NCBI GenBank assembly: GCA_947476185.1
Contig: CANJPX010000004.1
Location: 1-64,000, forward strand
DNA: 64,000 nt
Direction of reading: 5' to 3'
Source of the DNA: Bacteroidota bacterium
GTDB lineage: Bacteria; Bacteroidota; Bacteroidia; 2-12-FULL-35-15
Below are positions 1 through 64,000 of the stretch, in pieces. Made by a program: the position numbers and the translations under genes. The notes beneath the pieces are model-generated. The model did not search any database. It had not been told where the DNA came from and worked only from the letters and a program-made list of their open reading frames with translations. Numbering within the stretch: the first letter of the stretch is position 1; each line of letters starts with the position of its first letter.

Positions 1-5
1 CTTGG

Positions 6-191
6 ATGGATGACAGCAAAGTCTCAGTGACTAAAGTTGAGGTGTTGGAAGAATATAATCTTCCCCAACATCTTTATAATTACGTCAATTCAGATGAATT
101 AAATGATGAATTGGAAAAGGAAGTCGAAAGAGAAATTAAATCTCAGACTAGAGACAATAAGATAATCCGAATATTAACTGACATCTCATAG
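6..191 (+). CDS. Hypothetical protein, probably only the 3' part
   Basis: An open frame of 61 codons ends in TAG. It starts five bases into the window and the frame stays open to the window edge, so the true start may lie upstream. The product is very acidic and hydrophilic, with a Glu-rich helical stretch around residues 30-45, and has no signal peptide or membrane segment. I recognise no family. It lies on the integrase side of the comM junction and would therefore be cargo of the integrative element. Bases 192-294 between it and the integrase stop hold nothing I recognise. Confidence 0.4.
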   Translation: MDDSKVSVTKVEVLEEYNLPQHLYNYVNSDELNDELEKEVEREIKSQTRDNKIIRILTDIS

Positions 192-294
192 TAATATTGT
201 ATATACAAATCAGTACATAATTGTGAAATTTAATACTAATGGATATGACATCAAATAACTTGTCAGAAATAACTTCAATTAATATGTAGGTAGT

Positions 295-2091
295 TTAGTT
301 TCCCAAAGCATTACTAATTACAGTATTCAATTTATCAATCTTCTTATTACTGAATCTCTGAACATATCCTTGTGTGGTGGTAATGTGTTTATGTCCAAGT
401 GATGTCATAATATCAAACAAGTCTATATTGACTCCTAAATCAATCATAAGAGATGTATAACTATGTCTTGCAATGTGTGATGTTAGATTCTTTTTTATAT
501 CACATTGAAAGGCAACTATTTTTAATAGGTTATTATATAATGTTCTTGCGGATTGAAAAACTCTATACTGGTCTTCACTAATATATCCGAAATCATTGTT
601 CTCACCAACTTTGGTGAAGTCCTTTCCTCTACCAGTATATGAACCATCAAAGTATTTATTTCTCATTAGATTAAATACAAATTCTGTTTTGAATTGTCTA
701 TGTGCAGATAATCTTCGTATCATAGAACAAATTAAATTAAACCGTCTCCTTTTTATTTCTAATCTTGAGTTCTTTACTTGTTCATCAACCCATTTAGTTA
801 ATGTTTCAAAATCATCTCCTTCGGTTCCATCTGAGTCCCAACCATCTACTTTACTTTTAAGATTTTCAATATCACTATATCCAAAGTAATAACCATTACC
901 ATTCAAATCAGAATGATAACAATCACTTAAATAAGATTCTGATAATTTCAAAACAGTCTCATTCTTATCACGTTCTGGTTCTTCTTCAATATAGTATGAT
1001 TCAACATTAGCAAAAGAATCGTCTTTTATTAATTTTTCTAATATCACAGATTCATCTGTAAATAGTTCTTTGTATCTAAAGATGTATTTTTCTATGATTT
1101 CAGTTTGTCTATCAGTCACTAGAATATCTACATACTTTTTAGTCTTAAACATTTTCTTTTTTATTCTAAGACCTTCATCAGATTGTGTAAAATCATTCCA
1201 TCTTAAAGTAATTAAATCACTCACACGTATTCCTTGAGTGAATAGTTGAAATAACCAGTAGTTGCGAATATCATCAAGTGTATGGTGTCCTTCTTCTCTT
1301 TTTTTATATCTACTATTTCTTAATTTAATATTTTCCGCTACTGGTGTTTTCCAAAGAATTTCTTTAGGTGTTTTCGTACCTCGTCTTCTACTAACTTCTA
1401 TTAATGGAGTAGAGATAAATCTTTTTAGTTCTTCAAAGTTTAATATTTCCACACTAGTTTCTTCAAACTGATGTTTAACACCATTAAACGGGAAAAACAT
1501 ATATCTATACCATCTTTCATTGTGAGCCTTTCTAATCATTCCAGCTAGTGCCTTCACTTTGAAATTACTACTATTCTTTTCATTACCATTAACTGTAATT
1601 AACCAAACCTTAAAAGCCTCAATCCAGTTTACATCTAAACTTTTGAAATAAACAATTTTAGATGGTAGTTTTTTTAGTTTCTCTTTTGTGTAGTATTCTT
1701 GGAATTGTTCAACAAGATTTTTAATATTCTTATATCTCATTCTTGTTCCAACATTAACGGTTCTTTTAATGATGGTATCTATCCAGTCATTAATAGTTTT
1801 TTCATCAGATGGAATAAAAGAGAAGTCACCATTTACTTTAATGAACTCTTCAAGTTGTTCACTTAACCATTTGTTTAATTTCTCTACGGTATCACACCCT
1901 TGTTTAAGATACTTATCAGGTAACTCTTTAGATATTTTCATCTTCTGAGCATTCCAATACTTTACTGGGATTTTAATTTTTAATGAATCTAATTGAGGTT
2001 GTTTTTGACCTGTTTCCAGTTTATACAAATACAGATAAACAAGACCATCTTGACCTTGTACTTTTTTTGAATCTATTTTATAGACCGCCAT
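295..2091 (-). CDS. Tyrosine recombinase / integrase of an integrative element
   Basis: This 598-residue site-specific recombinase would cut and rejoin att sites to move the element at the left of the window. An N-terminal arm-DNA-binding-like region (about 1-60) is followed by a SAM-like core-binding region (about 95-200) and a catalytic domain. The catalytic residues are visible: Arg289 (GIRVSDL), a Lys-rich beta hairpin near 311-319, His539-x-x-Arg542 (HIARH), His567 (LGHKH) and the nucleophile Tyr576. Arg289 and the HxxR box are 250 residues apart, far more than usual, so about 120-150 residues (roughly 345-500) look like an insertion. The gene faces away from the truncated comM, as expected for an integrase at the end of its element. 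Family assignment is firm; element type is not. Confidence 0.93.
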   Translation of the reverse strand: MAVYKIDSKKVQGQDGLVYLYLYKLETGQKQPQLDSLKIKIPVKYWNAQKMKISKELPDKYLKQGCDTVEKLNKWLSEQLEEFIKVNGDFSFIPSDEKTINDWIDTIIKRTVNVGTRMRYKNIKNLVEQFQEYYTKEKLKKLPSKIVYFKSLDVNWIEAFKVWLITVNGNEKNSSNFKVKALAGMIRKAHNERWYRYMFFPFNGVKHQFEETSVEILNFEELKRFISTPLIEVSRRRGTKTPKEILWKTPVAENIKLRNSRYKKREEGHHTLDDIRNYWLFQLFTQGIRVSDLITLRWNDFTQSDEGLRIKKKMFKTKKYVDILVTDRQTEIIEKYIFRYKELFTDESVILEKLIKDDSFANVESYYIEEEPERDKNETVLKLSESYLSDCYHSDLNGNGYYFGYSDIENLKSKVDGWDSDGTEGDDFETLTKWVDEQVKNSRLEIKRRRFNLICSMIRRLSAHRQFKTEFVFNLMRNKYFDGSYTGRGKDFTKVGENNDFGYISEDQYRVFQSARTLYNNLLKIVAFQCDIKKNLTSHIARHSYTSLMIDLGVNIDLFDIMTSLGHKHITTTQGYVQRFSNKKIDKLNTVISNALGN

Positions 2092-2125
2092 AGTGTGATA
2101 AATTTAACTCTTTTATTAATTCAAG

Positions 2126-2205
2126 TTTTAGTCTGAATTTTAGTCGTGTAAATCAGGTATTAATATCCTTTATTGGTCGAAACTTATTTTACTATAAGAC
2201 TAAAA
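2126..2205. repeat. TTTTAGTC repeats between integrase and junction (candidate arm-type sites)
   Basis: The octamer TTTTAGTC occurs at 2126-2133 and again at 2138-2145, a 12-bp period, and in inverted orientation (GACTAAAA) at 2198-2205. All three copies lie between the integrase start and the comM junction. This is where tyrosine integrases with an N-terminal arm-binding domain usually have arm-type sites. The repeats are seen directly; the function is inferred. Confidence 0.4.
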
Positions 2206-2223
2206 TACAATACTTTAACGAAT

Positions 2224-2262
2224 ATACAAATAGTTAATTTAATATCCACACGGACATGGGTT
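2224..2262. other. Probable element/comM junction (att site)
   Basis: On the minus strand the comM reading frame is normal through the conserved NPCPCGY codons (about 2239-2262), then stops at once with TAA and runs into AT-rich DNA leading to the integrase. The family normally continues for about 150 more residues here. The break is therefore the likely recombination point, with a core probably inside the codons for NPCPCGY. The matching att copy with the rest of comM would lie beyond the left edge, so the core cannot be defined here. Confidence 0.55.
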
Positions 2263-3309
2263 CATAGATGCTACTAGCATAAAACTGGCAGGATATTCTA
2301 CTGAAAATTTTGCACGTGAAATTGTTACAACTCGGTCTTCCAACGGTTGACGCATAACTTCTAAAACTGTACGTTTAAATTCCGGTAACTCATCCAAAAA
2401 TAAAACGCCATTGTGTGACAATGAAATTTCTCCGGGTTGAGGTACCCCGCCTCCCCCCACTAAAGCGACATCAGAGATCGTATGATGTGGCGACCGGAAA
2501 GGACGGATGGAAACTAGCCCTACATTTTTCCCCATCTTACCGGCAACACTATGGATTTTTGTAGTTTCTAATGCTTCCTGCAAATTCATCGGAGGCAAAA
2601 TGGTTGGTAAACGTTTGGCAAGCATGGTTTTTCCGGCTCCGGGAGGACCAATTAAAATTACATTATGTCCACCGGATGCTGCAATCTCTAATGCTCGTTT
2701 TATATTTTCTTGTCCTTTTACATCCGAGAAATCGAATTCGGTATCATTGAGCTTTGAAAAAAATTCGTCTTCTGTATTGATTATTGTTTGCATCAATTCC
2801 AATTCACCATTAAAAAAGCCGATTACTTCTCTGATGTTTTCTACACCATAAACTTCCAACCCGGCAACGATTCCTGCTTCCTTCGCATTTTGTTTCGGTA
2901 AAATTATTCCTTTGAATTTTTCTTCCCTTGCTTGAATGGCAATTGGCAATACTCCTTTTATTGGTTGTAATCCTCCATCTAATGACAATTCCCCCATAAT
3001 TATATAGTCACTGACTTTATCTGATAGAATTTGTTCGGAAGCGGCTAATATGCCAACAGCAATTGTTAAGTCATATGCCGAACCTTCTTTACGGATATCG
3101 GCAGGAGCCATATTGACAACAATGCTTTTCCCTGGAATTTTATAACCATTATTTTTTAAGGCAGCATCAATCCGTTGCTGACTTTCTTTTACAGCACTAT
3201 CAGGCAGGCCTACCATTAAAAAATTTACTCCAGGATTGATATTTGTTTCAACCGTAACAGTAGTAGCGTTTATACCATAAACGGCACTGCCAAATGTTTT
3301 GACTAGCAT
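2239..3309 (-). pseudogene. comM: ComM/YifB Mg-chelatase-like AAA ATPase, truncated at its 3' end
   Basis: ComM (YifB) is a hexameric AAA+ helicase that promotes branch migration in natural transformation. I start it at the ATG giving [14 protein letters not shown], the usual family N-terminus, rather than 14 codons upstream. The ChlI-like N-terminal domain spans about 1-170, Walker A GPPGAGKT is at 221-228 and Walker B (FLDE) near 304-307. The 356-residue product ends at NPCPCGY, whereas relatives are about 510 residues. It lacks the end of the ATPase module and the C-terminal Mg-chelatase domain. The loss coincides with the integrase-bearing element, so I call it disrupted by integration. 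A short stable product could still be made, but helicase activity is unlikely. Confidence 0.85.
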
Positions 3310-3489
3310 AAAAGAATAATAAAATTTCGGGAGTAGGCGGTAAATGTACAAAAGTCCTCCATACTTCAGCAGATAAAATAAAATCGTTTTTTGCCATCAA
3401 TTACTAAGAATTTACCGCTTTTTATTTTTTTTACCATGCATTTAAGTGTATTTTAGCTGATAAATAAAAACAAATCAAACCCAATAAAA

Positions 3490-5577
3490 ATGAAAAAAAT
3501 TACGACACTTACTTTAGGATGTTTGCTTGCGGTTACCGCGTCAAAAGCACAAATATTCTCTGATGATTTTGAAAGTTATACCATAACTACTCCTTTATTG
3601 GGAATTCAATCGGCAAACTGGAGAACTTGGAGTTCAACGGTTGGAGGAACAGGGGATGATGTCGCTGTTGTAAATACTGATAATAATACTGTTGGAGGAT
3701 CACAATCGATTTATTTTTCTTCAACTATTGCTACTGGTGGGCCTGCTGACGTTGTATTACCATTTGGTACAACTCCAATTACTTCTGGGATTTTCACATT
3801 CACATCTTCATTTAAAATACCTGCTGGGAAAACGGGTTATTTCAATTTCCAAGGAACCGCAGTTATGGGGAATACCTACACTTTAGAGTGTTGGATGCAA
3901 GGTGGTGTTATATCAATTAAAAATAGTGGAGGTGCAGTAATGATTTCTTGCCCTCAACCTGTTGGTACTTGGTTTGAATTATCTCTTGTAGCAAATTTAA
4001 CTACCGGTAATTGGGAACTTTTTGTGAACGGGGTATCTCAAGGTGTTTGGGCGAATGCCGTTAATAAGGTTTTCGCTATTGATATTTTTCCTCCAGATGC
4101 AAATTCAAGTTATTGGGTAGATGATGTTTCTTATGACACAGCGCCGTTCACCCTTCCTACAGTTAATGCTGCCGCCTCTTTTTCTGGCGGTATGTTAACT
4201 TTGGTAGGTGCAAGTGACGGTATTGGAGCCCGTTTAACGGGTGGTGTAGTTGGAGCTGCAAAAACCGTTTCTGTAGATGTAAAGAACTTTGGATCATCAA
4301 TAATCAATTCATTTGATCTTTCTGTAAATCTAAATGGAGGAACACCTCAGGTAGTAAATGTTACTGGTTTAACTTTGGCTTCTTTAGCTACAACAAATGT
4401 AATCCTCCCAACTCCTTTTACTCTTGTTTCTGGTACTAACACTTTTACTGCTACAGTGAATAATGTGAATGGTGCAGGTGCGGATGGAGATGCAACAGAT
4501 GATGTTATCTCTAGAGCATATAATCCAATCGTTCCAGCAAATGGAAAGGTAGTGGTAGTGGAAGAAGCTACTGGAACATGGTGTCAATGGTGCCCTCGTG
4601 GTGCAGTTTTTATGGATTTAATGGCTGATTTTTATGATACTTACACAGCTGGAATCGCTGTTCACAATGGAGATCCAATGACTGTTGCTTCTTATGATGC
4701 TTCAATGGGCGCTCTTGTTAGTGGTTATCCAAGTTCTTTGGTAGATCGTTTACCAGAGATTGATCCAGGTAGCATGGAAACAGATTTTTTAACTCGTATT
4801 GTTATAGCACCAAAAGCATTTATTGTAAACGGAGCTAATTATAATTCTAGCACTCGTGTATTAAATGTATCTGTAACAAGTACATTACAATCAGCAATTT
4901 CTGGAAACTATAAAATTGCTTGTGTGATTACAGAAGATAGTGTATCAGGTACAGGAAGTACTTACAACCAATCGAATGCATATTCAGGTGGTGGTGCAGG
5001 TCCAATGGGTGGTTTCGAATTATTAGGAAGTCCTGTTGCAGCGGCTTTAATGAACTATAATCATGTGGCTCGTTTTATTAGCCCTGATTTTGGTGGTATA
5101 CCGAATGCAGAAGGGGCAACTACATCAATCGGAGGAGTGTTTACTTGGAATTTTTCTTTCACTTTACCAGCTTCATTTGATGATACAAAAATTCACATTG
5201 TAGGTTTATTCATCGATCCAACAGGTAAAATTGATAATGCAGGAACAGCGACTATTGCTGAAGCGGTAACTAATGGTTATGTTTCTGGTTCTGGTGTTGG
5301 TGTGAATGATATTGCTTCTGCACCAGATGCACAAGTGAGTATCTATCCAAATCCTTCTTCTAACAATTCTACTATCGCGTTGAATCTTGATAAAGCGTCT
5401 ACTGTTTCTGTAGCGATTTATTCTGTGGATGGTGCTTTGGCAGGAAGCAAAGAGTATGGTCAATTAAATGGCAATATGTCATTGCCTGTTGATATGACAA
5501 AATTTAATGCAGGAATGTATTTTGTGAATGTTACCATCAATGGAAATACTACTGTTTTGAAATTGATCAAACAATAA
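3490..5577 (+). CDS. Secreted Omp28-like protein with T9SS sorting domain
   Basis: A 695-residue exported protein. Residues 1-20 are a clear signal peptide ending near ASKAQ. The first 220 residues look like a lectin/laminin-G-like beta domain (WRTWSS, VDDVSYD). A CARDB-like region follows, then from about 350 an Omp28-type region with a thioredoxin-like WCQWCPRG motif (Cys365, Cys368). The last 75 residues (IYPNPSS to VLKLIKQ) are a type A T9SS sorting domain, so the protein should cross the outer membrane through the T9SS and be released or anchored at the surface. It is a single-gene unit with a strong terminator just downstream. Substrate and exact role are unknown; a surface thiol-disulfide function is possible from the CxxC. 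Confidence 0.82.
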   Translation: MKKITTLTLGCLLAVTASKAQIFSDDFESYTITTPLLGIQSANWRTWSSTVGGTGDDVAVVNTDNNTVGGSQSIYFSSTIATGGPADVVLPFGTTPITSGIFTFTSSFKIPAGKTGYFNFQGTAVMGNTYTLECWMQGGVISIKNSGGAVMISCPQPVGTWFELSLVANLTTGNWELFVNGVSQGVWANAVNKVFAIDIFPPDANSSYWVDDVSYDTAPFTLPTVNAAASFSGGMLTLVGASDGIGARLTGGVVGAAKTVSVDVKNFGSSIINSFDLSVNLNGGTPQVVNVTGLTLASLATTNVILPTPFTLVSGTNTFTATVNNVNGAGADGDATDDVISRAYNPIVPANGKVVVVEEATGTWCQWCPRGAVFMDLMADFYDTYTAGIAVHNGDPMTVASYDASMGALVSGYPSSLVDRLPEIDPGSMETDFLTRIVIAPKAFIVNGANYNSSTRVLNVSVTSTLQSAISGNYKIACVITEDSVSGTGSTYNQSNAYSGGGAGPMGGFELLGSPVAAALMNYNHVARFISPDFGGIPNAEGATTSIGGVFTWNFSFTLPASFDDTKIHIVGLFIDPTGKIDNAGTATIAEAVTNGYVSGSGVGVNDIASAPDAQVSIYPNPSSNNSTIALNLDKASTVSVAIYSVDGALAGSKEYGQLNGNMSLPVDMTKFNAGMYFVNVTINGNTTVLKLIKQ

Positions 5578-5593
5578 TCAATAAGGTTTAAAA

Positions 5594-5634
5594 ATAAAAA
5601 AGCCTCCCGCAATTTTTGTGGGAGGCTTTTTGTT
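5594..5634. terminator. Bidirectional intrinsic terminator
   Basis: AGCCTCCC (5601-5608) pairs with GGGAGGCT (5620-5627), flanked by an A-run on the left and a T-run on the right. It sits between the convergent Omp28-like gene and the GDCCVxC gene and can serve both. Confidence 0.85.
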
Positions 5635-5651
5635 TTTAATTTTTTTTAAGA

Positions 5652-5885
5652 TCAACAACAACAATTACCTGCCTGTATTGGCGGACACTTTATTGTACCG
5701 TAACTGCAATAAACGCAACAGTCGCCCTTTAGCGGTTTTAAAAGTGTTTTGCAGTTGCTGCATTCGTAAAAATAAACACAGGCATCTGTGGGCATGATCT
5801 CATTTGCAACATTGCCACAATTCGGACACGTTAATATAGTATTCAACTTCACGATCTTTCCATTGTATGTTGCGTTATTTTCCAT
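5652..5885 (-). CDS. GDCCVxC-motif small cysteine-rich protein
   Basis: A 77-residue protein if started at the ATG giving MENNATYNG; an upstream in-frame ATG at 5933 would add 16 residues and overlap gmhA by 20 bp. It has two CxxC pairs (Cys20/Cys23 and Cys42/Cys45) that look like a zinc ribbon, then the family hallmark GDCCVYCSYG at 54-63, and ends in three cysteines. Members of this family are often found near heavy-metal resistance genes and some are predicted selenoproteins; here the codons are ordinary cysteines. Its molecular function is not known. It lies directly downstream of gmhA on the same strand and is probably cotranscribed, with the 5594-5634 terminator after it. Confidence 0.75.
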   Translation of the reverse strand: MENNATYNGKIVKLNTILTCPNCGNVANEIMPTDACVYFYECSNCKTLLKPLKGDCCVYCSYGTIKCPPIQAGNCCC

Positions 5886-5913
5886 TCCGTTAATGTTCCA
5901 ACAATGTTTAAAA

Positions 5914-6486
5914 CTAAAGACCCGTTTCAACAAAATGGATCAATGAATGGATCACTTTAATATGGATCTCCTGAGCCCTATCAGCATATTGCGAATGCGG
6001 TGCCCGGATCTCAATATCACAAAGTTTTGCCATTTTCCCACCGTCTTTTCCTGTTAAACCGATAACATTCATTCCTTTTTCTTTTGCTGTATTGATCGCG
6101 TTGATTACATTGACTGAATTGCCGCTGGTGCTAATTGCAACCAAAACATCGCCTTTATTTCCCAATGCCTCAATGAAACGGGAGAATACTTTATCATAAC
6201 CATAGTCATTTCCAACACAGGAAAGATGAGACGGGTCGGAAATTGAAATAGCAGGCAATGCTTTTCTATCCTCACGGAAACGCCCGCTTAATTCTTCCGC
6301 GAAATGCATTGCATCACACATAGACCCACCATTGCCACAAGAAATGATCTTATTTCCTTTTTTGATCGATTCAGAAAGCAGCTTACCTGCCTTTTCAATT
6401 GCTTCAATGTTTTTGGGCTCTGAAATAAACTCTTGTAGAATCCTTTGTGCTTCATTCAGGTTATTTTCAATCAATGATCTGCTCAT
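5914..6486 (-). CDS. gmhA: Sedoheptulose-7-phosphate isomerase (SIS domain)
   Basis: GmhA converts sedoheptulose 7-phosphate to glycero-manno-heptose 7-phosphate, the first step in making the heptose of the LPS inner core, in the cytoplasm. The 190-residue protein is a single SIS domain: SCGNGGS at 49-55 and STSGNS at 119-124 bind the phosphate. The zinc and catalytic residues known from E. coli GmhA are in the same positions: His61, Glu65, Gln172, His180. Length and alignment fit a full-length enzyme. The rest of the heptose pathway is not in this window. It is first in a short minus-strand unit with the GDCCVxC gene. Confidence 0.93.
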
Positions 6487-6597
6487 AGTTAATTTAGTTT
6501 AAGAAGCATAAAATTAAGTCTTTTGGCATAACATTTGAAATTATTGATTGGATTTTATATATTTATGAAACTTTTAAAATAATATAAACGACTCATT

Positions 6598-7044
6598 ATG
6601 AAAAAAATATTTACTGTAGTAGCATTTTTAATAGGTTTTTTTGTTGTTGGCAGTGCCCAAACGGCAAAAAAGGCAGAAGAAGAGAACAATTGTTATACAA
6701 AATGGGCTCAGAAGTTCCAGGATAGAGGTGCCGAAGATGTTGCGGATGGAACCTATAGTGATGTTATTATTTCCATTAGAAGCGGTGGAGATGCCGAATG
6801 TTATAATGGTAAATGTGATGTAAAAGAAGGGAAAGTTATTGCTATGTATATTAAAATGGAAGACGGCGCATTTGAGCAATTAAAGAGAAAATCGCGTTAC
6901 GAGAATGTTCCATTGGTTATTACAAACGGGATTTCTAGTCCGCTTTTAACAATGGAAAGTGAATTGATCAATGTGCTTTTTGTGAAAAAAATAAAACCTA
7001 AAAAAGCAGGATTTGTAAAAGCTGCTGATCCTTCAGATGATTAA
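6598..7044 (+). CDS. Secreted hypothetical protein
   Basis: A 148-residue protein with a signal peptide (about 1-20, ending VGSAQ). The mature part has a few cysteines (NNCYTKW, AECYNGKC) and ends in an acidic tail. No T9SS sorting domain or lipobox is visible, so it is probably periplasmic. It is a stand-alone gene between gmhA (divergent) and a strong terminator. I do not recognise the family; lineage-restricted proteins of this type are common in Bacteroidota. Confidence 0.7.
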   Translation: MKKIFTVVAFLIGFFVVGSAQTAKKAEEENNCYTKWAQKFQDRGAEDVADGTYSDVIISIRSGGDAECYNGKCDVKEGKVIAMYIKMEDGAFEQLKRKSRYENVPLVITNGISSPLLTMESELINVLFVKKIKPKKAGFVKAADPSDD

Positions 7045-7113
7045 TTTGCTTCGTGCAAAAAGTCTTATTTACTTTTTTTGTGACAACTTATTTCAGGACG
7101 AGAGAAGATAAAT

Positions 7114-7147
7114 AAAAAAGCCATCCGTAAGGATGGCTTTTTTATTT
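7114..7147. terminator. Bidirectional intrinsic terminator
   Basis: GCCATCC (7120-7126) and GGATGGC (7131-7137) enclose a GTAA loop, with A-run and T-run on either side. It separates the convergent 6598-7044 gene and the FG-GAP protein gene. Confidence 0.88.
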
Positions 7148-7164
7148 AGAAAATATAAAACTAA

Positions 7165-10100
7165 TTATTTACTACGAATGATTCTGATAGTGCTAACAGT
7201 TTTGCTGTTTGCCACCTTTAAGAAATAAATACCGTCAGCAAAATTTTGCATGTCGATTTCTGTTTTCAATGAGCTAGATTTAACAGAATATATTACATTT
7301 CCCAAAACATCGAATAGAGAGATAGTATTATCATTTGCTTCTGTTTCGATGTTCAACATTCCAGAAGTAGGGTTTGGATATACGCTGAACAAGGATTCTG
7401 AAATAGAAGAAATACCAGCACATACATCAACAAATATATTATCAGTTGATGCTGCAAAACAACCGTTTGCATCGGTATACGTGTATGTAATCACATTAAA
7501 ACCAGCTGATGCAGCTGACGGGTTGAACGATCCAAGAGTAACTCCTGTTCCGGTGAAAACACCTCCTGTAGGTGATCCTCCTGTTAATGTAAATGCCGAA
7601 TTGTATGTACATACTGTGTCAACTGGCACTGCAACTGTTACAGACGGAGCTGGCGGATTTGATAATGTAGACGAAGCTGCTGATGTGCAACCGTTTGCAT
7701 CAGTAACTGTATAGCTATAAACACCCGCAGCTAATCCCGAAATATTTTGAGTTGTAGCACCATTGCTCCAAAGGAAAGTATAAGCAGAAGTGCCACCTGT
7801 AACTGTTAAATCAATTGCTCCATTTGCACCAGAACAAGTTGTTGGATCTGTAGATGCATAATTTGAAATTAATAAAGCTGGTTCCGTAACAGTTATTGTA
7901 GTAACAAAAGTAGCAGAAGTAGCATCTGTAACCGTGAAATTATGAATTCCAGCACCTACAGTAAATACACCTTCCCCTGTATATGGAGGTGTTCCACCAG
8001 AACCTACAACAGTAACTGTTGTGTTTCCACCATTACATAAAATAGCTGAGCCCATCGTTGAAGTTGCAGAAACACTTAGTGTAACCGTAGCAACAACAGG
8101 AACTCTTGGAGCACTTGTACATGACGAAGTAGGAGAGGTGATTTTCCAATCATAATAATAGTAATATTGGGCACTACTAGTTGCTGCGCCTGTATAACCA
8201 TTGGTGATTGTTACATACCCCGCTGCAGAATATGGATAAGTTGCACCTGTATTGTTTCTCTTTAGTTGAGTCGTTGTTGCTGATGATTGAGTTAAACGAT
8301 ATCCCGTACCAGGAGTTAATGGGAAATTTAGCGTTATTACTGATGAGTCAACTGGAAGAATTCCTGTAGTAAATGAATTTAAAACGGTTCCCGCTGAATT
8401 TTTTAATTGTATTGTTTTTGTACCAGAGGTTGTTGCATACACTTTAACCGAAGTTAGTGTACATGGTGCAATAACATTAAAATCAAGGCCCCCATTTGAT
8501 GTACTTGCAGCTGACCCGCTTCCATTTGCTTTACCTGTGGAATTAGTTGCTCCTAGATAAATAGTAGTTTGATCAATATAATAAGTGGTAGTTGTGCCAA
8601 TTGTAGGTGTAGTAAACGCTACCCCTGTTCCTAAGGATGCACCACCTGAAGCAGCTGCATACCAATTAACTGTTCCACTACCTGCGGCCGATAAATTGTA
8701 TGTTGCAGGACCAGGTCCTGAAGCTCCTGTAGCTGTTGGACTTGGTGAAGCCAAAACCGATATTACTGTAGGAGCTGCTGTCCAGTTTTGACATAATCCT
8801 GTTGTCGTTAAAGAATATGTTCCTGTTGACGTAGGGTTAATAGATTGAGTAGTTGCAGTAAAACCTGTTGGTCCAGTCCAGCTGTATGCAGATGCTGTTG
8901 AACTAGTTAAAGTTAGAGTGCCTGCACATGAATTAACTCCAGAAGTTGTAACTGTAGGCGTTTCAATTGGATTAAGAACAGTAGTAATTGTTGGTGAAAG
9001 ATTTGAGCAACCAGCTGTACTAACTAATACGTTATAATTTGACGTAGAAGTAGAAGTGACAGAAGATGTTGTAGCTCCGTTTGACCATAAATAAGAAGTG
9101 TAACCAGGCTGTGCATTTAGTGTTACGGATCCTCCAGTACAATATGCAAATGGTCCTGGTATTATGTTCCCAGTTATTGTACATGTTCCTTCAACTGCTG
9201 TAACAAATTGATTTGCAGAAAGAGTTCCGAAAGTAGTCGTACCTCCTGCCGGCCATTCGATTACTGCTGATGTGATTTCAGTATTAGAACCTAATCCAAA
9301 ATGCACTTGCAATGAATTAGACGTTCCATAAGTTTCACCTGATCTAACTTCGCGAACTTGAGTTCCAAAAGCACCAGTAATAGTAACTTTAGCGCCAATA
9401 GCATTTTGATTACTTGCAGTACCTGTTAAATTAAAAGTGATAAAGTGATTTGAGTTTTTATTGTTTAACCATAAAACATCTGCTGTTGTAGTTGGGGTAT
9501 TGTAACCACTTCCATAAGAAGCTTCAATATCTATAAAGCCATCATGATTTAAATCACCAGTAGCAAATGATAAAAATGGACTCATTGAACCACCAAAAGC
9601 ACCTGTTACATTTGTGTATGTTCCGTCTCCGTTATTGTGGTACATTACTATGCTAGACCCGTTGTAAGCAGTAATGAAAATGTCTAACCAACCATCGTTA
9701 TCAAAATCTTCTAAAATTGATTCCTCTGCATCAAAAGAAGTTGAAAACCCAGAGCCAGCTGTTACATCTGTAAAAACAGCTGAACCATTGTTTTTGAAAA
9801 TTTGACTGTTTTCTCCGTGATTGGTTTGTAAAACATCCATATCACCATCGTTATCCAAATCACCAAAACTTGAAGTCCAAGATTGTTTAAAATCTCCAAC
9901 TGGTTCAATGTTAGTTGATGCAGCACTTTCCGTGAAAACACCTGAACCATTATTTTTAAATAAACGATCTCTTCTTCTTTGATCTGTATAACTTGATGTA
10001 CTTTGACGACAATGTGCAATGTAAAGATCCAAATCGCCATCATTGTCGATATCTAACCAAACACTTCCATAATTTCCAGAATCATAAGGGTCTCCTCCGT

Positions 10101-10677
10101 AAGTCAAACCTGGATTAATATTGGTGTTTATTAATGTTGTTGTCGCAGCTAAAGTGCCACTGTTGTTTTTGTAAATTTTCATGTAATTATTATCATCGCA
10201 AACGGCTAAGTCTACCCAACCATCATTGTCAAAATCACCAAAAGTGATATTTTGCACAAAGTATGACCCAGTTAACGTAATAATTGTTTTAGCAATTGTA
10301 CTTCCTGTCCAAGATAGTTTTACAAGGTACATAGCTCCATTATTGCCAGTTGCAATATCTTTCCACCCATTGTGGTCAATATCGGCAACTGCCATTCCCC
10401 AAACATTTGAAGCTGATATAGCTCCTAAATTATAATGTGTATATGACCCGTTTTGATTCTGCATGTCAATTACAAGTGATTTTGACTGGTCCATCTTAAC
10501 AATATCATCAAGACCATCATTGTTGATATCAGATACAGAAATTGCGCAGCCACTATGAGTAGCTGTAGGGGTAAGGGTGTTCGAATTTGTAAAAGCGGTC
10601 TGTGAATTAACAATATTTGTAAATATTGAAAAACAGAATACTCCAAAAAACATTTTGTGGAAAGTAGAGTTTGTCAT
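7165..10677 (-). CDS. FG-GAP / ASPIC-UnbV repeat surface protein with T9SS sorting domain
   Basis: A very large secreted protein (1170 residues from the chosen ATG, which puts the hydrophobic signal segment right at the N-terminus; an ATG 14 codons upstream is less likely). Residues about 40-410 carry repeated D-x-D/N-x-DG calcium-binding loops of FG-GAP/VCBS type (DINNDGLDD, DFDNDGWVD, DIDNDGDLD). An ASPIC/UnbV domain follows, then Ig-like and SprB-like repeats with Cys and Thr/Ser-rich sequence. The last 75 residues (SVYPNPTSG to IRIIRSK) are a type A T9SS sorting domain. A beta-propeller adhesin or surface scaffold is the likely role. It follows the pentaheme cytochrome gene by 46 bp on the same strand, so the two are probably cotranscribed. 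Confidence 0.85.
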   Translation of the reverse strand: MTNSTFHKMFFGVFCFSIFTNIVNSQTAFTNSNTLTPTATHSGCAISVSDINNDGLDDIVKMDQSKSLVIDMQNQNGSYTHYNLGAISASNVWGMAVADIDHNGWKDIATGNNGAMYLVKLSWTGSTIAKTIITLTGSYFVQNITFGDFDNDGWVDLAVCDDNNYMKIYKNNSGTLAATTTLINTNINPGLTYGGDPYDSGNYGSVWLDIDNDGDLDLYIAHCRQSTSSYTDQRRRDRLFKNNGSGVFTESAASTNIEPVGDFKQSWTSSFGDLDNDGDMDVLQTNHGENSQIFKNNGSAVFTDVTAGSGFSTSFDAEESILEDFDNDGWLDIFITAYNGSSIVMYHNNGDGTYTNVTGAFGGSMSPFLSFATGDLNHDGFIDIEASYGSGYNTPTTTADVLWLNNKNSNHFITFNLTGTASNQNAIGAKVTITGAFGTQVREVRSGETYGTSNSLQVHFGLGSNTEITSAVIEWPAGGTTTFGTLSANQFVTAVEGTCTITGNIIPGPFAYCTGGSVTLNAQPGYTSYLWSNGATTSSVTSTSTSNYNVLVSTAGCSNLSPTITTVLNPIETPTVTTSGVNSCAGTLTLTSSTASAYSWTGPTGFTATTQSINPTSTGTYSLTTTGLCQNWTAAPTVISVLASPSPTATGASGPGPATYNLSAAGSGTVNWYAAASGGASLGTGVAFTTPTIGTTTTYYIDQTTIYLGATNSTGKANGSGSAASTSNGGLDFNVIAPCTLTSVKVYATTSGTKTIQLKNSAGTVLNSFTTGILPVDSSVITLNFPLTPGTGYRLTQSSATTTQLKRNNTGATYPYSAAGYVTITNGYTGAATSSAQYYYYYDWKITSPTSSCTSAPRVPVVATVTLSVSATSTMGSAILCNGGNTTVTVVGSGGTPPYTGEGVFTVGAGIHNFTVTDATSATFVTTITVTEPALLISNYASTDPTTCSGANGAIDLTVTGGTSAYTFLWSNGATTQNISGLAAGVYSYTVTDANGCTSAASSTLSNPPAPSVTVAVPVDTVCTYNSAFTLTGGSPTGGVFTGTGVTLGSFNPSAASAGFNVITYTYTDANGCFAASTDNIFVDVCAGISSISESLFSVYPNPTSGMLNIETEANDNTISLFDVLGNVIYSVKSSSLKTEIDMQNFADGIYFLKVANSKTVSTIRIIRSK

Positions 10678-10723
10678 GATTTTGGCTTTTGTTTTAGTTT
10701 GAGCTACCAAAATAAGCAAAATG

Positions 10724-12676
10724 TCATGATTTTACAACTTTTTTATAAATTATTTTTGTGCAGGTGATAATTTTTATATAATATATCCCCGAAATATTAG
10801 GTAAATAGAGGCTAATAGAAGGTTGGTACCCAATATTTTGAAGTTCTGATTGAATTTGCCCTGCAGAATTATAGACAATCACTGACTTTATGAGTGTTCC
10901 ATATTCAGAAGAAATATAAATATTGCCATCCATAGTGATTGTTGGCCACACTTTTACTTGTTCATTTAAGGAAAATCTGTTAGTAGAAAGTGGTAAGAGT
11001 ACATTGATCAAGCTGTCGCTTGCAACCAAAATGGGCTTTTTGTCGGCCCCATCATACATCGTTTTAAATGTATTTATTTCTGGAGTACTGTATGTAAACA
11101 TATTTTCTACCCATTTTGGCGGAATGGATTGATAATACATTTTTGATTTCACACTTATATTTCCAACTGCTGCTGACAAAGGAACGGCAAAATGCACCCA
11201 ATCAATTCCACTGCCTTCAATTGAAGAAATTTTATTGAAATCGGGATCAGAAAATGCGTCATTCGAATTTTTTACAGTATCATAAACCGGCGAAGCGGAT
11301 GTGAAACCTAATGGTGGTATTCGATTGTCTTTTAATAAAATAGAAGCTCGCTCTAATACGGAAGTGAAATTTCCATTCACATCCCCAGGAACCAATTCAT
11401 AAATTTGAGGGACATTGGATTGATTAATATTATCATGGTGGATTTCGAAAGCAGTGTTTTCTCCAATTACACCAAATTGATCATTAAAAATTCCGGATTT
11501 GAAAATAGTATCACTATTTCCATCAATTACTACAAATTGTAAAACAGCTCTTCGAGAAGGATAACCAGAAGGGAACTTATGTCCCGTTTTGTTTTTTAAC
11601 ATCACCTTAAAAAAGGCAGTGTCTGAAGTGATACTAACTAATTGTAAATCTAGATCCAAAGCTTTTGTTTGCAACATATCCATTGTAGCGGTGATGGTTG
11701 AATCAAAACTTTTGTTTGGTACATCTATTCCGAGAGCGGCTTTGTTTGCTTTGATTAAATTAAGCATTAAGGAATTCGCTCCTGCAAAAACATGTTGATT
11801 AAATGGAATACGTGGTGTTAGACCGGTAAACCCATTTGCGATAATTATTGGATCTAAAACTTGTGGCATATGACAAGTTTGACATTGGATATTGTTAGCA
11901 GGAAAATCTGAATTTTTATATTCATGATAAGTTGCTTGCTCCACAAAGTAACCTCCAGTAAAGCTTCCTGACAGATCAACGGATTCGGTAATTAGCGTAT
12001 GACAAGAAGAACACACTTTAGCTTGAGCCATATGGCTACTATAGGTAGGTGTGAATCCTTCATATAATTGCATTGGTCCCACAGAAGGTGCTGTGAAAGG
12101 ACCATATTCAACATGGTTTGTGTCGTAAGGTATTATGCCCGAATAAGTAAAGCCCACACTCGGATCTATTGCATGGCAAGAGCCGCAAGACACTCCGTCT
12201 AATCCAAGTGTATCATTTACAAGATCAGAAAGACCATAAAAAGGGTTGCCATGGAACTTAGAAGTATACGCACCTAAGGGTGCATGGCAATCTAAACATT
12301 TGTTTTGAAGTCCGCCAGCATGGGATGGATTTATAGTAATTTCATGTGTTACTTTCGCCCTCCAAAAAGGATCTTTTGCTGATAACGCCATCATTGAACT
12401 TTCCCATCTGCTAACTAAATTTATATCTTCTCCAGCTTCATTGATGTTTGCTACATGAGCTGAATCGTATCCATGGCAGCCTCTGCAGCTCGACGAAGGC
12501 AGAAAGAATTCCCCAGGTTCAATTGGAGCCCGATTCAATATTCCTTTGTAAGCATCTAACTGGGATTGAGTATGAAATTTGTGTCCCGAATTTTTTGAAG
12601 AAGCAGAGTTCAAAAATTTAAAGCCAGTCACAAAGCCAACTATTATAAAAAGAATTGTAATTTTTTTAATATTCAT
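10724..12676 (-). CDS. Pentaheme c-type cytochrome with T9SS-like sorting domain
   Basis: A 650-residue exported multihaem protein. An N-terminal hydrophobic segment (about 5-19) is the signal. Five CxxCH haem-binding motifs are visible: CRGCH 64-68, CLDCH 127-131, CGSCH 164-168, CSSCH 222-226 and CQTCH 265-269. The second half has no haem motif and is beta-rich. The final 80 residues (VIVYNSAGQ to YYIKIITCTKIIYKKVVKS) match a type A T9SS sorting domain. The protein should therefore be a surface-exposed electron carrier or redox enzyme; the substrate is unknown. The FG-GAP gene follows closely, and dsbD lies upstream on the same strand behind a terminator. Confidence 0.85.
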   Translation of the reverse strand: MNIKKITILFIIVGFVTGFKFLNSASSKNSGHKFHTQSQLDAYKGILNRAPIEPGEFFLPSSSCRGCHGYDSAHVANINEAGEDINLVSRWESSMMALSAKDPFWRAKVTHEITINPSHAGGLQNKCLDCHAPLGAYTSKFHGNPFYGLSDLVNDTLGLDGVSCGSCHAIDPSVGFTYSGIIPYDTNHVEYGPFTAPSVGPMQLYEGFTPTYSSHMAQAKVCSSCHTLITESVDLSGSFTGGYFVEQATYHEYKNSDFPANNIQCQTCHMPQVLDPIIIANGFTGLTPRIPFNQHVFAGANSLMLNLIKANKAALGIDVPNKSFDSTITATMDMLQTKALDLDLQLVSITSDTAFFKVMLKNKTGHKFPSGYPSRRAVLQFVVIDGNSDTIFKSGIFNDQFGVIGENTAFEIHHDNINQSNVPQIYELVPGDVNGNFTSVLERASILLKDNRIPPLGFTSASPVYDTVKNSNDAFSDPDFNKISSIEGSGIDWVHFAVPLSAAVGNISVKSKMYYQSIPPKWVENMFTYSTPEINTFKTMYDGADKKPILVASDSLINVLLPLSTNRFSLNEQVKVWPTITMDGNIYISSEYGTLIKSVIVYNSAGQIQSELQNIGYQPSISLYLPNISGIYYIKIITCTKIIYKKVVKS

Positions 12677-12693
12677 GCAGTAATTTTTTTCTG

Positions 12694-12723
12694 TAAATAT
12701 AATTAATAATGAATAGCGACAAA
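12694..12723 (-). promoter_or_regulatory. Candidate promoter of the cytochrome/FG-GAP pair
   Basis: On the minus strand TTTG (12723-12720), 18 bp, then TATATTTA (12701-12694) resemble the Bacteroidota -33 TTG / -7 TAnnTTTG promoter with one mismatch in the -7 box. It lies 17 bp before the cytochrome ATG and downstream of the dsbD terminator, consistent with an independent transcript. Confidence 0.45.
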
Positions 12724-12760
12724 GTTGCTAAAATATGTGAAATGTCCAAGCCATAATTAA

Positions 12761-12796
12761 AAAAAAATCCCGATTCTTCATCGGGATTTTTTTTAT
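12761..12796 (-). terminator. Intrinsic terminator after dsbD
   Basis: ATCCCGAT (12767-12774) pairs with ATCGGGAT (12780-12787) around a 5-nt loop, with A/T tracts on both sides. It lies immediately after the dsbD stop codon and separates dsbD from the cytochrome gene. Confidence 0.85.
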
Positions 12797-14928
12797 TTGC
12801 CAGAACGCTTTTTGAACTCGTTAATGCCTTCGTCCATCCAATTGGTGTATTCTGGTATTCCTGATTTATAGCCTCTTGGAGTATTAAGCAATTGTTCATT
12901 ATGGTCGAGCAACACATACAAGGGTTGCGTACTTTGTTTGTATAATGTTTCTTCCATATATTTAAATTTATCTCCAACAGTTGTGATCTCTCTTTCTTGA
13001 CCGAACCAAAATACCTTCATATAATCCTTTGGGTCTAATTCCGCTTTATCATCAACGAATAAAGAAACCAACACTACATTATTGTTAAGACGTTTTGTTA
13101 CCTCTGCATCCGGCCAAACGAAGTCTTCAGTTTTTCTACAGTTTGCACATTGAAGTCCTGTAAAATCGATCATCAATGGTTTACCAACTTTTTTTGCATA
13201 AGCTAATGCATGTGCATAATCGTTTTTGAAATGTACAATTCCATTTTTGCTGGTATGAATATATGCTGCAAATTTAGGGTCAGTATTTGAAGCTTCCGAA
13301 TTAGTGCTCGTTCCGGAACCACCAAATCCATTAGGGGATTCAGAGTTTTCGTAGGATGGTAAAACACCGCTGAATAATTTTAGTGGCGCACCCCATAATC
13401 CGGGAATTAAATAAATGGTAACAAAGAAAGAAAGAATGATAATGAATATTCTTGTTACTGAAAGGTGTTTAACATCACTGTCGTGAGAGGTCTTAAATCC
13501 ACCTAATAAGTATATCGTCATTAATCCGAAAATTACTATCCAAAGTGAAATGAATACTTCCCGGGTTAAAATTCCGGAATTATATGCGACATCCACATTA
13601 GAGGCAAATTTTAAAGCAAGTGCTAATTCTAAGAATCCTAAAACAACTTTTACAGTGTTAAGCCAGCCACCACTTTTCGGCATGGAGTTTAGCATAGATG
13701 GGAAAAAGGCAAACAATCCAAAAGGTAAAGCTAAGCCAGATGAAAATCCTAACATAGCCCAAAATGCGCCAGCCGTATTTCCGGAAGTGGAAGCTGCAAC
13801 AAGAGCATTTCCAACCATTGGCCCTGTACATGAAAAGGAAACTACGACCAATGCCAATGCCATGAAAAAGATTCCTGCAAATCCGCCTCTATCACCTTGA
13901 GCGTCAATTTTATTGACAAAAGCAGAGGGTAATACTATTTCGAATGCTCCTAAAAATGATGCGGCAAAAACTAACAACAAAATAAATATCACAAAATTAA
14001 ATCCTGCGCTTGTTGCAAAGGTATTCAGAGCGCCACCACCCCAAATTGCAGAAATACCCAATCCTAACGTAACAAAAATTACAATGATGGATAATGCATA
14101 CAATACCGCATTTAGCTTTCCTTTGGCTTTTGTTTTACTTCTTTTTAAGAAAAAACTTACGTTCATCGGTATCATTGGAAAAACGCAAGGAGTGAAAAGA
14201 GCAGCAAAACCCCATAAGAAACCTGTTAATAATATTGACCACCAGGATTTTCCTTCCAAGGAAGTATCATCCACCTCCGTTTTAAAATTGTTCGATTGTT
14301 TAACAATTGTTTTAGACGATGAGTCAACATTTGTGCTGGAGATCTTTGGTTCAGAAGGTGTTTTTGATGCGAAGGCTTGTGCAACAGCTCCGGAGTCGAT
14401 AATACATGGTGCATTATTGGTTCCAATAGGAACAAGATTTACTCCTTGCTTTTCACATTCTTCAGTTCCTTTGAACTTAAATTCAAATGGAGTGGCAGGA
14501 GGGAAAATGCATTTTTCTTCAGTACAAGCCTGGTATTCGTATTTTCCTTTTATTACAATTTCTTTATTTGCTTTTAAAGCTATTTTTTGTTTGAAGGTTA
14601 CTGTTTTTTCAAAATAGGCAACTTGCATATCAAAAACCTTGTCCATTGCTCTGATTGGAGTACCTTCTGTCGGCTTTCCTATTGCTTCATAATCATTGCT
14701 TTTGTCTACATATATGTTTGCAGGCATCGGGCCTTCATCGCCTTTCATCGTTAGGGAATATACATGCCAATGCTCCTCAATGGTGCCTGTGAATTGGATC
14801 TCATATTCACAAGCGCTGATTTTTTTGCTAGATAATTTCCATTTTACAGGATCGACTACTTGTGCAAAAGATTGATTAAATAATAATACGCCTGTGAGGA
14901 GTATAGTAAGCCTGAAAATGTTCTTCAT
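12793..14928 (-). CDS. dsbD: Thiol:disulfide interchange protein DsbD
   Basis: DsbD passes electrons from cytoplasmic thioredoxin across the inner membrane to periplasmic thiol proteins. All three modules are present in 711 residues: a signal peptide (1-22) and an N-terminal beta domain with Cys135/Cys140 (ACTEEKCIFPP); a CcdA-like membrane core of eight or so helices (about 228-515) with Cys248 (FTPCVFPM) and Cys367 (SFSCTGP); and a C-terminal thioredoxin domain with Cys594-x-x-Cys597 (CANC). A low-complexity linker (525-550) joins the last two. It is monocistronic with its own terminator. Downstream lies a pentaheme cytochrome, whose CxxCH motifs need reduced cysteines for haem attachment; that link is inferred from position. 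Confidence 0.93.
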   Translation of the reverse strand: MKNIFRLTILLTGVLLFNQSFAQVVDPVKWKLSSKKISACEYEIQFTGTIEEHWHVYSLTMKGDEGPMPANIYVDKSNDYEAIGKPTEGTPIRAMDKVFDMQVAYFEKTVTFKQKIALKANKEIVIKGKYEYQACTEEKCIFPPATPFEFKFKGTEECEKQGVNLVPIGTNNAPCIIDSGAVAQAFASKTPSEPKISSTNVDSSSKTIVKQSNNFKTEVDDTSLEGKSWWSILLTGFLWGFAALFTPCVFPMIPMNVSFFLKRSKTKAKGKLNAVLYALSIIVIFVTLGLGISAIWGGGALNTFATSAGFNFVIFILLLVFAASFLGAFEIVLPSAFVNKIDAQGDRGGFAGIFFMALALVVVSFSCTGPMVGNALVAASTSGNTAGAFWAMLGFSSGLALPFGLFAFFPSMLNSMPKSGGWLNTVKVVLGFLELALALKFASNVDVAYNSGILTREVFISLWIVIFGLMTIYLLGGFKTSHDSDVKHLSVTRIFIIILSFFVTIYLIPGLWGAPLKLFSGVLPSYENSESPNGFGGSGTSTNSEASNTDPKFAAYIHTSKNGIVHFKNDYAHALAYAKKVGKPLMIDFTGLQCANCRKTEDFVWPDAEVTKRLNNNVVLVSLFVDDKAELDPKDYMKVFWFGQEREITTVGDKFKYMEETLYKQSTQPLYVLLDHNEQLLNTPRGYKSGIPEYTNWMDEGINEFKKRSGK

Positions 14929-14973
14929 AAGTATTGGGTTAAATTTCCTTTTTATTTGAACTTGTGTAAATAT

Positions 14974-15006
14974 AAAAAAATAGCCCTGAAATATCAGGGC
15001 TATTTT
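14974..15006 (-). terminator. Intrinsic terminator of the pabB-tilS operon
   Basis: TAGCCCTGA (14981-14989) pairs with TCAGGGCTA (14994-15002) around AATA. Read on the minus strand it is followed by a T-run (plus-strand A-run 14974-14980). It closes the three-gene minus-strand operon. Confidence 0.85.
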
Positions 15007-15052
15007 CGAAATATTATTAGCAATTGATAGCCAAACTGTGTTAAAAAATGAT

Positions 15053-15604
15053 TTAAATCATTTTGCTAGGCTTGTCTTTCGATATTAAATCTACTAATAT
15101 TTTGAACAATTCATCCGATTTCAGGCTGCCAATGCGGTATTTTAGGCCATCCTTATCCATTAATTCTATGGCCTCATTTCCTTGAGTGAAAAAACGGATC
15201 TTGTTTTTAAAGTGAAGATTGTAAACCGGACGATTCAATACATATTTGCTGTATTTCACTTTTTTTACTTCAACAATACTATTCAAATCAATTTTTACTT
15301 TTCTGGATGTCCATAAACCGTCCAATATTAAACTGTTTCCGATGATCTTGGTGTGGATGTGCAAAACAAAAATTAATAGCAGTGAAAGTGTCATCAAAAT
15401 AATTCCCATCAGAAAAAATAATTGCCCCGAATTTTCATCAACAGGAGATGAAGGAATATCAACCACTACAACATTTATTGCTTTCGGATTTTCACTCCAA
15501 TAATACAGAATAAAACAAAACATGGCTAGAACTGTGCGCCATAGTATCGACCATTTATTATAGCCGATGTATTGTTTTTCCTCAAATAAAATTTCGTCTT
15601 GCAT
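15053..15604 (-). CDS. Membrane protein of unknown function
   Basis: A 183-residue protein with two predicted membrane helices (about 20-41 and 64-86) separated by a short extracytoplasmic loop. The C-terminal 95 residues are a soluble beta-rich region that resembles small bacterial PH-like domains in pattern, but I cannot name a family. It starts 19 bp after the tilS stop and is the last gene of the pabB-tilS operon, with a terminator behind it. Confidence 0.75.
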   Translation of the reverse strand: MQDEILFEEKQYIGYNKWSILWRTVLAMFCFILYYWSENPKAINVVVVDIPSSPVDENSGQLFFLMGIILMTLSLLLIFVLHIHTKIIGNSLILDGLWTSRKVKIDLNSIVEVKKVKYSKYVLNRPVYNLHFKNKIRFFTQGNEAIELMDKDGLKYRIGSLKSDELFKILVDLISKDKPSKMI

Positions 15605-15623
15605 GGTGCATCAAAGTTAAGAA

Positions 15624-16985
15624 CTAAACCCGTTCTGCAAAATATATTTTCTTTGTTTTGTCAGTGATCTTATAGCGGTCATCGATCCGCAATCCGATAA
15701 CCCAAACAATTTTATCTTTTGAAGTCAGCAACCAGGTTTTTTCTTTTTGGTTGACAGGTATTTTGTTATCTATAAAAAAATCGCTCAACTTTTTTTTGCT
15801 CTTCATTCCAAGAGGAAAAAAAGAATCTCCTTTATTCCATTTTCTAACCTCAAGCGGAAATTCCAATTTTTCGAGGTCCAGGGTGGCAAAATTTTTTGTT
15901 AATTGAAGTTGGTGATCTTTAGCATTTATGCAACGCAATTGGATTTCCAAATCTTCTAACTTTATTGTTTTCTGATTTTTTTTTATCAAAAATTTCTTTT
16001 CAGGTAATTCTTGTGACCTGACAATTGTTTTTTTTATCCTTGTTTTCGGATCTATTGGTTCAATCAATAAAAATTCTCTATCTTTTATTAACCGATGTGT
16101 TGAAGAGAAAAATTGTTTCCCTGATTGACCGTCCAAGCAGTTTATGATTTCATCGACAGTTGTCGAATTAAAGCCTAGAGGAAACAAGAATTCAAAAAGG
16201 TAAGGTTCAATAGGTTTTAGTTTTTTTAATCGTTCAATTGGAATACGAATAGTGTTTTTATCTTTTTTAATTATTTTTGAATGCTGATTCGAGATCTCTG
16301 TTTTATAAACCCTTTCAGTATCGCTTAATCGTTTAATATCATTTGCAATTGTTTGATGGATGTTAGGATTAAGTTCCTGCAGCAAGGGGATTAGTTTGTG
16401 ACGGATTTTATTACGGACATATTTATCTGAATTATTGCTGCTATCTTCACGGTATTCTAATTTATTATTTTTTGCAAATGATACTATTTGTTCCTTGTTT
16501 GCAAACAGTAAAGGCCGAATAATTTTTCCGTTTTTTGGCAAAATACCATGCAATCCGGAAATGCCGGTACCACGAATTAAATTGATAAAAAATGTCTCGA
16601 TGGAATCGTCCTGATGATGTGCCGTTGCGATATATTTATAGTTGAATTGTTCTCTGATCTCCTCGAACCATTTATAGCGTAATTGGCGGGCAGCTATTTG
16701 AATGGATAATTTATTTTTTTTTGCGAATTCTGTTGTGTTAAAAATAACAGAATGGAATTGTACTTTATATTTTTCAGCAAGTTCCTCTACAAAAATTTCA
16801 TCGGCATTACTTTCATCGGCTCTTAAATTGAAATTACAGTGTGCAATGCCAAATTTTAATCCTGCTTTGTGAAAAAGTTCACACATTATGATTGAATCAA
16901 TCCCTCCACTAACAGTTAAAAGAATTTTTTCTGTTCTCTTGAACAGTTTTTCTTTTTCTACATATGTGCTAAATGTATTAAGCAT
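15624..16985 (-). CDS. tilS: tRNA(Ile)-lysidine synthase TilS
   Basis: TilS attaches lysine to C34 of the CAU-anticodon isoleucine tRNA, so that it reads AUA codons; it is essential in most bacteria. The 453-residue protein has the ATP-pyrophosphatase loop SGGIDS at 26-31, the N-type ATPase domain to about residue 200 (including YIATAHHQDDSIETF and GLHGILP), and a C-terminal TilS substrate-binding domain (about 370-450, with FFPLGMKSKKKLSDFF). It starts 17 bp after pabB and is cotranscribed with it. Confidence 0.95.
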   Translation of the reverse strand: MLNTFSTYVEKEKLFKRTEKILLTVSGGIDSIIMCELFHKAGLKFGIAHCNFNLRADESNADEIFVEELAEKYKVQFHSVIFNTTEFAKKNKLSIQIAARQLRYKWFEEIREQFNYKYIATAHHQDDSIETFFINLIRGTGISGLHGILPKNGKIIRPLLFANKEQIVSFAKNNKLEYREDSSNNSDKYVRNKIRHKLIPLLQELNPNIHQTIANDIKRLSDTERVYKTEISNQHSKIIKKDKNTIRIPIERLKKLKPIEPYLFEFLFPLGFNSTTVDEIINCLDGQSGKQFFSSTHRLIKDREFLLIEPIDPKTRIKKTIVRSQELPEKKFLIKKNQKTIKLEDLEIQLRCINAKDHQLQLTKNFATLDLEKLEFPLEVRKWNKGDSFFPLGMKSKKKLSDFFIDNKIPVNQKEKTWLLTSKDKIVWVIGLRIDDRYKITDKTKKIYFAERV

Positions 16986-17002
16986 TCTGCAAATTTACAT
17001 GT

Positions 17003-18433
17003 TTAGATCTGTACTTTCTTATTATTTGAAATTTGTAATACCTCAAACATGGCTTTTGCCTTTAACATGCACTCTTCGTATTCTTGTCCTGCTTCTGCTT
17101 TATCGGTAATGGCGCTCCCAACCATGAAAGACAAGTATTTGTTTTGTGAATTATAGAGGATGCTTCTGATAACAACATTAAAATCGAAGTCTCCTTCCGG
17201 AGAAATATAGCCGACAGCTCCGGAATACAATCCTCGTTTAGTACTTTCATACTGGTCAATAAGTTTCATGGCACTTATTTTTGGAGCTCCGGTCATTGAT
17301 CCCATTGGAAACATGTTTCTAATTATTTCTGTAAAAGAAATAGCCCGGTCGATCTCACAACTGACCGTAGAGATCATTTGATGAACTTGTTTGTAAGAAT
17401 AGATCCCGAATAATTCTTCAACCTTAACACTTCCTTTTTTAGCGATTCGCGAAAGGTCATTTCTAACAAGATCTACGATCATTACATTTTCACTTCTTTC
17501 TTTTGCATTATTCAGCAGGTCATATTTTAATTTATCATCATCTGTTTTTATATCTGATCGTTTGATGGTTCCCTTTATAGGCTGCGAAATAAGCTTGTTT
17601 GAGCGCTTTTGCAAAAATCTTTCCGGACTGGCACACATCAAATAGTTTGTGCCGAATTTACAATAGGCAGAAAAAGGTGCTCCGGAAATGGCATTCAGTT
17701 TTTTGTAAATATCTACCGTATTTATTTCAGCATTTTCAGCAAAAAATTCCTGGCAAAAATTAATTTCATAAATGTCCCCTTTGCGGATATGTTTTTTTAA
17801 TTTTTCGACTGATCCAATATATTGCTCTTTAGTGATTTTAGATTGGATGTTGATCTGTATAGATTCCTTATTTTTTTCTATTGACTCCACTGTAAAACAA
17901 TGTTCAAAGATTATGTTCGCTTCACTTTCGGAAACGAATTCATCATCATAAAAAACGGAAACGTTTTCATTTTCAACTTGCAGAACAACTTCAGGTGAAT
18001 AGAACTGAAGTGTTGGAAAATCTAGTTTGTCATCATTTTCAGAATTTAATTGTTCTATTTCATTCTTGAGATCGTAGCTGAAGTATCCAAAGAGCCACCC
18101 TTTTTTTGTATCGTAGAATTGCTGTAGATCATGAAGCGCCGTTTTTGAATTAATTGCCGAAAACTCATGAGTTGAGCCAACAGCGATTAGTTTAGAGGAT
18201 GATAAATATTTCTTGTCATTAACTTCTTCGTTAGAATCAAAAACACATAGCCGTCCAAAGCGCTCGTTTAGACCTTCAATGTTGATGTTTTGATTGACAG
18301 AGGTAAGAGTATAGATCCGTTTTTTTTGCACACGTAAAGATAGTTTTTCAATTTCAATTGAATGAAAATCATTTTTGTCAAAATTTGAGAAGTTCTTAGC
18401 CTCGCTTTTTTGTCCCACCAAGCTAAAAATCAC
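17003..18433 (-). CDS. pabB: Aminodeoxychorismate synthase component I (PabB-type)
   Basis: A 476-residue chorismate-binding enzyme. PabB combines chorismate with ammonia to make 4-amino-4-deoxychorismate for folate synthesis. The motif PIKGT at 285-289 carries the lysine that forms a covalent intermediate in PabB; anthranilate synthases have PIAGT, so I prefer PabB over TrpE. Other conserved segments are GDIYEINFCQ (219-228), LVRNDLSRI (322-330) and GSMTGAPKISAM (378-389). The partner glutaminase gene is not in the window. It heads the pabB-tilS-membrane protein operon, divergent from mraZ. Confidence 0.88.
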   Translation of the reverse strand: MIFSLVGQKSEAKNFSNFDKNDFHSIEIEKLSLRVQKKRIYTLTSVNQNINIEGLNERFGRLCVFDSNEEVNDKKYLSSSKLIAVGSTHEFSAINSKTALHDLQQFYDTKKGWLFGYFSYDLKNEIEQLNSENDDKLDFPTLQFYSPEVVLQVENENVSVFYDDEFVSESEANIIFEHCFTVESIEKNKESIQINIQSKITKEQYIGSVEKLKKHIRKGDIYEINFCQEFFAENAEINTVDIYKKLNAISGAPFSAYCKFGTNYLMCASPERFLQKRSNKLISQPIKGTIKRSDIKTDDDKLKYDLLNNAKERSENVMIVDLVRNDLSRIAKKGSVKVEELFGIYSYKQVHQMISTVSCEIDRAISFTEIIRNMFPMGSMTGAPKISAMKLIDQYESTKRGLYSGAVGYISPEGDFDFNVVIRSILYNSQNKYLSFMVGSAITDKAEAGQEYEECMLKAKAMFEVLQISNNKKVQI

Positions 18434-18551
18434 ATTTTAATTATTAATAATATTTTACGAATCGTAATAATAATAGCTATTATAAAGCTTTTTAGAAATA
18501 TTAATTAGAGGTTATTTTTTTTCATTTTTTGCCCATTTCGATGTTTAAAAG

Positions 18552-18595
18552 TGGAAAGTTTTCAACAAAGTGGGGATTTGTGGTAAAAAGTGGGA
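18552..18595 (+). promoter_or_regulatory. MraZ-box direct repeats (operator of the dcw operon)
   Basis: TGGNN pentamers occur at 18571 (TGGGG), 18581 (TGGTA) and 18591 (TGGGA) with an exact 10-bp period, each preceded by G, plus a further GTGGAA at 18551. MraZ in E. coli and other bacteria binds TGGGN direct repeats spaced by 5 bp in its own promoter. The array ends about 40 bp before mraZ, so the dcw cluster is probably controlled by its first product. The repeats are visible; binding is inferred. Confidence 0.7.
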
Positions 18596-18635
18596 AAATT
18601 CTTTTTATTTTTACAGCTTAAAGGATAAAACCACA

Positions 18636-19118
18636 ATGAATAGCCTGTTTGGAGTATATGAATGTAATGCTGATGCGAAAGGACGCGTAATGCTTCCTGT
18701 TGCATTTAAAAAGCAGCTTACTAAAGAGCTTAAGGGTGGTTTTGTAATGAAGCGGAGCATTTTTAGTAAGTCGCTGGAGCTTTATCCAATGGGTACTTGG
18801 AATGAAATGGTGAAGGATGTGAACAAGCTCAACAAGTTTGTGAAGAAAAATGTGGAGTTCATCCGGATGTTCAACTACGGTGTTGTGCCTGTTGATCTTG
18901 ATGCTTCCGGTCGTTTATTGATTTCAAAAGATATGATGTCGTTTGCCGGAATGAACAAAAATATTGTCATGGCTGCTGCAGGCGACAGGATCGAGATCTG
19001 GGATAAGAAAGCATACGAGAAATTTATTAATAGCAGCACTGCAAATTTCGAAAAACTTGCTGAAGATGTAATGGGTGGAATCGTTCCTTCAAACAACAAC
19101 AATGATGCAATATCATAA
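18636..19118 (+). CDS. mraZ: Transcriptional regulator MraZ
   Basis: MraZ is a SpoVT/AbrB-fold DNA-binding protein that autoregulates the dcw cluster. I start it at the ATG giving MNSLFGVYECNADAKGR, the family N-terminus, 22 codons inside the longer open frame. The 160-residue product has the two internal repeats with DAKGR (about 13-17) and DASGR (about 86-90). The coding end overlaps rsmH by 17 bp. The TGGNN repeats upstream (18552-18595) are its likely target. Confidence 0.94.
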   Translation: MNSLFGVYECNADAKGRVMLPVAFKKQLTKELKGGFVMKRSIFSKSLELYPMGTWNEMVKDVNKLNKFVKKNVEFIRMFNYGVVPVDLDASGRLLISKDMMSFAGMNKNIVMAAAGDRIEIWDKKAYEKFINSSTANFEKLAEDVMGGIVPSNNNNDAIS

Positions 19119-20001
19119 TCCTGTTCTTTTAAAAGAGTGTATTGAAGGTTTAAATATTGATCCGAAAGGGATATATGTCGATGTCACATTTGGTGGAGGT
19201 GGTCATTCCCGTGAAATATTAAAGCATTTGACAACCGGTAAGTTGTATGCTTTTGATCAGGATGAAGATGCTGTCAAGAATAAGATCGATGATGAACGGT
19301 TTGTACTCATCAAACAGAATTTCAGATACCTGAAGAATTTTTTGAAAATGTACAACGCTCTTCCTGTTGATGGTTTGCTTGCGGATCTCGGGGTTTCATC
19401 TCATCAGTTTGACGAAGCTGAAAGAGGTTTTTCAATCAGGTTTGATGCAAAGTTGGACATGCGGATGGATCAAAACGGAAAGGTAACTGCAGCTGATGTT
19501 TTAAATAATTATCCGGAAGAAGAGTTGAAACGCATTTTTAGATTATACGGAGAGGTTGATAATGCCGGCTATTTAGCTTCAATGATATTTCATAATCGGA
19601 AAGATAAACACATTGACACAGTGAACGATCTGAAAAATATGATCACTAAATGTGTGAAACGCGGCAAAGAGAATCAATATTATGCGCAAGTGTTTCAGGC
19701 ATTAAGGATTGAGGTCAATAAAGAGTTGGATGTTTTGCAGGAGTTGCTTGTACAAAGTTTAGAAGTGTTAAAACCGGGAGGAAGATTAGTGGTTATCTCC
19801 TATCATTCATTAGAAGACAGGCTGGTAAAAAACATTATGAGAAGTGGGAAGTTTGACGGGGAGGTTGAGAAAGATTTTTTTGGAAATAAACTTACACCAT
19901 TTAAACAGATTACCAGGAAGCCAATCATTCCTTCGGCAGAAGAGAATGAATTGAATAGCAGAGCGAGAAGTGCAAAGTTAAGGATAGCAGAAAAGAAATA
20001 G
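19102..20001 (+). CDS. rsmH: 16S rRNA m4C1402 methyltransferase RsmH
   Basis: RsmH (MraW) methylates N4 of C1402 in the 16S rRNA P site using S-adenosylmethionine. About 299 residues from an ATG giving MMQYHNPVLLKECI; an in-frame ATG nine codons upstream is less like the family. Visible motifs: DVTFGGGGHSREIL (SAM loop), FDQDEDA, ADLGVSSHQFDEAERGFS and the C-terminal SYHSLEDRLVKN and SRARSAKLR. The start lies inside the end of mraZ, so translation is probably coupled. Confidence 0.94.
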   Translation: MMQYHNPVLLKECIEGLNIDPKGIYVDVTFGGGGHSREILKHLTTGKLYAFDQDEDAVKNKIDDERFVLIKQNFRYLKNFLKMYNALPVDGLLADLGVSSHQFDEAERGFSIRFDAKLDMRMDQNGKVTAADVLNNYPEEELKRIFRLYGEVDNAGYLASMIFHNRKDKHIDTVNDLKNMITKCVKRGKENQYYAQVFQALRIEVNKELDVLQELLVQSLEVLKPGGRLVVISYHSLEDRLVKNIMRSGKFDGEVEKDFFGNKLTPFKQITRKPIIPSAEENELNSRARSAKLRIAEKK

Positions 20002-20014
20002 TTTTTTAAAAGAA

Positions 20015-20428
20015 ATGGGAAATAATTTCAAAGAGCAGCCTAAGGCAGAAGAGCAAAAACCACCAAAACCTGTTAAGGAAAATAAGGTGGTACGCTCCGT
20101 TGCAAATGTTGTAAGTGGAAGTTTTCTTTCAAGAGATACCACACTTAAGAGTTTGCCTTTTGTTTTTTTCTTGTCATTTCTTGCGATCTGTTATATCGCG
20201 AAAGGGTATTATGATGACGATCAGGTAAGAAAACTCAGCCGGTTGACAAATGAAATAAAAGAATTGAGAACGCAATATATTGTTGTGAAAGATTCATTAG
20301 TTATAAAAAGTAAACAAACAGAAGTAGCAAAAGCATTGGCGATTCAACTCTCTGGAATAAAGGAGTCGGTAGTGCCTCCTAAAAAGATTTTAGTAAAAAC
20401 AGTAAACACAAACCCTAAAGCAGATTAA
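20015..20428 (+). CDS. ftsL: FtsL-like cell division protein
   Basis: A 137-residue bitopic membrane protein in the usual FtsL slot between rsmH and ftsI. A charged cytoplasmic region (1-45, many Lys and Pro) is followed by one membrane helix (about 47-65) and a periplasmic helical region with leucine heptads (about 72-110). In the divisome FtsL forms a coiled coil with FtsB and activates FtsWI. Sequence alone is weak evidence for this fast-evolving family; position and topology carry the call. Confidence 0.82.
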   Translation: MGNNFKEQPKAEEQKPPKPVKENKVVRSVANVVSGSFLSRDTTLKSLPFVFFLSFLAICYIAKGYYDDDQVRKLSRLTNEIKELRTQYIVVKDSLVIKSKQTEVAKALAIQLSGIKESVVPPKKILVKTVNTNPKAD

Positions 20429-20433
20429 GATCG

Positions 20434-22560
20434 TTGGAAGTTAAAAAGGACATACTGTGGCGTGTATATCTCATATATTTTTTTATATGCCTTTTTGGTG
20501 TCGCTATTATTGCCAAAATTTTTATTATCCAGTTTTCTGAAGGGGATGCACTTAGGGCCCAATCGGAAAAATTCTCAACAAGTAAATTTGATATTGAAGC
20601 AGTTCGGGGCAACATTTATGATGCCAACGGAAGTTTGTTGGCTACCTCCTTGCCTTATTTTGAAACGGGAATGGATGTGAACACAGAGGCTATCACCGAC
20701 GATATTTTTAGCGACAATGTGGATTCTCTTTCTGTCTGTTTAGCAAATTTATTTAAAGATAAAACATATAAAGAGTATAGAAAAATAATTGTAAAAGCAC
20801 GTAAGAGCGGTGATCGTTGGGTTGTTTTGCAAAATGATGTTTCCTATACCGATCTTCAAAAAATGAAGAAATTCCCTCTTCTCCGGAAAGGGAAAAATCG
20901 TGGGGGGTTTATTTATCTCCAAACAAATAGGCGTGAACTTCCTTTCCAGTTTTTAGCAGCGCGTACGATAGGAAAATTAAATGCTAGCGGAACCGGAAAA
21001 TCATTTGGTCTGGAAGCGCAATTCGACAGTATCCTTCACGGTAAGAACGGGCAACGCTGGAAACAGAAAATTGCTGGTGGCGGCTGGCGTCCCATCAATG
21101 ATGATAATGAAATTGATCCTGAAGATGGGAATGATATCGTTTCAACAATTGATATCAATGTTCAGGATGTTGCCGAAAACTCCTTAATGAATTGCTTAAG
21201 AAAACATGGTGCTGATCATGGTTGCCTGGTATTAATGGAAATTAAAACCGGTGAAATAAAAGCGATAGCAAATCTTACTCGGAGCAATAAAGATACTTCA
21301 AAGTATGTGGAAGATCTGAATTATGCAGTCGGGGATGCGGGAGCTAAAGTGCCCGGATCAACATTCAAATTACCTTCACTTGTCGCTGTTATGGAAGATT
21401 TTAATGTGACTCTGAATGAGATAGTTGATATTGGGGATGGCACATGTTTTTATAGCGACAAAAAGGTTACCGATTCCCATCACCCTGAAAAAAGTAGAAT
21501 CACAGTTCAGGAAGTTTTTGAGCAATCATCTAATGTTGGAGTAACAAAAATTATCACACGTTATTATTCTAAAGATCCTCAAAAGTATATTGACAGATTG
21601 TATAAAATGGGTTTGAACTCTATGCTTGGCGTTACTATTCCCGGTGAAGCAAGTCCATATATTAAAAATACAGAAGATAAAACATGGTCGAGTATTTCTT
21701 TACCATGGATCAGCTATGGTTACGAATCCCGCATTACTCCTCTTCAGATTTTAAATTTTTATAGTGCGATCGCAAATAATGGGAAAATGATGCGGCCAAT
21801 GTTTGTGAAAGAGATCCGAAATCGTGGAAAAATTGTAAAAACATTTGAACCTGAAGTTATAAATCCTTCTATCTGTTCTCAAAGTACTGTTCTGAAGGCA
21901 AAAAAAATGATGGAAGGTGTTGTGTTGAGAGGTACCGCGAAAAGTTTGAAGTCTGCAAATTATCAAATTGCCGGAAAAACAGGTACTGCACAATTGGATA
22001 TTGTGAATGGGAAGCAAACGTATCAGGCATCTTTCGTAGGCTATTTCCCTGCTGATAATCCGAAGTATTCCTGCATTGTTGTTATCAGTGCTCCTAGTGG
22101 TGATGCTTACTATGGTGGAGTTGTGGCTGGTCCTGTGTTTAAGGATGTGGCCGATAAAGTGTTTTCAACAAGCTTGGAAATCCATAAAGAAATAAATCAT
22201 GTACAACCACAATATGCTATCGCAGCACCAAAAGTCAGAGCTGGCAATCAATCAGAAATCGGAGATGTACTTAAAGTATTGAAAGTAAGAAATCAATCAG
22301 ATGATGGTAAATCAGAATGGATATCTGCTATTTCAAACGATTCTGTTTCTGTTTCTTTTTTGTCGAAAAATATTGAAGAGACTTTAAAACGTGGTATCGT
22401 TCCAAATTTAGTGGGAATGACTGCACGGGATGTATTATATCTTTTGGAAAACAAAGGAATAAGAGTGAAGCTGATTGGTAGTGGTGCTGTGGCATCTCAA
22501 TCAATCACTGCAGGAACAGCTTTTATTAAAGGAACACAGATCGTATTGCAATTGTTATAA
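20434..22560 (+). CDS. ftsI: Septal peptidoglycan transpeptidase (PBP3/FtsI)
   Basis: FtsI crosslinks septal peptidoglycan with FtsW. The 708-residue protein has an N-terminal membrane helix (about 10-33), a dimerisation/pedestal domain, a transpeptidase domain with Ser309 in STFK (309-312), SSN (365-367) and KTGT (515-518), and one C-terminal PASTA domain (about 652-708). The start is a TTG five bases after the ftsL stop; there is no ATG before the membrane helix in this frame, so a non-ATG start is needed. Between them ftsL and ftsI are almost fused and surely cotranscribed. Confidence 0.94.
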   Translation: MEVKKDILWRVYLIYFFICLFGVAIIAKIFIIQFSEGDALRAQSEKFSTSKFDIEAVRGNIYDANGSLLATSLPYFETGMDVNTEAITDDIFSDNVDSLSVCLANLFKDKTYKEYRKIIVKARKSGDRWVVLQNDVSYTDLQKMKKFPLLRKGKNRGGFIYLQTNRRELPFQFLAARTIGKLNASGTGKSFGLEAQFDSILHGKNGQRWKQKIAGGGWRPINDDNEIDPEDGNDIVSTIDINVQDVAENSLMNCLRKHGADHGCLVLMEIKTGEIKAIANLTRSNKDTSKYVEDLNYAVGDAGAKVPGSTFKLPSLVAVMEDFNVTLNEIVDIGDGTCFYSDKKVTDSHHPEKSRITVQEVFEQSSNVGVTKIITRYYSKDPQKYIDRLYKMGLNSMLGVTIPGEASPYIKNTEDKTWSSISLPWISYGYESRITPLQILNFYSAIANNGKMMRPMFVKEIRNRGKIVKTFEPEVINPSICSQSTVLKAKKMMEGVVLRGTAKSLKSANYQIAGKTGTAQLDIVNGKQTYQASFVGYFPADNPKYSCIVVISAPSGDAYYGGVVAGPVFKDVADKVFSTSLEIHKEINHVQPQYAIAAPKVRAGNQSEIGDVLKVLKVRNQSDDGKSEWISAISNDSVSVSFLSKNIEETLKRGIVPNLVGMTARDVLYLLENKGIRVKLIGSGAVASQSITAGTAFIKGTQIVLQLL

Positions 22561-22620
22561 TGAAACGAATTTATTAAGAATCTAAATCAGCTTTTTCCCG
22601 GTTGGGATAAAAATTAAGGA

Positions 22621-24084
22621 ATGAAGTTATTAAAAGACATACTATATAAAGCCGGAATAATTGAAGTCCTTGGGTCGACCAATGTTGCTATTACTGCCTT
22701 GACATTTGATTCGCGAAAGATCGAAAAGGATAGTTTGTTTGTTGCAATAAAAGGTACTCAAAATGACGGACACGTTTTTATCAGCGATGTGATCCTGAAA
22801 GGTTCCATTGCCATATTGTGTGAAGAATTTCCAGCTGATCTTAATGATAAGATCACATATATAAAAGTTAAAGATACTTCTGCAGCTCTTGGAATTGTTG
22901 CTTCAAATTTTTATGACAATCCTTCTGAAAAAATAAAACTAGTCGGTGTTACTGGAACAAATGGGAAGACAACAACAGTTACACTTCTTTTTAATTTATT
23001 CAAAAAGTTGGGATATAAAGTTGGTTTATTATCAACTGTTAAGAATCAAATTAACAATGATGTTTTATTATCAACACATACTACCCCTGATGCAATCCAA
23101 TTGAATGCATTGCTTCGTCAAATGATTGATAAAGGATGTACGCATTGTTTCATGGAGGTTAGTTCACATGCTGTTGTTCAAAATCGAATTACTGGAATGC
23201 ATTTTATCGGTGGAGTTTTTACAAATATCACCCACGATCATTTAGATTATCATAAAACATTTGATGAATATATCAAAGCGAAAAAAGGCTTTTTTGACTT
23301 ATTAGGCAATGATGCTTTTGCTCTTACAAATAAAGATGACGCAAACGGTTTATTGATGTTGCAGAATACAAAGGCAACAAAAAAAACATATTCACTCCGG
23401 ATGATGGCGGATTTCAAATGCAAGATTGTGGAAAATCAATTCAGCGGTTTGCTTTTGAATATTGATAATCAAGAAGTATGGAGCAAGCTTATCGGAAGTT
23501 TTAATGCATATAATTTATTGGCAGTATATGCGACTGCAATTTTATTGAAGGAAGATAAAACAAATGTGCTGACCACTTTAAGTTCACTTACTTCTGTGGA
23601 AGGTCGTTTTCAGCATATACGTACGGGTGAAGGCGTAATCGGGATCGTTGATTATGCGCACACTCCGGATGCATTAATAAATGTTTTAAAAACCATTGCA
23701 GATATCCGAACAGGAAATGAACAAGTGATAACCGTTGTTGGTTGTGGCGGAGATCGGGATATTGCAAAGCGTCCAATGATGGCAAAGATTGCTTGTGACA
23801 TGAGCAATAAAGTGATACTCACTTCAGATAATCCAAGAAGTGAAGAGCCTGAGACGATCATAAAACAAATGCAAAAAGGTGTTGACGTTGTTAATAATAA
23901 AAAAACAATTTCAATCACAGAAAGAAGTGAAGCAATTAAAACAGCGTGTTCATACGCTAAACCAGGCGATATAATTCTAGTAGCTGGAAAAGGGCATGAG
24001 AAATATCAAGAGATAAAAGGAGTGAAGCATGATTTTGACGACATGCAGGTGCTTCAGGAGAATTTAAAACTATTTGAAAAATAG
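22621..24084 (+). CDS. murE: UDP-MurNAc-tripeptide synthetase MurE
   Basis: MurE adds the third residue to UDP-MurNAc-L-Ala-D-Glu in the cytoplasm. The 487-residue protein has the three Mur-ligase domains: UDP-binding (about 1-95), ATPase with GTNGKTT at 112-118, and C-terminal ligase domain. The motif DNPR at 403-406 is the meso-diaminopimelate specificity signature, so the peptidoglycan should be DAP type. It starts 60 bp after ftsI with a weak AAGGA before the ATG. Confidence 0.95.
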   Translation: MKLLKDILYKAGIIEVLGSTNVAITALTFDSRKIEKDSLFVAIKGTQNDGHVFISDVILKGSIAILCEEFPADLNDKITYIKVKDTSAALGIVASNFYDNPSEKIKLVGVTGTNGKTTTVTLLFNLFKKLGYKVGLLSTVKNQINNDVLLSTHTTPDAIQLNALLRQMIDKGCTHCFMEVSSHAVVQNRITGMHFIGGVFTNITHDHLDYHKTFDEYIKAKKGFFDLLGNDAFALTNKDDANGLLMLQNTKATKKTYSLRMMADFKCKIVENQFSGLLLNIDNQEVWSKLIGSFNAYNLLAVYATAILLKEDKTNVLTTLSSLTSVEGRFQHIRTGEGVIGIVDYAHTPDALINVLKTIADIRTGNEQVITVVGCGGDRDIAKRPMMAKIACDMSNKVILTSDNPRSEEPETIIKQMQKGVDVVNNKKTISITERSEAIKTACSYAKPGDIILVAGKGHEKYQEIKGVKHDFDDMQVLQENLKLFEK

Positions 24085-24144
24085 GGATTTGTAACACAAG
24101 TAAAAAGAAAAAAATAAAAGCAAACAATTATAAAATATTAAATA

Positions 24145-25401
24145 ATGTTCTACTACTTATTCGATTTTTTAGATAAACGATTCGACTTTCCGGGAGCAGG
24201 AGTGTTTCACTATATTTCTTTCCGTGCCGCAATGGCATTGATTGGTTCACTGTTGATCTCTTTAGTTTTCGGTAAACGTATCATCGATATTCTCCAAAGA
24301 AAACAAGTTGGTGAAACAGTCCGTGATCTTGGATTGCAAGGTCAGTTAGAGAAAAAAGGCACCCCTACAATGGGTGGATTAATTATTCTGTCAGCAATAG
24401 TGATTCCTACTTTATTATTTGCAAAACTTCATAATGTTTACATCATATTAATGTTATTGTCGACGGTGTGGCTTGGTGCAATTGGGTTTTTAGATGATTA
24501 TATAAAAGTGTTCAAAAAAAACAAGGCGGGATTGGCAGGTAAATTTAAAGTGTTAGGTCAGGTTGGATTAGGGCTTATTGTTGGAATTGCTTTGTATTGT
24601 AATGATGAAGTGGTTGTAAAAGAAAAAATGCAACCCGGAGTAAATGTGGAGGTAGTAAATGGCACCGAGCAAATTTCACAACTACCGAAATATTCTTCTG
24701 TGGAAACAAAGTCGATGAAAACGACTATTCCTTTTGTGAAAAATAATGAATTTGATTATTCATCTCTGCTTTCATTTTTAGGAAATGGCTATAGGAAATG
24801 GGCCTGGTTGATTTTTATTCCTGTCGTTATCATCATAGTGACAGCAGTTTCCAATGGTGCAAATATTACTGATGGTATCGATGGCTTGGCAACCGGAACT
24901 TCAGCGATCATTGGAGTTGTTTTAGGGATCCTCGCATACGTTTCTGGTAATACTGTTTTCGCTGATTATCTGAACATAATGTATATACCAAACTCAGGAG
25001 AGTTGGTAATTTTTATTGCAGCATTTGTTGGTGCTTGTGTTGGATTTTTATGGTATAACTCTTTCCCTGCTCAAGTATTTATGGGTGATACAGGCAGTTT
25101 GGCATTAGGAGGGATTATAGCCGTATTTGCGATCGCCATTCGTAAGGAACTTCTTATTCCAATTCTATGTGGTGTTTTCTTGGTTGAAAATGTATCGGTA
25201 ATGATTCAAGTTGCCTACTTCAAACGAATGAAAAAGAAATTCGGAATTGAATATGCCCGTGAGCATCGATTTTTGAAAATGGCTCCATTGCATCATCATT
25301 ATCAGAAATTGGGAATGCATGAGTCCAAAATAGTATCGCGCTTTTGGATCATCGGAATCATGTTAGCTGTATTAACGATTGTAACATTAAAGTTAAGATA
25401 G
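24145..25401 (+). CDS. mraY: Phospho-MurNAc-pentapeptide translocase MraY
   Basis: MraY transfers phospho-MurNAc-pentapeptide to undecaprenyl phosphate, making lipid I in the inner membrane. It is a multi-helix protein with catalytic DDY (Asp117, Asp118), [12 protein letters not shown] (240-251) and the HHHYQKLG loop near the C-terminus. At 418 residues it is longer than the roughly 360 of E. coli, because a soluble insert of about 50 residues (152-205) sits between two helices. The murD ATG follows the stop codon with no gap. Confidence 0.95.
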
Positions 25402-26742
25402 ATGAAACGCCTTGTAATACTTGGTGGAGGAGAGAGTGGTGTCGGTACTGCAGTACTTGCACAAAAAAAGGGTTATAAAGTTTTTCTTTCTGATAAAGGA
25501 AAAATAAAAGAAAAATATAAAGTAGTTCTTTCAAAATATGGAATCGACTGGGAAGAAGAAAAACATTCTGAAGAGTTGATATTAATTGCGGATGAAGTTG
25601 TGAAAAGTCCGGGAATACCTGATAATTCAAATCTTCTAATGGCTTTGAATCAAAAAGGAATACCCGTGATTTCAGAAATTGAATTTGCCGGTAGATATAC
25701 AAATGCAAAGAAGATCTGTATTACCGGAAGCAATGGGAAAACAACTACCACTCTGCTTATTTATCACATGTTGCAAAAGGCTGGGTTGAATGTTGGTTTG
25801 GGGGGTAATGTTGGAAAAAGTTTTGCGATGCAGGTAGCAGAAAATGATTTTGAGTATTACGTGCTGGAGTTGAGCAGCTTTCAGTTGGATGGCATGTTTG
25901 AATTTAAAGCTGACATCGCAATTCTGCTAAATATTACTCCAGATCATTTGGATAGATATGATTATAAACTTGAAAATTATGCAGATTCAAAATTCAAAAT
26001 AATACAAAATCAAACAGAATTAGATGCATTTATTTATTGTGTCGATGATGAAGTAACAATGAGAACGATCGGAACTAAAAATAATAATGCAAAACAATAT
26101 CCTTTTTCAATAAAACAACAACTTGAGATAGGAGCATACTTAAACGAAAACAATCAAATAGTAATAAATACAAATAACACTAATCCCTTATTTATGACAA
26201 TACAAGAACTAGCATTACAAGGAAAACACAATATCTACAACTCTATGGCTGCAGGTGTTACCGGTAAATTAGTAGGTATCAGAAAAGAAACTATTCGCGA
26301 AAGTCTTTCTGATTTCCATAACATCGATCACCGCTTAGAGGTGATTGGAAATGTTCACGGGATTGAATTTATCAACGACTCAAAGGCTACCAATGTAAAT
26401 TCCACTTGGTATGCATTGGAAAGTATGAACAATCCTGTAATTCTGATCCTAGGGGGTGTTGATAAAGGAAATGATTATTCTATGCTTAATGATTTAGTAA
26501 AATCTAAGGTAAAAGCGATTATTTGTTTGGGAACCGACAATAAAAAAATTATTAAGGCATTTGATGGAATGGTCGAGATCATTCTTGAAGCGAAATCTGC
26601 AAAAGAAGCTGTTGCGCAGTCTTACAAACTTGGAAAAAAAGGCGATACTGTTTTGTTGTCTCCTGCATGTGCAAGTTTTGATATGTTCGAAAATTATGAA
26701 GACAGAGGAACTCAGTTCAAGCAAGCTGTACGTGCATTATAA
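25402..26742 (+). CDS. murD: UDP-MurNAc-L-Ala:D-Glu ligase MurD
   Basis: MurD adds D-glutamate to UDP-MurNAc-L-Ala. The full 446-residue length is present: a Rossmann-like UDP-binding domain (1-95), an ATPase domain with GSNGKTT at 109-115 and LNITPDHLDRY, and a C-terminal domain from about 305 with NDSKATN (325-331) and SPACASFDMF (420-429). All key residues look intact. The start abuts the mraY stop. The gene that follows repeats its C-terminal domain. Confidence 0.95.
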   Translation: MKRLVILGGGESGVGTAVLAQKKGYKVFLSDKGKIKEKYKVVLSKYGIDWEEEKHSEELILIADEVVKSPGIPDNSNLLMALNQKGIPVISEIEFAGRYTNAKKICITGSNGKTTTTLLIYHMLQKAGLNVGLGGNVGKSFAMQVAENDFEYYVLELSSFQLDGMFEFKADIAILLNITPDHLDRYDYKLENYADSKFKIIQNQTELDAFIYCVDDEVTMRTIGTKNNNAKQYPFSIKQQLEIGAYLNENNQIVINTNNTNPLFMTIQELALQGKHNIYNSMAAGVTGKLVGIRKETIRESLSDFHNIDHRLEVIGNVHGIEFINDSKATNVNSTWYALESMNNPVILILGGVDKGNDYSMLNDLVKSKVKAIICLGTDNKKIIKAFDGMVEIILEAKSAKEAVAQSYKLGKKGDTVLLSPACASFDMFENYEDRGTQFKQAVRAL

Positions 26743-26778
26743 AACTATTTAATTTGTGTTATTTTAAATTTATAAAAG

Positions 26779-27285
26779 ATGACAGAGAATAATAAAATAA
26801 GAAATTATCACGATAAACTTAATCAGAGAGTTTTGTCTCGCAATCGTGTTCGGTCCTCAGAAGACGATCATCAATTAGAATTTGTAGATGAGATCAATGG
26901 CATTGCCTTCATCAACGATTCAAGATCGATCCGTCTTACGGCCACCCGAAACGCACTGGAGTCCATAGAAACTTCGGTAGTGCTTATTGTTGGTGGCGAT
27001 GATAAGGATAACGACTATTCTGTTCTTGCACAACAAGTGAAGGAAAAAGTTGTCGCAATTGTTTATTTGGGAAGTTATTCTGATAAGATCTTGAAATATT
27101 ATTCATCTCATAAAATGCTTTTCGCGAAAGCATCAAGTATAAAGGAAGCTGTTCATATTTCATCTGCCTATGCAATGGCCGGTGATGTGGTATTGTTTTC
27201 GCCGGCTTGTCCAAGTTTTCATGCTTTTGATAATTATAAAAGCAGAGGAAATGAATTTAAGGAATTAGTGAGAAATCTTTTTTAA
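26779..27285 (+). CDS. Standalone MurD C-terminal-domain paralogue
   Basis: A 168-residue intact frame with its own ATG between murD and ftsW. Residues 30-168 align without gaps to MurD 309-446; by hand I count about 66 identities in 138 positions. The UDP-binding and ATPase domains are absent, and residues 1-29 are unlike MurD (basic, hydrophilic). The substrate-binding NDSKATN of MurD has become NDSRSIR, while SPACPSF, GGDDK and RGNEF are kept. It cannot be a complete Mur ligase. It might bind MurD, nucleotide or glutamate and act as a regulator or scaffold; that is speculation. The open frame and conserved core argue against a decaying fragment. Confidence 0.85.
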   Translation: MTENNKIRNYHDKLNQRVLSRNRVRSSEDDHQLEFVDEINGIAFINDSRSIRLTATRNALESIETSVVLIVGGDDKDNDYSVLAQQVKEKVVAIVYLGSYSDKILKYYSSHKMLFAKASSIKEAVHISSAYAMAGDVVLFSPACPSFHAFDNYKSRGNEFKELVRNLF

Positions 27286-27385
27286 ATTTTTTGTTTGAGA
27301 AAAGTAAATAAAATTTAAACGTAATAATTATTAATTCGCATATTGTTCTTCCCTTCGGGATCGGTATTAAATGGTGAAACACTGA

Positions 27386-28534
27386 ATGAATTTATTTAAA
27401 TATATAAAAGGGGATAAGGTAATTTGGACGGTAGTTTTGCTGCTATCGCTGATATCTATTTTAGTCGTTTATAGCTCTGTTGTGGCATTAGCATATCGTT
27501 ATAAAAATGGCGATACTGCTTCGTATTTGATCAAGCATATTTTTATTGTTGGTTCAGGAATATTTTTGATGTATTTAATTCATAAGGTGAAGTATTCCTA
27601 TTTTTCCAGGATTTCTCAGATTGCAGTTATACTGGCAGCCCCATTGTTGCTATATACTTTATTAAAAGGTGTAAGTGCAGGAGAAGCTTCAAGATGGTTG
27701 GCTATTCCCGGAACGGCCTTAACATTTCAAACATCCGATTTTGCCAAACTTGCATTGATTGCTTATGTCGCTCGCATGTTGTCAATCAAACAAGATGTAA
27801 TTAAGGATTTTAAACAAGGTTTTTTACCAGTTATCATTCCTGTAGTCATAATTTGTGCACTGATTTTCCCTGCAAACTTTTCTACTGCTGCATTACTGTT
27901 TTTAACTTGTCTGGTGCTAATGTTTGTTGGCCGCATGAATGCAAAACATTTATGGCTTTTAGTAGCATCCGGAATCGTCTTCGTTGCTTTACTCATAACA
28001 ATCATTTGGAATTTCCCAAATGCAATACCTCGCGGACAAACCTGGAAAGCGCGTATAGAAAATTTTAATAAGGGAGATAGCCAAAGTAATTTTCAGGCAG
28101 AGCAGGCTAAAATAGCTATTGCACGAGGTAGAGTGCCTCAAGGACCTGGGAATAGTGTGTCGCGTAATTTTTTACCGCAAGCTTCTTCCGATTTTATTTT
28201 TGCAATTCTTATTGAAGAATGGGGTTTGATCACCGCGATTTTTATTGTTTTCTTATATGTTGTTTTGCTTTTCAGAGGTGTACGAATTGCAAATAATAGT
28301 GAACGGACTTTCGGAAGTTTGCTCGCTATCGGATTAACCTTTTCATTGGTCTTTCAAGCAATGATCAATATGGCAGTGGCTGTAAATTTATTTCCTGTTA
28401 CCGGACAACCTTTACCATTGATCAGTATGGGAGGGACATCCATTTGGTTTACAAGTATCTCACTTGGGATTATTTTAAGTGTAAGCAGAGAAACAGAAGT
28501 TTCGCAGGAAGGAGGTACACTTGCAACCGCTTAG
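27386..28534 (+). CDS. ftsW: Septal peptidoglycan glycosyltransferase FtsW
   Basis: FtsW is the SEDS-family polymerase that makes septal glycan strands with FtsI. The 382-residue protein has about ten membrane helices, the ASRWLAIPG and QTSDFAKLALIAYVARML segments, and the C-terminal NLFPVTGQPLPLISMGGTS signature. The last 14 bp overlap murG, and the murG ribosome-binding site lies inside its final codons. Confidence 0.94.
   Translation: MNLFKYIKGDKVIWTVVLLLSLISILVVYSSVVALAYRYKNGDTASYLIKHIFIVGSGIFLMYLIHKVKYSYFSRISQIAVILAAPLLLYTLLKGVSAGEASRWLAIPGTALTFQTSDFAKLALIAYVARMLSIKQDVIKDFKQGFLPVIIPVVIICALIFPANFSTAALLFLTCLVLMFVGRMNAKHLWLLVASGIVFVALLITIIWNFPNAIPRGQTWKARIENFNKGDSQSNFQAEQAKIAIARGRVPQGPGNSVSRNFLPQASSDFIFAILIEEWGLITAIFIVFLYVVLLFRGVRIANNSERTFGSLLAIGLTFSLVFQAMINMAVAVNLFPVTGQPLPLISMGGTSIWFTSISLGIILSVSRETEVSQEGGTLATA
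28509..28516 (+). promoter_or_regulatory. Strong Shine-Dalgarno for murG inside ftsW
   Basis: AAGGAGGT lies 4 bp before the TTG at 28521. It is a full anti-SD match, rare in this window, where most genes have none, and it decides the murG start. Confidence 0.75.
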
Positions 28535-29633
28535 AATAATTGTTAGTGGAGGTGGCACCGGTGGACATATTTTTCCAGCAATTGCTATTGCAAATGCTAT
28601 AAAAAGTCTACGTCCTGATACCGAATTTTTATTTGTTGGTGCCGAAGGGAAAATGGAAATGGAAAAAGTTCCGGCTGCAGGTTATAAAATTGAAGGCTTG
28701 TGGATCTCCGGATTTCAAAGAAAGCTATCATTATCAAATTTGGCATTTCCTTTTAAAGTTATCAGCAGCTTGATGAAAGCAAAAAAAATATTACGGTCAT
28801 TTAAACCCGATGCAGTTATTGGCACCGGTGGTTTTGCTAGCGGCCCGATGTTGCAAGTCGCTGCAAATAAAGGAATACCAACATTGGTGCAGGAACAAAA
28901 TTCCTATCCTGGAATTACGAATAAGATACTTTCTAAAAAGGTGGACAGGATCTGTGTGGCTTATTCGGGGATGGAAAAATATTTTCCGAAAAATAAGATC
29001 TTATTGACAGGAAATCCGGTGCGACAAGATATTTTAAGTTTGGAAGGCAAAAAGGAAAGAGGAACAGAACATTTTGGATTAAATAGTTCAAAAAAGACAA
29101 TACTTGTAATTGGTGGAAGTCTGGGTGCCAGAACGATCAATGAAAGTATAATTAAATGTTTGGATGTTTTTGAAAAAAATAATATTCAATTGATCTGGCA
29201 AACAGGAAAAGGTTTTTATGAAACAGCGAAACTTGCCACAGCAAAATACAATGAGAAAGGTATAAAAACCTTTGACTTTATTCAAAAAATGGATTATGCA
29301 TATGCTGTTGCTGATCTTGTTATTTCTCGAGCTGGGGCTAGTTCTGTTTCGGAATTATGTTTGGTGAAAAAGCCCTGTATTTTGATCCCCTCACCAAATG
29401 TTGCCGAAGATCATCAAACTAAAAATGCAATGGCATTGGTAACATATAATGCTGCTGTTATTATAAAAGATGTTGAGTCGCGCGAAATATTGTGCGATAA
29501 AACAATGGAATTGATAAATAATATGGAGCAATGTGATAAGCTTTCTGAGAATATCGGAAAATTAGCTTTTCAGAATTCAGCAATTGTTATAGCAAATGAA
29601 GTATTGAGTTTGATCAATAAAAAAGAAAAATAA
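28521..29633 (+). CDS. murG: UDP-GlcNAc:lipid I transferase MurG
   Basis: MurG adds GlcNAc to lipid I, giving lipid II on the inner face of the membrane. The 370-residue GT-B enzyme has the N-terminal GGTGGH loop at 11-16, GTGGFASGP, QEQNSYPGITN and the C-terminal GGSLGARTIN, ISRAGASS and PSPNVAEDHQ motifs. The start is a TTG behind a strong Shine-Dalgarno within ftsW; the next ATG would remove the donor loop. The overlap implies translational coupling with ftsW. Confidence 0.95.
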   Translation: MQPLRIIVSGGGTGGHIFPAIAIANAIKSLRPDTEFLFVGAEGKMEMEKVPAAGYKIEGLWISGFQRKLSLSNLAFPFKVISSLMKAKKILRSFKPDAVIGTGGFASGPMLQVAANKGIPTLVQEQNSYPGITNKILSKKVDRICVAYSGMEKYFPKNKILLTGNPVRQDILSLEGKKERGTEHFGLNSSKKTILVIGGSLGARTINESIIKCLDVFEKNNIQLIWQTGKGFYETAKLATAKYNEKGIKTFDFIQKMDYAYAVADLVISRAGASSVSELCLVKKPCILIPSPNVAEDHQTKNAMALVTYNAAVIIKDVESREILCDKTMELINNMEQCDKLSENIGKLAFQNSAIVIANEVLSLINKKEK

Positions 29634-29674
29634 TAATTCACCTTCTTACAAGGGCAAATTAGGTAAATATAATA

Positions 29675-31081
29675 ATGGAGTTTAATAAAATTCATAGTGT
29701 TTATTTTTTAGGAATTGGGGGTATCGGCATGAGTGCTCTTGCCCGCTACTTCAATGCTATGGGAAAAAGAGTTGCCGGATATGATAAGACACCAACCAAA
29801 CTAACGGATGAATTAATAGCGGAAGGAATTGAAATTCATTTCGAAGATCATATAAGAAACATTCCTGCTTACATCAAAGCTCTTCCTTTTGATACTGATA
29901 ATATTTTGATCGTTTTTACACCTGCTGTTCCAAAAGACCATAGCGAGTATGTTTTTTTTAATTTAAATGGGTTTAACATTAAAAAACGTGCTGAAGTTTT
30001 AGGAATGATTACAGAAACTGCGCATACTATCGCTGTGGCCGGAACGCATGGTAAAACAACAACATCATCATTAATTGCGCATATTTTAAAATGTGCCGGA
30101 TTAGATCCTTCTGCCTTTTTAGGAGGGATCACTCAAAATTACAAAACGAATTTATTGTTGAGTTCAAATCTGAAGACAAGTAATCAGCAACATACAACCG
30201 ACAGCATTATTGTTGTGGAAGCTGATGAATACGATCGTTCTTTTCTAACGCTTCACCCCGAAATTGCAGTGGTCACTTCTGTTGATGCAGATCATTTGGA
30301 TGTATACGGAGATAAAGGCCATGTAGAAGAATCCTTCTCGCTTTTTGCACAACAGGTAAGCTCCAAACTGATTTTGAAAAAAAGTATTGTTTCTAAAATA
30401 CATGCATCGGGCACGCCAATTTCGTATTCAGTAAATGATGACTCTGCCGATTATTTTGCGCAAAATATAAAAATAGAGAACGGCTTTTATCAATATGAAA
30501 TTGTTACACCGGCCAATATTTTTGAGAATATCGTATTGGGTTTACCGGGTTTGCATAATGTCGAAAACTCTGTTGCAGCAGTTGCAGTTGCGTGCCAATT
30601 AAATATCCCGGAAGTTGTTATTCGGGAAGCTTTGGCTTCTTTTAAAGGTGTGAAAAGACGGTTCGATTATCATATTAAAACGGATAAAATAGTTTTTATT
30701 GATGATTATGCACATCACCCGGAAGAATTAAAGGCGGCCATCAGCTCTATAAAAGAAATGTATCCCGGAAAAAAAATTACTGGAATATTTCAACCGCATT
30801 TATATTCTCGGACACGTGATTTTGCCGATGATTTTGCAAGAAGTCTAGATCTGTTAGACGAATGTATTTTAATGGAAATTTATCCTGCCCGCGAATTGCC
30901 TATTCCCGGAGTTTCCTCTCAAATGCTTTTGGATAAAATGAAGTCATCAAATAAATGTATTTGTCAGAAAAATGAGTTGCTGGAGGAAATTAATAATAGG
31001 AATATTGAAGTATTGGTGACAATGGGAGCAGGAGATATTGATACGTTGGTTGAGCCCATAAGAAAAAAGTTGTCTGTTTGA
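29675..31081 (+). CDS. murC: UDP-MurNAc:L-alanine ligase MurC
   Basis: MurC adds L-alanine to UDP-MurNAc, the first Mur ligase step. The 468-residue protein begins with the NAD-like fold LGIGGIGMSALA (12-23), has the ATP loop GTHGKTT at 123-129, VEADEYDRSFL, the DDYAHHPEE segment in the C-terminal domain and FQPHLYSRT. Length is normal for the family. It starts 41 bp after murG and is followed closely by ftsQ. Confidence 0.95.
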   Translation: MEFNKIHSVYFLGIGGIGMSALARYFNAMGKRVAGYDKTPTKLTDELIAEGIEIHFEDHIRNIPAYIKALPFDTDNILIVFTPAVPKDHSEYVFFNLNGFNIKKRAEVLGMITETAHTIAVAGTHGKTTTSSLIAHILKCAGLDPSAFLGGITQNYKTNLLLSSNLKTSNQQHTTDSIIVVEADEYDRSFLTLHPEIAVVTSVDADHLDVYGDKGHVEESFSLFAQQVSSKLILKKSIVSKIHASGTPISYSVNDDSADYFAQNIKIENGFYQYEIVTPANIFENIVLGLPGLHNVENSVAAVAVACQLNIPEVVIREALASFKGVKRRFDYHIKTDKIVFIDDYAHHPEELKAAISSIKEMYPGKKITGIFQPHLYSRTRDFADDFARSLDLLDECILMEIYPARELPIPGVSSQMLLDKMKSSNKCICQKNELLEEINNRNIEVLVTMGAGDIDTLVEPIRKKLSV

Positions 31082-31110
31082 ATAGAGTAAATTGTTGTGA
31101 AATATTTTAA

Positions 31111-31917
31111 ATGAAAAAAATAAAAAGGATATTATTTATTGCCTTATGGACCGGTTTAATTATTGGTTTAATAATAACGATGGGTTTTGTGAACAAACAA
31201 CAAGATTCGCAGCTTTGTAATACGCTCGATGTTAAAGTAATTCAAGAGGATGATCTTTATTTTCTTGATAAACTGGACGTGATTCAATTAATTAAAGACA
31301 GAGGCGATTCAATTGTTGGTCAACCAAAAGTGACGGTGAATGTTGCTGAAATTGAAAAATCATTGAACAGTCATGCTGATATTGCAAATGCAGAAGTTTA
31401 TATGTCGATCAACGGAGAAGTAAAAGTAGAAGTGAAGCAGAGAAAGCCCGTAGTTCGTGTAATAAATCTGGATGGCGATAGTTATTATATTGACAGTGAA
31501 GGAACTTTTATGCCATTATCGGATAAGTTTACCGCTAAAGTTTTAATCGTTAATGGCGTTATTTCTGAGCCGTTTAGTAAACGATACAAACTATCAATCG
31601 CCGATATTGGAAAAGATAGTCTCCTGAATGCAACGAGTATGCTGGATGAAGTGTATGCGATGGCAAATTACATTAACGCAGATAAATTTTGGAGTTCGCA
31701 AATTCAGCAGATCTATATTAATGATGATAGAGATATGGAGATTGTTCCGATAGTAGGTGATCAGAAAATAATTTTTGGTGACACCACTTCAATGGATGGA
31801 AAATTTAGAAAGCTTTTGATATTCTACCAGCAAGGCCTCAATACAACTGGTTGGTGGGAAAAATATTCTACCATTAATCTGAAATTTAAAAATCAAATCG
31901 TTTGTACTAAAAAATAA
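31111..31917 (+). CDS. ftsQ: Cell division protein FtsQ
   Basis: A 268-residue bitopic protein in the FtsQ position between murC and ftsA. One membrane helix (about 8-25) is followed by a POTRA-like region (about 36-110; LDVKVIQEDDLYFLDKLDVIQLI, then VEVKQRKPVVRVINLDGDSYYIDSEG) and a beta-rich C-terminal domain. FtsQ links early and late divisome proteins through FtsL and FtsB. Sequence similarity in this family is low, but the region near PVVRV and the gene order are typical. Confidence 0.9.
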   Translation: MKKIKRILFIALWTGLIIGLIITMGFVNKQQDSQLCNTLDVKVIQEDDLYFLDKLDVIQLIKDRGDSIVGQPKVTVNVAEIEKSLNSHADIANAEVYMSINGEVKVEVKQRKPVVRVINLDGDSYYIDSEGTFMPLSDKFTAKVLIVNGVISEPFSKRYKLSIADIGKDSLLNATSMLDEVYAMANYINADKFWSSQIQQIYINDDRDMEIVPIVGDQKIIFGDTTSMDGKFRKLLIFYQQGLNTTGWWEKYSTINLKFKNQIVCTKK

Positions 31918-31934
31918 ATTATAATTATTATAAC

Positions 31935-33215
31935 ATGGAGCCATCAGAAATTGTAGTAGGTTTAGATATCGGAACAACAAAAATTGTTGTTATTGTTGGT
32001 CGCAGAAATGAATTCGGAAAAATTGAAATTCTCGGAATGGGAAAATCCGAATCATTTGGAGTAGCAAGAGGCGTTGTTCAAAATATTGACCAAACTGTTC
32101 AGTCTATTCAAACAGCTGTTGCAGAAGCAGAAGCTAAATCGGGTGTTGATATTAAAGTTGTCAATGTCGGAATAGCTGGTCAGCATATCAGAAGTATGCA
32201 GCATCGTGGCATTAAAACACGCGCTAGTATTGAACAGGAAATTTCACAGAACGATATTGATTCCCTGATTGATGATATGTATAAATTGATGATGGCACCG
32301 GGGGAAGAGATCATCCATGTATTGCCTCAGGAGTATATTATCGATAATGAATCAGGAATAAAAAATCCTATCGGTATGTCCGGAATTCGTTTGGAAGCGA
32401 ATTTTCATATCATAACCGGACAAATTGCTGCAGCCCGCAATATTTACAAATGTGTTCAGAAAGCTGGATTAGAAGTTTCTGAATTAACATTAGAACCACT
32501 TGCTTCTGCAGATGCCGTTTTAAGTAATGAAGAAAAGGAAGCCGGTGTCGTATTGGTTGATATTGGTGGTGGAACAACAGATGTGGCAATTTTTCAAGAT
32601 GGGATCATTCGTCATACTGCTGTTATCCCTTTTGGTGGTAATGTAATTACTGAAGATGTGAAGGAAGGTTGTACAATTATTAAAAGCCAGGCTGAACTCT
32701 TGAAAATTAAATTCGGTTCTGCCCTTGCAAGTGAAAATCAGGAAAATGAAATAGTTTCAATACCTGGCCTGAGAGGTCGTGCTCACAAGGAAATTTCGGT
32801 ACGTAATCTTTCAGCTATCATACAGGCACGTATGGAAGAAATTGTTGAACATGTATATTATGAAATAAAACATTCTGGTTACGAGAAAAAATTAATTGCC
32901 GGGATCGTCGTTACAGGCGGTGGAGCGCAATTAAAGCACGTTTCACAATTGATCGAGTACATCACAGGAATGGATACTCGTGTTGGATATCCTAACGAAC
33001 ATTTAGCAAAAGGAAGTGAAGAGGTGACCAGTCCGCTATTTGCAACTTCAGTTGGTCTTGTGATGAAAGGTTTGCAAACGATGGACAAACAAAACAAAAA
33101 AATGGTTTCAACCACTGATGACAAAAGCAAGATTAAAGGACATTCAAAAGAACGAACTACCGGCTTCTTTGATAAGTTGAAAAGTTTTTTTGATGAGGAT
33201 GCTACTCAGAAATAA
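31935..33215 (+). CDS. ftsA: Actin-like division protein FtsA
   Basis: FtsA polymerises on the membrane and anchors FtsZ. The 426-residue protein has the actin-family phosphate loops LDIGTTKIVVIVG (10-22) and VLVDIGGGTTDVAIF (about 206-220), the 1C subdomain between, and GIVVTGGGAQL. The C-terminal end (FFDKLKSFFDEDATQK) is a short amphipathic helix suited to membrane attachment. It lies 17 bp after ftsQ; a 204-bp gap precedes ftsZ. Confidence 0.95.
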   Translation: MEPSEIVVGLDIGTTKIVVIVGRRNEFGKIEILGMGKSESFGVARGVVQNIDQTVQSIQTAVAEAEAKSGVDIKVVNVGIAGQHIRSMQHRGIKTRASIEQEISQNDIDSLIDDMYKLMMAPGEEIIHVLPQEYIIDNESGIKNPIGMSGIRLEANFHIITGQIAAARNIYKCVQKAGLEVSELTLEPLASADAVLSNEEKEAGVVLVDIGGGTTDVAIFQDGIIRHTAVIPFGGNVITEDVKEGCTIIKSQAELLKIKFGSALASENQENEIVSIPGLRGRAHKEISVRNLSAIIQARMEEIVEHVYYEIKHSGYEKKLIAGIVVTGGGAQLKHVSQLIEYITGMDTRVGYPNEHLAKGSEEVTSPLFATSVGLVMKGLQTMDKQNKKMVSTTDDKSKIKGHSKERTTGFFDKLKSFFDEDATQK

Positions 33216-33419
33216 ATTTTTTATTGGTCATCTTAATTTGAAAAAAATACAATTTAAAATTAGAATTAAGGGAAAAATGTTGTAGAAATTAACACTTCAT
33301 AGTTAGTAACTAACGTACCATGTATAAAATCTACATTGAAAAAAGTCCCAAATTTAGGACATATTAAAATTAACATTGGTTAAAAGCCAATAATATCAAA
33401 CGTTTTAAAAAAAAACAAA
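33216..33419 (+). promoter_or_regulatory. ftsA-ftsZ intergenic region with inverted repeat
   Basis: This is the longest gap inside the dcw cluster. It is very AT-rich and contains GTTAG-TAA-CTAAC (33302-33314) and GTCC-N8-GGAC (33345-33360). The spacing suggests a dedicated ftsZ promoter and perhaps an operator, but I find no perfect TAnnTTTG box and no terminator here. Confidence 0.3.
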
Positions 33420-35138
33420 ATGATGAAATTTGATTTACCCCTAGACAACTCCTCAATTATTAAAGTTATTGGAGTTGGTGGTGGCGGCAGTAACGCTGTG
33501 AACCACATGTATAAACAAGGCATCAAAGGTGTTGATTTTATTGTATGTAATACTGATCAACAGGCATTGGATATGAGTCCTGTTCCTTTGAAAATAGTTT
33601 TAGGTGCTAGTTTAACGAAAGGCCGTGGTGCAGGATCTTTACCGGAAGTAGGTAAAAATGCAGCAATCGAGAATATCGAAGAGGTGAGAACTCTTTTGGC
33701 AAATAATACGGAGATGGTATTTATTACTGCAGGTTTAGGTGGTGGTACAGGTACCGGAGCAGCTCCTATCATTGCGAAAGCCGCAAAAGAAATGGGAATA
33801 TTAACTGTTGGTATTGTTACTATCCCTTTCGGATTTGAAGGTAAAAAACGTAAAGCGCAAGCAGACGATGGTTTAGAAGCTTTAAAAGCAAATGTTGATA
33901 CTTTACTTGTGATCAGCAACGACAAATTACGTGAGATTTATGGTAATTTAAAAGTAACGGAAGCATTCGGGCACGCTGATGATATTTTAGCGACTGCTGC
34001 AAAAGGTATCGCAGATATCATCACAACAACTTTACAGATTAACACCGATATCAATGATGTGAAAACTGTAATGAAAGATAGTGGTGTTGCAATTATGGGT
34101 TCTGCTCAGGCAAGCGGTGAACAACGTTCATTACGTGCAGTTGAACAGGCAATGTCTTCGCCATTATTAAATGATAGTAATATAAAAGGTGCTCGTTTTG
34201 TCTTAGTAAATGTTACTTGTGGTGAAGATGAGATCACAATGGATGAGTTTGGAGAGATCACAGATTATATTCAAGATGCTGCCGGTATGACCGCTGAGGT
34301 GATCAAAGGGTATGGTGTTGATCCTTCATTAGGAGATAAAGTAAGTGTTACAATTATCGCGACAGGATTTAATTCAAAAGCAGATGTTGGAATTCAAACA
34401 GAGAAGGCTCCTGCAAAAAAAATATTTCCATTGATGGATGAGCTAAAAATTGAAGTAGCACCAGTTGCTGAAATTACTCCTAAAACAGAGGAAATTACTT
34501 TGAAGCCAATTGAAATGATATCCTTTTTCAAAGAAGTAGTGAAAGAAGAGGTTGCTCCAATTGTTAATGAAGAAGTTGTTGTCGATAAAATAGAAAATGA
34601 AGTGATCGCTGAAATAGAGGAGGCTGCGATTGTGAATGAAGTGGTTGAAGAAACGAAAGAAGAAATTACAGAAGAGCCTTTCATGTTTCTTAGCGAAGAG
34701 TTAGAAACTATTGAGCCGATCTTTGAAGTTGAAGAAGAAAAAAATCAAGTTACTTTCGAATTTGAGATCAATCAAAATGTGACTTCTCTTAACGAAAATG
34801 TTGTTGTAAATTCTTTTGAAGAGCCGGTAGCTAAAATCGAACCTGTTATTGAAAGAAAAGAAGAAAATACAATTGTTGCAAAAGTTCAGGATGACGAACA
34901 ATTGAAAAAAGCACAAGACCGTGTTGCTAAATTGAAAGAGTTAAGTTTTAAATTAAAATCTCCGAATGGTTTATCTGAATTGGAGAACGAACCTGCATAT
35001 AAAAGAAGGAACATAAATTTGGATGCTACTCCTCATTCTTCAGAATCCCAAGTGTCTCGTTATACTTTGTCTGAAGGTGATGATAAAAAAGTGGAAATTA
35101 AACCAAACAACTCTTTTCTACACGATAATGTAGATTAA
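33420..35138 (+). CDS. ftsZ: Cell division GTPase FtsZ with long acidic linker
   Basis: FtsZ is the tubulin-like GTPase that forms the division ring. The GTPase core is standard (about 12-325): GTP loop GGGTGTG at 107-113 and synergy-loop Asn208, Asp210, Asp213 (INTDINDVKTVM). At 572 residues the protein is much longer than E. coli FtsZ (383). The extra length is a Glu/Val-rich, probably disordered linker (about 330-520), then EPAYKRRNINL and a tail ending NNSFLHDNVD, which I believe is a Bacteroidota-type C-terminus. A terminator follows. Confidence 0.96.
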   Translation: MMKFDLPLDNSSIIKVIGVGGGGSNAVNHMYKQGIKGVDFIVCNTDQQALDMSPVPLKIVLGASLTKGRGAGSLPEVGKNAAIENIEEVRTLLANNTEMVFITAGLGGGTGTGAAPIIAKAAKEMGILTVGIVTIPFGFEGKKRKAQADDGLEALKANVDTLLVISNDKLREIYGNLKVTEAFGHADDILATAAKGIADIITTTLQINTDINDVKTVMKDSGVAIMGSAQASGEQRSLRAVEQAMSSPLLNDSNIKGARFVLVNVTCGEDEITMDEFGEITDYIQDAAGMTAEVIKGYGVDPSLGDKVSVTIIATGFNSKADVGIQTEKAPAKKIFPLMDELKIEVAPVAEITPKTEEITLKPIEMISFFKEVVKEEVAPIVNEEVVVDKIENEVIAEIEEAAIVNEVVEETKEEITEEPFMFLSEELETIEPIFEVEEEKNQVTFEFEINQNVTSLNENVVVNSFEEPVAKIEPVIERKEENTIVAKVQDDEQLKKAQDRVAKLKELSFKLKSPNGLSELENEPAYKRRNINLDATPHSSESQVSRYTLSEGDDKKVEIKPNNSFLHDNVD

Positions 35139-35159
35139 ATAATTTTAGATGAATTAAAG

Positions 35160-35186
35160 ATCCCGCAATTTGCGGGATTTTTTTTG
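35160..35186 (+). terminator. Intrinsic terminator after ftsZ (end of dcw cluster)
   Basis: ATCCCGCA (35160-35167) pairs with TGCGGGAT (35171-35178), followed by eight Ts. It starts 21 bp after the ftsZ stop. Confidence 0.88.
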
Positions 35187-35280
35187 CTCCTAAATTCGCA
35201 AATTGAATTCGTCAAATTTTGCTTAACTTTAAACTTTCAAACCTTGTTCTGATGAAAATTGGAATCTAAAATTTTTAAAA

Positions 35281-35724
35281 ATGGCATTAGAAGAAAAAAT
35301 AAATGCGGATATTAAATCTGCTATGTTAGCGAGAGAAGCTTCTAAATTAGAGGCATTACGTGCTATTAAGGCAGCGATATTATTGTTGAAGACTTCGCCT
35401 GAAGGATTAAATGATGAAACAGAAGTGAAAGCACTTCAGAAAATGGTAAAGCAACGAAAAGAAACTGCAGATCTTTATGTTTCTCAAAATAGAAATGATC
35501 TGGCTGAAGTAGAATTGGCTCAGGCTGAGGTTATTGAGGTTTATCTTCCAAAACAAATGAACGAAGAAGAGATAAAAGCAGAAGTTGCAAAAATCATTTC
35601 AACTGTTGGTGCTTCTTCTCTTGCAGATCTAGGAAAAGTAATGGGTGTTGCTTCAAAACAGTTAGCCGGAAAAGCTGATGGTAAGCTAATTTCCACTTTT
35701 GTAAAAGAATTATTAAGTAAGTAG
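35281..35724 (+). CDS. yqeY: GatB/YqeY domain protein
   Basis: A 147-residue helical protein of the YqeY family, which resembles the tRNA-binding tail domain of GatB. Typical segments are ARE ASKLEALRAIKAAI (written here in two parts), QKMVKQRKETADLY, EVYLPKQMNEEEI and GKVMGVASKQLAGKADGKLIS. It is thought to bind tRNA or assist amidation, but the role is unproven. It often follows ftsZ in Bacteroidota; here a terminator separates the two, so it likely has its own promoter. Confidence 0.9.
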   Translation: MALEEKINADIKSAMLAREASKLEALRAIKAAILLLKTSPEGLNDETEVKALQKMVKQRKETADLYVSQNRNDLAEVELAQAEVIEVYLPKQMNEEEIKAEVAKIISTVGASSLADLGKVMGVASKQLAGKADGKLISTFVKELLSK

Positions 35725-35729
35725 AATAA

Positions 35730-35797
35730 AATACGACCTTCGGCTTTGGCCAGATGCTGATTGAGTTGAGATTTGCAGCAGAGGCGGAGGTTGTATT
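35730..35797. other. Long imperfect hairpin downstream of yqeY
   Basis: AATACGACCTTCG (35730-35742) can pair with CGGAGGTTGTATT (35785-35797) over 13 bp with two G-U pairs. An inner TGCTG (35755-35759) / CAGCA (35776-35780) stem is also possible. It lies between the convergent yqeY and 35837-36676 genes and is more GC-rich than its surroundings. It may be a 3' UTR stabiliser, an unusual terminator (TTTGTTTTT follows) or a small RNA. Confidence 0.4.
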
Positions 35798-35836
35798 ATT
35801 TGTTTTTCTGGTTTTATATTCGGTAGTTTATTTATT

Positions 35837-36676
35837 CTACATCGGGAATTCTAATCCCAACGTTAAAATATTTTCAAATGTCCAGAAGTGATGTTTTGCT
35901 TTTCCTTCCCCTATAACTAAGACATTTGTATAATTTGCAAAAGACCCTTTAGCAGTGTATTCTAGGAATATGTGTTTGAATGCATCATAGTGAAGACCTG
36001 CTTCAATTCCTAGGCAATAGCCTGCTACGTGAAACCGGTTGTTTAAACGTTCGCCGAATAAAGTAACATCTGTTCTCGGAACAACCGGCCCGGCACCCAT
36101 TTTAACAATTCCACTCAGCATATGATTACTGTTTTTTGATGCAAACAAACGCTGACGTTTTACAATATTTAACATGAAAAAATTCGCTCCGTCAGAATGT
36201 TCAAAATGCAAAAATGTCTGAGGATCGATCAACGTATCCTTATCGATTGTTTGTCCCCGAATAGTCCCTCTTATATGCAATGTTTGATAATCGTTCATGA
36301 TATACTTTACATGATCAAAATTGATCTCGATACCCAGATCTTTTTTATTATTGAAGTAATAGCCTAAACGATATACATACTGCGGTATAGTGAGATCTGT
36401 CCGTAACATATTTTTAAATCCCGGACGATCTTTTGCCTCCGCATCATATATTGTAAAATCATAGGATTTAGAAACTCCTTTCTGTTGGTCAAATTCAGTA
36501 GATGGATTCTTAAAGTGTATATCACTTTTCGAAAACCAATCTCGGTTGTATCCCCACGAAAAATAAAAAGTTCCTTTTGACTTTTTTGAAGTATGAATTT
36601 GTAATGTAGTATCCTGACTTTTTAAAAGTGATATAGAAATTAAAAAGAATAGTGAAAGGAAAAATATTTTTTTCAT
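35837..36676 (-). CDS. Probable outer-membrane beta-barrel protein
   Basis: A 279-residue exported protein with a signal peptide (1-20, ending LLKSQ). The mature part has alternating hydrophobic/polar strands, many aromatic residues and a final strand ending in ILTLGLEFPM, which fits a small outer-membrane barrel. No family name can be given. Its ATG overlaps the stop of the small membrane protein gene upstream as ATGA, so the two are translationally coupled. Confidence 0.68.
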   Translation of the reverse strand: MKKIFFLSLFFLISISLLKSQDTTLQIHTSKKSKGTFYFSWGYNRDWFSKSDIHFKNPSTEFDQQKGVSKSYDFTIYDAEAKDRPGFKNMLRTDLTIPQYVYRLGYYFNNKKDLGIEINFDHVKYIMNDYQTLHIRGTIRGQTIDKDTLIDPQTFLHFEHSDGANFFMLNIVKRQRLFASKNSNHMLSGIVKMGAGPVVPRTDVTLFGERLNNRFHVAGYCLGIEAGLHYDAFKHIFLEYTAKGSFANYTNVLVIGEGKAKHHFWTFENILTLGLEFPM

Positions 36677-36861
36677 TGAGGACGATTGTTATTATTTGTA
36701 ATTCCTATAAGTGCCAGAACAGCCCATGGCATGTATAAAGGTGCAAGAGCCTGTAATGAAAATGAAAAAAGGAGATAAAGTAAAATAGAAAGTATGGAGG
36801 TAATAATTACTCCTACCAGTCCTGTTTTTAAGAGTTTGTTAAATCTCATTTTTTTATTCAT
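36673..36861 (-). CDS. Small membrane protein, unknown
   Basis: A 62-residue protein with a basic N-terminus and one or two hydrophobic helices (about 13-38 and 41-54), ending NNNNRPQ. It has no recognisable family. The 4-bp ATGA overlap with the downstream outer-membrane protein gene and the absence of any other gene in this gap support it being real. Confidence 0.6.
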   Translation of the reverse strand: MNKKMRFNKLLKTGLVGVIITSILSILLYLLFSFSLQALAPLYMPWAVLALIGITNNNNRPQ

Positions 36862-36925
36862 TTTGTTAGATGTCTATTAATGTTTTTCCGCAATAATACT
36901 TTTTTGTTAAAAAGTAAATATAATA

Positions 36926-38581
<1,656 letters not shown>

Positions 38582-38596
38582 TTAGTTAATTAGTTA

Positions 38597-38685
38597 ATTT
38601 GAAAATTTTGTTTGGATTTTATTTTTTTGATTTGTTTTTTGTACAATGGGCATTTTTGAATTGCCACATTTCCAAATTTTCAAAT
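38597..38685. repeat. ATTTGAAAATTT inverted repeat between groS and groL
   Basis: ATTTGAAAATTT (38597-38608) is matched 12 of 12 in inverted orientation at 38674-38685, right at the groS stop codon. A further direct partial copy (AATTTGAAAATTA) lies at 38572-38584, and TTAGTTAA is tandemly repeated beside it. The whole groS-groL gap is made of this material. It could form a hairpin in the groS-groL message or be a remnant of a dispersed repeat family. Confidence 0.5.
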
Positions 38686-38987
38686 CAGACGATTGCAAAA
38701 ATATCACTCTCTCTCATTATCAGATAATCTTTGCCTTCTAACAAAACTTCTGTCCCAGCGTATTTTCCGTAAAGAACAGTGTCTCCGACTTTCACCTCAG
38801 GTTTATTGCCTTTGTCATCTTTTTCACTTACAGCAATTACTTTACCTCTTTGAGGTTTTTCTTTTGCAGTATCAGGAATGATGATCCCACTCGCTGTTTT
38901 TTCTTCTGCAGCAGCAGCTTCAACAACCACTCTGTTTTGAGTTCCTGCAACTGGCTTGATGTTTATTTTTGAACTTGTCTTTGCCAT
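38685..38987 (-). CDS. groS: Co-chaperonin GroES
   Basis: GroES is the heptameric lid of the GroEL chamber. The 100-residue product carries an N-terminal extension of a few residues, then [37 protein letters not shown] (mobile loop region; shown as its key feature TASGIIIP), [14 protein letters not shown] and the final [12 protein letters not shown]. It is the first gene of groS-groL. The 189 bp upstream holds the secG terminator on the far side and no heat-shock inverted repeat that I can identify. Confidence 0.96.
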
Positions 38988-39115
38988 TTTAATTTAATTA
39001 TTATTAGTTTAACTTAAGTTTTTCAAATTTTATTTTGCGTCTTTGCTTTGTCAGAAATTATACCATTTATTATTCCGGTTGAATTTCAGACAATATTGCA
39101 GTATAAGGGCCACAT

Positions 39116-39158
39116 AAAAAAAAATGTCAGAAACGTGAATGACTTTCTGACATTTTTT
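39116..39158 (-). terminator. Intrinsic terminator after secG
   Basis: AATGTCAGAAA (39123-39133) pairs with TTTCTGACATT (39144-39154), flanked by A-run and T-run. It closes the sigma54 activator-lptE-TPR-secG operon. Confidence 0.88.
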
Positions 39159-39176
39159 ATATCTGTTCTTTAGAAA

Positions 39177-39539
39177 TTATTTACCCGGAGCTGGATTTAC
39201 GGGTGCACCTGGTGTAAGTGGTGCTGTATTATTTGAATTTGATTTTGGGCTGGTATCTTCTGCTCCTTTTTGACGGGTTACAGATTCTTTCGAAGTACCA
39301 CCTGATACCACGTCACCAGTTTTATTAAACGATGTGGATAGCACACACAAAACTAATAAGGATGCTGCAAGCGTCCATGTTGCTTTTTCCAAAAAATCGG
39401 CAGTTTTGCGAACTCCCATTACCTGATTTGATGAAGAGAACGATGATGCTAATCCGCCACCTTTAGAATTTTGTATCAAAACTACAAGGATCAAGAGTGC
39501 ACACACTAATATAATTAATACTGAAATAATTGTTGCCAT
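39177..39539 (-). CDS. secG: Preprotein translocase subunit SecG
   Basis: SecG is the small membrane partner of SecYE and helps SecA-driven export. The 120-residue protein has two membrane helices (about 3-22 and 54-72) joined by the conserved QNSKGGGLASSFSSSNQVMG loop, then a polar Ser/Thr/Pro-rich tail. It starts 6 bp after the TPR gene and ends its operon. Confidence 0.93.
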   Translation of the reverse strand: MATIISVLIILVCALLILVVLIQNSKGGGLASSFSSSNQVMGVRKTADFLEKATWTLAASLLVLCVLSTSFNKTGDVVSGGTSKESVTRQKGAEDTSPKSNSNNTAPLTPGAPVNPAPGK

Positions 39540-39545
39540 TGTAAA

Positions 39546-40649
39546 TTACTGCTTTTGTTGATTTATTAATTTTCTTAAATTTTTTATTTGGGATGCAAAG
39601 TAAAGTCTTTTTTCTGGATATTTCAAGCGTAAATTTTCATAAGCCTGAATTGCTTTTGTGTAATTCCCTTGCAAAACGTAAATTTTAGCCAACGTTTCAC
39701 TGACAAATGTGATATCTTCCGCTACACTTTGCTTAGCCATATTCACCGGACTGAAAAATTCGGTTTTTTGTCTCGTAAGTTTCGGTTCATCACGTATGAA
39801 TTTGTCTATTAATTCGAATGCACTTAGCTGTTTTTCAGTCTCTTCCGATTCTTTTATGGGTGCTTCAGCATCAACAGCCTTTTCTTCCGAATTCACTTGT
39901 TTTAACCAATCAGTAAATGAAAAAGATCCACTATTTACTTTATCCTCAGCATCTTCTTTCACATTAGCAGTTGGCTCCGGAATATTCAACACAAAATTAG
40001 ATGCTACGGTTTCCTGTATTTCTTCATTTTTGGCAATAATTGGAAGTTCTGAGATTCCTAATTCGACACTTGCGTCTATGATCTCTGAAAAATATTCTTT
40101 TTCCAATGTTGCTTCCGTGTTGTCAATTATTTGAGTGTTGTTTTTTTCTTCTGCGTTTTCAAAAACATCAATGTTTTCAATTATCACTTCTTCCACAATT
40201 AAATCAGAAATTTCAATAGGGTTAATTTCTATTGTTTCGATCGGAATGATTTCAGCCGAGGTTTCTTCCTTTATTTCAGGTCTAATTATTTCTTCTACAA
40301 GCGGTTTAATTTTTTGTTCGGCGATCTCTTCATTTACCAAATTATGAATCGCTTGCTCGATCTGTTTTTCTTCCGATTTTTCAATCGGTTTTGGAATATT
40401 TATTAATTCAACTTCTGTTTGTTTTGTGATCAAACTGTGTAATACCCTTCTGTCGGTTGCATAGGCAGCGGTAACCCGTAATTGATTGTTATAATGAATA
40501 CTGTTGATATTATGCAAACTCTTTGAATACAACAAATGCGCAGTTTGAAAATAGGGGAAATTCTTTATCAATTCGCTGAGCAAAATACTATCTCTCTCCG
40601 ACATTTTTTCGGGAGTTTCAACGTATGATATGAATTGCGCTTTATTCAT
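39546..40649 (-). CDS. Tetratricopeptide-like protein of unknown function
   Basis: A 367-residue cytoplasmic-looking protein without signal peptide. The first 80 residues are helical (FPYFQTAHLLYSKSLH), the middle (about 90-250) is a low-complexity Glu/Ile-rich linker, and the C-terminus has a TPR-like repeat (ETLAKIYVLQGNYTKAIQAYENLRLKYPEK, key residues at about 315-345). It sits between lptE and secG, an arrangement I have the impression recurs in Bacteroidota, but its job is unknown. The gap to lptE is 39 bp. Confidence 0.75.
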   Translation of the reverse strand: MNKAQFISYVETPEKMSERDSILLSELIKNFPYFQTAHLLYSKSLHNINSIHYNNQLRVTAAYATDRRVLHSLITKQTEVELINIPKPIEKSEEKQIEQAIHNLVNEEIAEQKIKPLVEEIIRPEIKEETSAEIIPIETIEINPIEISDLIVEEVIIENIDVFENAEEKNNTQIIDNTEATLEKEYFSEIIDASVELGISELPIIAKNEEIQETVASNFVLNIPEPTANVKEDAEDKVNSGSFSFTDWLKQVNSEEKAVDAEAPIKESEETEKQLSAFELIDKFIRDEPKLTRQKTEFFSPVNMAKQSVAEDITFVSETLAKIYVLQGNYTKAIQAYENLRLKYPEKRLYFASQIKNLRKLINQQKQ

Positions 40650-40688
40650 TAAATGGTCTCAAATTTTATTAGAATTCATGTCAGAAGC

Positions 40689-41207
40689 CTACCAATTATT
40701 CAATGCCCTGTTTAAAATATCCTGAACCAATTGCTCATTAATTTCTCTTGTTAATTGATCTTCAATGGAAGTTAAGTTTTGATCACTTGTATAATCTGCA
40801 TAACGTGTGAATGATTGCTCGAAATTTTTCTTTTCATCAAACATACAAGTATATTTAACATCTACTGTGATCGTTAACCTGTTTAATGCCGCCTGGTCTG
40901 TACTTTGTATGGCTATCGGGCCGGTTGAGTAGCCGGTAACACTTCCTTCAAAACTCAGGTCTCCACCTTTATTGATCAGTGATAATCTTGTTTGTGAACT
41001 TAATTTATCACGTAACGCTTCAGTAAAAGTTTGACTTAATGTTGGAGGAGCCAATGAAGCATTGTTCTGAAAATATTGTACGGATACTGTTTTTGCTTCA
41101 GGTGGAACGCTGCCGCCTGTGAAGGAATAATGCATTTTGCAACTTGAGAATAGAACCAAGACACAAGACGTAAGAATCAAAATGAGTCTAGTGCTTATGA
41201 TTTGCAT
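40689..41207 (-). CDS. lptE: LptE-like LPS assembly lipoprotein
   Basis: LptE plugs the LptD barrel that inserts LPS into the outer membrane. I start at the ATG giving MQIISTRLILI so that the signal peptide leads the protein. A lipobox LFSSC places the lipid on Cys23. The mature part contains YSFTGGSVPPEAKTVSVQYFQN and TFTEALRDKLSSQTRLSLI, typical of Bacteroidota LptE-family proteins. It follows the sigma54 activator by 38 bp in one operon. LptD is not in the window. Confidence 0.85.
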   Translation of the reverse strand: MQIISTRLILILTSCVLVLFSSCKMHYSFTGGSVPPEAKTVSVQYFQNNASLAPPTLSQTFTEALRDKLSSQTRLSLINKGGDLSFEGSVTGYSTGPIAIQSTDQAALNRLTITVDVKYTCMFDEKKNFEQSFTRYADYTSDQNLTSIEDQLTREINEQLVQDILNRALNNW

Positions 41208-41245
41208 CTGTTTTTTTTTAATAGCTAACATCTAATATCTGGAAT

Positions 41246-42472
41246 CTATTTTATACTGTATTCATTGATCTTTCGGTAAAGCGTCCGCTCAGAAATTCCT
41301 AATTCCTTAGCAGCATTTTTGCGTTTGCCTTTGTGTTTTGTTAGCGCTTTCTTGATCATGTCTTCCTCAATTTCCTGCAAGGATAATGATTCTTCAACAA
41401 CTTCCACCGGCATTTGATTCTGTGTATTTACCGGAGTTGAAGTGTTATACCCCAATTGAATTGGAGTTTCCTGTGAGCCTACATCCTGAAATAATTTCTT
41501 GATTATTTGAGCATTCTCCGGAGGGAAATCCTGATTCAGTTGATTGTCATTCTCGATCAGATCAACAACTATTTTTTTCAGATCCATCATCTCAGTCTTC
41601 ATGTCAAACAATACTTTATATAAAATATCCCTTTCACTGAAGTCGTTGCCGGCAGTTGAAGTACTTGCTAATACGGGTAACTGAGCAGATTGATGAATCG
41701 GTAAATATTTGATCATCGTATCTGATGATATGTCGCGATTTTTTTCAATCACAGAAATTTGTTCAGTAATATTTTTTAATTGTCGGATATTTCCTTGCCA
41801 ATAATAATTTGATAAGATCTGTTCTGCTGCCATATCTAATTTGATTGTCGGCATCCTGTATTTTGCAGAAAAATCAGATGCAAATTTTCTGAATAATAAA
41901 TGTATGTCTTGTTTGCGCTCACGCAATGGCGCTACGACAATGGGAACAGTGTTTAATCTGTAAAACAGATCTTCTCTGAATTTGCCTTTTTCAATCGCCT
42001 GTTGGATGTTTACATTGGTGGCGGCAACTACACGTACATCTGTTTTCAATACTTTTGAAGACCCTACTTTAATAAATTCTCCACTTTCTAAAACACGTAA
42101 TAAACGTGATTGAGTTGCAATCGGCATTTCTGCAACCTCATCTAAAAATATTGTCCCTCCATTTGCCACTTCAAAATACCCTTTGCGTGCTTCATGCGCG
42201 CCTGTAAATGAACCTTTTTCATGTCCGAATAATTCTGAATCAATTGTTCCTTCCGGAATTGCCCCACAATTAACTGCAATATATTGTCCGTGTTTACGCG
42301 CACTTAAGGCATGAATGATCTGTGGAAAAACTTCTTTTCCTGTTCCGCTTTCTCCTGTGATTAGTACCGTTAGATCGGTTGGCGCTACTTGTTTCGCAAT
42401 ATCAATTGCTCTATCCAATGAGGGCGAGCTACCAATGATTCCGAATCGGTTCTTTAGATCTTGAATTGTCAT
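41246..42472 (-). CDS. Sigma54-interacting transcriptional activator
   Basis: A 408-residue AAA+ enhancer-binding protein without a receiver domain. The AAA domain has Walker A GESGTGKE (40-47), the sigma54-contact loop GSFTGA (87-92; usual form GAFTGA), Walker B FLDE (109-112) and LFYRLN. A linker with NQDFPPEN precedes the C-terminal Fis-type helix-turn-helix (KNAAKELGISERTLYRKINEY). It heads an operon with lptE, a TPR protein and secG, so it may control envelope biogenesis. With no sensor domain, activity is probably set by expression or a partner. Confidence 0.9.
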   Translation of the reverse strand: MTIQDLKNRFGIIGSSPSLDRAIDIAKQVAPTDLTVLITGESGTGKEVFPQIIHALSARKHGQYIAVNCGAIPEGTIDSELFGHEKGSFTGAHEARKGYFEVANGGTIFLDEVAEMPIATQSRLLRVLESGEFIKVGSSKVLKTDVRVVAATNVNIQQAIEKGKFREDLFYRLNTVPIVVAPLRERKQDIHLLFRKFASDFSAKYRMPTIKLDMAAEQILSNYYWQGNIRQLKNITEQISVIEKNRDISSDTMIKYLPIHQSAQLPVLASTSTAGNDFSERDILYKVLFDMKTEMMDLKKIVVDLIENDNQLNQDFPPENAQIIKKLFQDVGSQETPIQLGYNTSTPVNTQNQMPVEVVEESLSLQEIEEDMIKKALTKHKGKRKNAAKELGISERTLYRKINEYSIK

Positions 42473-42496
42473 TTTTTTTAATAGAATAAAGAGTAA

Positions 42497-42917
42497 AGAG
42501 CCAAGAATTAAGACAAAATAGCCTTTTCCGAAGCAACCTTTTCTCTAAATGAAAAAATCATTTTTTGTATTTCTGTAACTAAATTTAATGTTCGATTTAA
42601 TAATTCTTGCTTCCCATATTTTCTTCGCTCACTTATCAGTAACTGAGTTTCCAATTCATACGAAGAACAAAGCGAAATGGAAAGGTATTCTGCAAATTGC
42701 AACTTTGTCCTTTTTCCTGAACCTTCAGCTATATTAGAAGGAATAGAGCAGGAGCACCTGTTCATTTGGTCAATCAAATTATATCTTTCTTCTTTTGGCA
42801 AATCTTTACAATACAAGAATGTCAAATCTGCCAAATCCATGGATTTTTGCCAGATCAAAAGCTGTTTGAAATTATGCGCCATAATTTGATGTAAAATTTT
42901 AAAGTCAAGAACTAAGA
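42497..42917. repeat. Direct repeats bracketing the four-helix-bundle gene
   Basis: AGAGCCAAGAATTAAGA at 42497-42513 and AAAGTCAAGAACTAAGA at 42901-42917 match at 14 of 17 positions in direct orientation and bracket the gene 42508-42882. A related sequence in the opposite orientation (TCTTGGCTCCTGATTCTAA) is at 43003-43021, before miaB's end. This suggests the gene travelled or was inserted as a small unit. Confidence 0.45.
42508..42882 (-). CDS. Four-helix-bundle protein (23S rRNA IVS-protein family)
   Basis: A 124-residue helical protein of the family first seen in intervening sequences of 23S rRNA and now known widely as free-standing genes. Diagnostic stretches are FKQLLIWQKSMDLA, DLPKEERYNLIDQMNRCSCSIPSNIAEGSG and FAEYLSISLCSSYELETQL. 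The fold is a pentamer-forming four-helix bundle; the function is unknown. No rRNA is near. It is flanked by degenerate direct repeats, and its terminal codons overlap one of them. Confidence 0.88.
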   Translation of the reverse strand: MAHNFKQLLIWQKSMDLADLTFLYCKDLPKEERYNLIDQMNRCSCSIPSNIAEGSGKRTKLQFAEYLSISLCSSYELETQLLISERRKYGKQELLNRTLNLVTEIQKMIFSFREKVASEKAILS

Positions 42918-43031
42918 TTAAATTTTGACCTTATTTCACTATATTTCTAATTTTGCTTGTTAATTAATTTAGGAGTTGTTTCAACCTTATAAAAGGAATC
43001 TATCTTGGCTCCTGATTCTAACCACTTGCCT

Positions 43032-44462
43032 CTAGACCGCTTTTCCAATTAATGTTCCTCCTGTGCACTTATCCACAAATACATTCACATAATCGCCTTT
43101 CTTGAAATTTTCTTTTGGGAAAACAACAACAGTGCTTTGCGAATTTCTTCCGAATAATTCTTCCTTTGATTTTTTTGATGTTCCTTCCACCAAAACTCTG
43201 TGTACCTTTCCAACACCTTGTTTTGTCCGTTCAGCAGAATGCTTCAGCTGTAATTCAACTATTTCAGCCAACCTTCTGCTTTTTACATCTGCCGGTACAT
43301 CATCCGGATATTTTCGTTCCGCTAAAGTTTTGGGTCTTTCACTGTAAGCAAACATGTACCCAAAATCATACTTCACTTCCTCCATCAATGATATTGTGTC
43401 TTTATGTTCTTCTTCTGTTTCGGAACAAAATCCACTGATGATATCCATGGATATTCCACAATCCGGAATTATTCTGCGTATGGCAGCAATCCTGCTCAAA
43501 TACCATTCACGGGTATATCCGCGGTTCATCATTTCTAAGATCCGTGAGTTACCCGATTGTACCGGCAAATGAACATAACTGCAAATATTTTCATATTTGG
43601 CGATCATATACAATACTTCATCATTCATATCTTTTGGATGTGAAGTACTGAATCGTACACGCAGATCCGGATTTACCAATGCTACTTTTTCAAGTAATTG
43701 AGGAAATGTCGTAGCACTTTTTAATTCTTCTTCGGAAATATCTTCTTTCTTTAAGCCTCCCCCTGTCCACAAATACGAATCAACATTTTGTCCGAGTAGG
43801 GTCACTTCTCTGTATCCTTGTGCGAATAATTCTTGTGCTTCTTTAACGACAGTTTCAGGATCCCGGCTCCGTTCTCTTCCTCTGGTAAAAGGAACCACAC
43901 AAAATGCACACATATTATCACATCCCCGTGTAATACTGATAAATGCAGTAACCCCGTTAGATCCCAACCGAACAGGAGCAATATCAGCATAGGTCTCTTC
44001 TTTTGATAAAAGTACGTTCACCGCTTTTTGTCCCGTTTCTGCAATTTCTATAAGTTCAGGTAAGCTTCGGTAGGCATCCGGTCCAACAACGATGTCTACA
44101 AGTTTTTCTTCTTCCAGAAATTGTGATTTCAATCGTTCTGCCATACAGCCCAACACCCCAACGATAAGATCGGGGTTGTTCTTTTTTGCTTTTTTATATT
44201 CGGTCAAACGTTTTCTCACTCGCTGTTCTGCTCCCTCCCGAATAGCACAGGTATTGACAAATATTACATCTGCTTCAAAAAAATCATTTGTAGTGGAAAA
44301 TCCTTTGTCTTTTAATATGGAGGCTACAATTTCACTATCCGAAAAATTCATCGCACAGCCATAACTCTCCAAAAACAGTTTTTTGCCATTGGGCTGAAGA
44401 GGTGTTTCGATCATCAAGGCTTCACCTTGTTTACTTTCATCAATTTCTTTATTCTCGCTCAT
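43032..44462 (-). CDS. miaB: tRNA-2-methylthio-N6-isopentenyladenosine synthase MiaB
   Basis: MiaB is a radical-SAM enzyme that methylthiolates i6A37 in tRNAs reading UNN codons. About 476 residues from the ATG giving MSENKEID (an upstream ATG seven codons earlier would be in the promoter region). It has an N-terminal UPF0004 domain with Cys residues (YGCAMN, NTCAIRE, LGCMAE) for the auxiliary cluster, a radical-SAM CDNMCAFC (CxxxCxxC), and a C-terminal TRAM domain ([11 protein letters not shown] to GGTLIGKAV). It is a single-gene unit divergent from topA. Confidence 0.95.
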
Positions 44463-44480
44463 TTTATTTTTAATGGATTG

Positions 44481-44511
44481 CAAAGATAATTAAAATAAAT
44501 GGGTGACAAAA
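44481..44511 (-). promoter_or_regulatory. Candidate miaB promoter
   Basis: On the minus strand TTG (44509-44507), 18 bp, then TATCTTTG (44488-44481) matches the Bacteroidota -33 TTG / -7 TAnnTTTG consensus exactly. It ends about 18 bp before the miaB ATG at 44462, which supports that start. Confidence 0.65.
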
Positions 44512-44548
44512 TGGCGCATTTCGATTTATTTTCAAAAAAAATTAAAAA

Positions 44549-44602
44549 TTTATATATATATATTTATATATATATGTTTTGACAAAAGCAAATTTAATTT
44601 GC
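44549..44602. promoter_or_regulatory. TA-repeat tract and palindrome between miaB and topA
   Basis: An alternating TATATA tract spans about 44550-44575. Beside it GCAAATT-T-AATTTGC (44588-44602) is a perfect palindrome with 7-bp arms. The two lie in the divergent control region, about 100 bp before topA. They could be a melting-prone, supercoiling-sensitive element and an operator; function is inferred only from position. Confidence 0.35.
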
Positions 44603-44703
44603 AAAATTCCTTTTTGATTTGTTTTCTTTGCAACGAATTTTGAGAAAATGGCATCTCAGGCAATATTCAATTTTATTAAAACCTAACCCAAATTAGCTAG
44701 CGT

Positions 44704-47184
44704 ATGAGCAAAAATTTAGTGATCGTGGAGTCCCCTGCAAAGGCAAAGACAATAGAAGGATTTTTAGGAGAAGGTTTTACAGTTAGGTCGAGTTTTGGTC
44801 ACGTCCGTGATCTTGCTAAAAAAGGATTGGGTGTAGATATTGAAAATAAATTCACTCCTAATTATGAAGTATCACCCGATAAAACAAAAGTGGTCAATGA
44901 GTTAAAGGCCTTAGCAAAGAAAGCTGAAGTGGTTTGGCTAGCAACGGATGAGGACCGTGAAGGGGAAGCTATTTCCTGGCACTTGTTTGAAGCATTGAAC
45001 TTAAACGATAAAACTACAAAACGCATTGTTTTTCACGAAATTACCAAGCCTGCTATTCAAAATGCGATTGCGAATCCGCGTACCATCGACAAGCATTTAG
45101 TGGATGCACAGCAAGCACGAAGAATTTTAGACCGACTGGTTGGTTTTGAATTATCTCCTGTGTTATGGAAAAAAATCCGTCCATCCTTGTCAGCAGGGCG
45201 CGTTCAATCTGTTACCGTGCGTTTGATTGTTGAACGTGAACGTGAGATCGTTGCTTTTAAAAGCACATCTTCCTACAAGGTAACAGCAAATTTTATTGCA
45301 GGAAATTCGAATGTGAAGGCAGAACTTTCTACAAAATTTAAATCTTTAGAGGAAGCTCGCACATTTTTGAAAAAATGTGAAATGGCTGATTATACAGTTG
45401 ATAGCGTTGAAACAAAACCAACAAAAAAGTCTCCATCTGCACCTTTTACAACTTCTACTTTACAACAAGAAGCAAGTCGTAAACTGGGCTTTTCTGTTTC
45501 TCAGACAATGGTTGTTGCTCAGAAATTATACGAAAGTGGAAAGATCACTTATATGAGAACCGATTCTGTGAACCTTTCTGATACGGCTATCAATCAGGCG
45601 AAAGAAGCGATCACAGGAAATTATGGTGACAAATATCTGAACATCCGTCAATATAAAACGAAATCAAAAGGTGCACAAGAAGCCCACGAAGCAATTCGAC
45701 CAACCTATATCCAAAATCAAACTGTGGATGGTGATTCTTCTGAAAAACGTTTGTACGACCTGATTTGGAAACGTACCATTTCTTCTCAGATGAGTGACGC
45801 CGAATTAGAAAAAACAACTGTTATTATCACGGCTTCAGGAACTACCGAAAAATTTGTTGTTCAAGGTGAAGTATTGAAATTCGATGGTTTCCTTAAAATT
45901 TATTTAGAAGGAACCGATGATGAAGAAGATGAAAATCAATCCGGAATGCTTCCTCCTATGAAGGTTGGAGAAATATTAAAGGCGAACGAAATTATTGCAA
46001 TGGAACGATTTACACATCATCCTGCAAGATATACGGAAGCTAGTTTAGTAAAGAAATTAGAAGAGTTGGGTATTGGTCGTCCTTCAACGTATGCTCCTAC
46101 AATTTCGACAATTCAAAAACGTGAATACGTTGTCAAGGAAGAAAGAGAAGGAATTCAACGTAATTTTAATGTGCTGATCTTAAAAGATGGCAAGATCGCC
46201 GATGAGGTGAGATCTGAAGGTACCGGAGCCGAAAAATCAAAATTATTTCCTACGGATATTGGAATGGTTGTAACTGATTTCTTATTTGTTCAGTTTCCGC
46301 AGATCATGGATTATAATTTTACTGCAAAAGTGGAAGAAGAGTTCGATGAGATTGCTGAAGGAAAAATCCAATGGACAAAGATGTTGGCCGATTTTTACAA
46401 ACCGTTTCACCTTAATGTGGTTGATACGTCAGAAAATTCGGAGCGCGCTTCCGGAGAACGGCTGCTTGGTGTTGATCCAGTTTCCGGAAAAAATCTTTAT
46501 GTACGTATCGGCCGCTTTGGTCCGATGGCTCAGCTTGGAGAAGGGAATGATGAAAATAATAAGCCGAAATTTTCCAGTTTGCGAAAAGATCAACGTTTAG
46601 ATACGATCACATTTCAGGAAGCTTTAGATCTTTTTAAACTTCCACGAGTGGTTGGAATGTTCGAAGATAAGGAAATGGTTGTCGCTGTGGGCCGCTTTGG
46701 TCCATATGTTCGTCATAATAGTTTATTTATTTCTTTGAAAAAAGAAGATGACCCGATGACTGTTTCTGCTGACCGTTGCGTGGAATTGATCCTTGCAAAA
46801 CGTCAGGCTGAAATTGATAAATACATAAAAACATTTCCTGAAAGACCGGACGTTCAATTGCTGAATGGCCGTTGGGGCCCGTATTTGGTGATCGATAAAA
46901 ATAATTTTAAATTGCCAAAAGGTACTGATGCTGCTTCATTAACATTGCAGGAATGTTTGGATATTGCTGCTGACCCTAAGAATGCAAGCAAAGGAAATCG
47001 TTTCAAGAAAAAACAAGTAGAGAAAAAACCATTTAAAGCAGCAGCAGCAAAAAAAGCTTCTCCTAAAAAGAAAGTGGCGGCCAAAACTGCAGTAGCCGCT
47101 GTAAAGAAGTCGGCACCTAAAAAGGCTGTTAAAAAGGTTGCATTAAAAAAAGTAGCGGCTAAAAAAGTTGCTAAAGTAAAATAA
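44704..47184 (+). CDS. topA: DNA topoisomerase I (type IA)
   Basis: TopA relaxes negative supercoils by a single-strand break. The 826-residue enzyme has the Toprim domain (IVESPAKAKTIEGF, then DEDREGE at 82-88) and the active-site Tyr283 (ITYMRTDS). No four-cysteine zinc fingers are present; instead the C-terminus has three Topo_C repeats (each with GRFGP or GRWGP). The last ~45 residues are a Lys/Ala-rich tail resembling histone H1 C-termini, probably for non-specific DNA binding. The divergent upstream region holds a TA tract and a palindrome. Confidence 0.95.
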   Translation: MSKNLVIVESPAKAKTIEGFLGEGFTVRSSFGHVRDLAKKGLGVDIENKFTPNYEVSPDKTKVVNELKALAKKAEVVWLATDEDREGEAISWHLFEALNLNDKTTKRIVFHEITKPAIQNAIANPRTIDKHLVDAQQARRILDRLVGFELSPVLWKKIRPSLSAGRVQSVTVRLIVEREREIVAFKSTSSYKVTANFIAGNSNVKAELSTKFKSLEEARTFLKKCEMADYTVDSVETKPTKKSPSAPFTTSTLQQEASRKLGFSVSQTMVVAQKLYESGKITYMRTDSVNLSDTAINQAKEAITGNYGDKYLNIRQYKTKSKGAQEAHEAIRPTYIQNQTVDGDSSEKRLYDLIWKRTISSQMSDAELEKTTVIITASGTTEKFVVQGEVLKFDGFLKIYLEGTDDEEDENQSGMLPPMKVGEILKANEIIAMERFTHHPARYTEASLVKKLEELGIGRPSTYAPTISTIQKREYVVKEEREGIQRNFNVLILKDGKIADEVRSEGTGAEKSKLFPTDIGMVVTDFLFVQFPQIMDYNFTAKVEEEFDEIAEGKIQWTKMLADFYKPFHLNVVDTSENSERASGERLLGVDPVSGKNLYVRIGRFGPMAQLGEGNDENNKPKFSSLRKDQRLDTITFQEALDLFKLPRVVGMFEDKEMVVAVGRFGPYVRHNSLFISLKKEDDPMTVSADRCVELILAKRQAEIDKYIKTFPERPDVQLLNGRWGPYLVIDKNNFKLPKGTDAASLTLQECLDIAADPKNASKGNRFKKKQVEKKPFKAAAAKKASPKKKVAAKTAVAAVKKSAPKKAVKKVALKKVAAKKVAKVK

Positions 47185-47333
47185 CAAAAACGTTTCTGTA
47201 TCTTTTTTGAAACATAGTGTTATAGATTAAAAGCTTTTATTTGTTGATGATAAAGCAACCAATTTGTTTTTTATCGTCATTGATATAAAGGTTGTAAAAC
47301 GTATTAGCTGAATAATTATCCAATAATTGCACT

Positions 47334-48503
47334 ATGCAAGAATTCTTCACACCGGTAGATACAAGCCACTTTAACGGAGCGAATAAATACTCCGCTACTA
47401 CTTATGGAAAAGTAATTAACGCCTATCTGAAAGGGGATGATTTTCCAAGTTTAGAAAATGTTCATTTAGCGATTATAGGTGTTGAAGAGGATCGGAAAGC
47501 CATAAATAACGAAGGTTGCGGACTTGCAGCAGATTATGTTCGGGAAAATCTTTACAAATTATTTCAAGGGAATTATTCAACAAAAATTGTTGATCTTGGT
47601 AATATCAAAAAGGGAAATACCATTGACGACAGTTACTTTGCTGTTTCAGATGTATTGGCCCAATTGCTCAAAAAAAATATCGTTCCAATCATTATCGGTG
47701 GCTCGCAGGATCTTACATATTGTAATTATCTGGCCTATCAGAAAATGGAACAAACCATCAATATCGTTGCAATAGATTCTTCATTCGATATTGGTGAAGG
47801 AGATACGATGTTGGATTCTCAAAGTTATTTGAGCAAGATCATATTGCATAAACCAAATATTCTTTTTAATTTCAGTAACATCGGATATCAATCTTATTTT
47901 GTAGATCAGAATTCAATCGAATTGATGAGTAAATTATTTTTTGATGCACATCGCTTGGGGAAGGTTCGCAAAAATATGGAAGATGTAGAACCGATCGTAA
48001 GAAATGCAGATGTCGTAAGTTTTGATGTTTCGTCAATCCGTCAAAGTGATGCTCCCGGAAATGGCAACGCATCACCAAATGGTTTTTATGGTGAAGAAGC
48101 ATGTCAGATTTCACGTTATGCCGGTTTTAGTGATAAATTAACTTCGATCGGATTTTATGAGATAAATCCTGCTTTTGATACCAATAAGCAAACAGCTCAC
48201 CTGGTAGCACAAATGATCTGGTACTTTATCGATGGGTTTTACAACCGGAAGCATGATTACCCGATCGTGGATAAGTCGGAATATACCAAATATCGCGTTT
48301 CCATTAAGGATCATGAGCATGAGATCGTGTTCTATAAGAGCAATAAAAGCGATCGCTGGTGGATGGATGTACCTTATCCGGTGAATCATCAGATAAAATT
48401 TGAGCGCCATCACATGGTTCCGTGTTCCTATAGCGATTATGAAACCGCCTGTAGCGATGAAATGCCTGATAGTTGGTGGCAAACATATCAAAAATTAGGT
48501 TAG
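47334..48503 (+). CDS. Arginase/formimidoylglutamase-fold protein with degenerate metal site
   Basis: A 389-residue protein of the ureohydrolase fold. The usual manganese motifs are altered: GGDHS is GGSQD (122-126), DAHxD is DSSFD (148-152), and SFDVDxxDP is SFDVSSIRQSDAP (229-241). Both metal-binding histidines are missing, so hydrolase activity is doubtful even though such proteins are labelled formimidoylglutamase. A C-terminal extension of about 80 residues (VSIKDHEHE to WWQTYQKLG) is extra. The gene lies directly before porP/sprF and gldKLMN. I have the impression this neighbour recurs in the phylum, which would suggest a T9SS-linked non-enzymatic role. Confidence 0.78.
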   Translation: MQEFFTPVDTSHFNGANKYSATTYGKVINAYLKGDDFPSLENVHLAIIGVEEDRKAINNEGCGLAADYVRENLYKLFQGNYSTKIVDLGNIKKGNTIDDSYFAVSDVLAQLLKKNIVPIIIGGSQDLTYCNYLAYQKMEQTINIVAIDSSFDIGEGDTMLDSQSYLSKIILHKPNILFNFSNIGYQSYFVDQNSIELMSKLFFDAHRLGKVRKNMEDVEPIVRNADVVSFDVSSIRQSDAPGNGNASPNGFYGEEACQISRYAGFSDKLTSIGFYEINPAFDTNKQTAHLVAQMIWYFIDGFYNRKHDYPIVDKSEYTKYRVSIKDHEHEIVFYKSNKSDRWWMDVPYPVNHQIKFERHHMVPCSYSDYETACSDEMPDSWWQTYQKLG

Positions 48504-48637
48504 ACTACAAAAAGCCGTTTTAGGATAAATGAACAATAAATTGTTTAAAAATTTGTTTTTATTAAACTTATACTTAATTTAGCGTCCTAACTTTAGTAAA
48601 AAGAGACAAAAAACTGTTAACTTTTAACAAGTAAAAA

Positions 48638-49618
48638 ATGAAAAAAAACCTTACTCTGATTGCATTTTCCATTACCGGATTAGTAACTTTTGCTCAGCAA
48701 GATGCTCAATTCAGTATGAATATGTTTAACCGTTTGGCTGTGAATCCTGGTTATGCAGGAACAAATAAATCGTTATGTGCAACAATTCTGTATCGTGATC
48801 AATGGGATAAATTCCCCGGAGCTCCAAAAACTGGACTTTTAAGTGTTGATTTTGGTACTGTAGCTCATGGTGGTGTAGGTCTTACAATAGATCAGGATCA
48901 GTTAGGTTTTGATAAAACATTAAAAGCAAAGTTGGCTTATTCTTTTCATTTACCATTAGGACCAACAGGTACATTGGGAATTGGATTAGATGGAGGTATG
49001 ATTAGCAAATCAATGTCGGGTAACTTTATTGCTCCTGATGGAACATCAAGAGATGGTGGTGGAGGAACAGATAATGCTATTCCTTGGAGTGGTACTTCTG
49101 CTACAACGTATGATATTGGTTTTGGTTTATATTATACAAATAGTAATTTGTATGTTGGGTTGTCTTCTTTACACTTGGCTGGCCCGGCTCAAAAATTATC
49201 TAAGAAAAACGGCACAGCACCAACTGTTCCAGCAAATAATATTTCTTATGATTTTACATACGAAATGGCTCGTCACTATTATGTTATGGCAGGCTATAAA
49301 TTTAATTTAGGGACAGAATATGATATTACCCCATCGATATTAACAAAGTCGGATGCTTCTTCTACTCAATTAGATATCAATTTATTGGCTAGATGGCATC
49401 AGATGGTGTTTATTGGCGTTTCTTACCGTTTAACGGATGCAATCCCAGTAATGGTAGGTATGGAGTGGAAAGGTTTTAAATTGGGTTATGCTTATGATGT
49501 AACACTTTCAGCAATTAAGAGCCACAGTAGTGGTTCTCATGAATTGATGTTAGGATACTGTCATAAATTTATCCCTCCTGTTCACAAGACTGGACACATG
49601 AATGTAAGATTTTTATAA
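48638..49618 (+). CDS. PorP/SprF-family T9SS outer-membrane protein
   Basis: PorP/SprF proteins are outer-membrane barrels that hold T9SS substrates, often partnered with one specific cargo. The 326-residue protein has a signal peptide ending TFAQQ, the diagnostic start QDAQFSMNMFNRLAVNPGYAGT, WDKFPGAP and a C-terminal barrel strand. It stands before gldK in the classic porP-gldKLMN order. PorP is the general copy in many genomes; SprF paralogues exist elsewhere, so I give no symbol. Confidence 0.92.
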   Translation: MKKNLTLIAFSITGLVTFAQQDAQFSMNMFNRLAVNPGYAGTNKSLCATILYRDQWDKFPGAPKTGLLSVDFGTVAHGGVGLTIDQDQLGFDKTLKAKLAYSFHLPLGPTGTLGIGLDGGMISKSMSGNFIAPDGTSRDGGGGTDNAIPWSGTSATTYDIGFGLYYTNSNLYVGLSSLHLAGPAQKLSKKNGTAPTVPANNISYDFTYEMARHYYVMAGYKFNLGTEYDITPSILTKSDASSTQLDINLLARWHQMVFIGVSYRLTDAIPVMVGMEWKGFKLGYAYDVTLSAIKSHSSGSHELMLGYCHKFIPPVHKTGHMNVRFL

Positions 49619-49684
49619 TAATATCATTTTTTTTGTAACCAAAATCTTTTAGTATCGTTTAAGCTACTCTATTTGCTTTCGGAG

Positions 49685-49711
49685 TCATCATACTTTTTGT
49701 GTGATGATTTT
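49685..49711 (+). terminator. Hairpin between porP/sprF and gldK (weak terminator or attenuator)
   Basis: TCATCATAC (49685-49693) pairs with GTGTGATGA (49699-49707) with one G-U pair around a TTTTT loop, followed by TTTTC. It lies 35 bp before the gldK start and may reduce read-through from porP into gldK. Confidence 0.4.
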
Positions 49712-49745
49712 CTTCAAAAAGGGGTTTAATATAAAAACAACAAAT

Positions 49746-51197
49746 ATGAAAAAGTTGCTCTTGTTATGTTCTGTAGTTGCTCTCTTTAGTATAACTAGTT
49801 GTACTAAAAGTACTGGAGAACTTGTTGGTGTTCACCCTAGAGAAGAATGGTTCGATATTGATCCGTTCGGTATGTTGTATATTCCTATGGGAAGTTACAA
49901 TATGGGGCCTAGTGATGAGGATACTCCTTATTCACACACTACAAAATCAAAAACTGTTTCTGTTCAGGCATTTTACATTGACCAAACAGAGATCTCTAAT
50001 AATGAATACAGACAGTTTGTATATTGGGTAAGAGACTCAATTGCACATCGTGCATTATTTGAAGATGGTAGAGCTGAACATGGAATTGAAACAGATGACT
50101 ACGAGCAACCAATCGATCCTCCTTTAGTGAATTTTGAGGAGAATATCGGTTATGATGAAACGGATGTGAGAGAGGTTCTTGAATTTATGTATTTGCCTGT
50201 TGAAGAGCGTTACTATAAACGTAGAGAATTTGACTCAAGAAAATTGAACTTTGAATATTATTGGATCAACCTACGTTTGGCTGCTCAAAAGTCAAACCGT
50301 TTCAAGCCTTCTAAAACGGCAGATGATAAAGGTCGTGATTTCATTAACGGTTATCAAAATACTAGTGTTGGAGATAACAAAACTTTAGGTCATTATGATG
50401 TTAAAGATGGTGTGTCTGACGGAAGTGGGAACTACAGTGTGCGTGAACAGAAGGATAAGGATAGAAGTGTATTTATTGTAAAGGATATTATTAACGTTTA
50501 TCCTGATACATTGGCTTGGGTTCATGATTTTACTTATTCATTTAATGAGCCAATGACTAATATGTATTTCTGGCATCCAGCTTATGATGATTATCCTGTT
50601 GTTGGCGTTAGTTGGAAACAAGCTCGTTCATTCTGTATCTGGAGAACACAGTTATTCAATAACTGGTTATTGGGTAATGGCCAGACTTATGTAAATGATT
50701 TCCGTTTGCCTACAGAATCTGAATGGGAATATGCTGCAAGAGGTGGAAATGCTTTAAGTCCATATCCTTGGGGTGGTCCATATATCAGAAATGCTCTGGG
50801 ATGTTTCTTAGGGAATTTTAAACCAATGCGTGGTAGTTATATTGATGACGGCGGTTTCCATACAGTTAAGATTGCATCTTATAATCCAAATGATTATGGT
50901 TTGTATTGTATGGCAGGAAATGCTGCTGAATGGACAAGTAACGCATTTGATGAATCAGCTTACGATTTTTCTCACGATTTAAATCCTGATTATGTTTATG
51001 AAGCTCAAGATAATGAAGCGACAGTATTAAAGCGCAAAGTTATCAGAGGAGGTTCTTGGAAGGATGTAGGTTATTACTTACAAACAAGTACCAGAACTTA
51101 TGAGTATCAAGATACAGCGAAATGTTACGTTGGATTCCGTTGTGTTCAAACTTACCTTGGTCGTAATAGGGGAGACGCCCCGGGTGATGGATTTTAA
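49746..51197 (+). CDS. gldK: T9SS outer-membrane lipoprotein GldK
   Basis: GldK (PorK) forms, with GldN, the large periplasmic ring of the T9SS on the inner face of the outer membrane. I start at MKKLLLLCSV (483 residues); an earlier ATG adds 15 residues before the signal. The lipobox ITSC puts the lipid on Cys19. The rest is a formylglycine-generating-enzyme (SUMF1) fold: MLYIPMGSYNMG, YIDQTEISNNEYRQF, DDYPVVGVSWKQARSFC, LPTESEWEYAARGG and YCMAGNAAEWTSN. In T9SS this fold is structural. Confidence 0.95.
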   Translation: MKKLLLLCSVVALFSITSCTKSTGELVGVHPREEWFDIDPFGMLYIPMGSYNMGPSDEDTPYSHTTKSKTVSVQAFYIDQTEISNNEYRQFVYWVRDSIAHRALFEDGRAEHGIETDDYEQPIDPPLVNFEENIGYDETDVREVLEFMYLPVEERYYKRREFDSRKLNFEYYWINLRLAAQKSNRFKPSKTADDKGRDFINGYQNTSVGDNKTLGHYDVKDGVSDGSGNYSVREQKDKDRSVFIVKDIINVYPDTLAWVHDFTYSFNEPMTNMYFWHPAYDDYPVVGVSWKQARSFCIWRTQLFNNWLLGNGQTYVNDFRLPTESEWEYAARGGNALSPYPWGGPYIRNALGCFLGNFKPMRGSYIDDGGFHTVKIASYNPNDYGLYCMAGNAAEWTSNAFDESAYDFSHDLNPDYVYEAQDNEATVLKRKVIRGGSWKDVGYYLQTSTRTYEYQDTAKCYVGFRCVQTYLGRNRGDAPGDGF

Positions 51198-51248
51198 TTT
51201 GTATTCTCTAAACTAAATAATAATTATTAACTTTTAAATTAAAAAATC

Positions 51249-52031
51249 ATGGGTGGTAAAAAATGGAAAAGTTTCATGGCCAAATTGTATGGATTTGGTG
51301 CGGCAATTGTAATTATTGGTGCGATGTTTAAAATTATGCACTGGCCGGGTGCAGGTCCAATGCTTGTTGTTGGATTATCAACAGAGGCGGTGATCTTCTT
51401 TTTCTCGGCATTTGAACCGATACACGAAGAAATAGATTGGAGTCTAGTATATCCTGAGTTGGCGGGAATGCATGACGGTGAAGGTGAAAATAAACAAATT
51501 GAAGAAGACAAAGGTTCTTTGACTGAACAATTAGATACTATGCTTGAAGACGCTAAGATTGGGCCGGAATTAATGGCTAGTTTAGGTGAAGGATTGCGTA
51601 GCTTAAGTGATCAGGCTGGAAAATTAAATAATATTACTGATGCTTCAGTTGCAACTAACGAGTATGTAACAAGTGTTAAATCTGCTGCAAAAAATGTAGA
51701 TACTTTATCAGGTGCTTATTCAAAAGCAGCTGAAACCTTAACAGGACTTTCTGTTAGTGGAGAAGATAGCACAAACTTAGGGGAACAAATTGTAAAAGTT
51801 TCTAAAAATTTATCCGCATTAAATGCATCTTATGAATTGCAATTGCAGGGTTCTAATGATCATTTAAAAGCTACTTCAAAATTCTATAGCGGATTAGAAG
51901 AATTAGTGCAAAATCTTAATGATTCTGTTGATGATACTAAGAAGTATAAAGAGCAAATCGCTAGTTTATCTTCTAACTTAGAATCATTGAACACTATTTA
52001 CGGTAACATGCTTACCGCTATGAGAAAATAA
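51249..52031 (+). CDS. gldL: T9SS/gliding motor inner-membrane protein GldL
   Basis: GldL with GldM forms the proton-driven rotary motor that powers T9SS and gliding. The 260-residue protein has two membrane helices (about 13-32 and 36-55) with conserved Lys28, His31 (FKIMHWPG) and the intramembrane Glu46 in the second helix, matching the proton-path glutamate known from Flavobacterium johnsoniae GldL. A long cytoplasmic helical region (about 80-260) follows. The start lies 51 bp after gldK. Confidence 0.95.
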   Translation: MGGKKWKSFMAKLYGFGAAIVIIGAMFKIMHWPGAGPMLVVGLSTEAVIFFFSAFEPIHEEIDWSLVYPELAGMHDGEGENKQIEEDKGSLTEQLDTMLEDAKIGPELMASLGEGLRSLSDQAGKLNNITDASVATNEYVTSVKSAAKNVDTLSGAYSKAAETLTGLSVSGEDSTNLGEQIVKVSKNLSALNASYELQLQGSNDHLKATSKFYSGLEELVQNLNDSVDDTKKYKEQIASLSSNLESLNTIYGNMLTAMRK

Positions 52032-52053
52032 TAGTTCGAAAGAGCTTTTGTTT

Positions 52054-52080
52054 CAATAATGGAGATGATCTCCATTATTG
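52054..52080 (+). promoter_or_regulatory. Perfect 12-bp hairpin between gldL and gldM
   Basis: CAATAATGGAGA (52054-52065) and TCTCCATTATTG (52069-52080) are perfect inverted repeats around TGA. No T-run follows, so a simple terminator is unlikely. A 3'-end stabiliser or processing site that sets the GldL:GldM ratio is plausible. Confidence 0.6.
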
Positions 52081-52123
52081 ACTCATTTAATTAATATTAA
52101 TCTATACAAAAATAATATAGAAT

Positions 52124-53749
52124 ATGTCAGGAGGCAAAGAAACCCCAAGGCAGAAGATGATTGGTATGATGTACTTGGTGTTAACAGCACTGTTGGCATT
52201 GAACGTATCAAAAGAGATTCTGAATGCCTTTGTTATCGTTGAAGATGGTTTAAATAAAACCAACGCTAACTTCGATGGAAAAAATGGAGTGTTATATTCC
52301 AAGTTTGAAAAAGCAATGGCTGATAATAAAGTCAAAACCGAACCATGGTATAAAAAAGCAATGGAGGTTAAGAAAAAAGCAGCAGAGCTTTGTAAAATGG
52401 TGGATGATATTAAATCAGAACTGTATATGGACGTGCAAAAACTTCCGGATAAATCAGTTGCTGATACGTTTAAATTAGCACAATTAGACAGCAAGGATAA
52501 TTATGATATTCCTACTCACGTTTTGTTAGGTGCTACACCTGAAGAACCGGGTGCGGATGCTAAAATCGTTCCTTTGAAAAATGCATTAATTGCATTTAGA
52601 AAACAAATGCTGGATCTTGTTCCTGCAAAAGAAAAGGCGAGTCTTAAGCTTGGGCTAGTTACAGATGATGTGAGAGATGAAGAAGGGAAAACGGTTCATT
52701 GGGAGTTTCATAATTTTGATCATACCACAATGGCTGCCACAATGTGTATTTTTGCCGGTATCAAAAATGATATTAAGAATGCTGAAAGTGATATGGTTGG
52801 ATTACTATTAAAAGCAATTACTGCAGAAGATTTTTCTTTTGATGCAGTAGAAGCAAAAGTGGTTGCTAACGCAAATTATATTACAGCAGGTGAAGATTAT
52901 ACTGCAGATATTTTTGTGTCTGCTCATAGTTCTACTCAAAATCCGGAAATAGTAATTGGCAGTGTAGATACTACAGCTAAGGTTGCTAAGCTTGTTGGAA
53001 CGGGTGTTCCTGTTCCGGTTTCAGCGGGTGTAGGGAAATATTTGGTTCGTACTAGTTCAGAAGGTGACCAGGAATATAGCGGTTTGATCAATGTAAAAGC
53101 TCCGGATGGCTCAGTTAAGCCTTATCCGTTTCATGGTAAATACACTGTAGCAAAACCTTCTATGGCTGTTTCTCCAACAAAGATGAACGTGTTTTACATC
53201 GGTGTTGAAAACCCTGTAGATATTTCTGTTGCAGGCGTTGCCCCAATGGATGTTCAGGCAACAATGAGCGGAGGAAACGGTTCTATCATTAATAAAGGTA
53301 GTGGACACTATATTGTTAACGTGAAGTCTGGTGACGCAAAAGGAATGATAAACGTAAATGTTTCAAAGAAAACGAAAGATGGAAATAAATCTGCAGGTCC
53401 TGCAATGGTTTTTCGTGTGAAGAGAGTTCCTAGCCCTTTGTCTTCTTTTGCCGGTATTGTTGGTGATGGAAAGGCTTCAAAAGGTGAGCTATTGGCTGCC
53501 GGTGGGGTAATTCCAAAATTGGAAGATTTCGTATTTGACTTGAAATTCCCGGTAATATCATGGGTGCTTTCAATGAATATTAATGGTGTTTTCGTTGATC
53601 AGGCTGCTCAGGGTCCTTCCAAAACAGGCTCAATGTCAGATATGCTCCAGAAAGCAAAATCAGGAACAAAAATTATTATTGAACAGGTTAAAGTGCAGGC
53701 TCCTGACGGGGTTCGTTCTATCCCTGGTTGCGTGATTAAAGTGAAATAA
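52124..53749 (+). CDS. gldM: T9SS motor periplasmic arm GldM
   Basis: GldM has one inner-membrane helix inside the GldL pentamer and a long dimeric periplasmic arm that reaches the GldKN ring. The 541-residue protein begins MSGGKETPRQKMIGMMYLVL with the helix at about 10-30, then a helical D1 domain (about 35-225) and three beta domains (GEDYTADIFVSAHSS, FYIGVENPVDISVAG, SFAGIVGDGKASKGELLA). Length and order are typical. Confidence 0.95.
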   Translation: MSGGKETPRQKMIGMMYLVLTALLALNVSKEILNAFVIVEDGLNKTNANFDGKNGVLYSKFEKAMADNKVKTEPWYKKAMEVKKKAAELCKMVDDIKSELYMDVQKLPDKSVADTFKLAQLDSKDNYDIPTHVLLGATPEEPGADAKIVPLKNALIAFRKQMLDLVPAKEKASLKLGLVTDDVRDEEGKTVHWEFHNFDHTTMAATMCIFAGIKNDIKNAESDMVGLLLKAITAEDFSFDAVEAKVVANANYITAGEDYTADIFVSAHSSTQNPEIVIGSVDTTAKVAKLVGTGVPVPVSAGVGKYLVRTSSEGDQEYSGLINVKAPDGSVKPYPFHGKYTVAKPSMAVSPTKMNVFYIGVENPVDISVAGVAPMDVQATMSGGNGSIINKGSGHYIVNVKSGDAKGMINVNVSKKTKDGNKSAGPAMVFRVKRVPSPLSSFAGIVGDGKASKGELLAAGGVIPKLEDFVFDLKFPVISWVLSMNINGVFVDQAAQGPSKTGSMSDMLQKAKSGTKIIIEQVKVQAPDGVRSIPGCVIKVK

Positions 53750-53765
53750 TTGAATCAAAAGCCGT

Positions 53766-54632
53766 ATGGTCATGAAAAAAGTAAAAATTCTTTTAGTTTT
53801 GTTTTTTGTTGTTATGATAGCAAAAGACAACTATTCGCAAGATGTTCTGAAAGCACCTAAATATCCAGATGGTGTGTATATAAAAGAGAACACACGTACT
53901 CGCAGAGCTATTCCATATCCTACACTTCGCGAAGCGGATGTAATGTGGAGCAAGCGTGTTTGGCGCGTAATCGACTTGCGCGAAAAAATGAACTTTCCTT
54001 TGTATTATCCTGATGAGCCCATTCTTGATAGAAAAAGTTTATATCAGGTGATACTTGATGGTGCATTATTGAATGGAAATATTACTTTATTTGCTAATCC
54101 TGCTTTTGATGATGAATTCCGTATGGACATGACCAAAAGCGAAGTAGAGGCTCTTATTTTTAAATGGGATACTTTGCAATCAGAGGATGCTGTTACTGGT
54201 GTGATGACTTCTGCTCCTACAAAGGATGCGATCGAATCTTTTGAGATCCAACAATATTGGGTTAAAGAAGATTGGTTTTTTGATAAGCAACGTTCAGTTT
54301 TAGATGTACGTATTATTGGAATTTGTCCTTTAACTGTAAAGAAAAGTGAGGCCGGTGATATCATTGGTGTTACTCCTTTATTTTGGATCTATTTTCCGGA
54401 AGCTCGTCCTGTATTTGCAAATCAGGAAGTATACATGAGACATAATGATGCTGAACGAAGAACGCTTGAAGATATTTTTTGGAAACGCATGTTCTCAAGT
54501 TATGTTCGTAAAGAAACTAACGTATATAACAGGGCTATTGTGGAATACAAAACCGGCTTAGATGCTTTATTAGAAGCAGATCGCGTTAAGAATGATATTT
54601 TTATTTGGGAGCACGATTTGTTCCACTTTTAG
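53766..54632 (+). CDS. gldN: T9SS ring protein GldN
   Basis: GldN (PorN) forms the periplasmic ring with GldK. The 288-residue protein has a signal peptide (about 1-25) and the family core READVMWSKRVWRVIDLREK, FDDEFRMDM, QYWVKEDWFFDKQRSV, RIIGICPLT, PLFWIYFPEARPVFA and the terminal helix. It starts 16 bp after gldM. A terminator follows, then a paralogue. Confidence 0.95.
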   Translation: MVMKKVKILLVLFFVVMIAKDNYSQDVLKAPKYPDGVYIKENTRTRRAIPYPTLREADVMWSKRVWRVIDLREKMNFPLYYPDEPILDRKSLYQVILDGALLNGNITLFANPAFDDEFRMDMTKSEVEALIFKWDTLQSEDAVTGVMTSAPTKDAIESFEIQQYWVKEDWFFDKQRSVLDVRIIGICPLTVKKSEAGDIIGVTPLFWIYFPEARPVFANQEVYMRHNDAERRTLEDIFWKRMFSSYVRKETNVYNRAIVEYKTGLDALLEADRVKNDIFIWEHDLFHF

Positions 54633-54660
54633 CAGAAAATTTTTAAGAAAATTATTATAT

Positions 54661-54692
54661 CCTGTCTCGTTCATTCGAGGCAGGATTTTTTT
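54661..54692 (+). terminator. Intrinsic terminator between gldN and its paralogue
   Basis: CCTGTCTCG (54661-54669) pairs with CGAGGCAGG (54676-54684), one G-U pair, followed by A and eight Ts. It separates gldN from the gldO-like gene. Confidence 0.85.
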
Positions 54693-54730
54693 TACAATAA
54701 ACTAAAATCCTTTTCCGTTATAATAGAGAA

Positions 54731-54738
54731 AAGGAGGT
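54731..54738 (+). promoter_or_regulatory. Strong Shine-Dalgarno of the gldO-like gene
   Basis: AAGGAGGT lies 4 bp before the ATG at 54743. TATAAT is visible at 54719-54724 just upstream. The site supports ATG 54743 over the in-frame ATG four codons later. Confidence 0.65.
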
Positions 54739-54742
54739 AGCA

Positions 54743-55654
54743 ATGACACATTCAATGAATGTTCGAATTGAGAAAAAGCCTTTTTCTCAATTCCTTTTCC
54801 GATTCATTTTCTTACTAATATTCAATTCTCTGGCCAATTTTTCGAATTCACAATGCAGACCGAAATCAACAGTTAAAGATCCCCCTTTTGATCCTTGTGC
54901 TAGCAATCGTATTAACAGACCTTTTCCGATGAGAACTGTTTTTGTCCGTGAAGCAGATGTAATGTGGAGCAAACGTGTTTGGCGTGTTATCGATCTTCGT
55001 GAGAAATTAAATTTGCCGATTTATTATCCGGAAGAGCCGTCGGTATGTTTGATGAGTTTATTTGACGTGTTTAAATGCGCCATTTTGAATGATAGCTTAC
55101 AAGCCTTTGCCAACCCGATTTTTGATGATGAATTCACAGCACCCATGACAAAAGCAGAAGTGGATAAATTACTGGTCACTTGGGATTCTACGCATCAAAT
55201 AGAAGATATTAATAATCCCGGCCAATTCTTTAATGTTCCTCTTAAAACAGAAATTAAAGCAGCGAATATTCGCCAATATTGGATAAAAGAAGATTGGTTT
55301 TTTGACAAACAACGTTCAGTGATGGAAGCTAGAATTATTGGTATTTGTCCGCTTGCCGAAAAAGTTTCTGAAACAGGAGATGTCATAGGTGTGAAACCTT
55401 TATTTTGGATATATTTTCCAGAGGCACGACCTTATTTAGCGAAAGCCGCTGTTTTTAATCGTCACAATGATGCGGAAAGTATGAACTATGACGAATTGTT
55501 TGTAAAACGGATGTTTACGAGTTATGTTTACAAGGAATCGAATGTATATAACCGAACAATAAGTGAATATAAAAGAGGCTTGGGCGCGTTGTTAGAATCG
55601 GAATCTATAAAAGAAGAGGTATTCGATTATGAGAGCGATCTTTGGCACTATTAA
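54743..55654 (+). CDS. gldO: Second GldN paralogue (GldO-like)
   Basis: A 303-residue homologue of the preceding GldN with its own hydrophobic export signal (about 15-38). Shared core: READVMWSKRVWRVIDLREKLNLPIYYPEEP, DDEFTAPMTKAEVDKL, QYWIKEDWFFDKQRSVMEARIIGICPLAEK and PLFWIYFPEARPYLAK. In Flavobacterium johnsoniae the paralogue of GldN is GldO and is partly redundant; I use the symbol by analogy. It is behind a terminator and has a strong Shine-Dalgarno. Its stop codon shares a TTAA with the stop of the convergent DUF2461 gene. Confidence 0.85.
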   Translation: MTHSMNVRIEKKPFSQFLFRFIFLLIFNSLANFSNSQCRPKSTVKDPPFDPCASNRINRPFPMRTVFVREADVMWSKRVWRVIDLREKLNLPIYYPEEPSVCLMSLFDVFKCAILNDSLQAFANPIFDDEFTAPMTKAEVDKLLVTWDSTHQIEDINNPGQFFNVPLKTEIKAANIRQYWIKEDWFFDKQRSVMEARIIGICPLAEKVSETGDVIGVKPLFWIYFPEARPYLAKAAVFNRHNDAESMNYDELFVKRMFTSYVYKESNVYNRTISEYKRGLGALLESESIKEEVFDYESDLWHY

Positions 55655-56310
55655 TCACAAGCCCTTCTTAAAAATAAATTCAAAGGATACATTGCTTTCA
55701 TTATATCGGTGCAATGTTTTAAAAAAGTTTTCGATAAAACATCTTCATCTTTTAAATTATGAAGAGTTATGTAGCTTTTGAATTTTAGTAATTCAATTTC
55801 CGGGTGTGTTTTTTCGAATCCTTTTGGTGCAGTAATTAATTTATCTTCATCCGACAACTTTCCAAAATATTTTTTGAAATCTTTTGCTCCGATTATTTTT
55901 TTGAATTCAGCAGTATTGTAATCAATTTCTTGACGTATTGCATTTATTTGCGGAGTAGGAGGTTGCCACATTCCGCCAGCAATAAAGGAAGCCCCTGGTT
56001 GGATCTGAAGGTAATACCCGGCAGCAAATGATTTCTTTCCACCAGGTGAAATACTCGCACCAAAATTATTTTTATAGGGAGATTTGTTTTTTGAAAATCG
56101 GACATCACGGTTTATTCTGAAAATACAGCCTTTTGATTCCAGATGTTTAACTGCCGAATCGAATTTTGCTGTAGAAATGATCAACTCATTCACAAACTCT
56201 TTGAAATTTATTTTTGCAAGTTCGTAAGTTGGACGGTTTTTATCAAACCATTCTTTGTTGTTGTTTTTACTTAACTTTTTAAGAAATTCAAGTGAGGCTT
56301 TTTCGATCAT
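55651..56310 (-). CDS. DUF2461 domain protein
   Basis: A 219-residue soluble protein with the DUF2461 hallmarks LKKLSKNNNKEWFDKNRPTYE, FRINRDVRFSKNKSPYKNNFG and GYYLQIQPGASFIAGGMW. The function is unknown. It starts 12 bp after the AI-2E transporter gene and is probably cotranscribed with it. Confidence 0.9.
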   Translation of the reverse strand: MIEKASLEFLKKLSKNNNKEWFDKNRPTYELAKINFKEFVNELIISTAKFDSAVKHLESKGCIFRINRDVRFSKNKSPYKNNFGASISPGGKKSFAAGYYLQIQPGASFIAGGMWQPPTPQINAIRQEIDYNTAEFKKIIGAKDFKKYFGKLSDEDKLITAPKGFEKTHPEIELLKFKSYITLHNLKDEDVLSKTFLKHCTDIMKAMYPLNLFLRRACD

Positions 56311-56322
56311 AAAATAAATTTA

Positions 56323-57429
56323 TTATTCCTCTTCAAGTTTTGAAGTGAGTTTTTGAACAATCTTAAAGTTGTTAAGGAACTCTTTTGCAATTATCCTTAG
56401 TATAGTATAGATAGGAACTGCGACTATCATCCCAGCAATCCCAGTTAAGGTCCCAGCTATCAGAATCACTAAAAATATTTCTAACGGGTGAGCCTTGACG
56501 ATATTTGAAATTACTAATGGCTGAACTAATAAAGCATCGATCAACTGTACAATTAAAAAGATAAGTGCAATTTTATATATAAGTGGTAATAGTTGAGTGT
56601 AAAATTCTAATTCTAAACTAGATGTAACTCCAATGAGGATTCCAAAAGAAGCGGCTATCAGTGGCCCTATATAAGGAATTACATTCATTAATCCTGCAAA
56701 CATACCGATCAACAAACAGTTTTTTACTCCTAAAAAGTAAAGTGAGATAGAAGTTAATGTAGCTACAAAGAGCATGTCTAATAATATACCGACAAAATAT
56801 TTTGTAAGTAAACGTTTTGTTTCCTGCATTATTTCTTTGATTGCCTCTATGTGTTTTGGAGGTGTTAATAGTAAAACTGTATCATAGAAAAGGTGTTCAT
56901 CCTTCATAAAAAAGAAAGCCATAAATAATGTTGCAAAGGTTCCTCCAATAATATTGGTTGTGAAATTGACCATTCCTTGTGCGTAGGAAGAAACTTTCTG
57001 AAAACCGATTACGGATGAAAGTTGGTTGGCTAAATATTTTTCCACAGACTCTCCATTACCATATTGAATCTGAAATTTTTGAAGGTCATAATTTAAATTT
57101 GCCAATGGCTCTCTGAATGTTGAAACCACATCATTTGGGTTGATCTTACTTATTATCCTTACTTCTTCCACCAATAAAGGGATAAACAAGGATACCATTA
57201 TCATTAATGCGAATGAAATTGTAGCCAATGCAAAAAGAGCAGCGATGGATCTCGGTAATCTGATTTTTTTTATTTGGATGGAAGAATATAATCTTACAAG
57301 AGGTTGTCCTATCAGTGAAATAACAATTGCAATGCATAAATATAGTACGATGGCTTTTAAATACCATGCAATTAGTGCGACCAGCAAAATGACTGCTGAA
57401 ATAAGAAAGTACCTTGAACTGTTTTGCAT
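56323..57429 (-). CDS. AI-2E family transporter
   Basis: A 368-residue inner-membrane protein with about eight helices in the AI-2E (YdiK/PerM/TqsA) pattern: paired N-terminal helices, a periplasmic region (about 75-145) and the GLMNVIPYIGPLIAASFGILIG core motif. Members export small molecules or ions, including autoinducer-2 in TqsA and sodium ions in some; the substrate here cannot be told. The DUF2461 gene follows in one unit. Confidence 0.9.
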   Translation of the reverse strand: MQNSSRYFLISAVILLVALIAWYLKAIVLYLCIAIVISLIGQPLVRLYSSIQIKKIRLPRSIAALFALATISFALMIMVSLFIPLLVEEVRIISKINPNDVVSTFREPLANLNYDLQKFQIQYGNGESVEKYLANQLSSVIGFQKVSSYAQGMVNFTTNIIGGTFATLFMAFFFMKDEHLFYDTVLLLTPPKHIEAIKEIMQETKRLLTKYFVGILLDMLFVATLTSISLYFLGVKNCLLIGMFAGLMNVIPYIGPLIAASFGILIGVTSSLELEFYTQLLPLIYKIALIFLIVQLIDALLVQPLVISNIVKAHPLEIFLVILIAGTLTGIAGMIVAVPIYTILRIIAKEFLNNFKIVQKLTSKLEEE

Positions 57430-57483
57430 GGTTTAAATTTTCAAGATAAAGGTATTAATATTCAATTGAAAAACAATGTATCG

Positions 57484-57491
57484 TATATTTG
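57484..57491 (+). promoter_or_regulatory. Candidate -7 box for the YdjM-like gene
   Basis: TATATTTG is a perfect TAnnTTTG match 16 bp before the ATG at 57508. The nearest upstream TTG (57466-57468) is only 15 bp away, so the -33 element is uncertain. Confidence 0.4.
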
Positions 57492-57507
57492 TTCGATATT
57501 ATTATTT

Positions 57508-58518
57508 ATGGATTCTTTAACACATATTGTACTTGGTGCAGCAATCGGAGAAGCTGTTTTAGGAAAAAAAATCGGCCGGAAAGCTATGCTTTTTGGTGCT
57601 TTGGCGGATACTATTCCAGATTTCGATGTCTTTGCATCCCCTTGTGTTACAAATGCCCAACAATTGTTGATCCATCGAGGTGTTACACATTCTTTTTTAT
57701 TCGTTGCTGTAATGTCATTCATGCTGGGATGGTTATTCAGCGTATGGTTTAAGAAGTCGGAAGTGAGCAGTAGAGAATGGACATGGTTGTTCTTTTTAGG
57801 ATTGTTTACTCATATTTTTTTAGACTCTTTTACGACATACGGAACAGGATGGTTTGAGCCTTTTAGCAGTTATAGGGTTGCGTGGAACACTATTTTTGTG
57901 GCTGATCCTTTTTATACATTACCCTTTTTATTTTGTGTGTTAGTTGCTCTGATTGCCAAAAATGGTTCTCCGAAGCGCTTGCGGTGGAACAAGATTGGAC
58001 TGTGGATTAGCACAATGTATTTGGTTTTTACTGTTTTTAATAAATGGTATATCGATGGCATTGTAGAAAAGGCTTACTTAAATAACAATATTACTTATAC
58101 AAACTATGTGACAACACCTACACCACTGAATAACTTTTTGTGGATGAGTTATGCTGCGGATAAATCTGGTTATTGGTTTGGTTATTATTCTGTTTTCGAC
58201 AAAACAAAAGACATAGATTTTTTTCATGTGAATAAAAACGATTCCTTATTAGCGCCTTTTAATAATAATGAATCAATAAAATTATTAAAACGATTTTCGA
58301 AGGGTCAGTATATAATAACTAAGCATGATTCTCTGATTTTCTTTAATGATATTCGATTTGGACAGCTTGGTGGGTGGGATGGGCCGGATTCTTCATTCGT
58401 TTTTTCTTTTAAACTCAATAAGGATTCTGATAATTCAGCAGTATTAAGCAGGACAAAATTTAAAGTTTCATTTTCTGAAGCGTTTGCGTCCCTTATCACC
58501 AGAATAAAAGGTAAGTAA
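57508..58518 (+). CDS. YdjM-like membrane-bound metal-dependent hydrolase family protein
   Basis: A 336-residue membrane protein. I start at MDSLTHIVLGAAIGEAV, the family N-terminus, since the longer frame overlaps the divergent transporter gene. Metal-site candidates are Asp2/His6, the PDFDVF aspartates and the HRGVTHS and FTHIFLDSFTTYGT histidines, spread over about five helices. A soluble C-terminal part (about 180-336) follows. Members are described as predicted metal-dependent hydrolases; the substrate is unknown. Confidence 0.85.
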   Translation: MDSLTHIVLGAAIGEAVLGKKIGRKAMLFGALADTIPDFDVFASPCVTNAQQLLIHRGVTHSFLFVAVMSFMLGWLFSVWFKKSEVSSREWTWLFFLGLFTHIFLDSFTTYGTGWFEPFSSYRVAWNTIFVADPFYTLPFLFCVLVALIAKNGSPKRLRWNKIGLWISTMYLVFTVFNKWYIDGIVEKAYLNNNITYTNYVTTPTPLNNFLWMSYAADKSGYWFGYYSVFDKTKDIDFFHVNKNDSLLAPFNNNESIKLLKRFSKGQYIITKHDSLIFFNDIRFGQLGGWDGPDSSFVFSFKLNKDSDNSAVLSRTKFKVSFSEAFASLITRIKGK

Positions 58519-58635
58519 TAAAGAGACCTATTTCTTTACAGAATAAATAATATAATGCTCAGAAAAGAGTAATGTGAATTCAGTAATGATAACGGATGGA
58601 GATTGACTTCCTGGAAAACCAATTCGAAAAATATT

Positions 58636-59010
58636 CTATTTCTTGTCTTTATACTTTACAAAAATATTTATCCATGTTAGTCTTGATGTTCTATAAAAAA
58701 TAGGCATCAGTATAATCTGTAGAGCAGAAAATACAACCAAAAAGGTAATTGTATCAATATTCAGTAATAGGCACATTATAGAAAACACGATAATTCCGAA
58801 AAAAACTGTAATACCATAACTTACATACATTGCTCCATAATAAAAGCCTACCTCTCTTTCAAATCGCTCCTCACAAACGGGGCAATGCTCATTCATTTTG
58901 TCAAATTTTTTATAATTATATGGATTGTTTACGATGAAAAAATTTCCTTCATGACAATGCGGACATTTATTATTAACAATGCTGTAGAGAGGAGTTTGTT
59001 TGTATGTCAT
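58636..59010 (-). CDS. DUF983 membrane protein
   Basis: A 124-residue protein with two CxxC knuckles (CPHCHEGNFF and CPVCEERFE, residues about 15-18 and 43-46), then GFYYGAMYVSYG and two membrane helices (about 56-80 and 84-106). This matches DUF983, a family of unknown function. It is convergent with the YdjM-like gene. Confidence 0.88.
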   Translation of the reverse strand: MTYKQTPLYSIVNNKCPHCHEGNFFIVNNPYNYKKFDKMNEHCPVCEERFEREVGFYYGAMYVSYGITVFFGIIVFSIMCLLLNIDTITFLVVFSALQIILMPIFYRTSRLTWINIFVKYKDKK

Positions 59011-59162
59011 GTTTTTAATTTTATTTGTTAAAGGTAACTAAAAATTAAAAATTGAATCAGCAAATAAGATGATTACTCCCTATTCGCTTATCAATTTATT
59101 GCCTATTTTACTGTAAATACAAGACAAAATTGCTTATCTTCGCCCCCTTAAAAAAATAAATA

Positions 59163-61091
59163 ATGATTTCAGTAAATTCTGTAACAGTTTCTTTTGGGGG
59201 GTATGATTTGTTCGACAATGTCAGTTTTTTGGTAAATCCAAAGGACAGGATAGGTCTCGCAGGTAAAAATGGGGCAGGGAAATCTACCATGTTAAAACTT
59301 TTATCAGGCCTTCAAAATCCGACAAAAGGAGAAATTTCAAAACCAAATGATTACCGTATAGGATATTTGCCACAGGACATGATCCATCAGCATGGACGTA
59401 CAGTTTTTGAGGAAACAGCAACTGCATTTGAGGAGATCCAGAAGTTGGAGTCACGTTTAAATGTTGTTTCACATGAATTAGAAACCCGTACAGATTACGA
59501 AAGTGATGCGTATATGAATTTGATCACTGAGTTGACGGATATCAATACCCGAATGGACATTATCGGAGCAAGTAATCGGGAAGAGGAGATCGAGAAAATA
59601 TTGAAAGGTTTAGGTTTTGAGCGCACAGATTTTCACCGTCAGACAGCTGAATTTAGTGGCGGGTGGCGTATGCGTATCGAATTAGCAAAAATACTTTTGC
59701 AAAAACCCGACATTCTTTTATTGGATGAGCCTACTAATCACTTGGATATTGAATCGATCCAATGGCTAGAAGAAACAATGCAAACTTTTGCCGGTTCTGT
59801 GATGTTGATCAGCCACGACAGGCAATTTTTAGATAATGTCACGACTCGTACAATTGAGATTTCAAACAATAAGATCTACGATTATAAAACGAATTATTCC
59901 CGATACTTAGTTTTGCGTCAGGAGCGTAAAGAACAGCAAGAAAATGCAGCAAAAAATCAACAGAAAGTAATTGATCAAACGGAAGCATTAATTGATAAGT
60001 ATCGTGCAAAGGCGAGTAAAGCAGCTTTTGCACAGTCCTTGATAAAGAAGTTAGATAGAATGGATATTGTTGAGGTAGATGAAGGCGATACTTCTGCAAT
60101 GGCTTTTCGTTTTCCTCCTCCGGCACTTTCGGGTAAAATTGTTGTTACTGTTGAAGATGCAGGGAAAGTATATGGCAATAAACGTATTTTCAAAGGCGCT
60201 AATTTTATTCTTGCAAAGGGTGAAAAGATTGCATTGGTTGGAAGAAATGGAGAAGGGAAGAGTACAATGATGAAAATGATTGCACAACAAGTAGATTTTG
60301 AAGGGACGGTTCAGCTAGGGCATAATGTGATGATGGGTTATTTTGCACAAGATCAGGCAGAGCGATTAGATCCTAATAAAACGGTTTTTGAAACTATCGA
60401 TGAACTTGCAGTAGGTGATGTAAGGAAACAAGTGCGTGCGATGCTAGGCTCTTTCTTATTTGGAGGAGAAGATATAGATAAAAAGGTAAGAGTTTTGAGC
60501 GGTGGGGAGCGTGGGCGATTAGCATTATGTAAACTTTTGCTTCAGCCTTACAATTTGCTTGTGCTGGATGAGCCAACAAATCACTTGGATATTAGAAGTA
60601 AAGAAGTCTTGAAAAAGGCCATCCTGGCTTATGAAGGAACTGCAATTATTGTTTCTCACGATAGAGATTTTTTAGCGGACCTGACAGAAAAAATGTACGA
60701 ATTCCGAAATGGTGAAGTGAAAGAACACCTTGGTGGTATCGTTGAGTTTATGGAAAAACTCAAGATGTATCGTTTGACGGAAATGAATACAAAAAGTCCT
60801 TTTGCCAAAGCGAAAGTGGAAATAAAGGAAGAGAAACCTAAAATCGATACTCGCAATGATGAGCGCGCTAAAGAATTAAAACAGATCGCGAGTCAAATTG
60901 CAAAATCCGAAAAGGAAATAGAACGATTAGAAATGGAGATAAAAATTGTCGATGATAAATTAGCTGATTCATCGCAATATCAAACTGTGGTAAATGATAA
61001 AGAAGCATTTGCAAAATACGAAGCACTTAAAAAAGCTTTGGAAACAGAAATGCAAAATTGGGAAACGTTACAAGGGAAATTAGAAGGGTAG
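59163..61091 (+). CDS. ABC-F family ATPase
   Basis: A 642-residue soluble protein with two ABC domains and no membrane part. Domain 1: Walker A GKNGAGKST (about 38-46), signature FSGGWRMRIELAK, Walker B LLLDEPTNHLDI. Domain 2: GRNGEGKST, LSGGERGRLALCK, LLVLDEPTNHLDI. Between them lies the P-site tRNA-interaction linker (about 240-300), and a coiled coil (about 570-640) ends the protein. ABC-F proteins act on the ribosome as translation factors (EttA/Uup types) or antibiotic-resistance proteins; the Uup-like coiled coil suggests a housekeeping member. Confidence 0.93.
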   Translation: MISVNSVTVSFGGYDLFDNVSFLVNPKDRIGLAGKNGAGKSTMLKLLSGLQNPTKGEISKPNDYRIGYLPQDMIHQHGRTVFEETATAFEEIQKLESRLNVVSHELETRTDYESDAYMNLITELTDINTRMDIIGASNREEEIEKILKGLGFERTDFHRQTAEFSGGWRMRIELAKILLQKPDILLLDEPTNHLDIESIQWLEETMQTFAGSVMLISHDRQFLDNVTTRTIEISNNKIYDYKTNYSRYLVLRQERKEQQENAAKNQQKVIDQTEALIDKYRAKASKAAFAQSLIKKLDRMDIVEVDEGDTSAMAFRFPPPALSGKIVVTVEDAGKVYGNKRIFKGANFILAKGEKIALVGRNGEGKSTMMKMIAQQVDFEGTVQLGHNVMMGYFAQDQAERLDPNKTVFETIDELAVGDVRKQVRAMLGSFLFGGEDIDKKVRVLSGGERGRLALCKLLLQPYNLLVLDEPTNHLDIRSKEVLKKAILAYEGTAIIVSHDRDFLADLTEKMYEFRNGEVKEHLGGIVEFMEKLKMYRLTEMNTKSPFAKAKVEIKEEKPKIDTRNDERAKELKQIASQIAKSEKEIERLEMEIKIVDDKLADSSQYQTVVNDKEAFAKYEALKKALETEMQNWETLQGKLEG

Positions 61092-61105
61092 TTTCTTCTG
61101 ATTTC

Positions 61106-61969
61106 TTATTGTTGTGTTTTAGTCATTGATTCAGGAGTACAAATAATATAATCTGCCAACCCGATATCAGCTTTTGCGAGCGTATCAATTGCCGTTTGCT
61201 CTGTAGAACCAATTGTAAATATTTTCAAATTCGGATTTTCCTGTTTTAAGTACCATTCGATCCCTTGATGATTGTTGCTATGATACGATCCGTTATAGTG
61301 AATAAATGTTTTTCCTTCGGTCCAGTTTTTTAAAATAAAATAAGCCATTGTTGCATCTTTAACGGCTTGTGATTTTGGTAAGTTTTCGCTGTTGTGTCCT
61401 TCCGCAGCTTCACAAATATCATCGTAACATTTTAAATTAGCATTGTATTTCATTGGCAAAGGAACGATCCATCTTTTTGCTTCAGGGTCAAGGCTATCTA
61501 ATCTTTCCAAGCCTTTGTTGTAAACCATATTAGCGTAACGTCTTGGTATATTTGCGGCAACAAATGGTAAGTGCTTTTCCTTGGCAAACATTAACAAGGG
61601 TTTGTAATCAGTCGTGTAATTTGGCCACAGTTTCACTTCATCCTTTAAGGTTTTATCTGATATTTTTCCTAAAAGAAATTCTGTAAGAGCTATCTGGTCA
61701 TCTGCTTCAAACATTTCAGCACCTAAAACCAAATTGTCTTTTTTAAATTCATATATATCCTTCGTAAGTTCAATTTGAAGCCAATGGCAAATCGGGTTAT
61801 TATGTAATTCACCAAATAAAATAATATCGGCATCTTTAGCACTTTTTAATAATTGCTCGTAGCTACTTGTTTTTCCTTTGATATCGTAAATTTGATAGGC
61901 TAATTTGTCTGATCTAAATGATAAAATGCAAATGGAAATGAGAATTATGGAAAGAAGTTTTGATTTCAT
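61106..61969 (-). CDS. ChaN-like haem-binding family protein
   Basis: A 287-residue exported protein with a signal peptide (about 1-18) and the ChaN-family segments FGELHNNPICHWLQIEL (about 52-68), LGAEMFEADDQ, PFVAANIPRRYANMVYNKG, and GSYHSNNHQGIEWYL. ChaN of Campylobacter binds haem and is linked to iron uptake. A possible lipobox (LISIC) is present but not convincing. On the minus strand TATTTTTG (61994-61987) is a perfect -7 box 17 bp before the ATG. Confidence 0.85.
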   Translation of the reverse strand: MKSKLLSIILISICILSFRSDKLAYQIYDIKGKTSSYEQLLKSAKDADIILFGELHNNPICHWLQIELTKDIYEFKKDNLVLGAEMFEADDQIALTEFLLGKISDKTLKDEVKLWPNYTTDYKPLLMFAKEKHLPFVAANIPRRYANMVYNKGLERLDSLDPEAKRWIVPLPMKYNANLKCYDDICEAAEGHNSENLPKSQAVKDATMAYFILKNWTEGKTFIHYNGSYHSNNHQGIEWYLKQENPNLKIFTIGSTEQTAIDTLAKADIGLADYIICTPESMTKTQQ

Positions 61970-62022
61970 GGTAGGTCTGTTTTACTCAAAAATACTTAAA
62001 ATATGGTGCTTATAAAAATATA

Positions 62023-62055
62023 TTTGTTTTGTATTTGATTTATTCTTTACATTTG
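62023..62055 (+). promoter_or_regulatory. Candidate his operon promoter
   Basis: TTTG (62023-62026), 21 bp, then TACATTTG (62048-62055), a perfect TAnnTTTG. Transcription would begin near 62062, essentially at the first ATG of the leader peptide, so this leader may be translated from a nearly leaderless mRNA or from the in-frame ATG at 62072. Confidence 0.6.
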
Positions 62056-62062
62056 CTCGCGA

Positions 62063-62137
62063 ATGAAAACAATGTCACACATCCATCATCACCATACTTA
62101 CTCAACAGGTAAGCCGGAGATGTATTGTGTAAACTAA
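62063..62137 (+). CDS. hisL: His operon leader peptide
   Basis: A 24-codon frame whose residues 5-11 read S-H-I-H-H-H-H: five histidine codons in six (62078-62095). It ends in TAA 28 bp before the attenuator stem. Slow translation of the His codons under histidine shortage would stall a ribosome just upstream of the antiterminator segment at 62108. The first ATG is nearly at the predicted transcript end; ATG 62072 is the alternative (21 residues). This is too short for general gene finders but has every mark of a his attenuation peptide. Confidence 0.85.
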   Translation: MKTMSHIHHHHTYSTGKPEMYCVN

Positions 62138-62201
62138 ACATGAGATAATAAAATATCAATATATCAAAAAGGGCTTACCATAAAGGTAGGCCCTTTTTTT
62201 T
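62108..62201 (+). terminator. His attenuator: antiterminator and terminator
   Basis: Terminator: GGGCTTACC (62171-62179) pairs with GGTAGGCCC (62185-62193), one G-U pair, loop ATAAA, followed by eight Ts. Antiterminator: GGTAAGCC (62108-62115), inside the leader peptide frame right after the His codons, is exactly complementary to GGCTTACC (62172-62179), the 5' arm of the terminator. A ribosome stalled on the His codons leaves 62108-62115 free to form the antiterminator; one that proceeds to the stop covers it, and the terminator forms. Confidence 0.85.
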
Positions 62202-62237
62202 ACGCTTAATTATTACTAAAACATAAAATATCGAAAT

Positions 62238-63092
62238 ATGAAACTCAAAATTGCAATACAGAAGTCCGGAAGATTAAATGAAGATTCTATTAAAGTTTTA
62301 AAAGAAGCCGGGATTGAATTTAATAATGGTTTGAATAAATTGAAAGCAGAGGCAGTAAATTTTCCTTTGGAAGTATTTTTCCTTAGAGATGATGATATTC
62401 CTCAATATGTTGAAGACGGAGTAGCGGATATCGGTATTGTCGGGGAGAATGTGGTGATTGAGAAAAACAAAGATGTAAATATTGTTGATCGTTTAGGATT
62501 TGGTAAATGTCGCTTATCAATAGCAATTCCTAAGAATCAGAAATATAATGGAATAAAGGATCTGGATGGAAAACGCATCGCAACAAGTTATGCAACCGTA
62601 CTTGCAAAGTATTTAAAGAAAAATAAAATAAAGGCTGAGATCCATGAAATAAGCGGGTCAGTAGAAATTGCACCCGGTATTGGTTTAGCTGATGCGATAT
62701 GTGATCTGGTAAGTTCGGGGAGTACCTTGTTTACTAACGGATTGAAGGAAGTAGAAGTGATACTGAGATCAGAGGCGGTCATGATCGCAAATAAGAGTTT
62801 ATCAAAAGAACAAAAAGCTATTTTAGAAAAATTATTGTTCAGAATCAATGCTGTAAAAAAGGCTAAGAACAATAAATATATTTTATTAAATGCGCCAAAC
62901 AAAAATCTGGATGCTATCTGTAAGATAATACCGGGAATGAAGAGTCCAACTGTTTTACCATTAGCGGATAAAGGCTGGAGTTCGGTTCATAGTGTTGTTA
63001 ATGAGAATGAATTTTGGGATATTATCGAAAAGCTAAAAGAGAAGGGTGCTGAAGGAATTTTGGTTGTACCAATAGAGAAAATGATATTGTAA
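62238..63092 (+). CDS. hisG: ATP phosphoribosyltransferase HisG (long form)
   Basis: HisG condenses ATP with PRPP, the first and feedback-controlled step of histidine synthesis. The 284-residue protein is the long form: catalytic domains (about 1-205, with DDIPQYVEDGVADIGIVG, ATSYATVLAKYL and the PRPP-binding DLVSSGSTL) plus the C-terminal ACT-like regulatory domain that binds histidine (about 210-284). It therefore does not need HisZ. Expression is set by the attenuator just upstream. Confidence 0.95.
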   Translation: MKLKIAIQKSGRLNEDSIKVLKEAGIEFNNGLNKLKAEAVNFPLEVFFLRDDDIPQYVEDGVADIGIVGENVVIEKNKDVNIVDRLGFGKCRLSIAIPKNQKYNGIKDLDGKRIATSYATVLAKYLKKNKIKAEIHEISGSVEIAPGIGLADAICDLVSSGSTLFTNGLKEVEVILRSEAVMIANKSLSKEQKAILEKLLFRINAVKKAKNNKYILLNAPNKNLDAICKIIPGMKSPTVLPLADKGWSSVHSVVNENEFWDIIEKLKEKGAEGILVVPIEKMIL

Positions 63093-63114
63093 TTGAATAT
63101 TAATATTTATCAAA

Positions 63115-64000
63115 ATGAAAACTATTAAATATCCATTGAGAAAAGAGTGGGACGAGTTATTGAAAAGGCCTGTATTTGACAGCACTTCACTTGAAGGTAT
63201 TGTGAAGGATGTGCTTACGGATGTAAAAAAGAATGGTGATGTTGCGCTGAAAAAATATACAAAGCAATTTGATAGTGTAGAACTTGAGGAGTTCCTTGTG
63301 ACTGATAAAGAATTTGTTGAAGCAGAAAAAAAAGTTTCAAATGAATTAAAACTAGCGATTCAGCAAGCGAAGACTAACATCGAAAAATTTCACAGTTTAC
63401 AGAAAGAAGATATAAAAATTATTGAAACAGCACCTGGAGTTAAGTGTTGGAGAAAATCGGTGGCGATAGAAAAAGTTGGTTTATATATTCCCGGAGGCTC
63501 TGCGCCATTGTTTTCAACAGTGTTGATGTTGGGGATTCCTGCAACTATAGCAGGCTGCAAAGAAATAGTTTTATGCAGTCCTCCCGATTTGAATGGAAAC
63601 TTGAATGCTGTTATTTTGTATGTCGCTCAATTGGTAGGGATAAAAAATGTTTTTAAAGTTGGAGGAGTACAGGCAATTGGAGCAATGGCGTATGGTACAG
63701 AATCAGTTCCAAAAGTTTATAAAGTGTTTGGACCCGGTAATCAGTATGTGACTTGTGCAAAACAATTGATCTCTAAAGAAGGTGTTGCCATTGATATGCC
63801 TGCAGGACCTTCTGAAGTTGCTGTTTTTGCAGACGAAAGTTGTGTCCCGGAATTTGTTGCGGCAGATCTTCTTTCACAGGCAGAACACGGTGCCGACTCG
63901 CAAGTTATATTGATCTCTACACAAGAAGTCGTGCTTGAAATTGTAAAAGAGGAGTTGGAGAAACAAGTAAAATTGTTGCCTCGAAAAGAAATTGTAATAA
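63115..64000 (+). CDS. hisD: Histidinol dehydrogenase HisD (3' end beyond the window)
   Basis: HisD oxidises histidinol to histidine in the last two steps of the pathway. The frame from ATG 63115 is open to the window end (295 codons of an expected ~430). Conserved parts are visible: KVGLYIPGGSAPLFS, KVGGVQAIGAMAYGT, GPGNQYVT, DMPAGPSEVAV and the zinc/catalytic LLSQAEHG. It starts 22 bp after hisG in the same operon. Confidence 0.94.
   Translation, partial: MKTIKYPLRKEWDELLKRPVFDSTSLEGIVKDVLTDVKKNGDVALKKYTKQFDSVELEEFLVTDKEFVEAEKKVSNELKLAIQQAKTNIEKFHSLQKEDIKIIETAPGVKCWRKSVAIEKVGLYIPGGSAPLFSTVLMLGIPATIAGCKEIVLCSPPDLNGNLNAVILYVAQLVGIKNVFKVGGVQAIGAMAYGTESVPKVYKVFGPGNQYVTCAKQLISKEGVAIDMPAGPSEVAVFADESCVPEFVAADLLSQAEHGADSQVILISTQEVVLEIVKEELEKQVKLLPRKEIVI

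Follow-up and report, generated by a model that had tools for sequence, protein, structure and literature searches.

The window, i.e., the 64,000-nucleotide stretch of Bacteroidota DNA that was analysed, contains on its reverse strand a gene encoding a c-type cytochrome of 650 residues that ends in a T9SS type A sorting domain, preceded by dsbD and followed by a gene encoding an FG-GAP protein (Table 1). The cytochrome and DsbD reading frames described in an earlier note on this DNA were recovered unchanged, while the FG-GAP gene lies just beyond the range covered by that note (10724-14928). The FG-GAP ORF is open from a TTG codon at 10719 (7165-10719, reverse strand), with the ATG at 10677 being the probable start. 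Folding of the gap between the cytochrome and FG-GAP genes revealed no strong hairpin, and a scan for promoter-like sequences, returning 38 sites as compared to 30.9 (SD 5.6) in shuffles, was uninformative. A conserved intergenic element had no match at the corresponding place in the window, even when 3 mismatches were allowed.

Table 1. Positions of the genes and features considered at the locus.
Feature	Position	Strand	Basis
Terminator-like hairpin at the end of the cytochrome/FG-GAP unit	7109..7148	-	Fold
CRTAC1-like FG-GAP/ASPIC propeller gene, product carrying Ig_7, SprB repeats and a T9SS tail	7165..10677	-	
Gene for the pentahaem c-type cytochrome (650 aa), which ends in a T9SS type A domain	10724..12676	-	ORF list
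T9SS type A sorting domain, residues 572-650 of the cytochrome	10727..10963	-	TIGR04183, predicted structure
Terminator-like hairpin immediately 3' of dsbD, between dsbD and the cytochrome gene	12762..12792	-	Fold
DsbD gene, a neighbour judged to lie outside the module	12793..14928	-	ORF list, Pfam

The earlier note had described a five-haem protein. Indeed, CXXCH motifs are found at residues 64, 127, 164, 222 and 265 of the cytochrome, and more than two such motifs were obtained in none of 20,000 residue shuffles. As the CXXCK motif of the catalytic haem typical of NrfA is absent, identity as an NrfA-type nitrite reductase was rejected. Membership in the OmcA/MtrC decahaem family was also ruled out, given the five haems and a score of 28.7 against TIGR03507 (cut-off 209.3), the similarity being local only; PF22113 likewise gives a local match (35.1; cut-off 30). 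A profile search matched the cytochrome to the pentahaem cytochrome c552 of Thermochromatium tepidum (TtPHCP; PDB 5ze8) with an E value of 5.8e-16 when using alignment A1, which also includes distant family members, and of 1.4e-6 when using alignment A2. The predicted structure aligned with 5ze8 over 291 residues (Z 10.1; rmsd 5.4), although AF2 modelled the haem core too poorly for ligands to be assigned (mean pLDDT 52.6, without haems). Both proteins present five haems, a beta domain after the haem part and a similar G/HxxPsG stretch. By contrast, 5ze8 is a chain of 435 residues, and the match extends over residues 54-558 of the window protein, with the T9SS tail falling outside. We know of no FG-GAP partner of TtPHCP.

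Geobacter ExtKL and the pentahaem cytochrome family of cable bacteria likewise combine a pentahaem domain with a subsequent Ig-like domain (PMC11976967; PMC6148476). Unlike ExtKL as presented there, the window cytochrome contains no in-frame Sec codon, and the T9SS tail replaces the porin (ExtI) cluster. Against the ExtKL equivalog model NF040886, the cytochrome scores 15.2 (relatives, 27.3-35.9), below the cut-off of 250, with the match being local and centred around GHKFPSG. A further profile match (E ~1e-6) was to MccSep, a Sec-containing multihaem cytochrome selenoprotein (9wt8/9wt9). The cytochrome core thus belongs with the ExtKL/TtPHCP group, and it is on this basis that a role in moving electrons or in redox chemistry is proposed.

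The sorting domain assigned to the cytochrome in the earlier note was considered at the levels of profile, fold and kinship. The tail scores 23.1 bits against TIGR04183, borderline relative to the cut-off of 23, and 10.7 bits against PF18962, below the gathering threshold of 27, and it is absent from the matches of a whole-genome Pfam scan. In the predicted structure, the strands of the tail are modelled at pLDDT ~73-87, and the domain aligns over 74 residues with the C-terminal domain of RemA bound in the T9SS translocon (Z 10.5; rmsd 1.8), as well as with that of NucA (Z 10.2; profile match E 1.4e-5). The window protein thus shares with the T9SS substrates RemA, NucA and RemZ (8gl6, 8glk, 8gl8) a C-terminal Ig-like signal (Z 9.5-10.5) and differs from them in that the cargo is a multihaem cytochrome. 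P578, G584, G606, G630 and Y632 of the tail are invariant across 13 sequences. The PNP motif was lost within the genus, where the tail itself is conserved, and canonical PNP-type tails are found in relatives at 36-44% identity, two of which, L058 and L095, score 39.2 and 43.2 bits against TIGR04183. The relative L090 scores 26.4 bits against TIGR04183 and 17.5 bits against PF18962. Given the structure and these relatives, the tail was accepted as a T9SS sorting domain despite the borderline profile score, in agreement with the earlier note. By eye, the N-terminus resembles a Sec signal peptide, with a basic start, a hydrophobic stretch and small residues. The genome encodes SprA (2605.7 bits; cut-off 200) and contains 142 Por_Secre_tail matches. 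Localization of the cytochrome to the cell surface is well supported in silico.

The product of the neighbouring gene contains FG-GAP_3, UnbV_ASPIC, Ig_7, SprB and Por_Secre_tail domains according to Pfam, with the FG-GAP repeats (126.8 bits) and UnbV_ASPIC (62.8 bits) scoring above their cut-offs and the sorting tail being strongly matched (54.3 bits). Its fold aligns with murine CRTAC1 (9etn) over 428 residues (Z 32.8), and the protein is a member of the CRTAC1/ASPIC family. Like CRTAC1 and the bacterial family members encoded next to hydrazine-synthase-like (HZS-like) clusters, it combines an FG-GAP propeller with ASPIC and, as is the case for those bacterial members, which offer a precedent for the pairing, is encoded beside a multihaem protein (PMC12758564). 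Unlike these, it carries a T9SS tail, Ig_7 and SprB, and its partner is a pentahaem cytochrome of the ExtKL/TtPHCP group. Of 36 genomes of the genus, 20 contain both genes and the other 16 contain neither (Fisher p 1.4e-10, with kinship ignored), and in all 20 carriers they are adjacent and co-directional, such that the pairing proposed in the earlier note held throughout. Outside the genus, the pair was found at L035, L036 and L055, where dsbD is not adjacent, as well as at L090. No FG-GAP neighbour was found in 16 tailed rows of the cytochrome tree, and the propeller is therefore not obligatory for the family. Second FG-GAP paralogues, inspected at nine loci in eight genomes of the genus (L151-L159), adjoin no cytochrome gene and were accordingly dropped as a guide to function.

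In one other Bacteroidota clade, the same cytochrome unexpectedly occurs without a T9SS tail. In 11 of 11 such rows, the untailed cytochrome is adjoined by a gene for a fusion of a monohaem cytochrome and a putative barrel; by contrast, this is so in none of the 38 tailed rows. The fusion protein comprises an N-terminal haem c domain and a C-terminal putative barrel ending in W, although support for the barrel is weak (Phenol_MetA_deg matches at E 0.011-0.019 do not reach the cut-off). This architecture resembles that of fused cytochrome-porins, of which Cyc2 is an example. No full-length cytochrome-porin was found in the window genome or elsewhere in the genus, where only short cytochrome c matches were obtained. 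Because tail and cytochrome-porin are mutually exclusive, T9SS export and the cytochrome-porin look like alternative means of serving one redox core, lending support to the suggestion that export occurs by T9SS rather than by a porin-cytochrome conduit.

Of 27 genomes in which the cytochrome was found, the window genome and 21 others were examined for gene neighbourhood, the five with the weakest matches (G110, G173, G267, G306 and G310) having been left out. The tree comprises 54 rows and was obtained by a quick search with SH-aLRT support only and long outgroup branches; the split placing tailed cytochromes with FG-GAP on one side of a branch has a support of only 34. L033 and L034 were excluded as presumed duplicates (corresponding to G018 and G032, both genomes being absent), L042, L043, L044 and L046 were removed by the filter, and L045 was included manually from A1. 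At L106 (G297), the cytochrome-porin is interrupted by a stop, while L099_10390, untailed and without a cytochrome-porin, forms a tandem pair with a tailed paralogue and contains two stops inside the match. Evidence from relatives, such as that on exclusivity, is of a kind that was unavailable to the earlier note.

The window genome also encodes, on contig C1 (L110), an Mtr-like trio consisting of a 359-residue decahaem protein, a 753-residue protein without a match in Pfam, NCBIfam or PDB, and a 939-residue nine-haem protein. The 753-residue protein, i.e., the Mtr-like porin, is present in 8 of the 36 genomes and in only three of the 20 carriers, ruling out the trio as obligatory electron supplier. 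With the genus also being without a full-length cytochrome-porin, no outer-membrane electron route is common to the carriers.

The reading preferred here, given a probability of roughly 0.6, is that the two genes form a cassette, complete in itself, that encodes an extracellular redox module comprising a T9SS-exported cytochrome and a propeller. In silico support comes from the haem motifs, the sorting domain, the tail fold, the linkage of the genes and the alternative partnering. Counting against it are the degenerate tail sequence, the poor haem-core model, the missing common outer-membrane route, the tailed rows without FG-GAP and the paralogues without a cytochrome. We infer export of a holo-protein, a complex with the propeller, and the direction of electron flow and substrate, as follows. 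The cytochrome would pass Sec and have its five haems attached in the periplasm, presumably by system II (CcsBA), after which the folded protein would cross the outer membrane via T9SS, with the Ig-like C-terminal domain as signal, and end up either surface-bound or released into the medium. The T9SS-tailed propeller would be its partner, probably scaffolding or docking it. Electrons would most likely move between the cell exterior and a soluble or solid partner, so that the cytochrome would mediate extracellular electron transfer, or else redox chemistry would be performed on an extracellular substrate.

A possible, if clearly less probable, explanation is that the cytochrome is an extracellular redox enzyme acting on a small substrate, such as a species of nitrogen, sulfur, selenium or oxygen, with the propeller serving as structural subunit and with no respiration of solid acceptors. 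This would fit the lack of a conserved outer-membrane conduit in the carriers and the unsettled function of TtPHCP, for which a sulfur role was suggested (PMC11976967), the effects of ExtI deletion on selenite and tellurite reduction (PMC6148476) and the CRTAC1-annotated FG-GAP genes flanking HZS-like cytochrome genes in other anaerobes (PMC12758564). It is weakened by all five motifs being CXXCH, unlike in NrfA. That the protein is instead a conventional multihaem cytochrome residing in the periplasm, with a tail that has decayed and lost its function and with an unrelated adhesin as FG-GAP neighbour, is improbable; the sub-threshold Pfam score and the loss of PNP would agree with this, but the tail is conserved in the genus and confidently folded, relatives retain canonical tails, and the T9SS-tailed partner is present or absent with the cytochrome in every genome of the genus.

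The least credible proposal, taken from the earlier note, is a three-gene unit in which DsbD (DsbD_N, DsbD_TM and thioredoxin domains in Pfam) supplies reductant for haem attachment to the cytochrome: dsbD shares the strand of the cytochrome gene and lies 116 nt upstream of it, and DsbD/CcdA proteins can serve cytochrome maturation, but just 9 of 20 carriers have dsbD next to the pair, and the gene is present in 33 of 36 genomes of the genus with or without the cytochrome, keeps its place in a TilS-dsbD-gmhA order where the cassette is absent or located elsewhere, and is followed by a terminator hairpin in the window and in four of seven relatives. DsbD was thus ruled out as part of the module, and a fused CcsBA encoded elsewhere in the genome is the more likely agent of haem attachment.

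Bacteroidota use T9SS for enzymes and adhesins, and its use as a route for multihaem cytochromes to the exterior has hardly been explored. Among the papers listed by literature searches, none dealt with T9SS-sorted multihaem cytochromes, and the word "cytochrome" does not occur in a 2023 review of T9SS effectors (PMC10202324). The tail on a pentahaem core predicts surface haem dependent on sprA/gldK. Because clades differ in having either the tail or the cytochrome-porin, nature provides two ways of serving the same redox core that can be compared, and the pair links CRTAC1-like proteins, the functions of which are little understood, with haem proteins outside the cell. Some Bacteroidota may thus send a preassembled redox protein to the surface rather than wire it through an outer-membrane pore; if so, one pentahaem core would be wired by secretion or by pore, depending on the clade. 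More speculatively, T9SS in Bacteroidota could be a general alternative to porin-cytochrome conduits, with folded holo-cytochromes held by a propeller, perhaps in arrays given the kinship to the pentahaem/ECN group, and with one clade having swapped the tail for a cytochrome-porin. PDB entry 8e5g, a 262-residue c-type cytochrome that we take to be the archaeal extracellular cytochrome nanowire (AvECN) filament, gave a weak profile match to the cytochrome (E 0.014). According to PMC11976967, the haems of sPHC and AvECN are arranged similarly.

The locus was found to be as an earlier note had described it, in that the cytochrome contains five CXXCH motifs and a T9SS-type tail, and has an FG-GAP gene as neighbor; CXXCK is absent from the cytochrome. 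The best explanation, with a probability judged (not computed) at roughly 0.6, is that the cytochrome and FG-GAP protein comprise a T9SS-exported redox module serving either electron transfer or extracellular redox chemistry.

Features of the cytochrome locus, in reading order
Feature	Position	Strand	Remark
dsbD	14928-12793	minus	first
Pentahaem cytochrome gene	12676-10724	minus	second, after dsbD
Large FG-GAP protein gene	10677 (probable start) to 7165	minus	third, after cytochrome
Terminator closing the cytochrome/FG-GAP unit	7148-7109	minus	

Because profile scores of the cytochrome tail were borderline, being barely above the cut-off of the NCBIfam T9SS type A model (23.1 vs. 23 bits) and below the Pfam threshold (10.7 vs. 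27 bits), the tail was examined in three further ways. The AlphaFold model of the cytochrome is poor across the haem part (mean pLDDT 52.6), but its C-terminal 75 residues are modeled as strands (pLDDT ~73-87), the best structural matches of which are T9SS signals in solved translocon complexes, namely, RemA (Z 10.5), NucA (Z 10.2) and RemZ (Z 9.5). A profile built from relatives of the cytochrome recovered the NucA tail from the PDB (E 1.4e-5). Textbook tails starting with PNP are found in relatives beyond the genus, with two extra-genus relatives scoring 39.2 and 43.2 bits. Moreover, the same genome encodes SprA and contains 142 Por_Secre_tail matches. The tail fold, NucA match, PNP tails and SprA thus bear out the proposed T9SS sorting, and export of the cytochrome to the cell surface is highly probable.

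The partner contains FG-GAP, UnbV_ASPIC, Ig_7 and SprB repeat domains and a strong T9SS tail, and the model predicted for its first 561 residues (mean pLDDT 70) matched murine CRTAC1 (Z 32.8 over 428 residues). The suggested pairing likewise held: both proteins are present in the same 20 of 36 genus genomes and missing from the same 16, with the genes adjoining and co-directional in all 20 carriers. The two also occur together in three extra-genus carriers (L035, L036 and L055) and at locus L090; in the tree, 16 of the tailed rows lack an FG-GAP neighbor. The two proteins are probably a functional pair. CRTAC1-like proteins adjoin multihaem proteins at other loci too, since PMC12758564 reports CRTAC1-annotated genes flanking hydrazine-synthase-like cytochrome genes. 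A second FG-GAP/ASPIC paralogue (L151-L159) is without cytochrome neighbor and lies in a common neighborhood in five genomes (L151-L155). A further member of the class encodes a 364-aa protein that contains two CXXCH motifs, has no Pfam match and is followed by an FG-GAP/ASPIC T9SS protein (L163:7251-10385).

No strong hairpin was detected in the cytochrome/FG-GAP gap. At 16 loci (eight distinct genomes, each represented twice; L026, L027 and L029-L034 among them), this gap contains a conserved element, TTTATNNATCTCTAAAC, absent from the remaining 149 loci and possibly a leader or regulatory site; the copy in the window gap (10675-10723) is degenerate, with no match within three mismatches.

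The proposed link to DsbD did not hold. The dsbD gene is present in 33/36 genus genomes and adjoins the cytochrome in only 9/20 carriers; the order TilS, small protein, dsbD, gmhA is kept in genomes where the cassette is absent (e.g., G007 and G013) and in those where the cassette lies at a different site (G034 and G005). A perfect hairpin and T-run lie 3' of dsbD in the window and in four of seven relatives examined; in the remainder, the hairpin lacks a T-run (L026), the site is unclear (L027) or masked (L031). DsbD is accordingly rejected as a module member and regarded as a bystander here. Judging from sequence, haem attachment can be accounted for by a fused CcsBA encoded elsewhere in the genome, on contig C1 (ResB, 78.8 bits; Cytochrom_C_asm, 118.9 bits; TIGR03144 under cut-off, 155 vs. 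187.6).

The cytochrome was detected in 27 of 394 genomes of the phylum, with neighborhoods covering the present genome and 21 others of these, the five weakest being left out. In a clade of 11 rows (support 100), the protein stops before the tail, at ~555 residues, and in all 11 the co-directional neighbor combines an N-terminal monohaem cytochrome c domain with a putative beta-barrel whose last residue is aromatic. No such neighbor was seen in the 38 tailed rows. A reverse search revealed this cytochrome-porin in 14/394 genomes, 11 being exactly those of the untailed clade and three giving weaker matches and having no pentahaem cytochrome. Because the untailed clade is nested within tailed ones on the outgroup-rooted tree (outgroup branches long, root insecure), replacement of the T9SS tail by a porin partner is the simplest story. 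One more untailed copy, L099_10390, is without this partner.

In the PDB, the relatives' profiles matched the Thermochromatium tepidum pentahaem cytochrome c552, TtPHCP (E 5.8e-16), with selenoprotein MccSep matching more weakly; structure comparison with TtPHCP over residues 54-558, where the haem part is poorly modeled, gave Z 10.1. In PMC11976967, TtPHCP is grouped with ExtKL, cable-bacterium pentahaem cytochromes and archaeal extracellular cytochrome nanowires. PMC6148476 places ExtKL in the extHIJKL cluster, with ExtI as porin. ExtKL equivalog status is ruled out (15.2 vs. 250 bits). H295 and H366 (of GHKFPSG), both outside the haem motifs, are conserved without exception across 17 sequences that span several phyla. 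The cytochrome is best placed in the ExtKL/TtPHCP pentahaem group, as a member that is probably sorted by T9SS and partnered with a CRTAC1-like protein. At a Nitrospirae locus (L039:3181-5979), a distant pentahaem relative directly precedes genes that, by eye, are Rieske-like and cytochrome b-like.

As to role, electron transfer is an even bet for the cytochrome, with solid acceptors in particular being rather unlikely. The genome holds 394 CXXCH-coding matches, vs. 177 for a control pattern. Contig C1 encodes a 19-haem protein of 1768 aa that contains PKD and MtrC-like domains and adjoins a T9SS-tailed NHL/PKD protein (L109:9630-17750), and an Mtr-like trio (L110:5144-11474) of a decahaem protein (359 aa), a 753-aa protein ending in F with no family match and a nine-haem protein (939 aa) that is likely a lipoprotein. 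As the putative barrel of this trio is found in only 3/20 carriers, the trio is ruled out as general electron supply. Electrons would reach the module by another route or a shuttle, or else the cytochrome and FG-GAP protein would act as an extracellular enzyme.

Elsewhere in the window, a 23S rRNA intervening-sequence protein (42508-42882; Pfam 110.9 bits) is encoded between sigma-54 activator and radical SAM genes.

Follow-up and report, generated by a model that had tools for sequence, protein, structure and literature searches.

The 64,000-nucleotide stretch analyzed here, which we call the window, carries between murD and ftsW an intact gene for a protein that consists of little more than the third domain of MurD. 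This gene, referred to below as the orphan, is under purifying selection as a protein, and it most likely predates its genus. We give about an even chance to the reading that it is an old non-catalytic MurD pseudo-domain which would assist the cytoplasmic branch of lipid II precursor synthesis by binding protein. More broadly, the orphan is probably a previously undescribed helper or regulator of wall synthesis.

The orphan gene (26779..27285, + strand) begins with ATG, ends with TAA and spans 168 codons without an internal stop. It lies 36 bases downstream of murD and 100 bases upstream of ftsW (27386..28534, +), and its adjacency to ftsW is kept across families. The surrounding dcw cluster is complete and reads ftsI-murE-mraY-murD-orphan-ftsW-murG-murC-ftsQ-ftsA, with mraY (24145..25401, +) upstream of murD. 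The neighboring murD (25402..26742, +) encodes a complete 446-residue enzyme scoring 402 bits against NCBIfam TIGR01087, with domain 3 (residues 309-446) encoded at 26326-26739 (+). By BLASTP, orphan residues 30-167 and MurD 309-446 form a gapless alignment in which 66 of 138 positions are identical (48%, E 4e-40), exactly the figure that the first-pass annotation had estimated by hand. Its account of an intact reading frame was likewise borne out, as were the absence of the first two Mur ligase domains and the change of the MurD motif NDSKATN to NDSRSIR, found at orphan residues 46-52 (26914..26934, +). Pfam Mur_ligase_C (PF02875) is the sole domain above its cut-off (31.1 bits, gathering cut-off 28.4), and neither the Pfam search nor the sequence itself revealed Mur_ligase_M, the N-terminal domain or a P-loop (GxxGKT/S) in the 168 residues. 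Against the MurD equivalog TIGR01087 the orphan reaches 140.6 bits, under the curated cut-off of 211.95. A search of the source genome returned, besides MurD itself, no further copy.

Residues 1-20 of the protein (26779..26838, +) form a Lys/Arg-rich tail without a MurD counterpart. This tail is mildly basic, differs in length and sequence between families, and is predicted by AlphaFold2 to be disordered (pLDDT <50 at residues 1-6 and 8-19), with a low-confidence helix at residues 6-16. Residues 21-30 (RNRVRSSEDD; 26839..26868, +) are a remnant of the last domain-2 helix and hinge of MurD (RKETIRESLSDFHNID), aligning to RKETIRESLSD with five residues missing. Thus, the basic N-terminus that had been described as unique is so for residues 1-20, but residues ~21-30 are an inherited hinge segment. 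Many orphans retain a piece of this helix, reading LLELRxxIIRES in families f4 and f46 and slightly different in f10 and f42; these shared remnants point to a similar break point. Residues 30-168 (26866..27282, +) are predicted to retain the MurD domain-3 fold. The AlphaFold2 model, built with 46 relatives, has a pLDDT of 83.3 and a pTM of 0.80, with domain 3 mostly above pLDDT 80, and a Foldseek search with it ranks MurD crystal structures first (E to 3e-13, rmsd ~2 A, TMq 0.68-0.78).

Our sample of relatives comprised 98 genomes, 35 others of the genus and 63 from other families of its class, the Bacteroidia. MurD-C-only genes were present in 14 of the 36 genus genomes including the window's own (13 of the 35 others) and were not found in the other 22. 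Additionally, 19 of the 63 other-family genomes, representing 15 families, carried such copies; in one of them, G084, the sole copy is not in the cluster. A 296-genome sample of the class contributed two more families, f55 and f74, which gives at least 17 other families and 18 in all. Inspected dcw copies sit between murD and ftsW, with the exception of G076 (L045 6008-6562; L054 5174-6517), where the cluster is split, the orphan lies upstream of ftsW and murD ends a block on another contig. The search for MurD-C-only genes in related dcw clusters, which the first-pass annotation had proposed, found them in 18 families and nearly always at this position. Public records with the same arrangement include Sediminibacterium, Flavobacteriales, Salibacteraceae and Crocinitomicaceae MAGs, and most records of close relatives are MAGs of uncultured Bacteroidota. 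A 118-genome phylum sample included ~89 genomes belonging to other classes, and no orphan was detected in these; a short match in G334 proved to be a MurD split at contig ends. Second matches in G015, G026, G029, G040, G079, G099, G118, G123 and G127 were not orphans between murD and ftsW.

Presence within the genus is patchy. Six inspected genomes run directly from murD to ftsW, and the sister genome G018 holds only a 34-codon C-terminal orphan stump (L071) between murD, ending at 6499, and ftsW, starting at 6637, indicating that the gene can be lost. A shorter stretch resembling this stump occurs in G009 (L070). Two tandem MurD-C-only genes lie between murD and ftsW in G313 (L170 2564-3076 and 3111-3641), and likewise on the public contig L093. 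A second, more diverged MurD-C-only paralog occurs in families f4 and f46 (L033 5883-6422, L049 6002-6544, L048 5995-6633), away from the dcw cluster and next to an aldehyde-dehydrogenase-like gene; it keeps the IRxDIIRES helix but has lost the D-Glu loop, and an f42 gene in a different setting (L046 5971-6588) is possibly related to it. The ftsW gene of G031 (L055 4919-5969) is split into two overlapping frames by mutation or assembly error.

To measure constraint, dN/dS was calculated by NG86, with genus pairs at dS <2 taken as usable. The closest genus pair gave 0.083 for the orphan, the seven usable pairs 0.05-0.12 and one divergent pair 0.27. The same pairs gave 0.04-0.07 for murD and mostly 0.07-0.11 for murC, and the orphan falls within the range of its neighbors ftsI, murC and ftsQ. 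Values in other families were 0.02-0.21, and in most families the orphan evolves faster than MurD. Family f12 shows the reverse, its orphan being more constrained (0.02-0.03) than its MurD (0.12-0.19). The f12 MurD (L036, L051, L152, L153, L154) has lost the near-invariant hinge-helix residues Arg294, Arg299 and Asp304, and the slower-evolving f12 orphan retains most of the hinge helix that this MurD altered. Perhaps the f12 orphan is a domain replacement or had a separate origin.

The age of the orphan was examined with trees of domain 3. On a careful 61-row tree, the orphans of f1, f29, f37, f41 and f44 form one clade (support 100/99), and a recent duplication inside the genus was rejected, since forcing the MurD and orphans of the genus together gave an AU p of 0.001. 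An earlier tree of 136 rows, built quickly, left a local genus clade of MurD and orphans standing (p 0.316); where the two tests differ, we give more weight to the careful tree. Its clade and AU rejection together suggest that the window orphan is likely older than the genus. A single origin of all orphans is not proven. On the quick 136-row tree one branch parts all orphans from all MurD, with a support of only 41, and the 61-row tree places the origin of orphans at 1 to 3 changes, with one change in 34% of bootstrap trees. The f12 orphan may be separate in origin (AU p 0.687). Shared changes at MurD-invariant sites favor common ancestry for most orphans: Leu419 is replaced by Phe in 42 of 57 and Ala338 by Ser in 32 of 57, and each change occurs in 0 of 75 MurD.

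We then compared reaction residues, using E. coli MurD numbering transferred by HMMER alignment, across 57 dcw orphans (14 of them in the window's genus) and 75 MurD. The window orphan carries Arg302 to Gln, Lys319 to Arg and Thr321 to Ile substitutions and keeps Asp317, Lys348 and Ser415. Several MurD-invariant residues are often missing from orphans: the Arg302 equivalent is present in 26/57 (0/14 in the genus), that of Thr321 in 36/57 (0/14) and that of Lys348 in 11/57 (2/14). Lys319 is matched in 32/57 and Ser415 in 49/57, with Ser415 lost in 5 of the 14 genus members. MurD reads NDSKAT in 75/75, and NDSRSI is common to the window orphan and those of f41 and f44. The equivalents of His301, Glu304, Asn316 and Gly426 are each present in 57/57 orphans and that of Arg425 in 56/57. 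Thr321, Lys348, Ser415 and Phe422 count among the D-Glu-side contacts of the E. coli enzyme (PMC3527612). Arg302 has been described as the handle of MurD domain rotation, with His301 and Glu304 in the hinge loop (PMC4816537). SPAC-SF and RGNEF segments had been listed as retained; SPAC and R-G are indeed kept family-wide, but the rest of the D-Glu loop varies even within the genus (PACPS, PACAH, PACSN, PACAQ, PACES).

Because domains 1 and 2 are absent and reaction residues of domain 3 are changed, the orphan is not a ligase and, judged from the known mechanism, cannot perform the MurD reaction. It belongs with the Mur ligase C-terminal domains, passing the gathering cut-off and matching their fold in prediction, and falls outside the MurD ligases by score, by its missing domains and by its domain-3 reaction residues. 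With its catalytic equipment gone and selection retained, the orphan fits the description of a pseudoenzyme, one born inside the dcw cluster. The earlier suggestion of selection for a new role survives as a retained non-catalytic role, supported by low dN/dS, recurrence in 18 families at one and the same position, and an intact predicted fold stripped of reaction residues.

We propose that the gene descends from an old partial duplication of murD in which the end of the last domain-2 helix and the whole of domain 3 survived and the UDP-MurNAc and ATP domains disappeared. Its product would work by binding protein, as an accessory to the MurD-to-lipid II step; roles in MurD regulation or in scaffolding of lipid II enzymes are both plausible. 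Adjacency and the retained hinge-side surface make MurD the first candidate partner. Within this explanation, docking on MurD through the hinge-facing surface shared with MurD domain 3 is the likeliest single mechanism, at somewhat below an even chance. A docked orphan would bias the open-closed rotation of MurD or hold MurD near MurG and FtsW. In another bacterium, MurD reportedly binds MurG (PMC6420597), which makes a membrane-near precursor complex credible. Since the gene has been lost from sister species, the orphan would be an optional modulator. A bolder and, in our estimate, unlikely version is that these class-restricted pseudo-domains are a dedicated regulator of the D-glutamate-adding step, placing a decoy third domain in trans on the MurD hinge. 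If true, decoy-domain docking would be a previously undescribed control point of peptidoglycan precursor synthesis.

Further analysis did not single out a partner. An AlphaFold2 model of a read-through MurD-orphan chain with 21 paired sequences reached a pTM of 0.58 with a low-confidence linker and, judged without a contact map, gave no sign of confident docking. A mirror-tree search yielded no clear partner (partial r of -0.34 with MurD, 0.03 with FtsW and 0.05 with MurG). Invariance of the hinge residues may have a purely structural cause within domain 3. A read-through fusion extending MurD was rejected: from genome to genome, the reading frame of the orphan relative to murD is random and the gap between the two genes varies.

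The G076 orphan, which stays with ftsW apart from murD, argues against docking on MurD and agrees with a scaffold that tethers FtsW, MurG or other membrane-near proteins without any effect on MurD catalysis, its disordered tail contacting the membrane or a partner. We consider such a scaffold rather unlikely. The mildly basic, predicted disordered tail is consistent with it, and in plants a relative of the Mur ligases, MurE/PAP11, is known to serve structurally (PMC12681378). However, the split cluster was seen only once, tail length and sequence change from family to family, and the orphan covaries with neither FtsW nor MurG (partial r 0.03 and 0.05). It seems to us improbable that the domain is a ligand sensor, which would signal to a partner on binding D-glutamate, the dipeptide precursor or a nucleotide. 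Orphans of f12, f10, f4 and f46 do keep NDSKAT and the Ser415 equivalent, f12 also Lys348 and Arg302, and Thr321, Lys348 and Ser415 belong to the D-Glu-side contacts of E. coli MurD (PMC3527612). The window's genus, however, has lost Thr321 in 14/14, Lys348 in 12/14 and Ser415 in 5/14, so the same ligand site cannot be the shared function.

Family f12 also bears on whether MurD or another Mur ligase receives a domain 3 in trans from the orphan, with catalysis restored or changed. There the hinge helix and the substrate residues persist in an orphan that is more tightly constrained than MurD, and it is MurD that has lost Arg294, Arg299 and Asp304 of this helix. Even so, we regard this substitution as very improbable, since MurD is full length with an intact domain 3 in the genomes aligned and f1-type orphans lack Arg302, Thr321 and mostly Lys348. 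Lastly, a functionless murD duplicate in decay might be suspected from the 22 of 35 other genus genomes in which the gene was not found, the stump in G018 and the faster evolution relative to MurD in most families. The first-pass annotation had held that absence or frameshifting in close relatives, or relaxed selection, would point this way. The gene is indeed missing from most of the genus and a stump in one genome, but the copies that exist are intact and under strong constraint. Neither relaxed selection nor broken frames were found: dN/dS is far below 1 in every usable pair, frames are intact over 18 families and the apparent age exceeds that of the genus. Decay is thus contradicted at the window locus, and we assign it hardly any probability.

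The non-catalytic, protein-binding accessory that we favor can be set beside several known systems. MurD is essential and a long-studied antibacterial target, and its catalysis depends on domain-3 rotation. The orphan shares its fold and sequence family (48% identity to the neighbor, best PDB matches all MurD) but lacks domains 1 and 2, does not keep the Arg302, Thr321 and Lys348 equivalents as a group, and scores 141 bits against a MurD model cut-off of 212. Short "MurD" annotations in genomes with an orphan may be this protein. We found no description of a stand-alone MurD C-domain protein in the open literature, subscription papers lying mostly outside the search. A conserved lone domain-3 protein beside murD and ftsW would be a handle on the coupling of precursor supply to division. 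MurT, of the MurT-GatD amidotransferase, is likewise a Mur ligase relative working with a partner protein and a weak fold match (6h5e, TMq 0.58); unlike the orphan, it retains the ATP domain and catalyzes amidation. Low in the Foldseek list stands 8ras_Q (E 3e-5), which we take to be a plastid RNA polymerase chain. Plant MurE/PAP11, a peripheral subunit of plastid RNA polymerase (PMC12681378), resembles the proposed orphan role in that a relative of the Mur ligases serves structurally, but it is MurE-derived, belongs to a transcription complex and is kin only at the superfamily level. The MurG oligomer scaffold has been proposed to gather precursor enzymes near the membrane, as the orphan may do, although MurG is an active glycosyltransferase of another fold.
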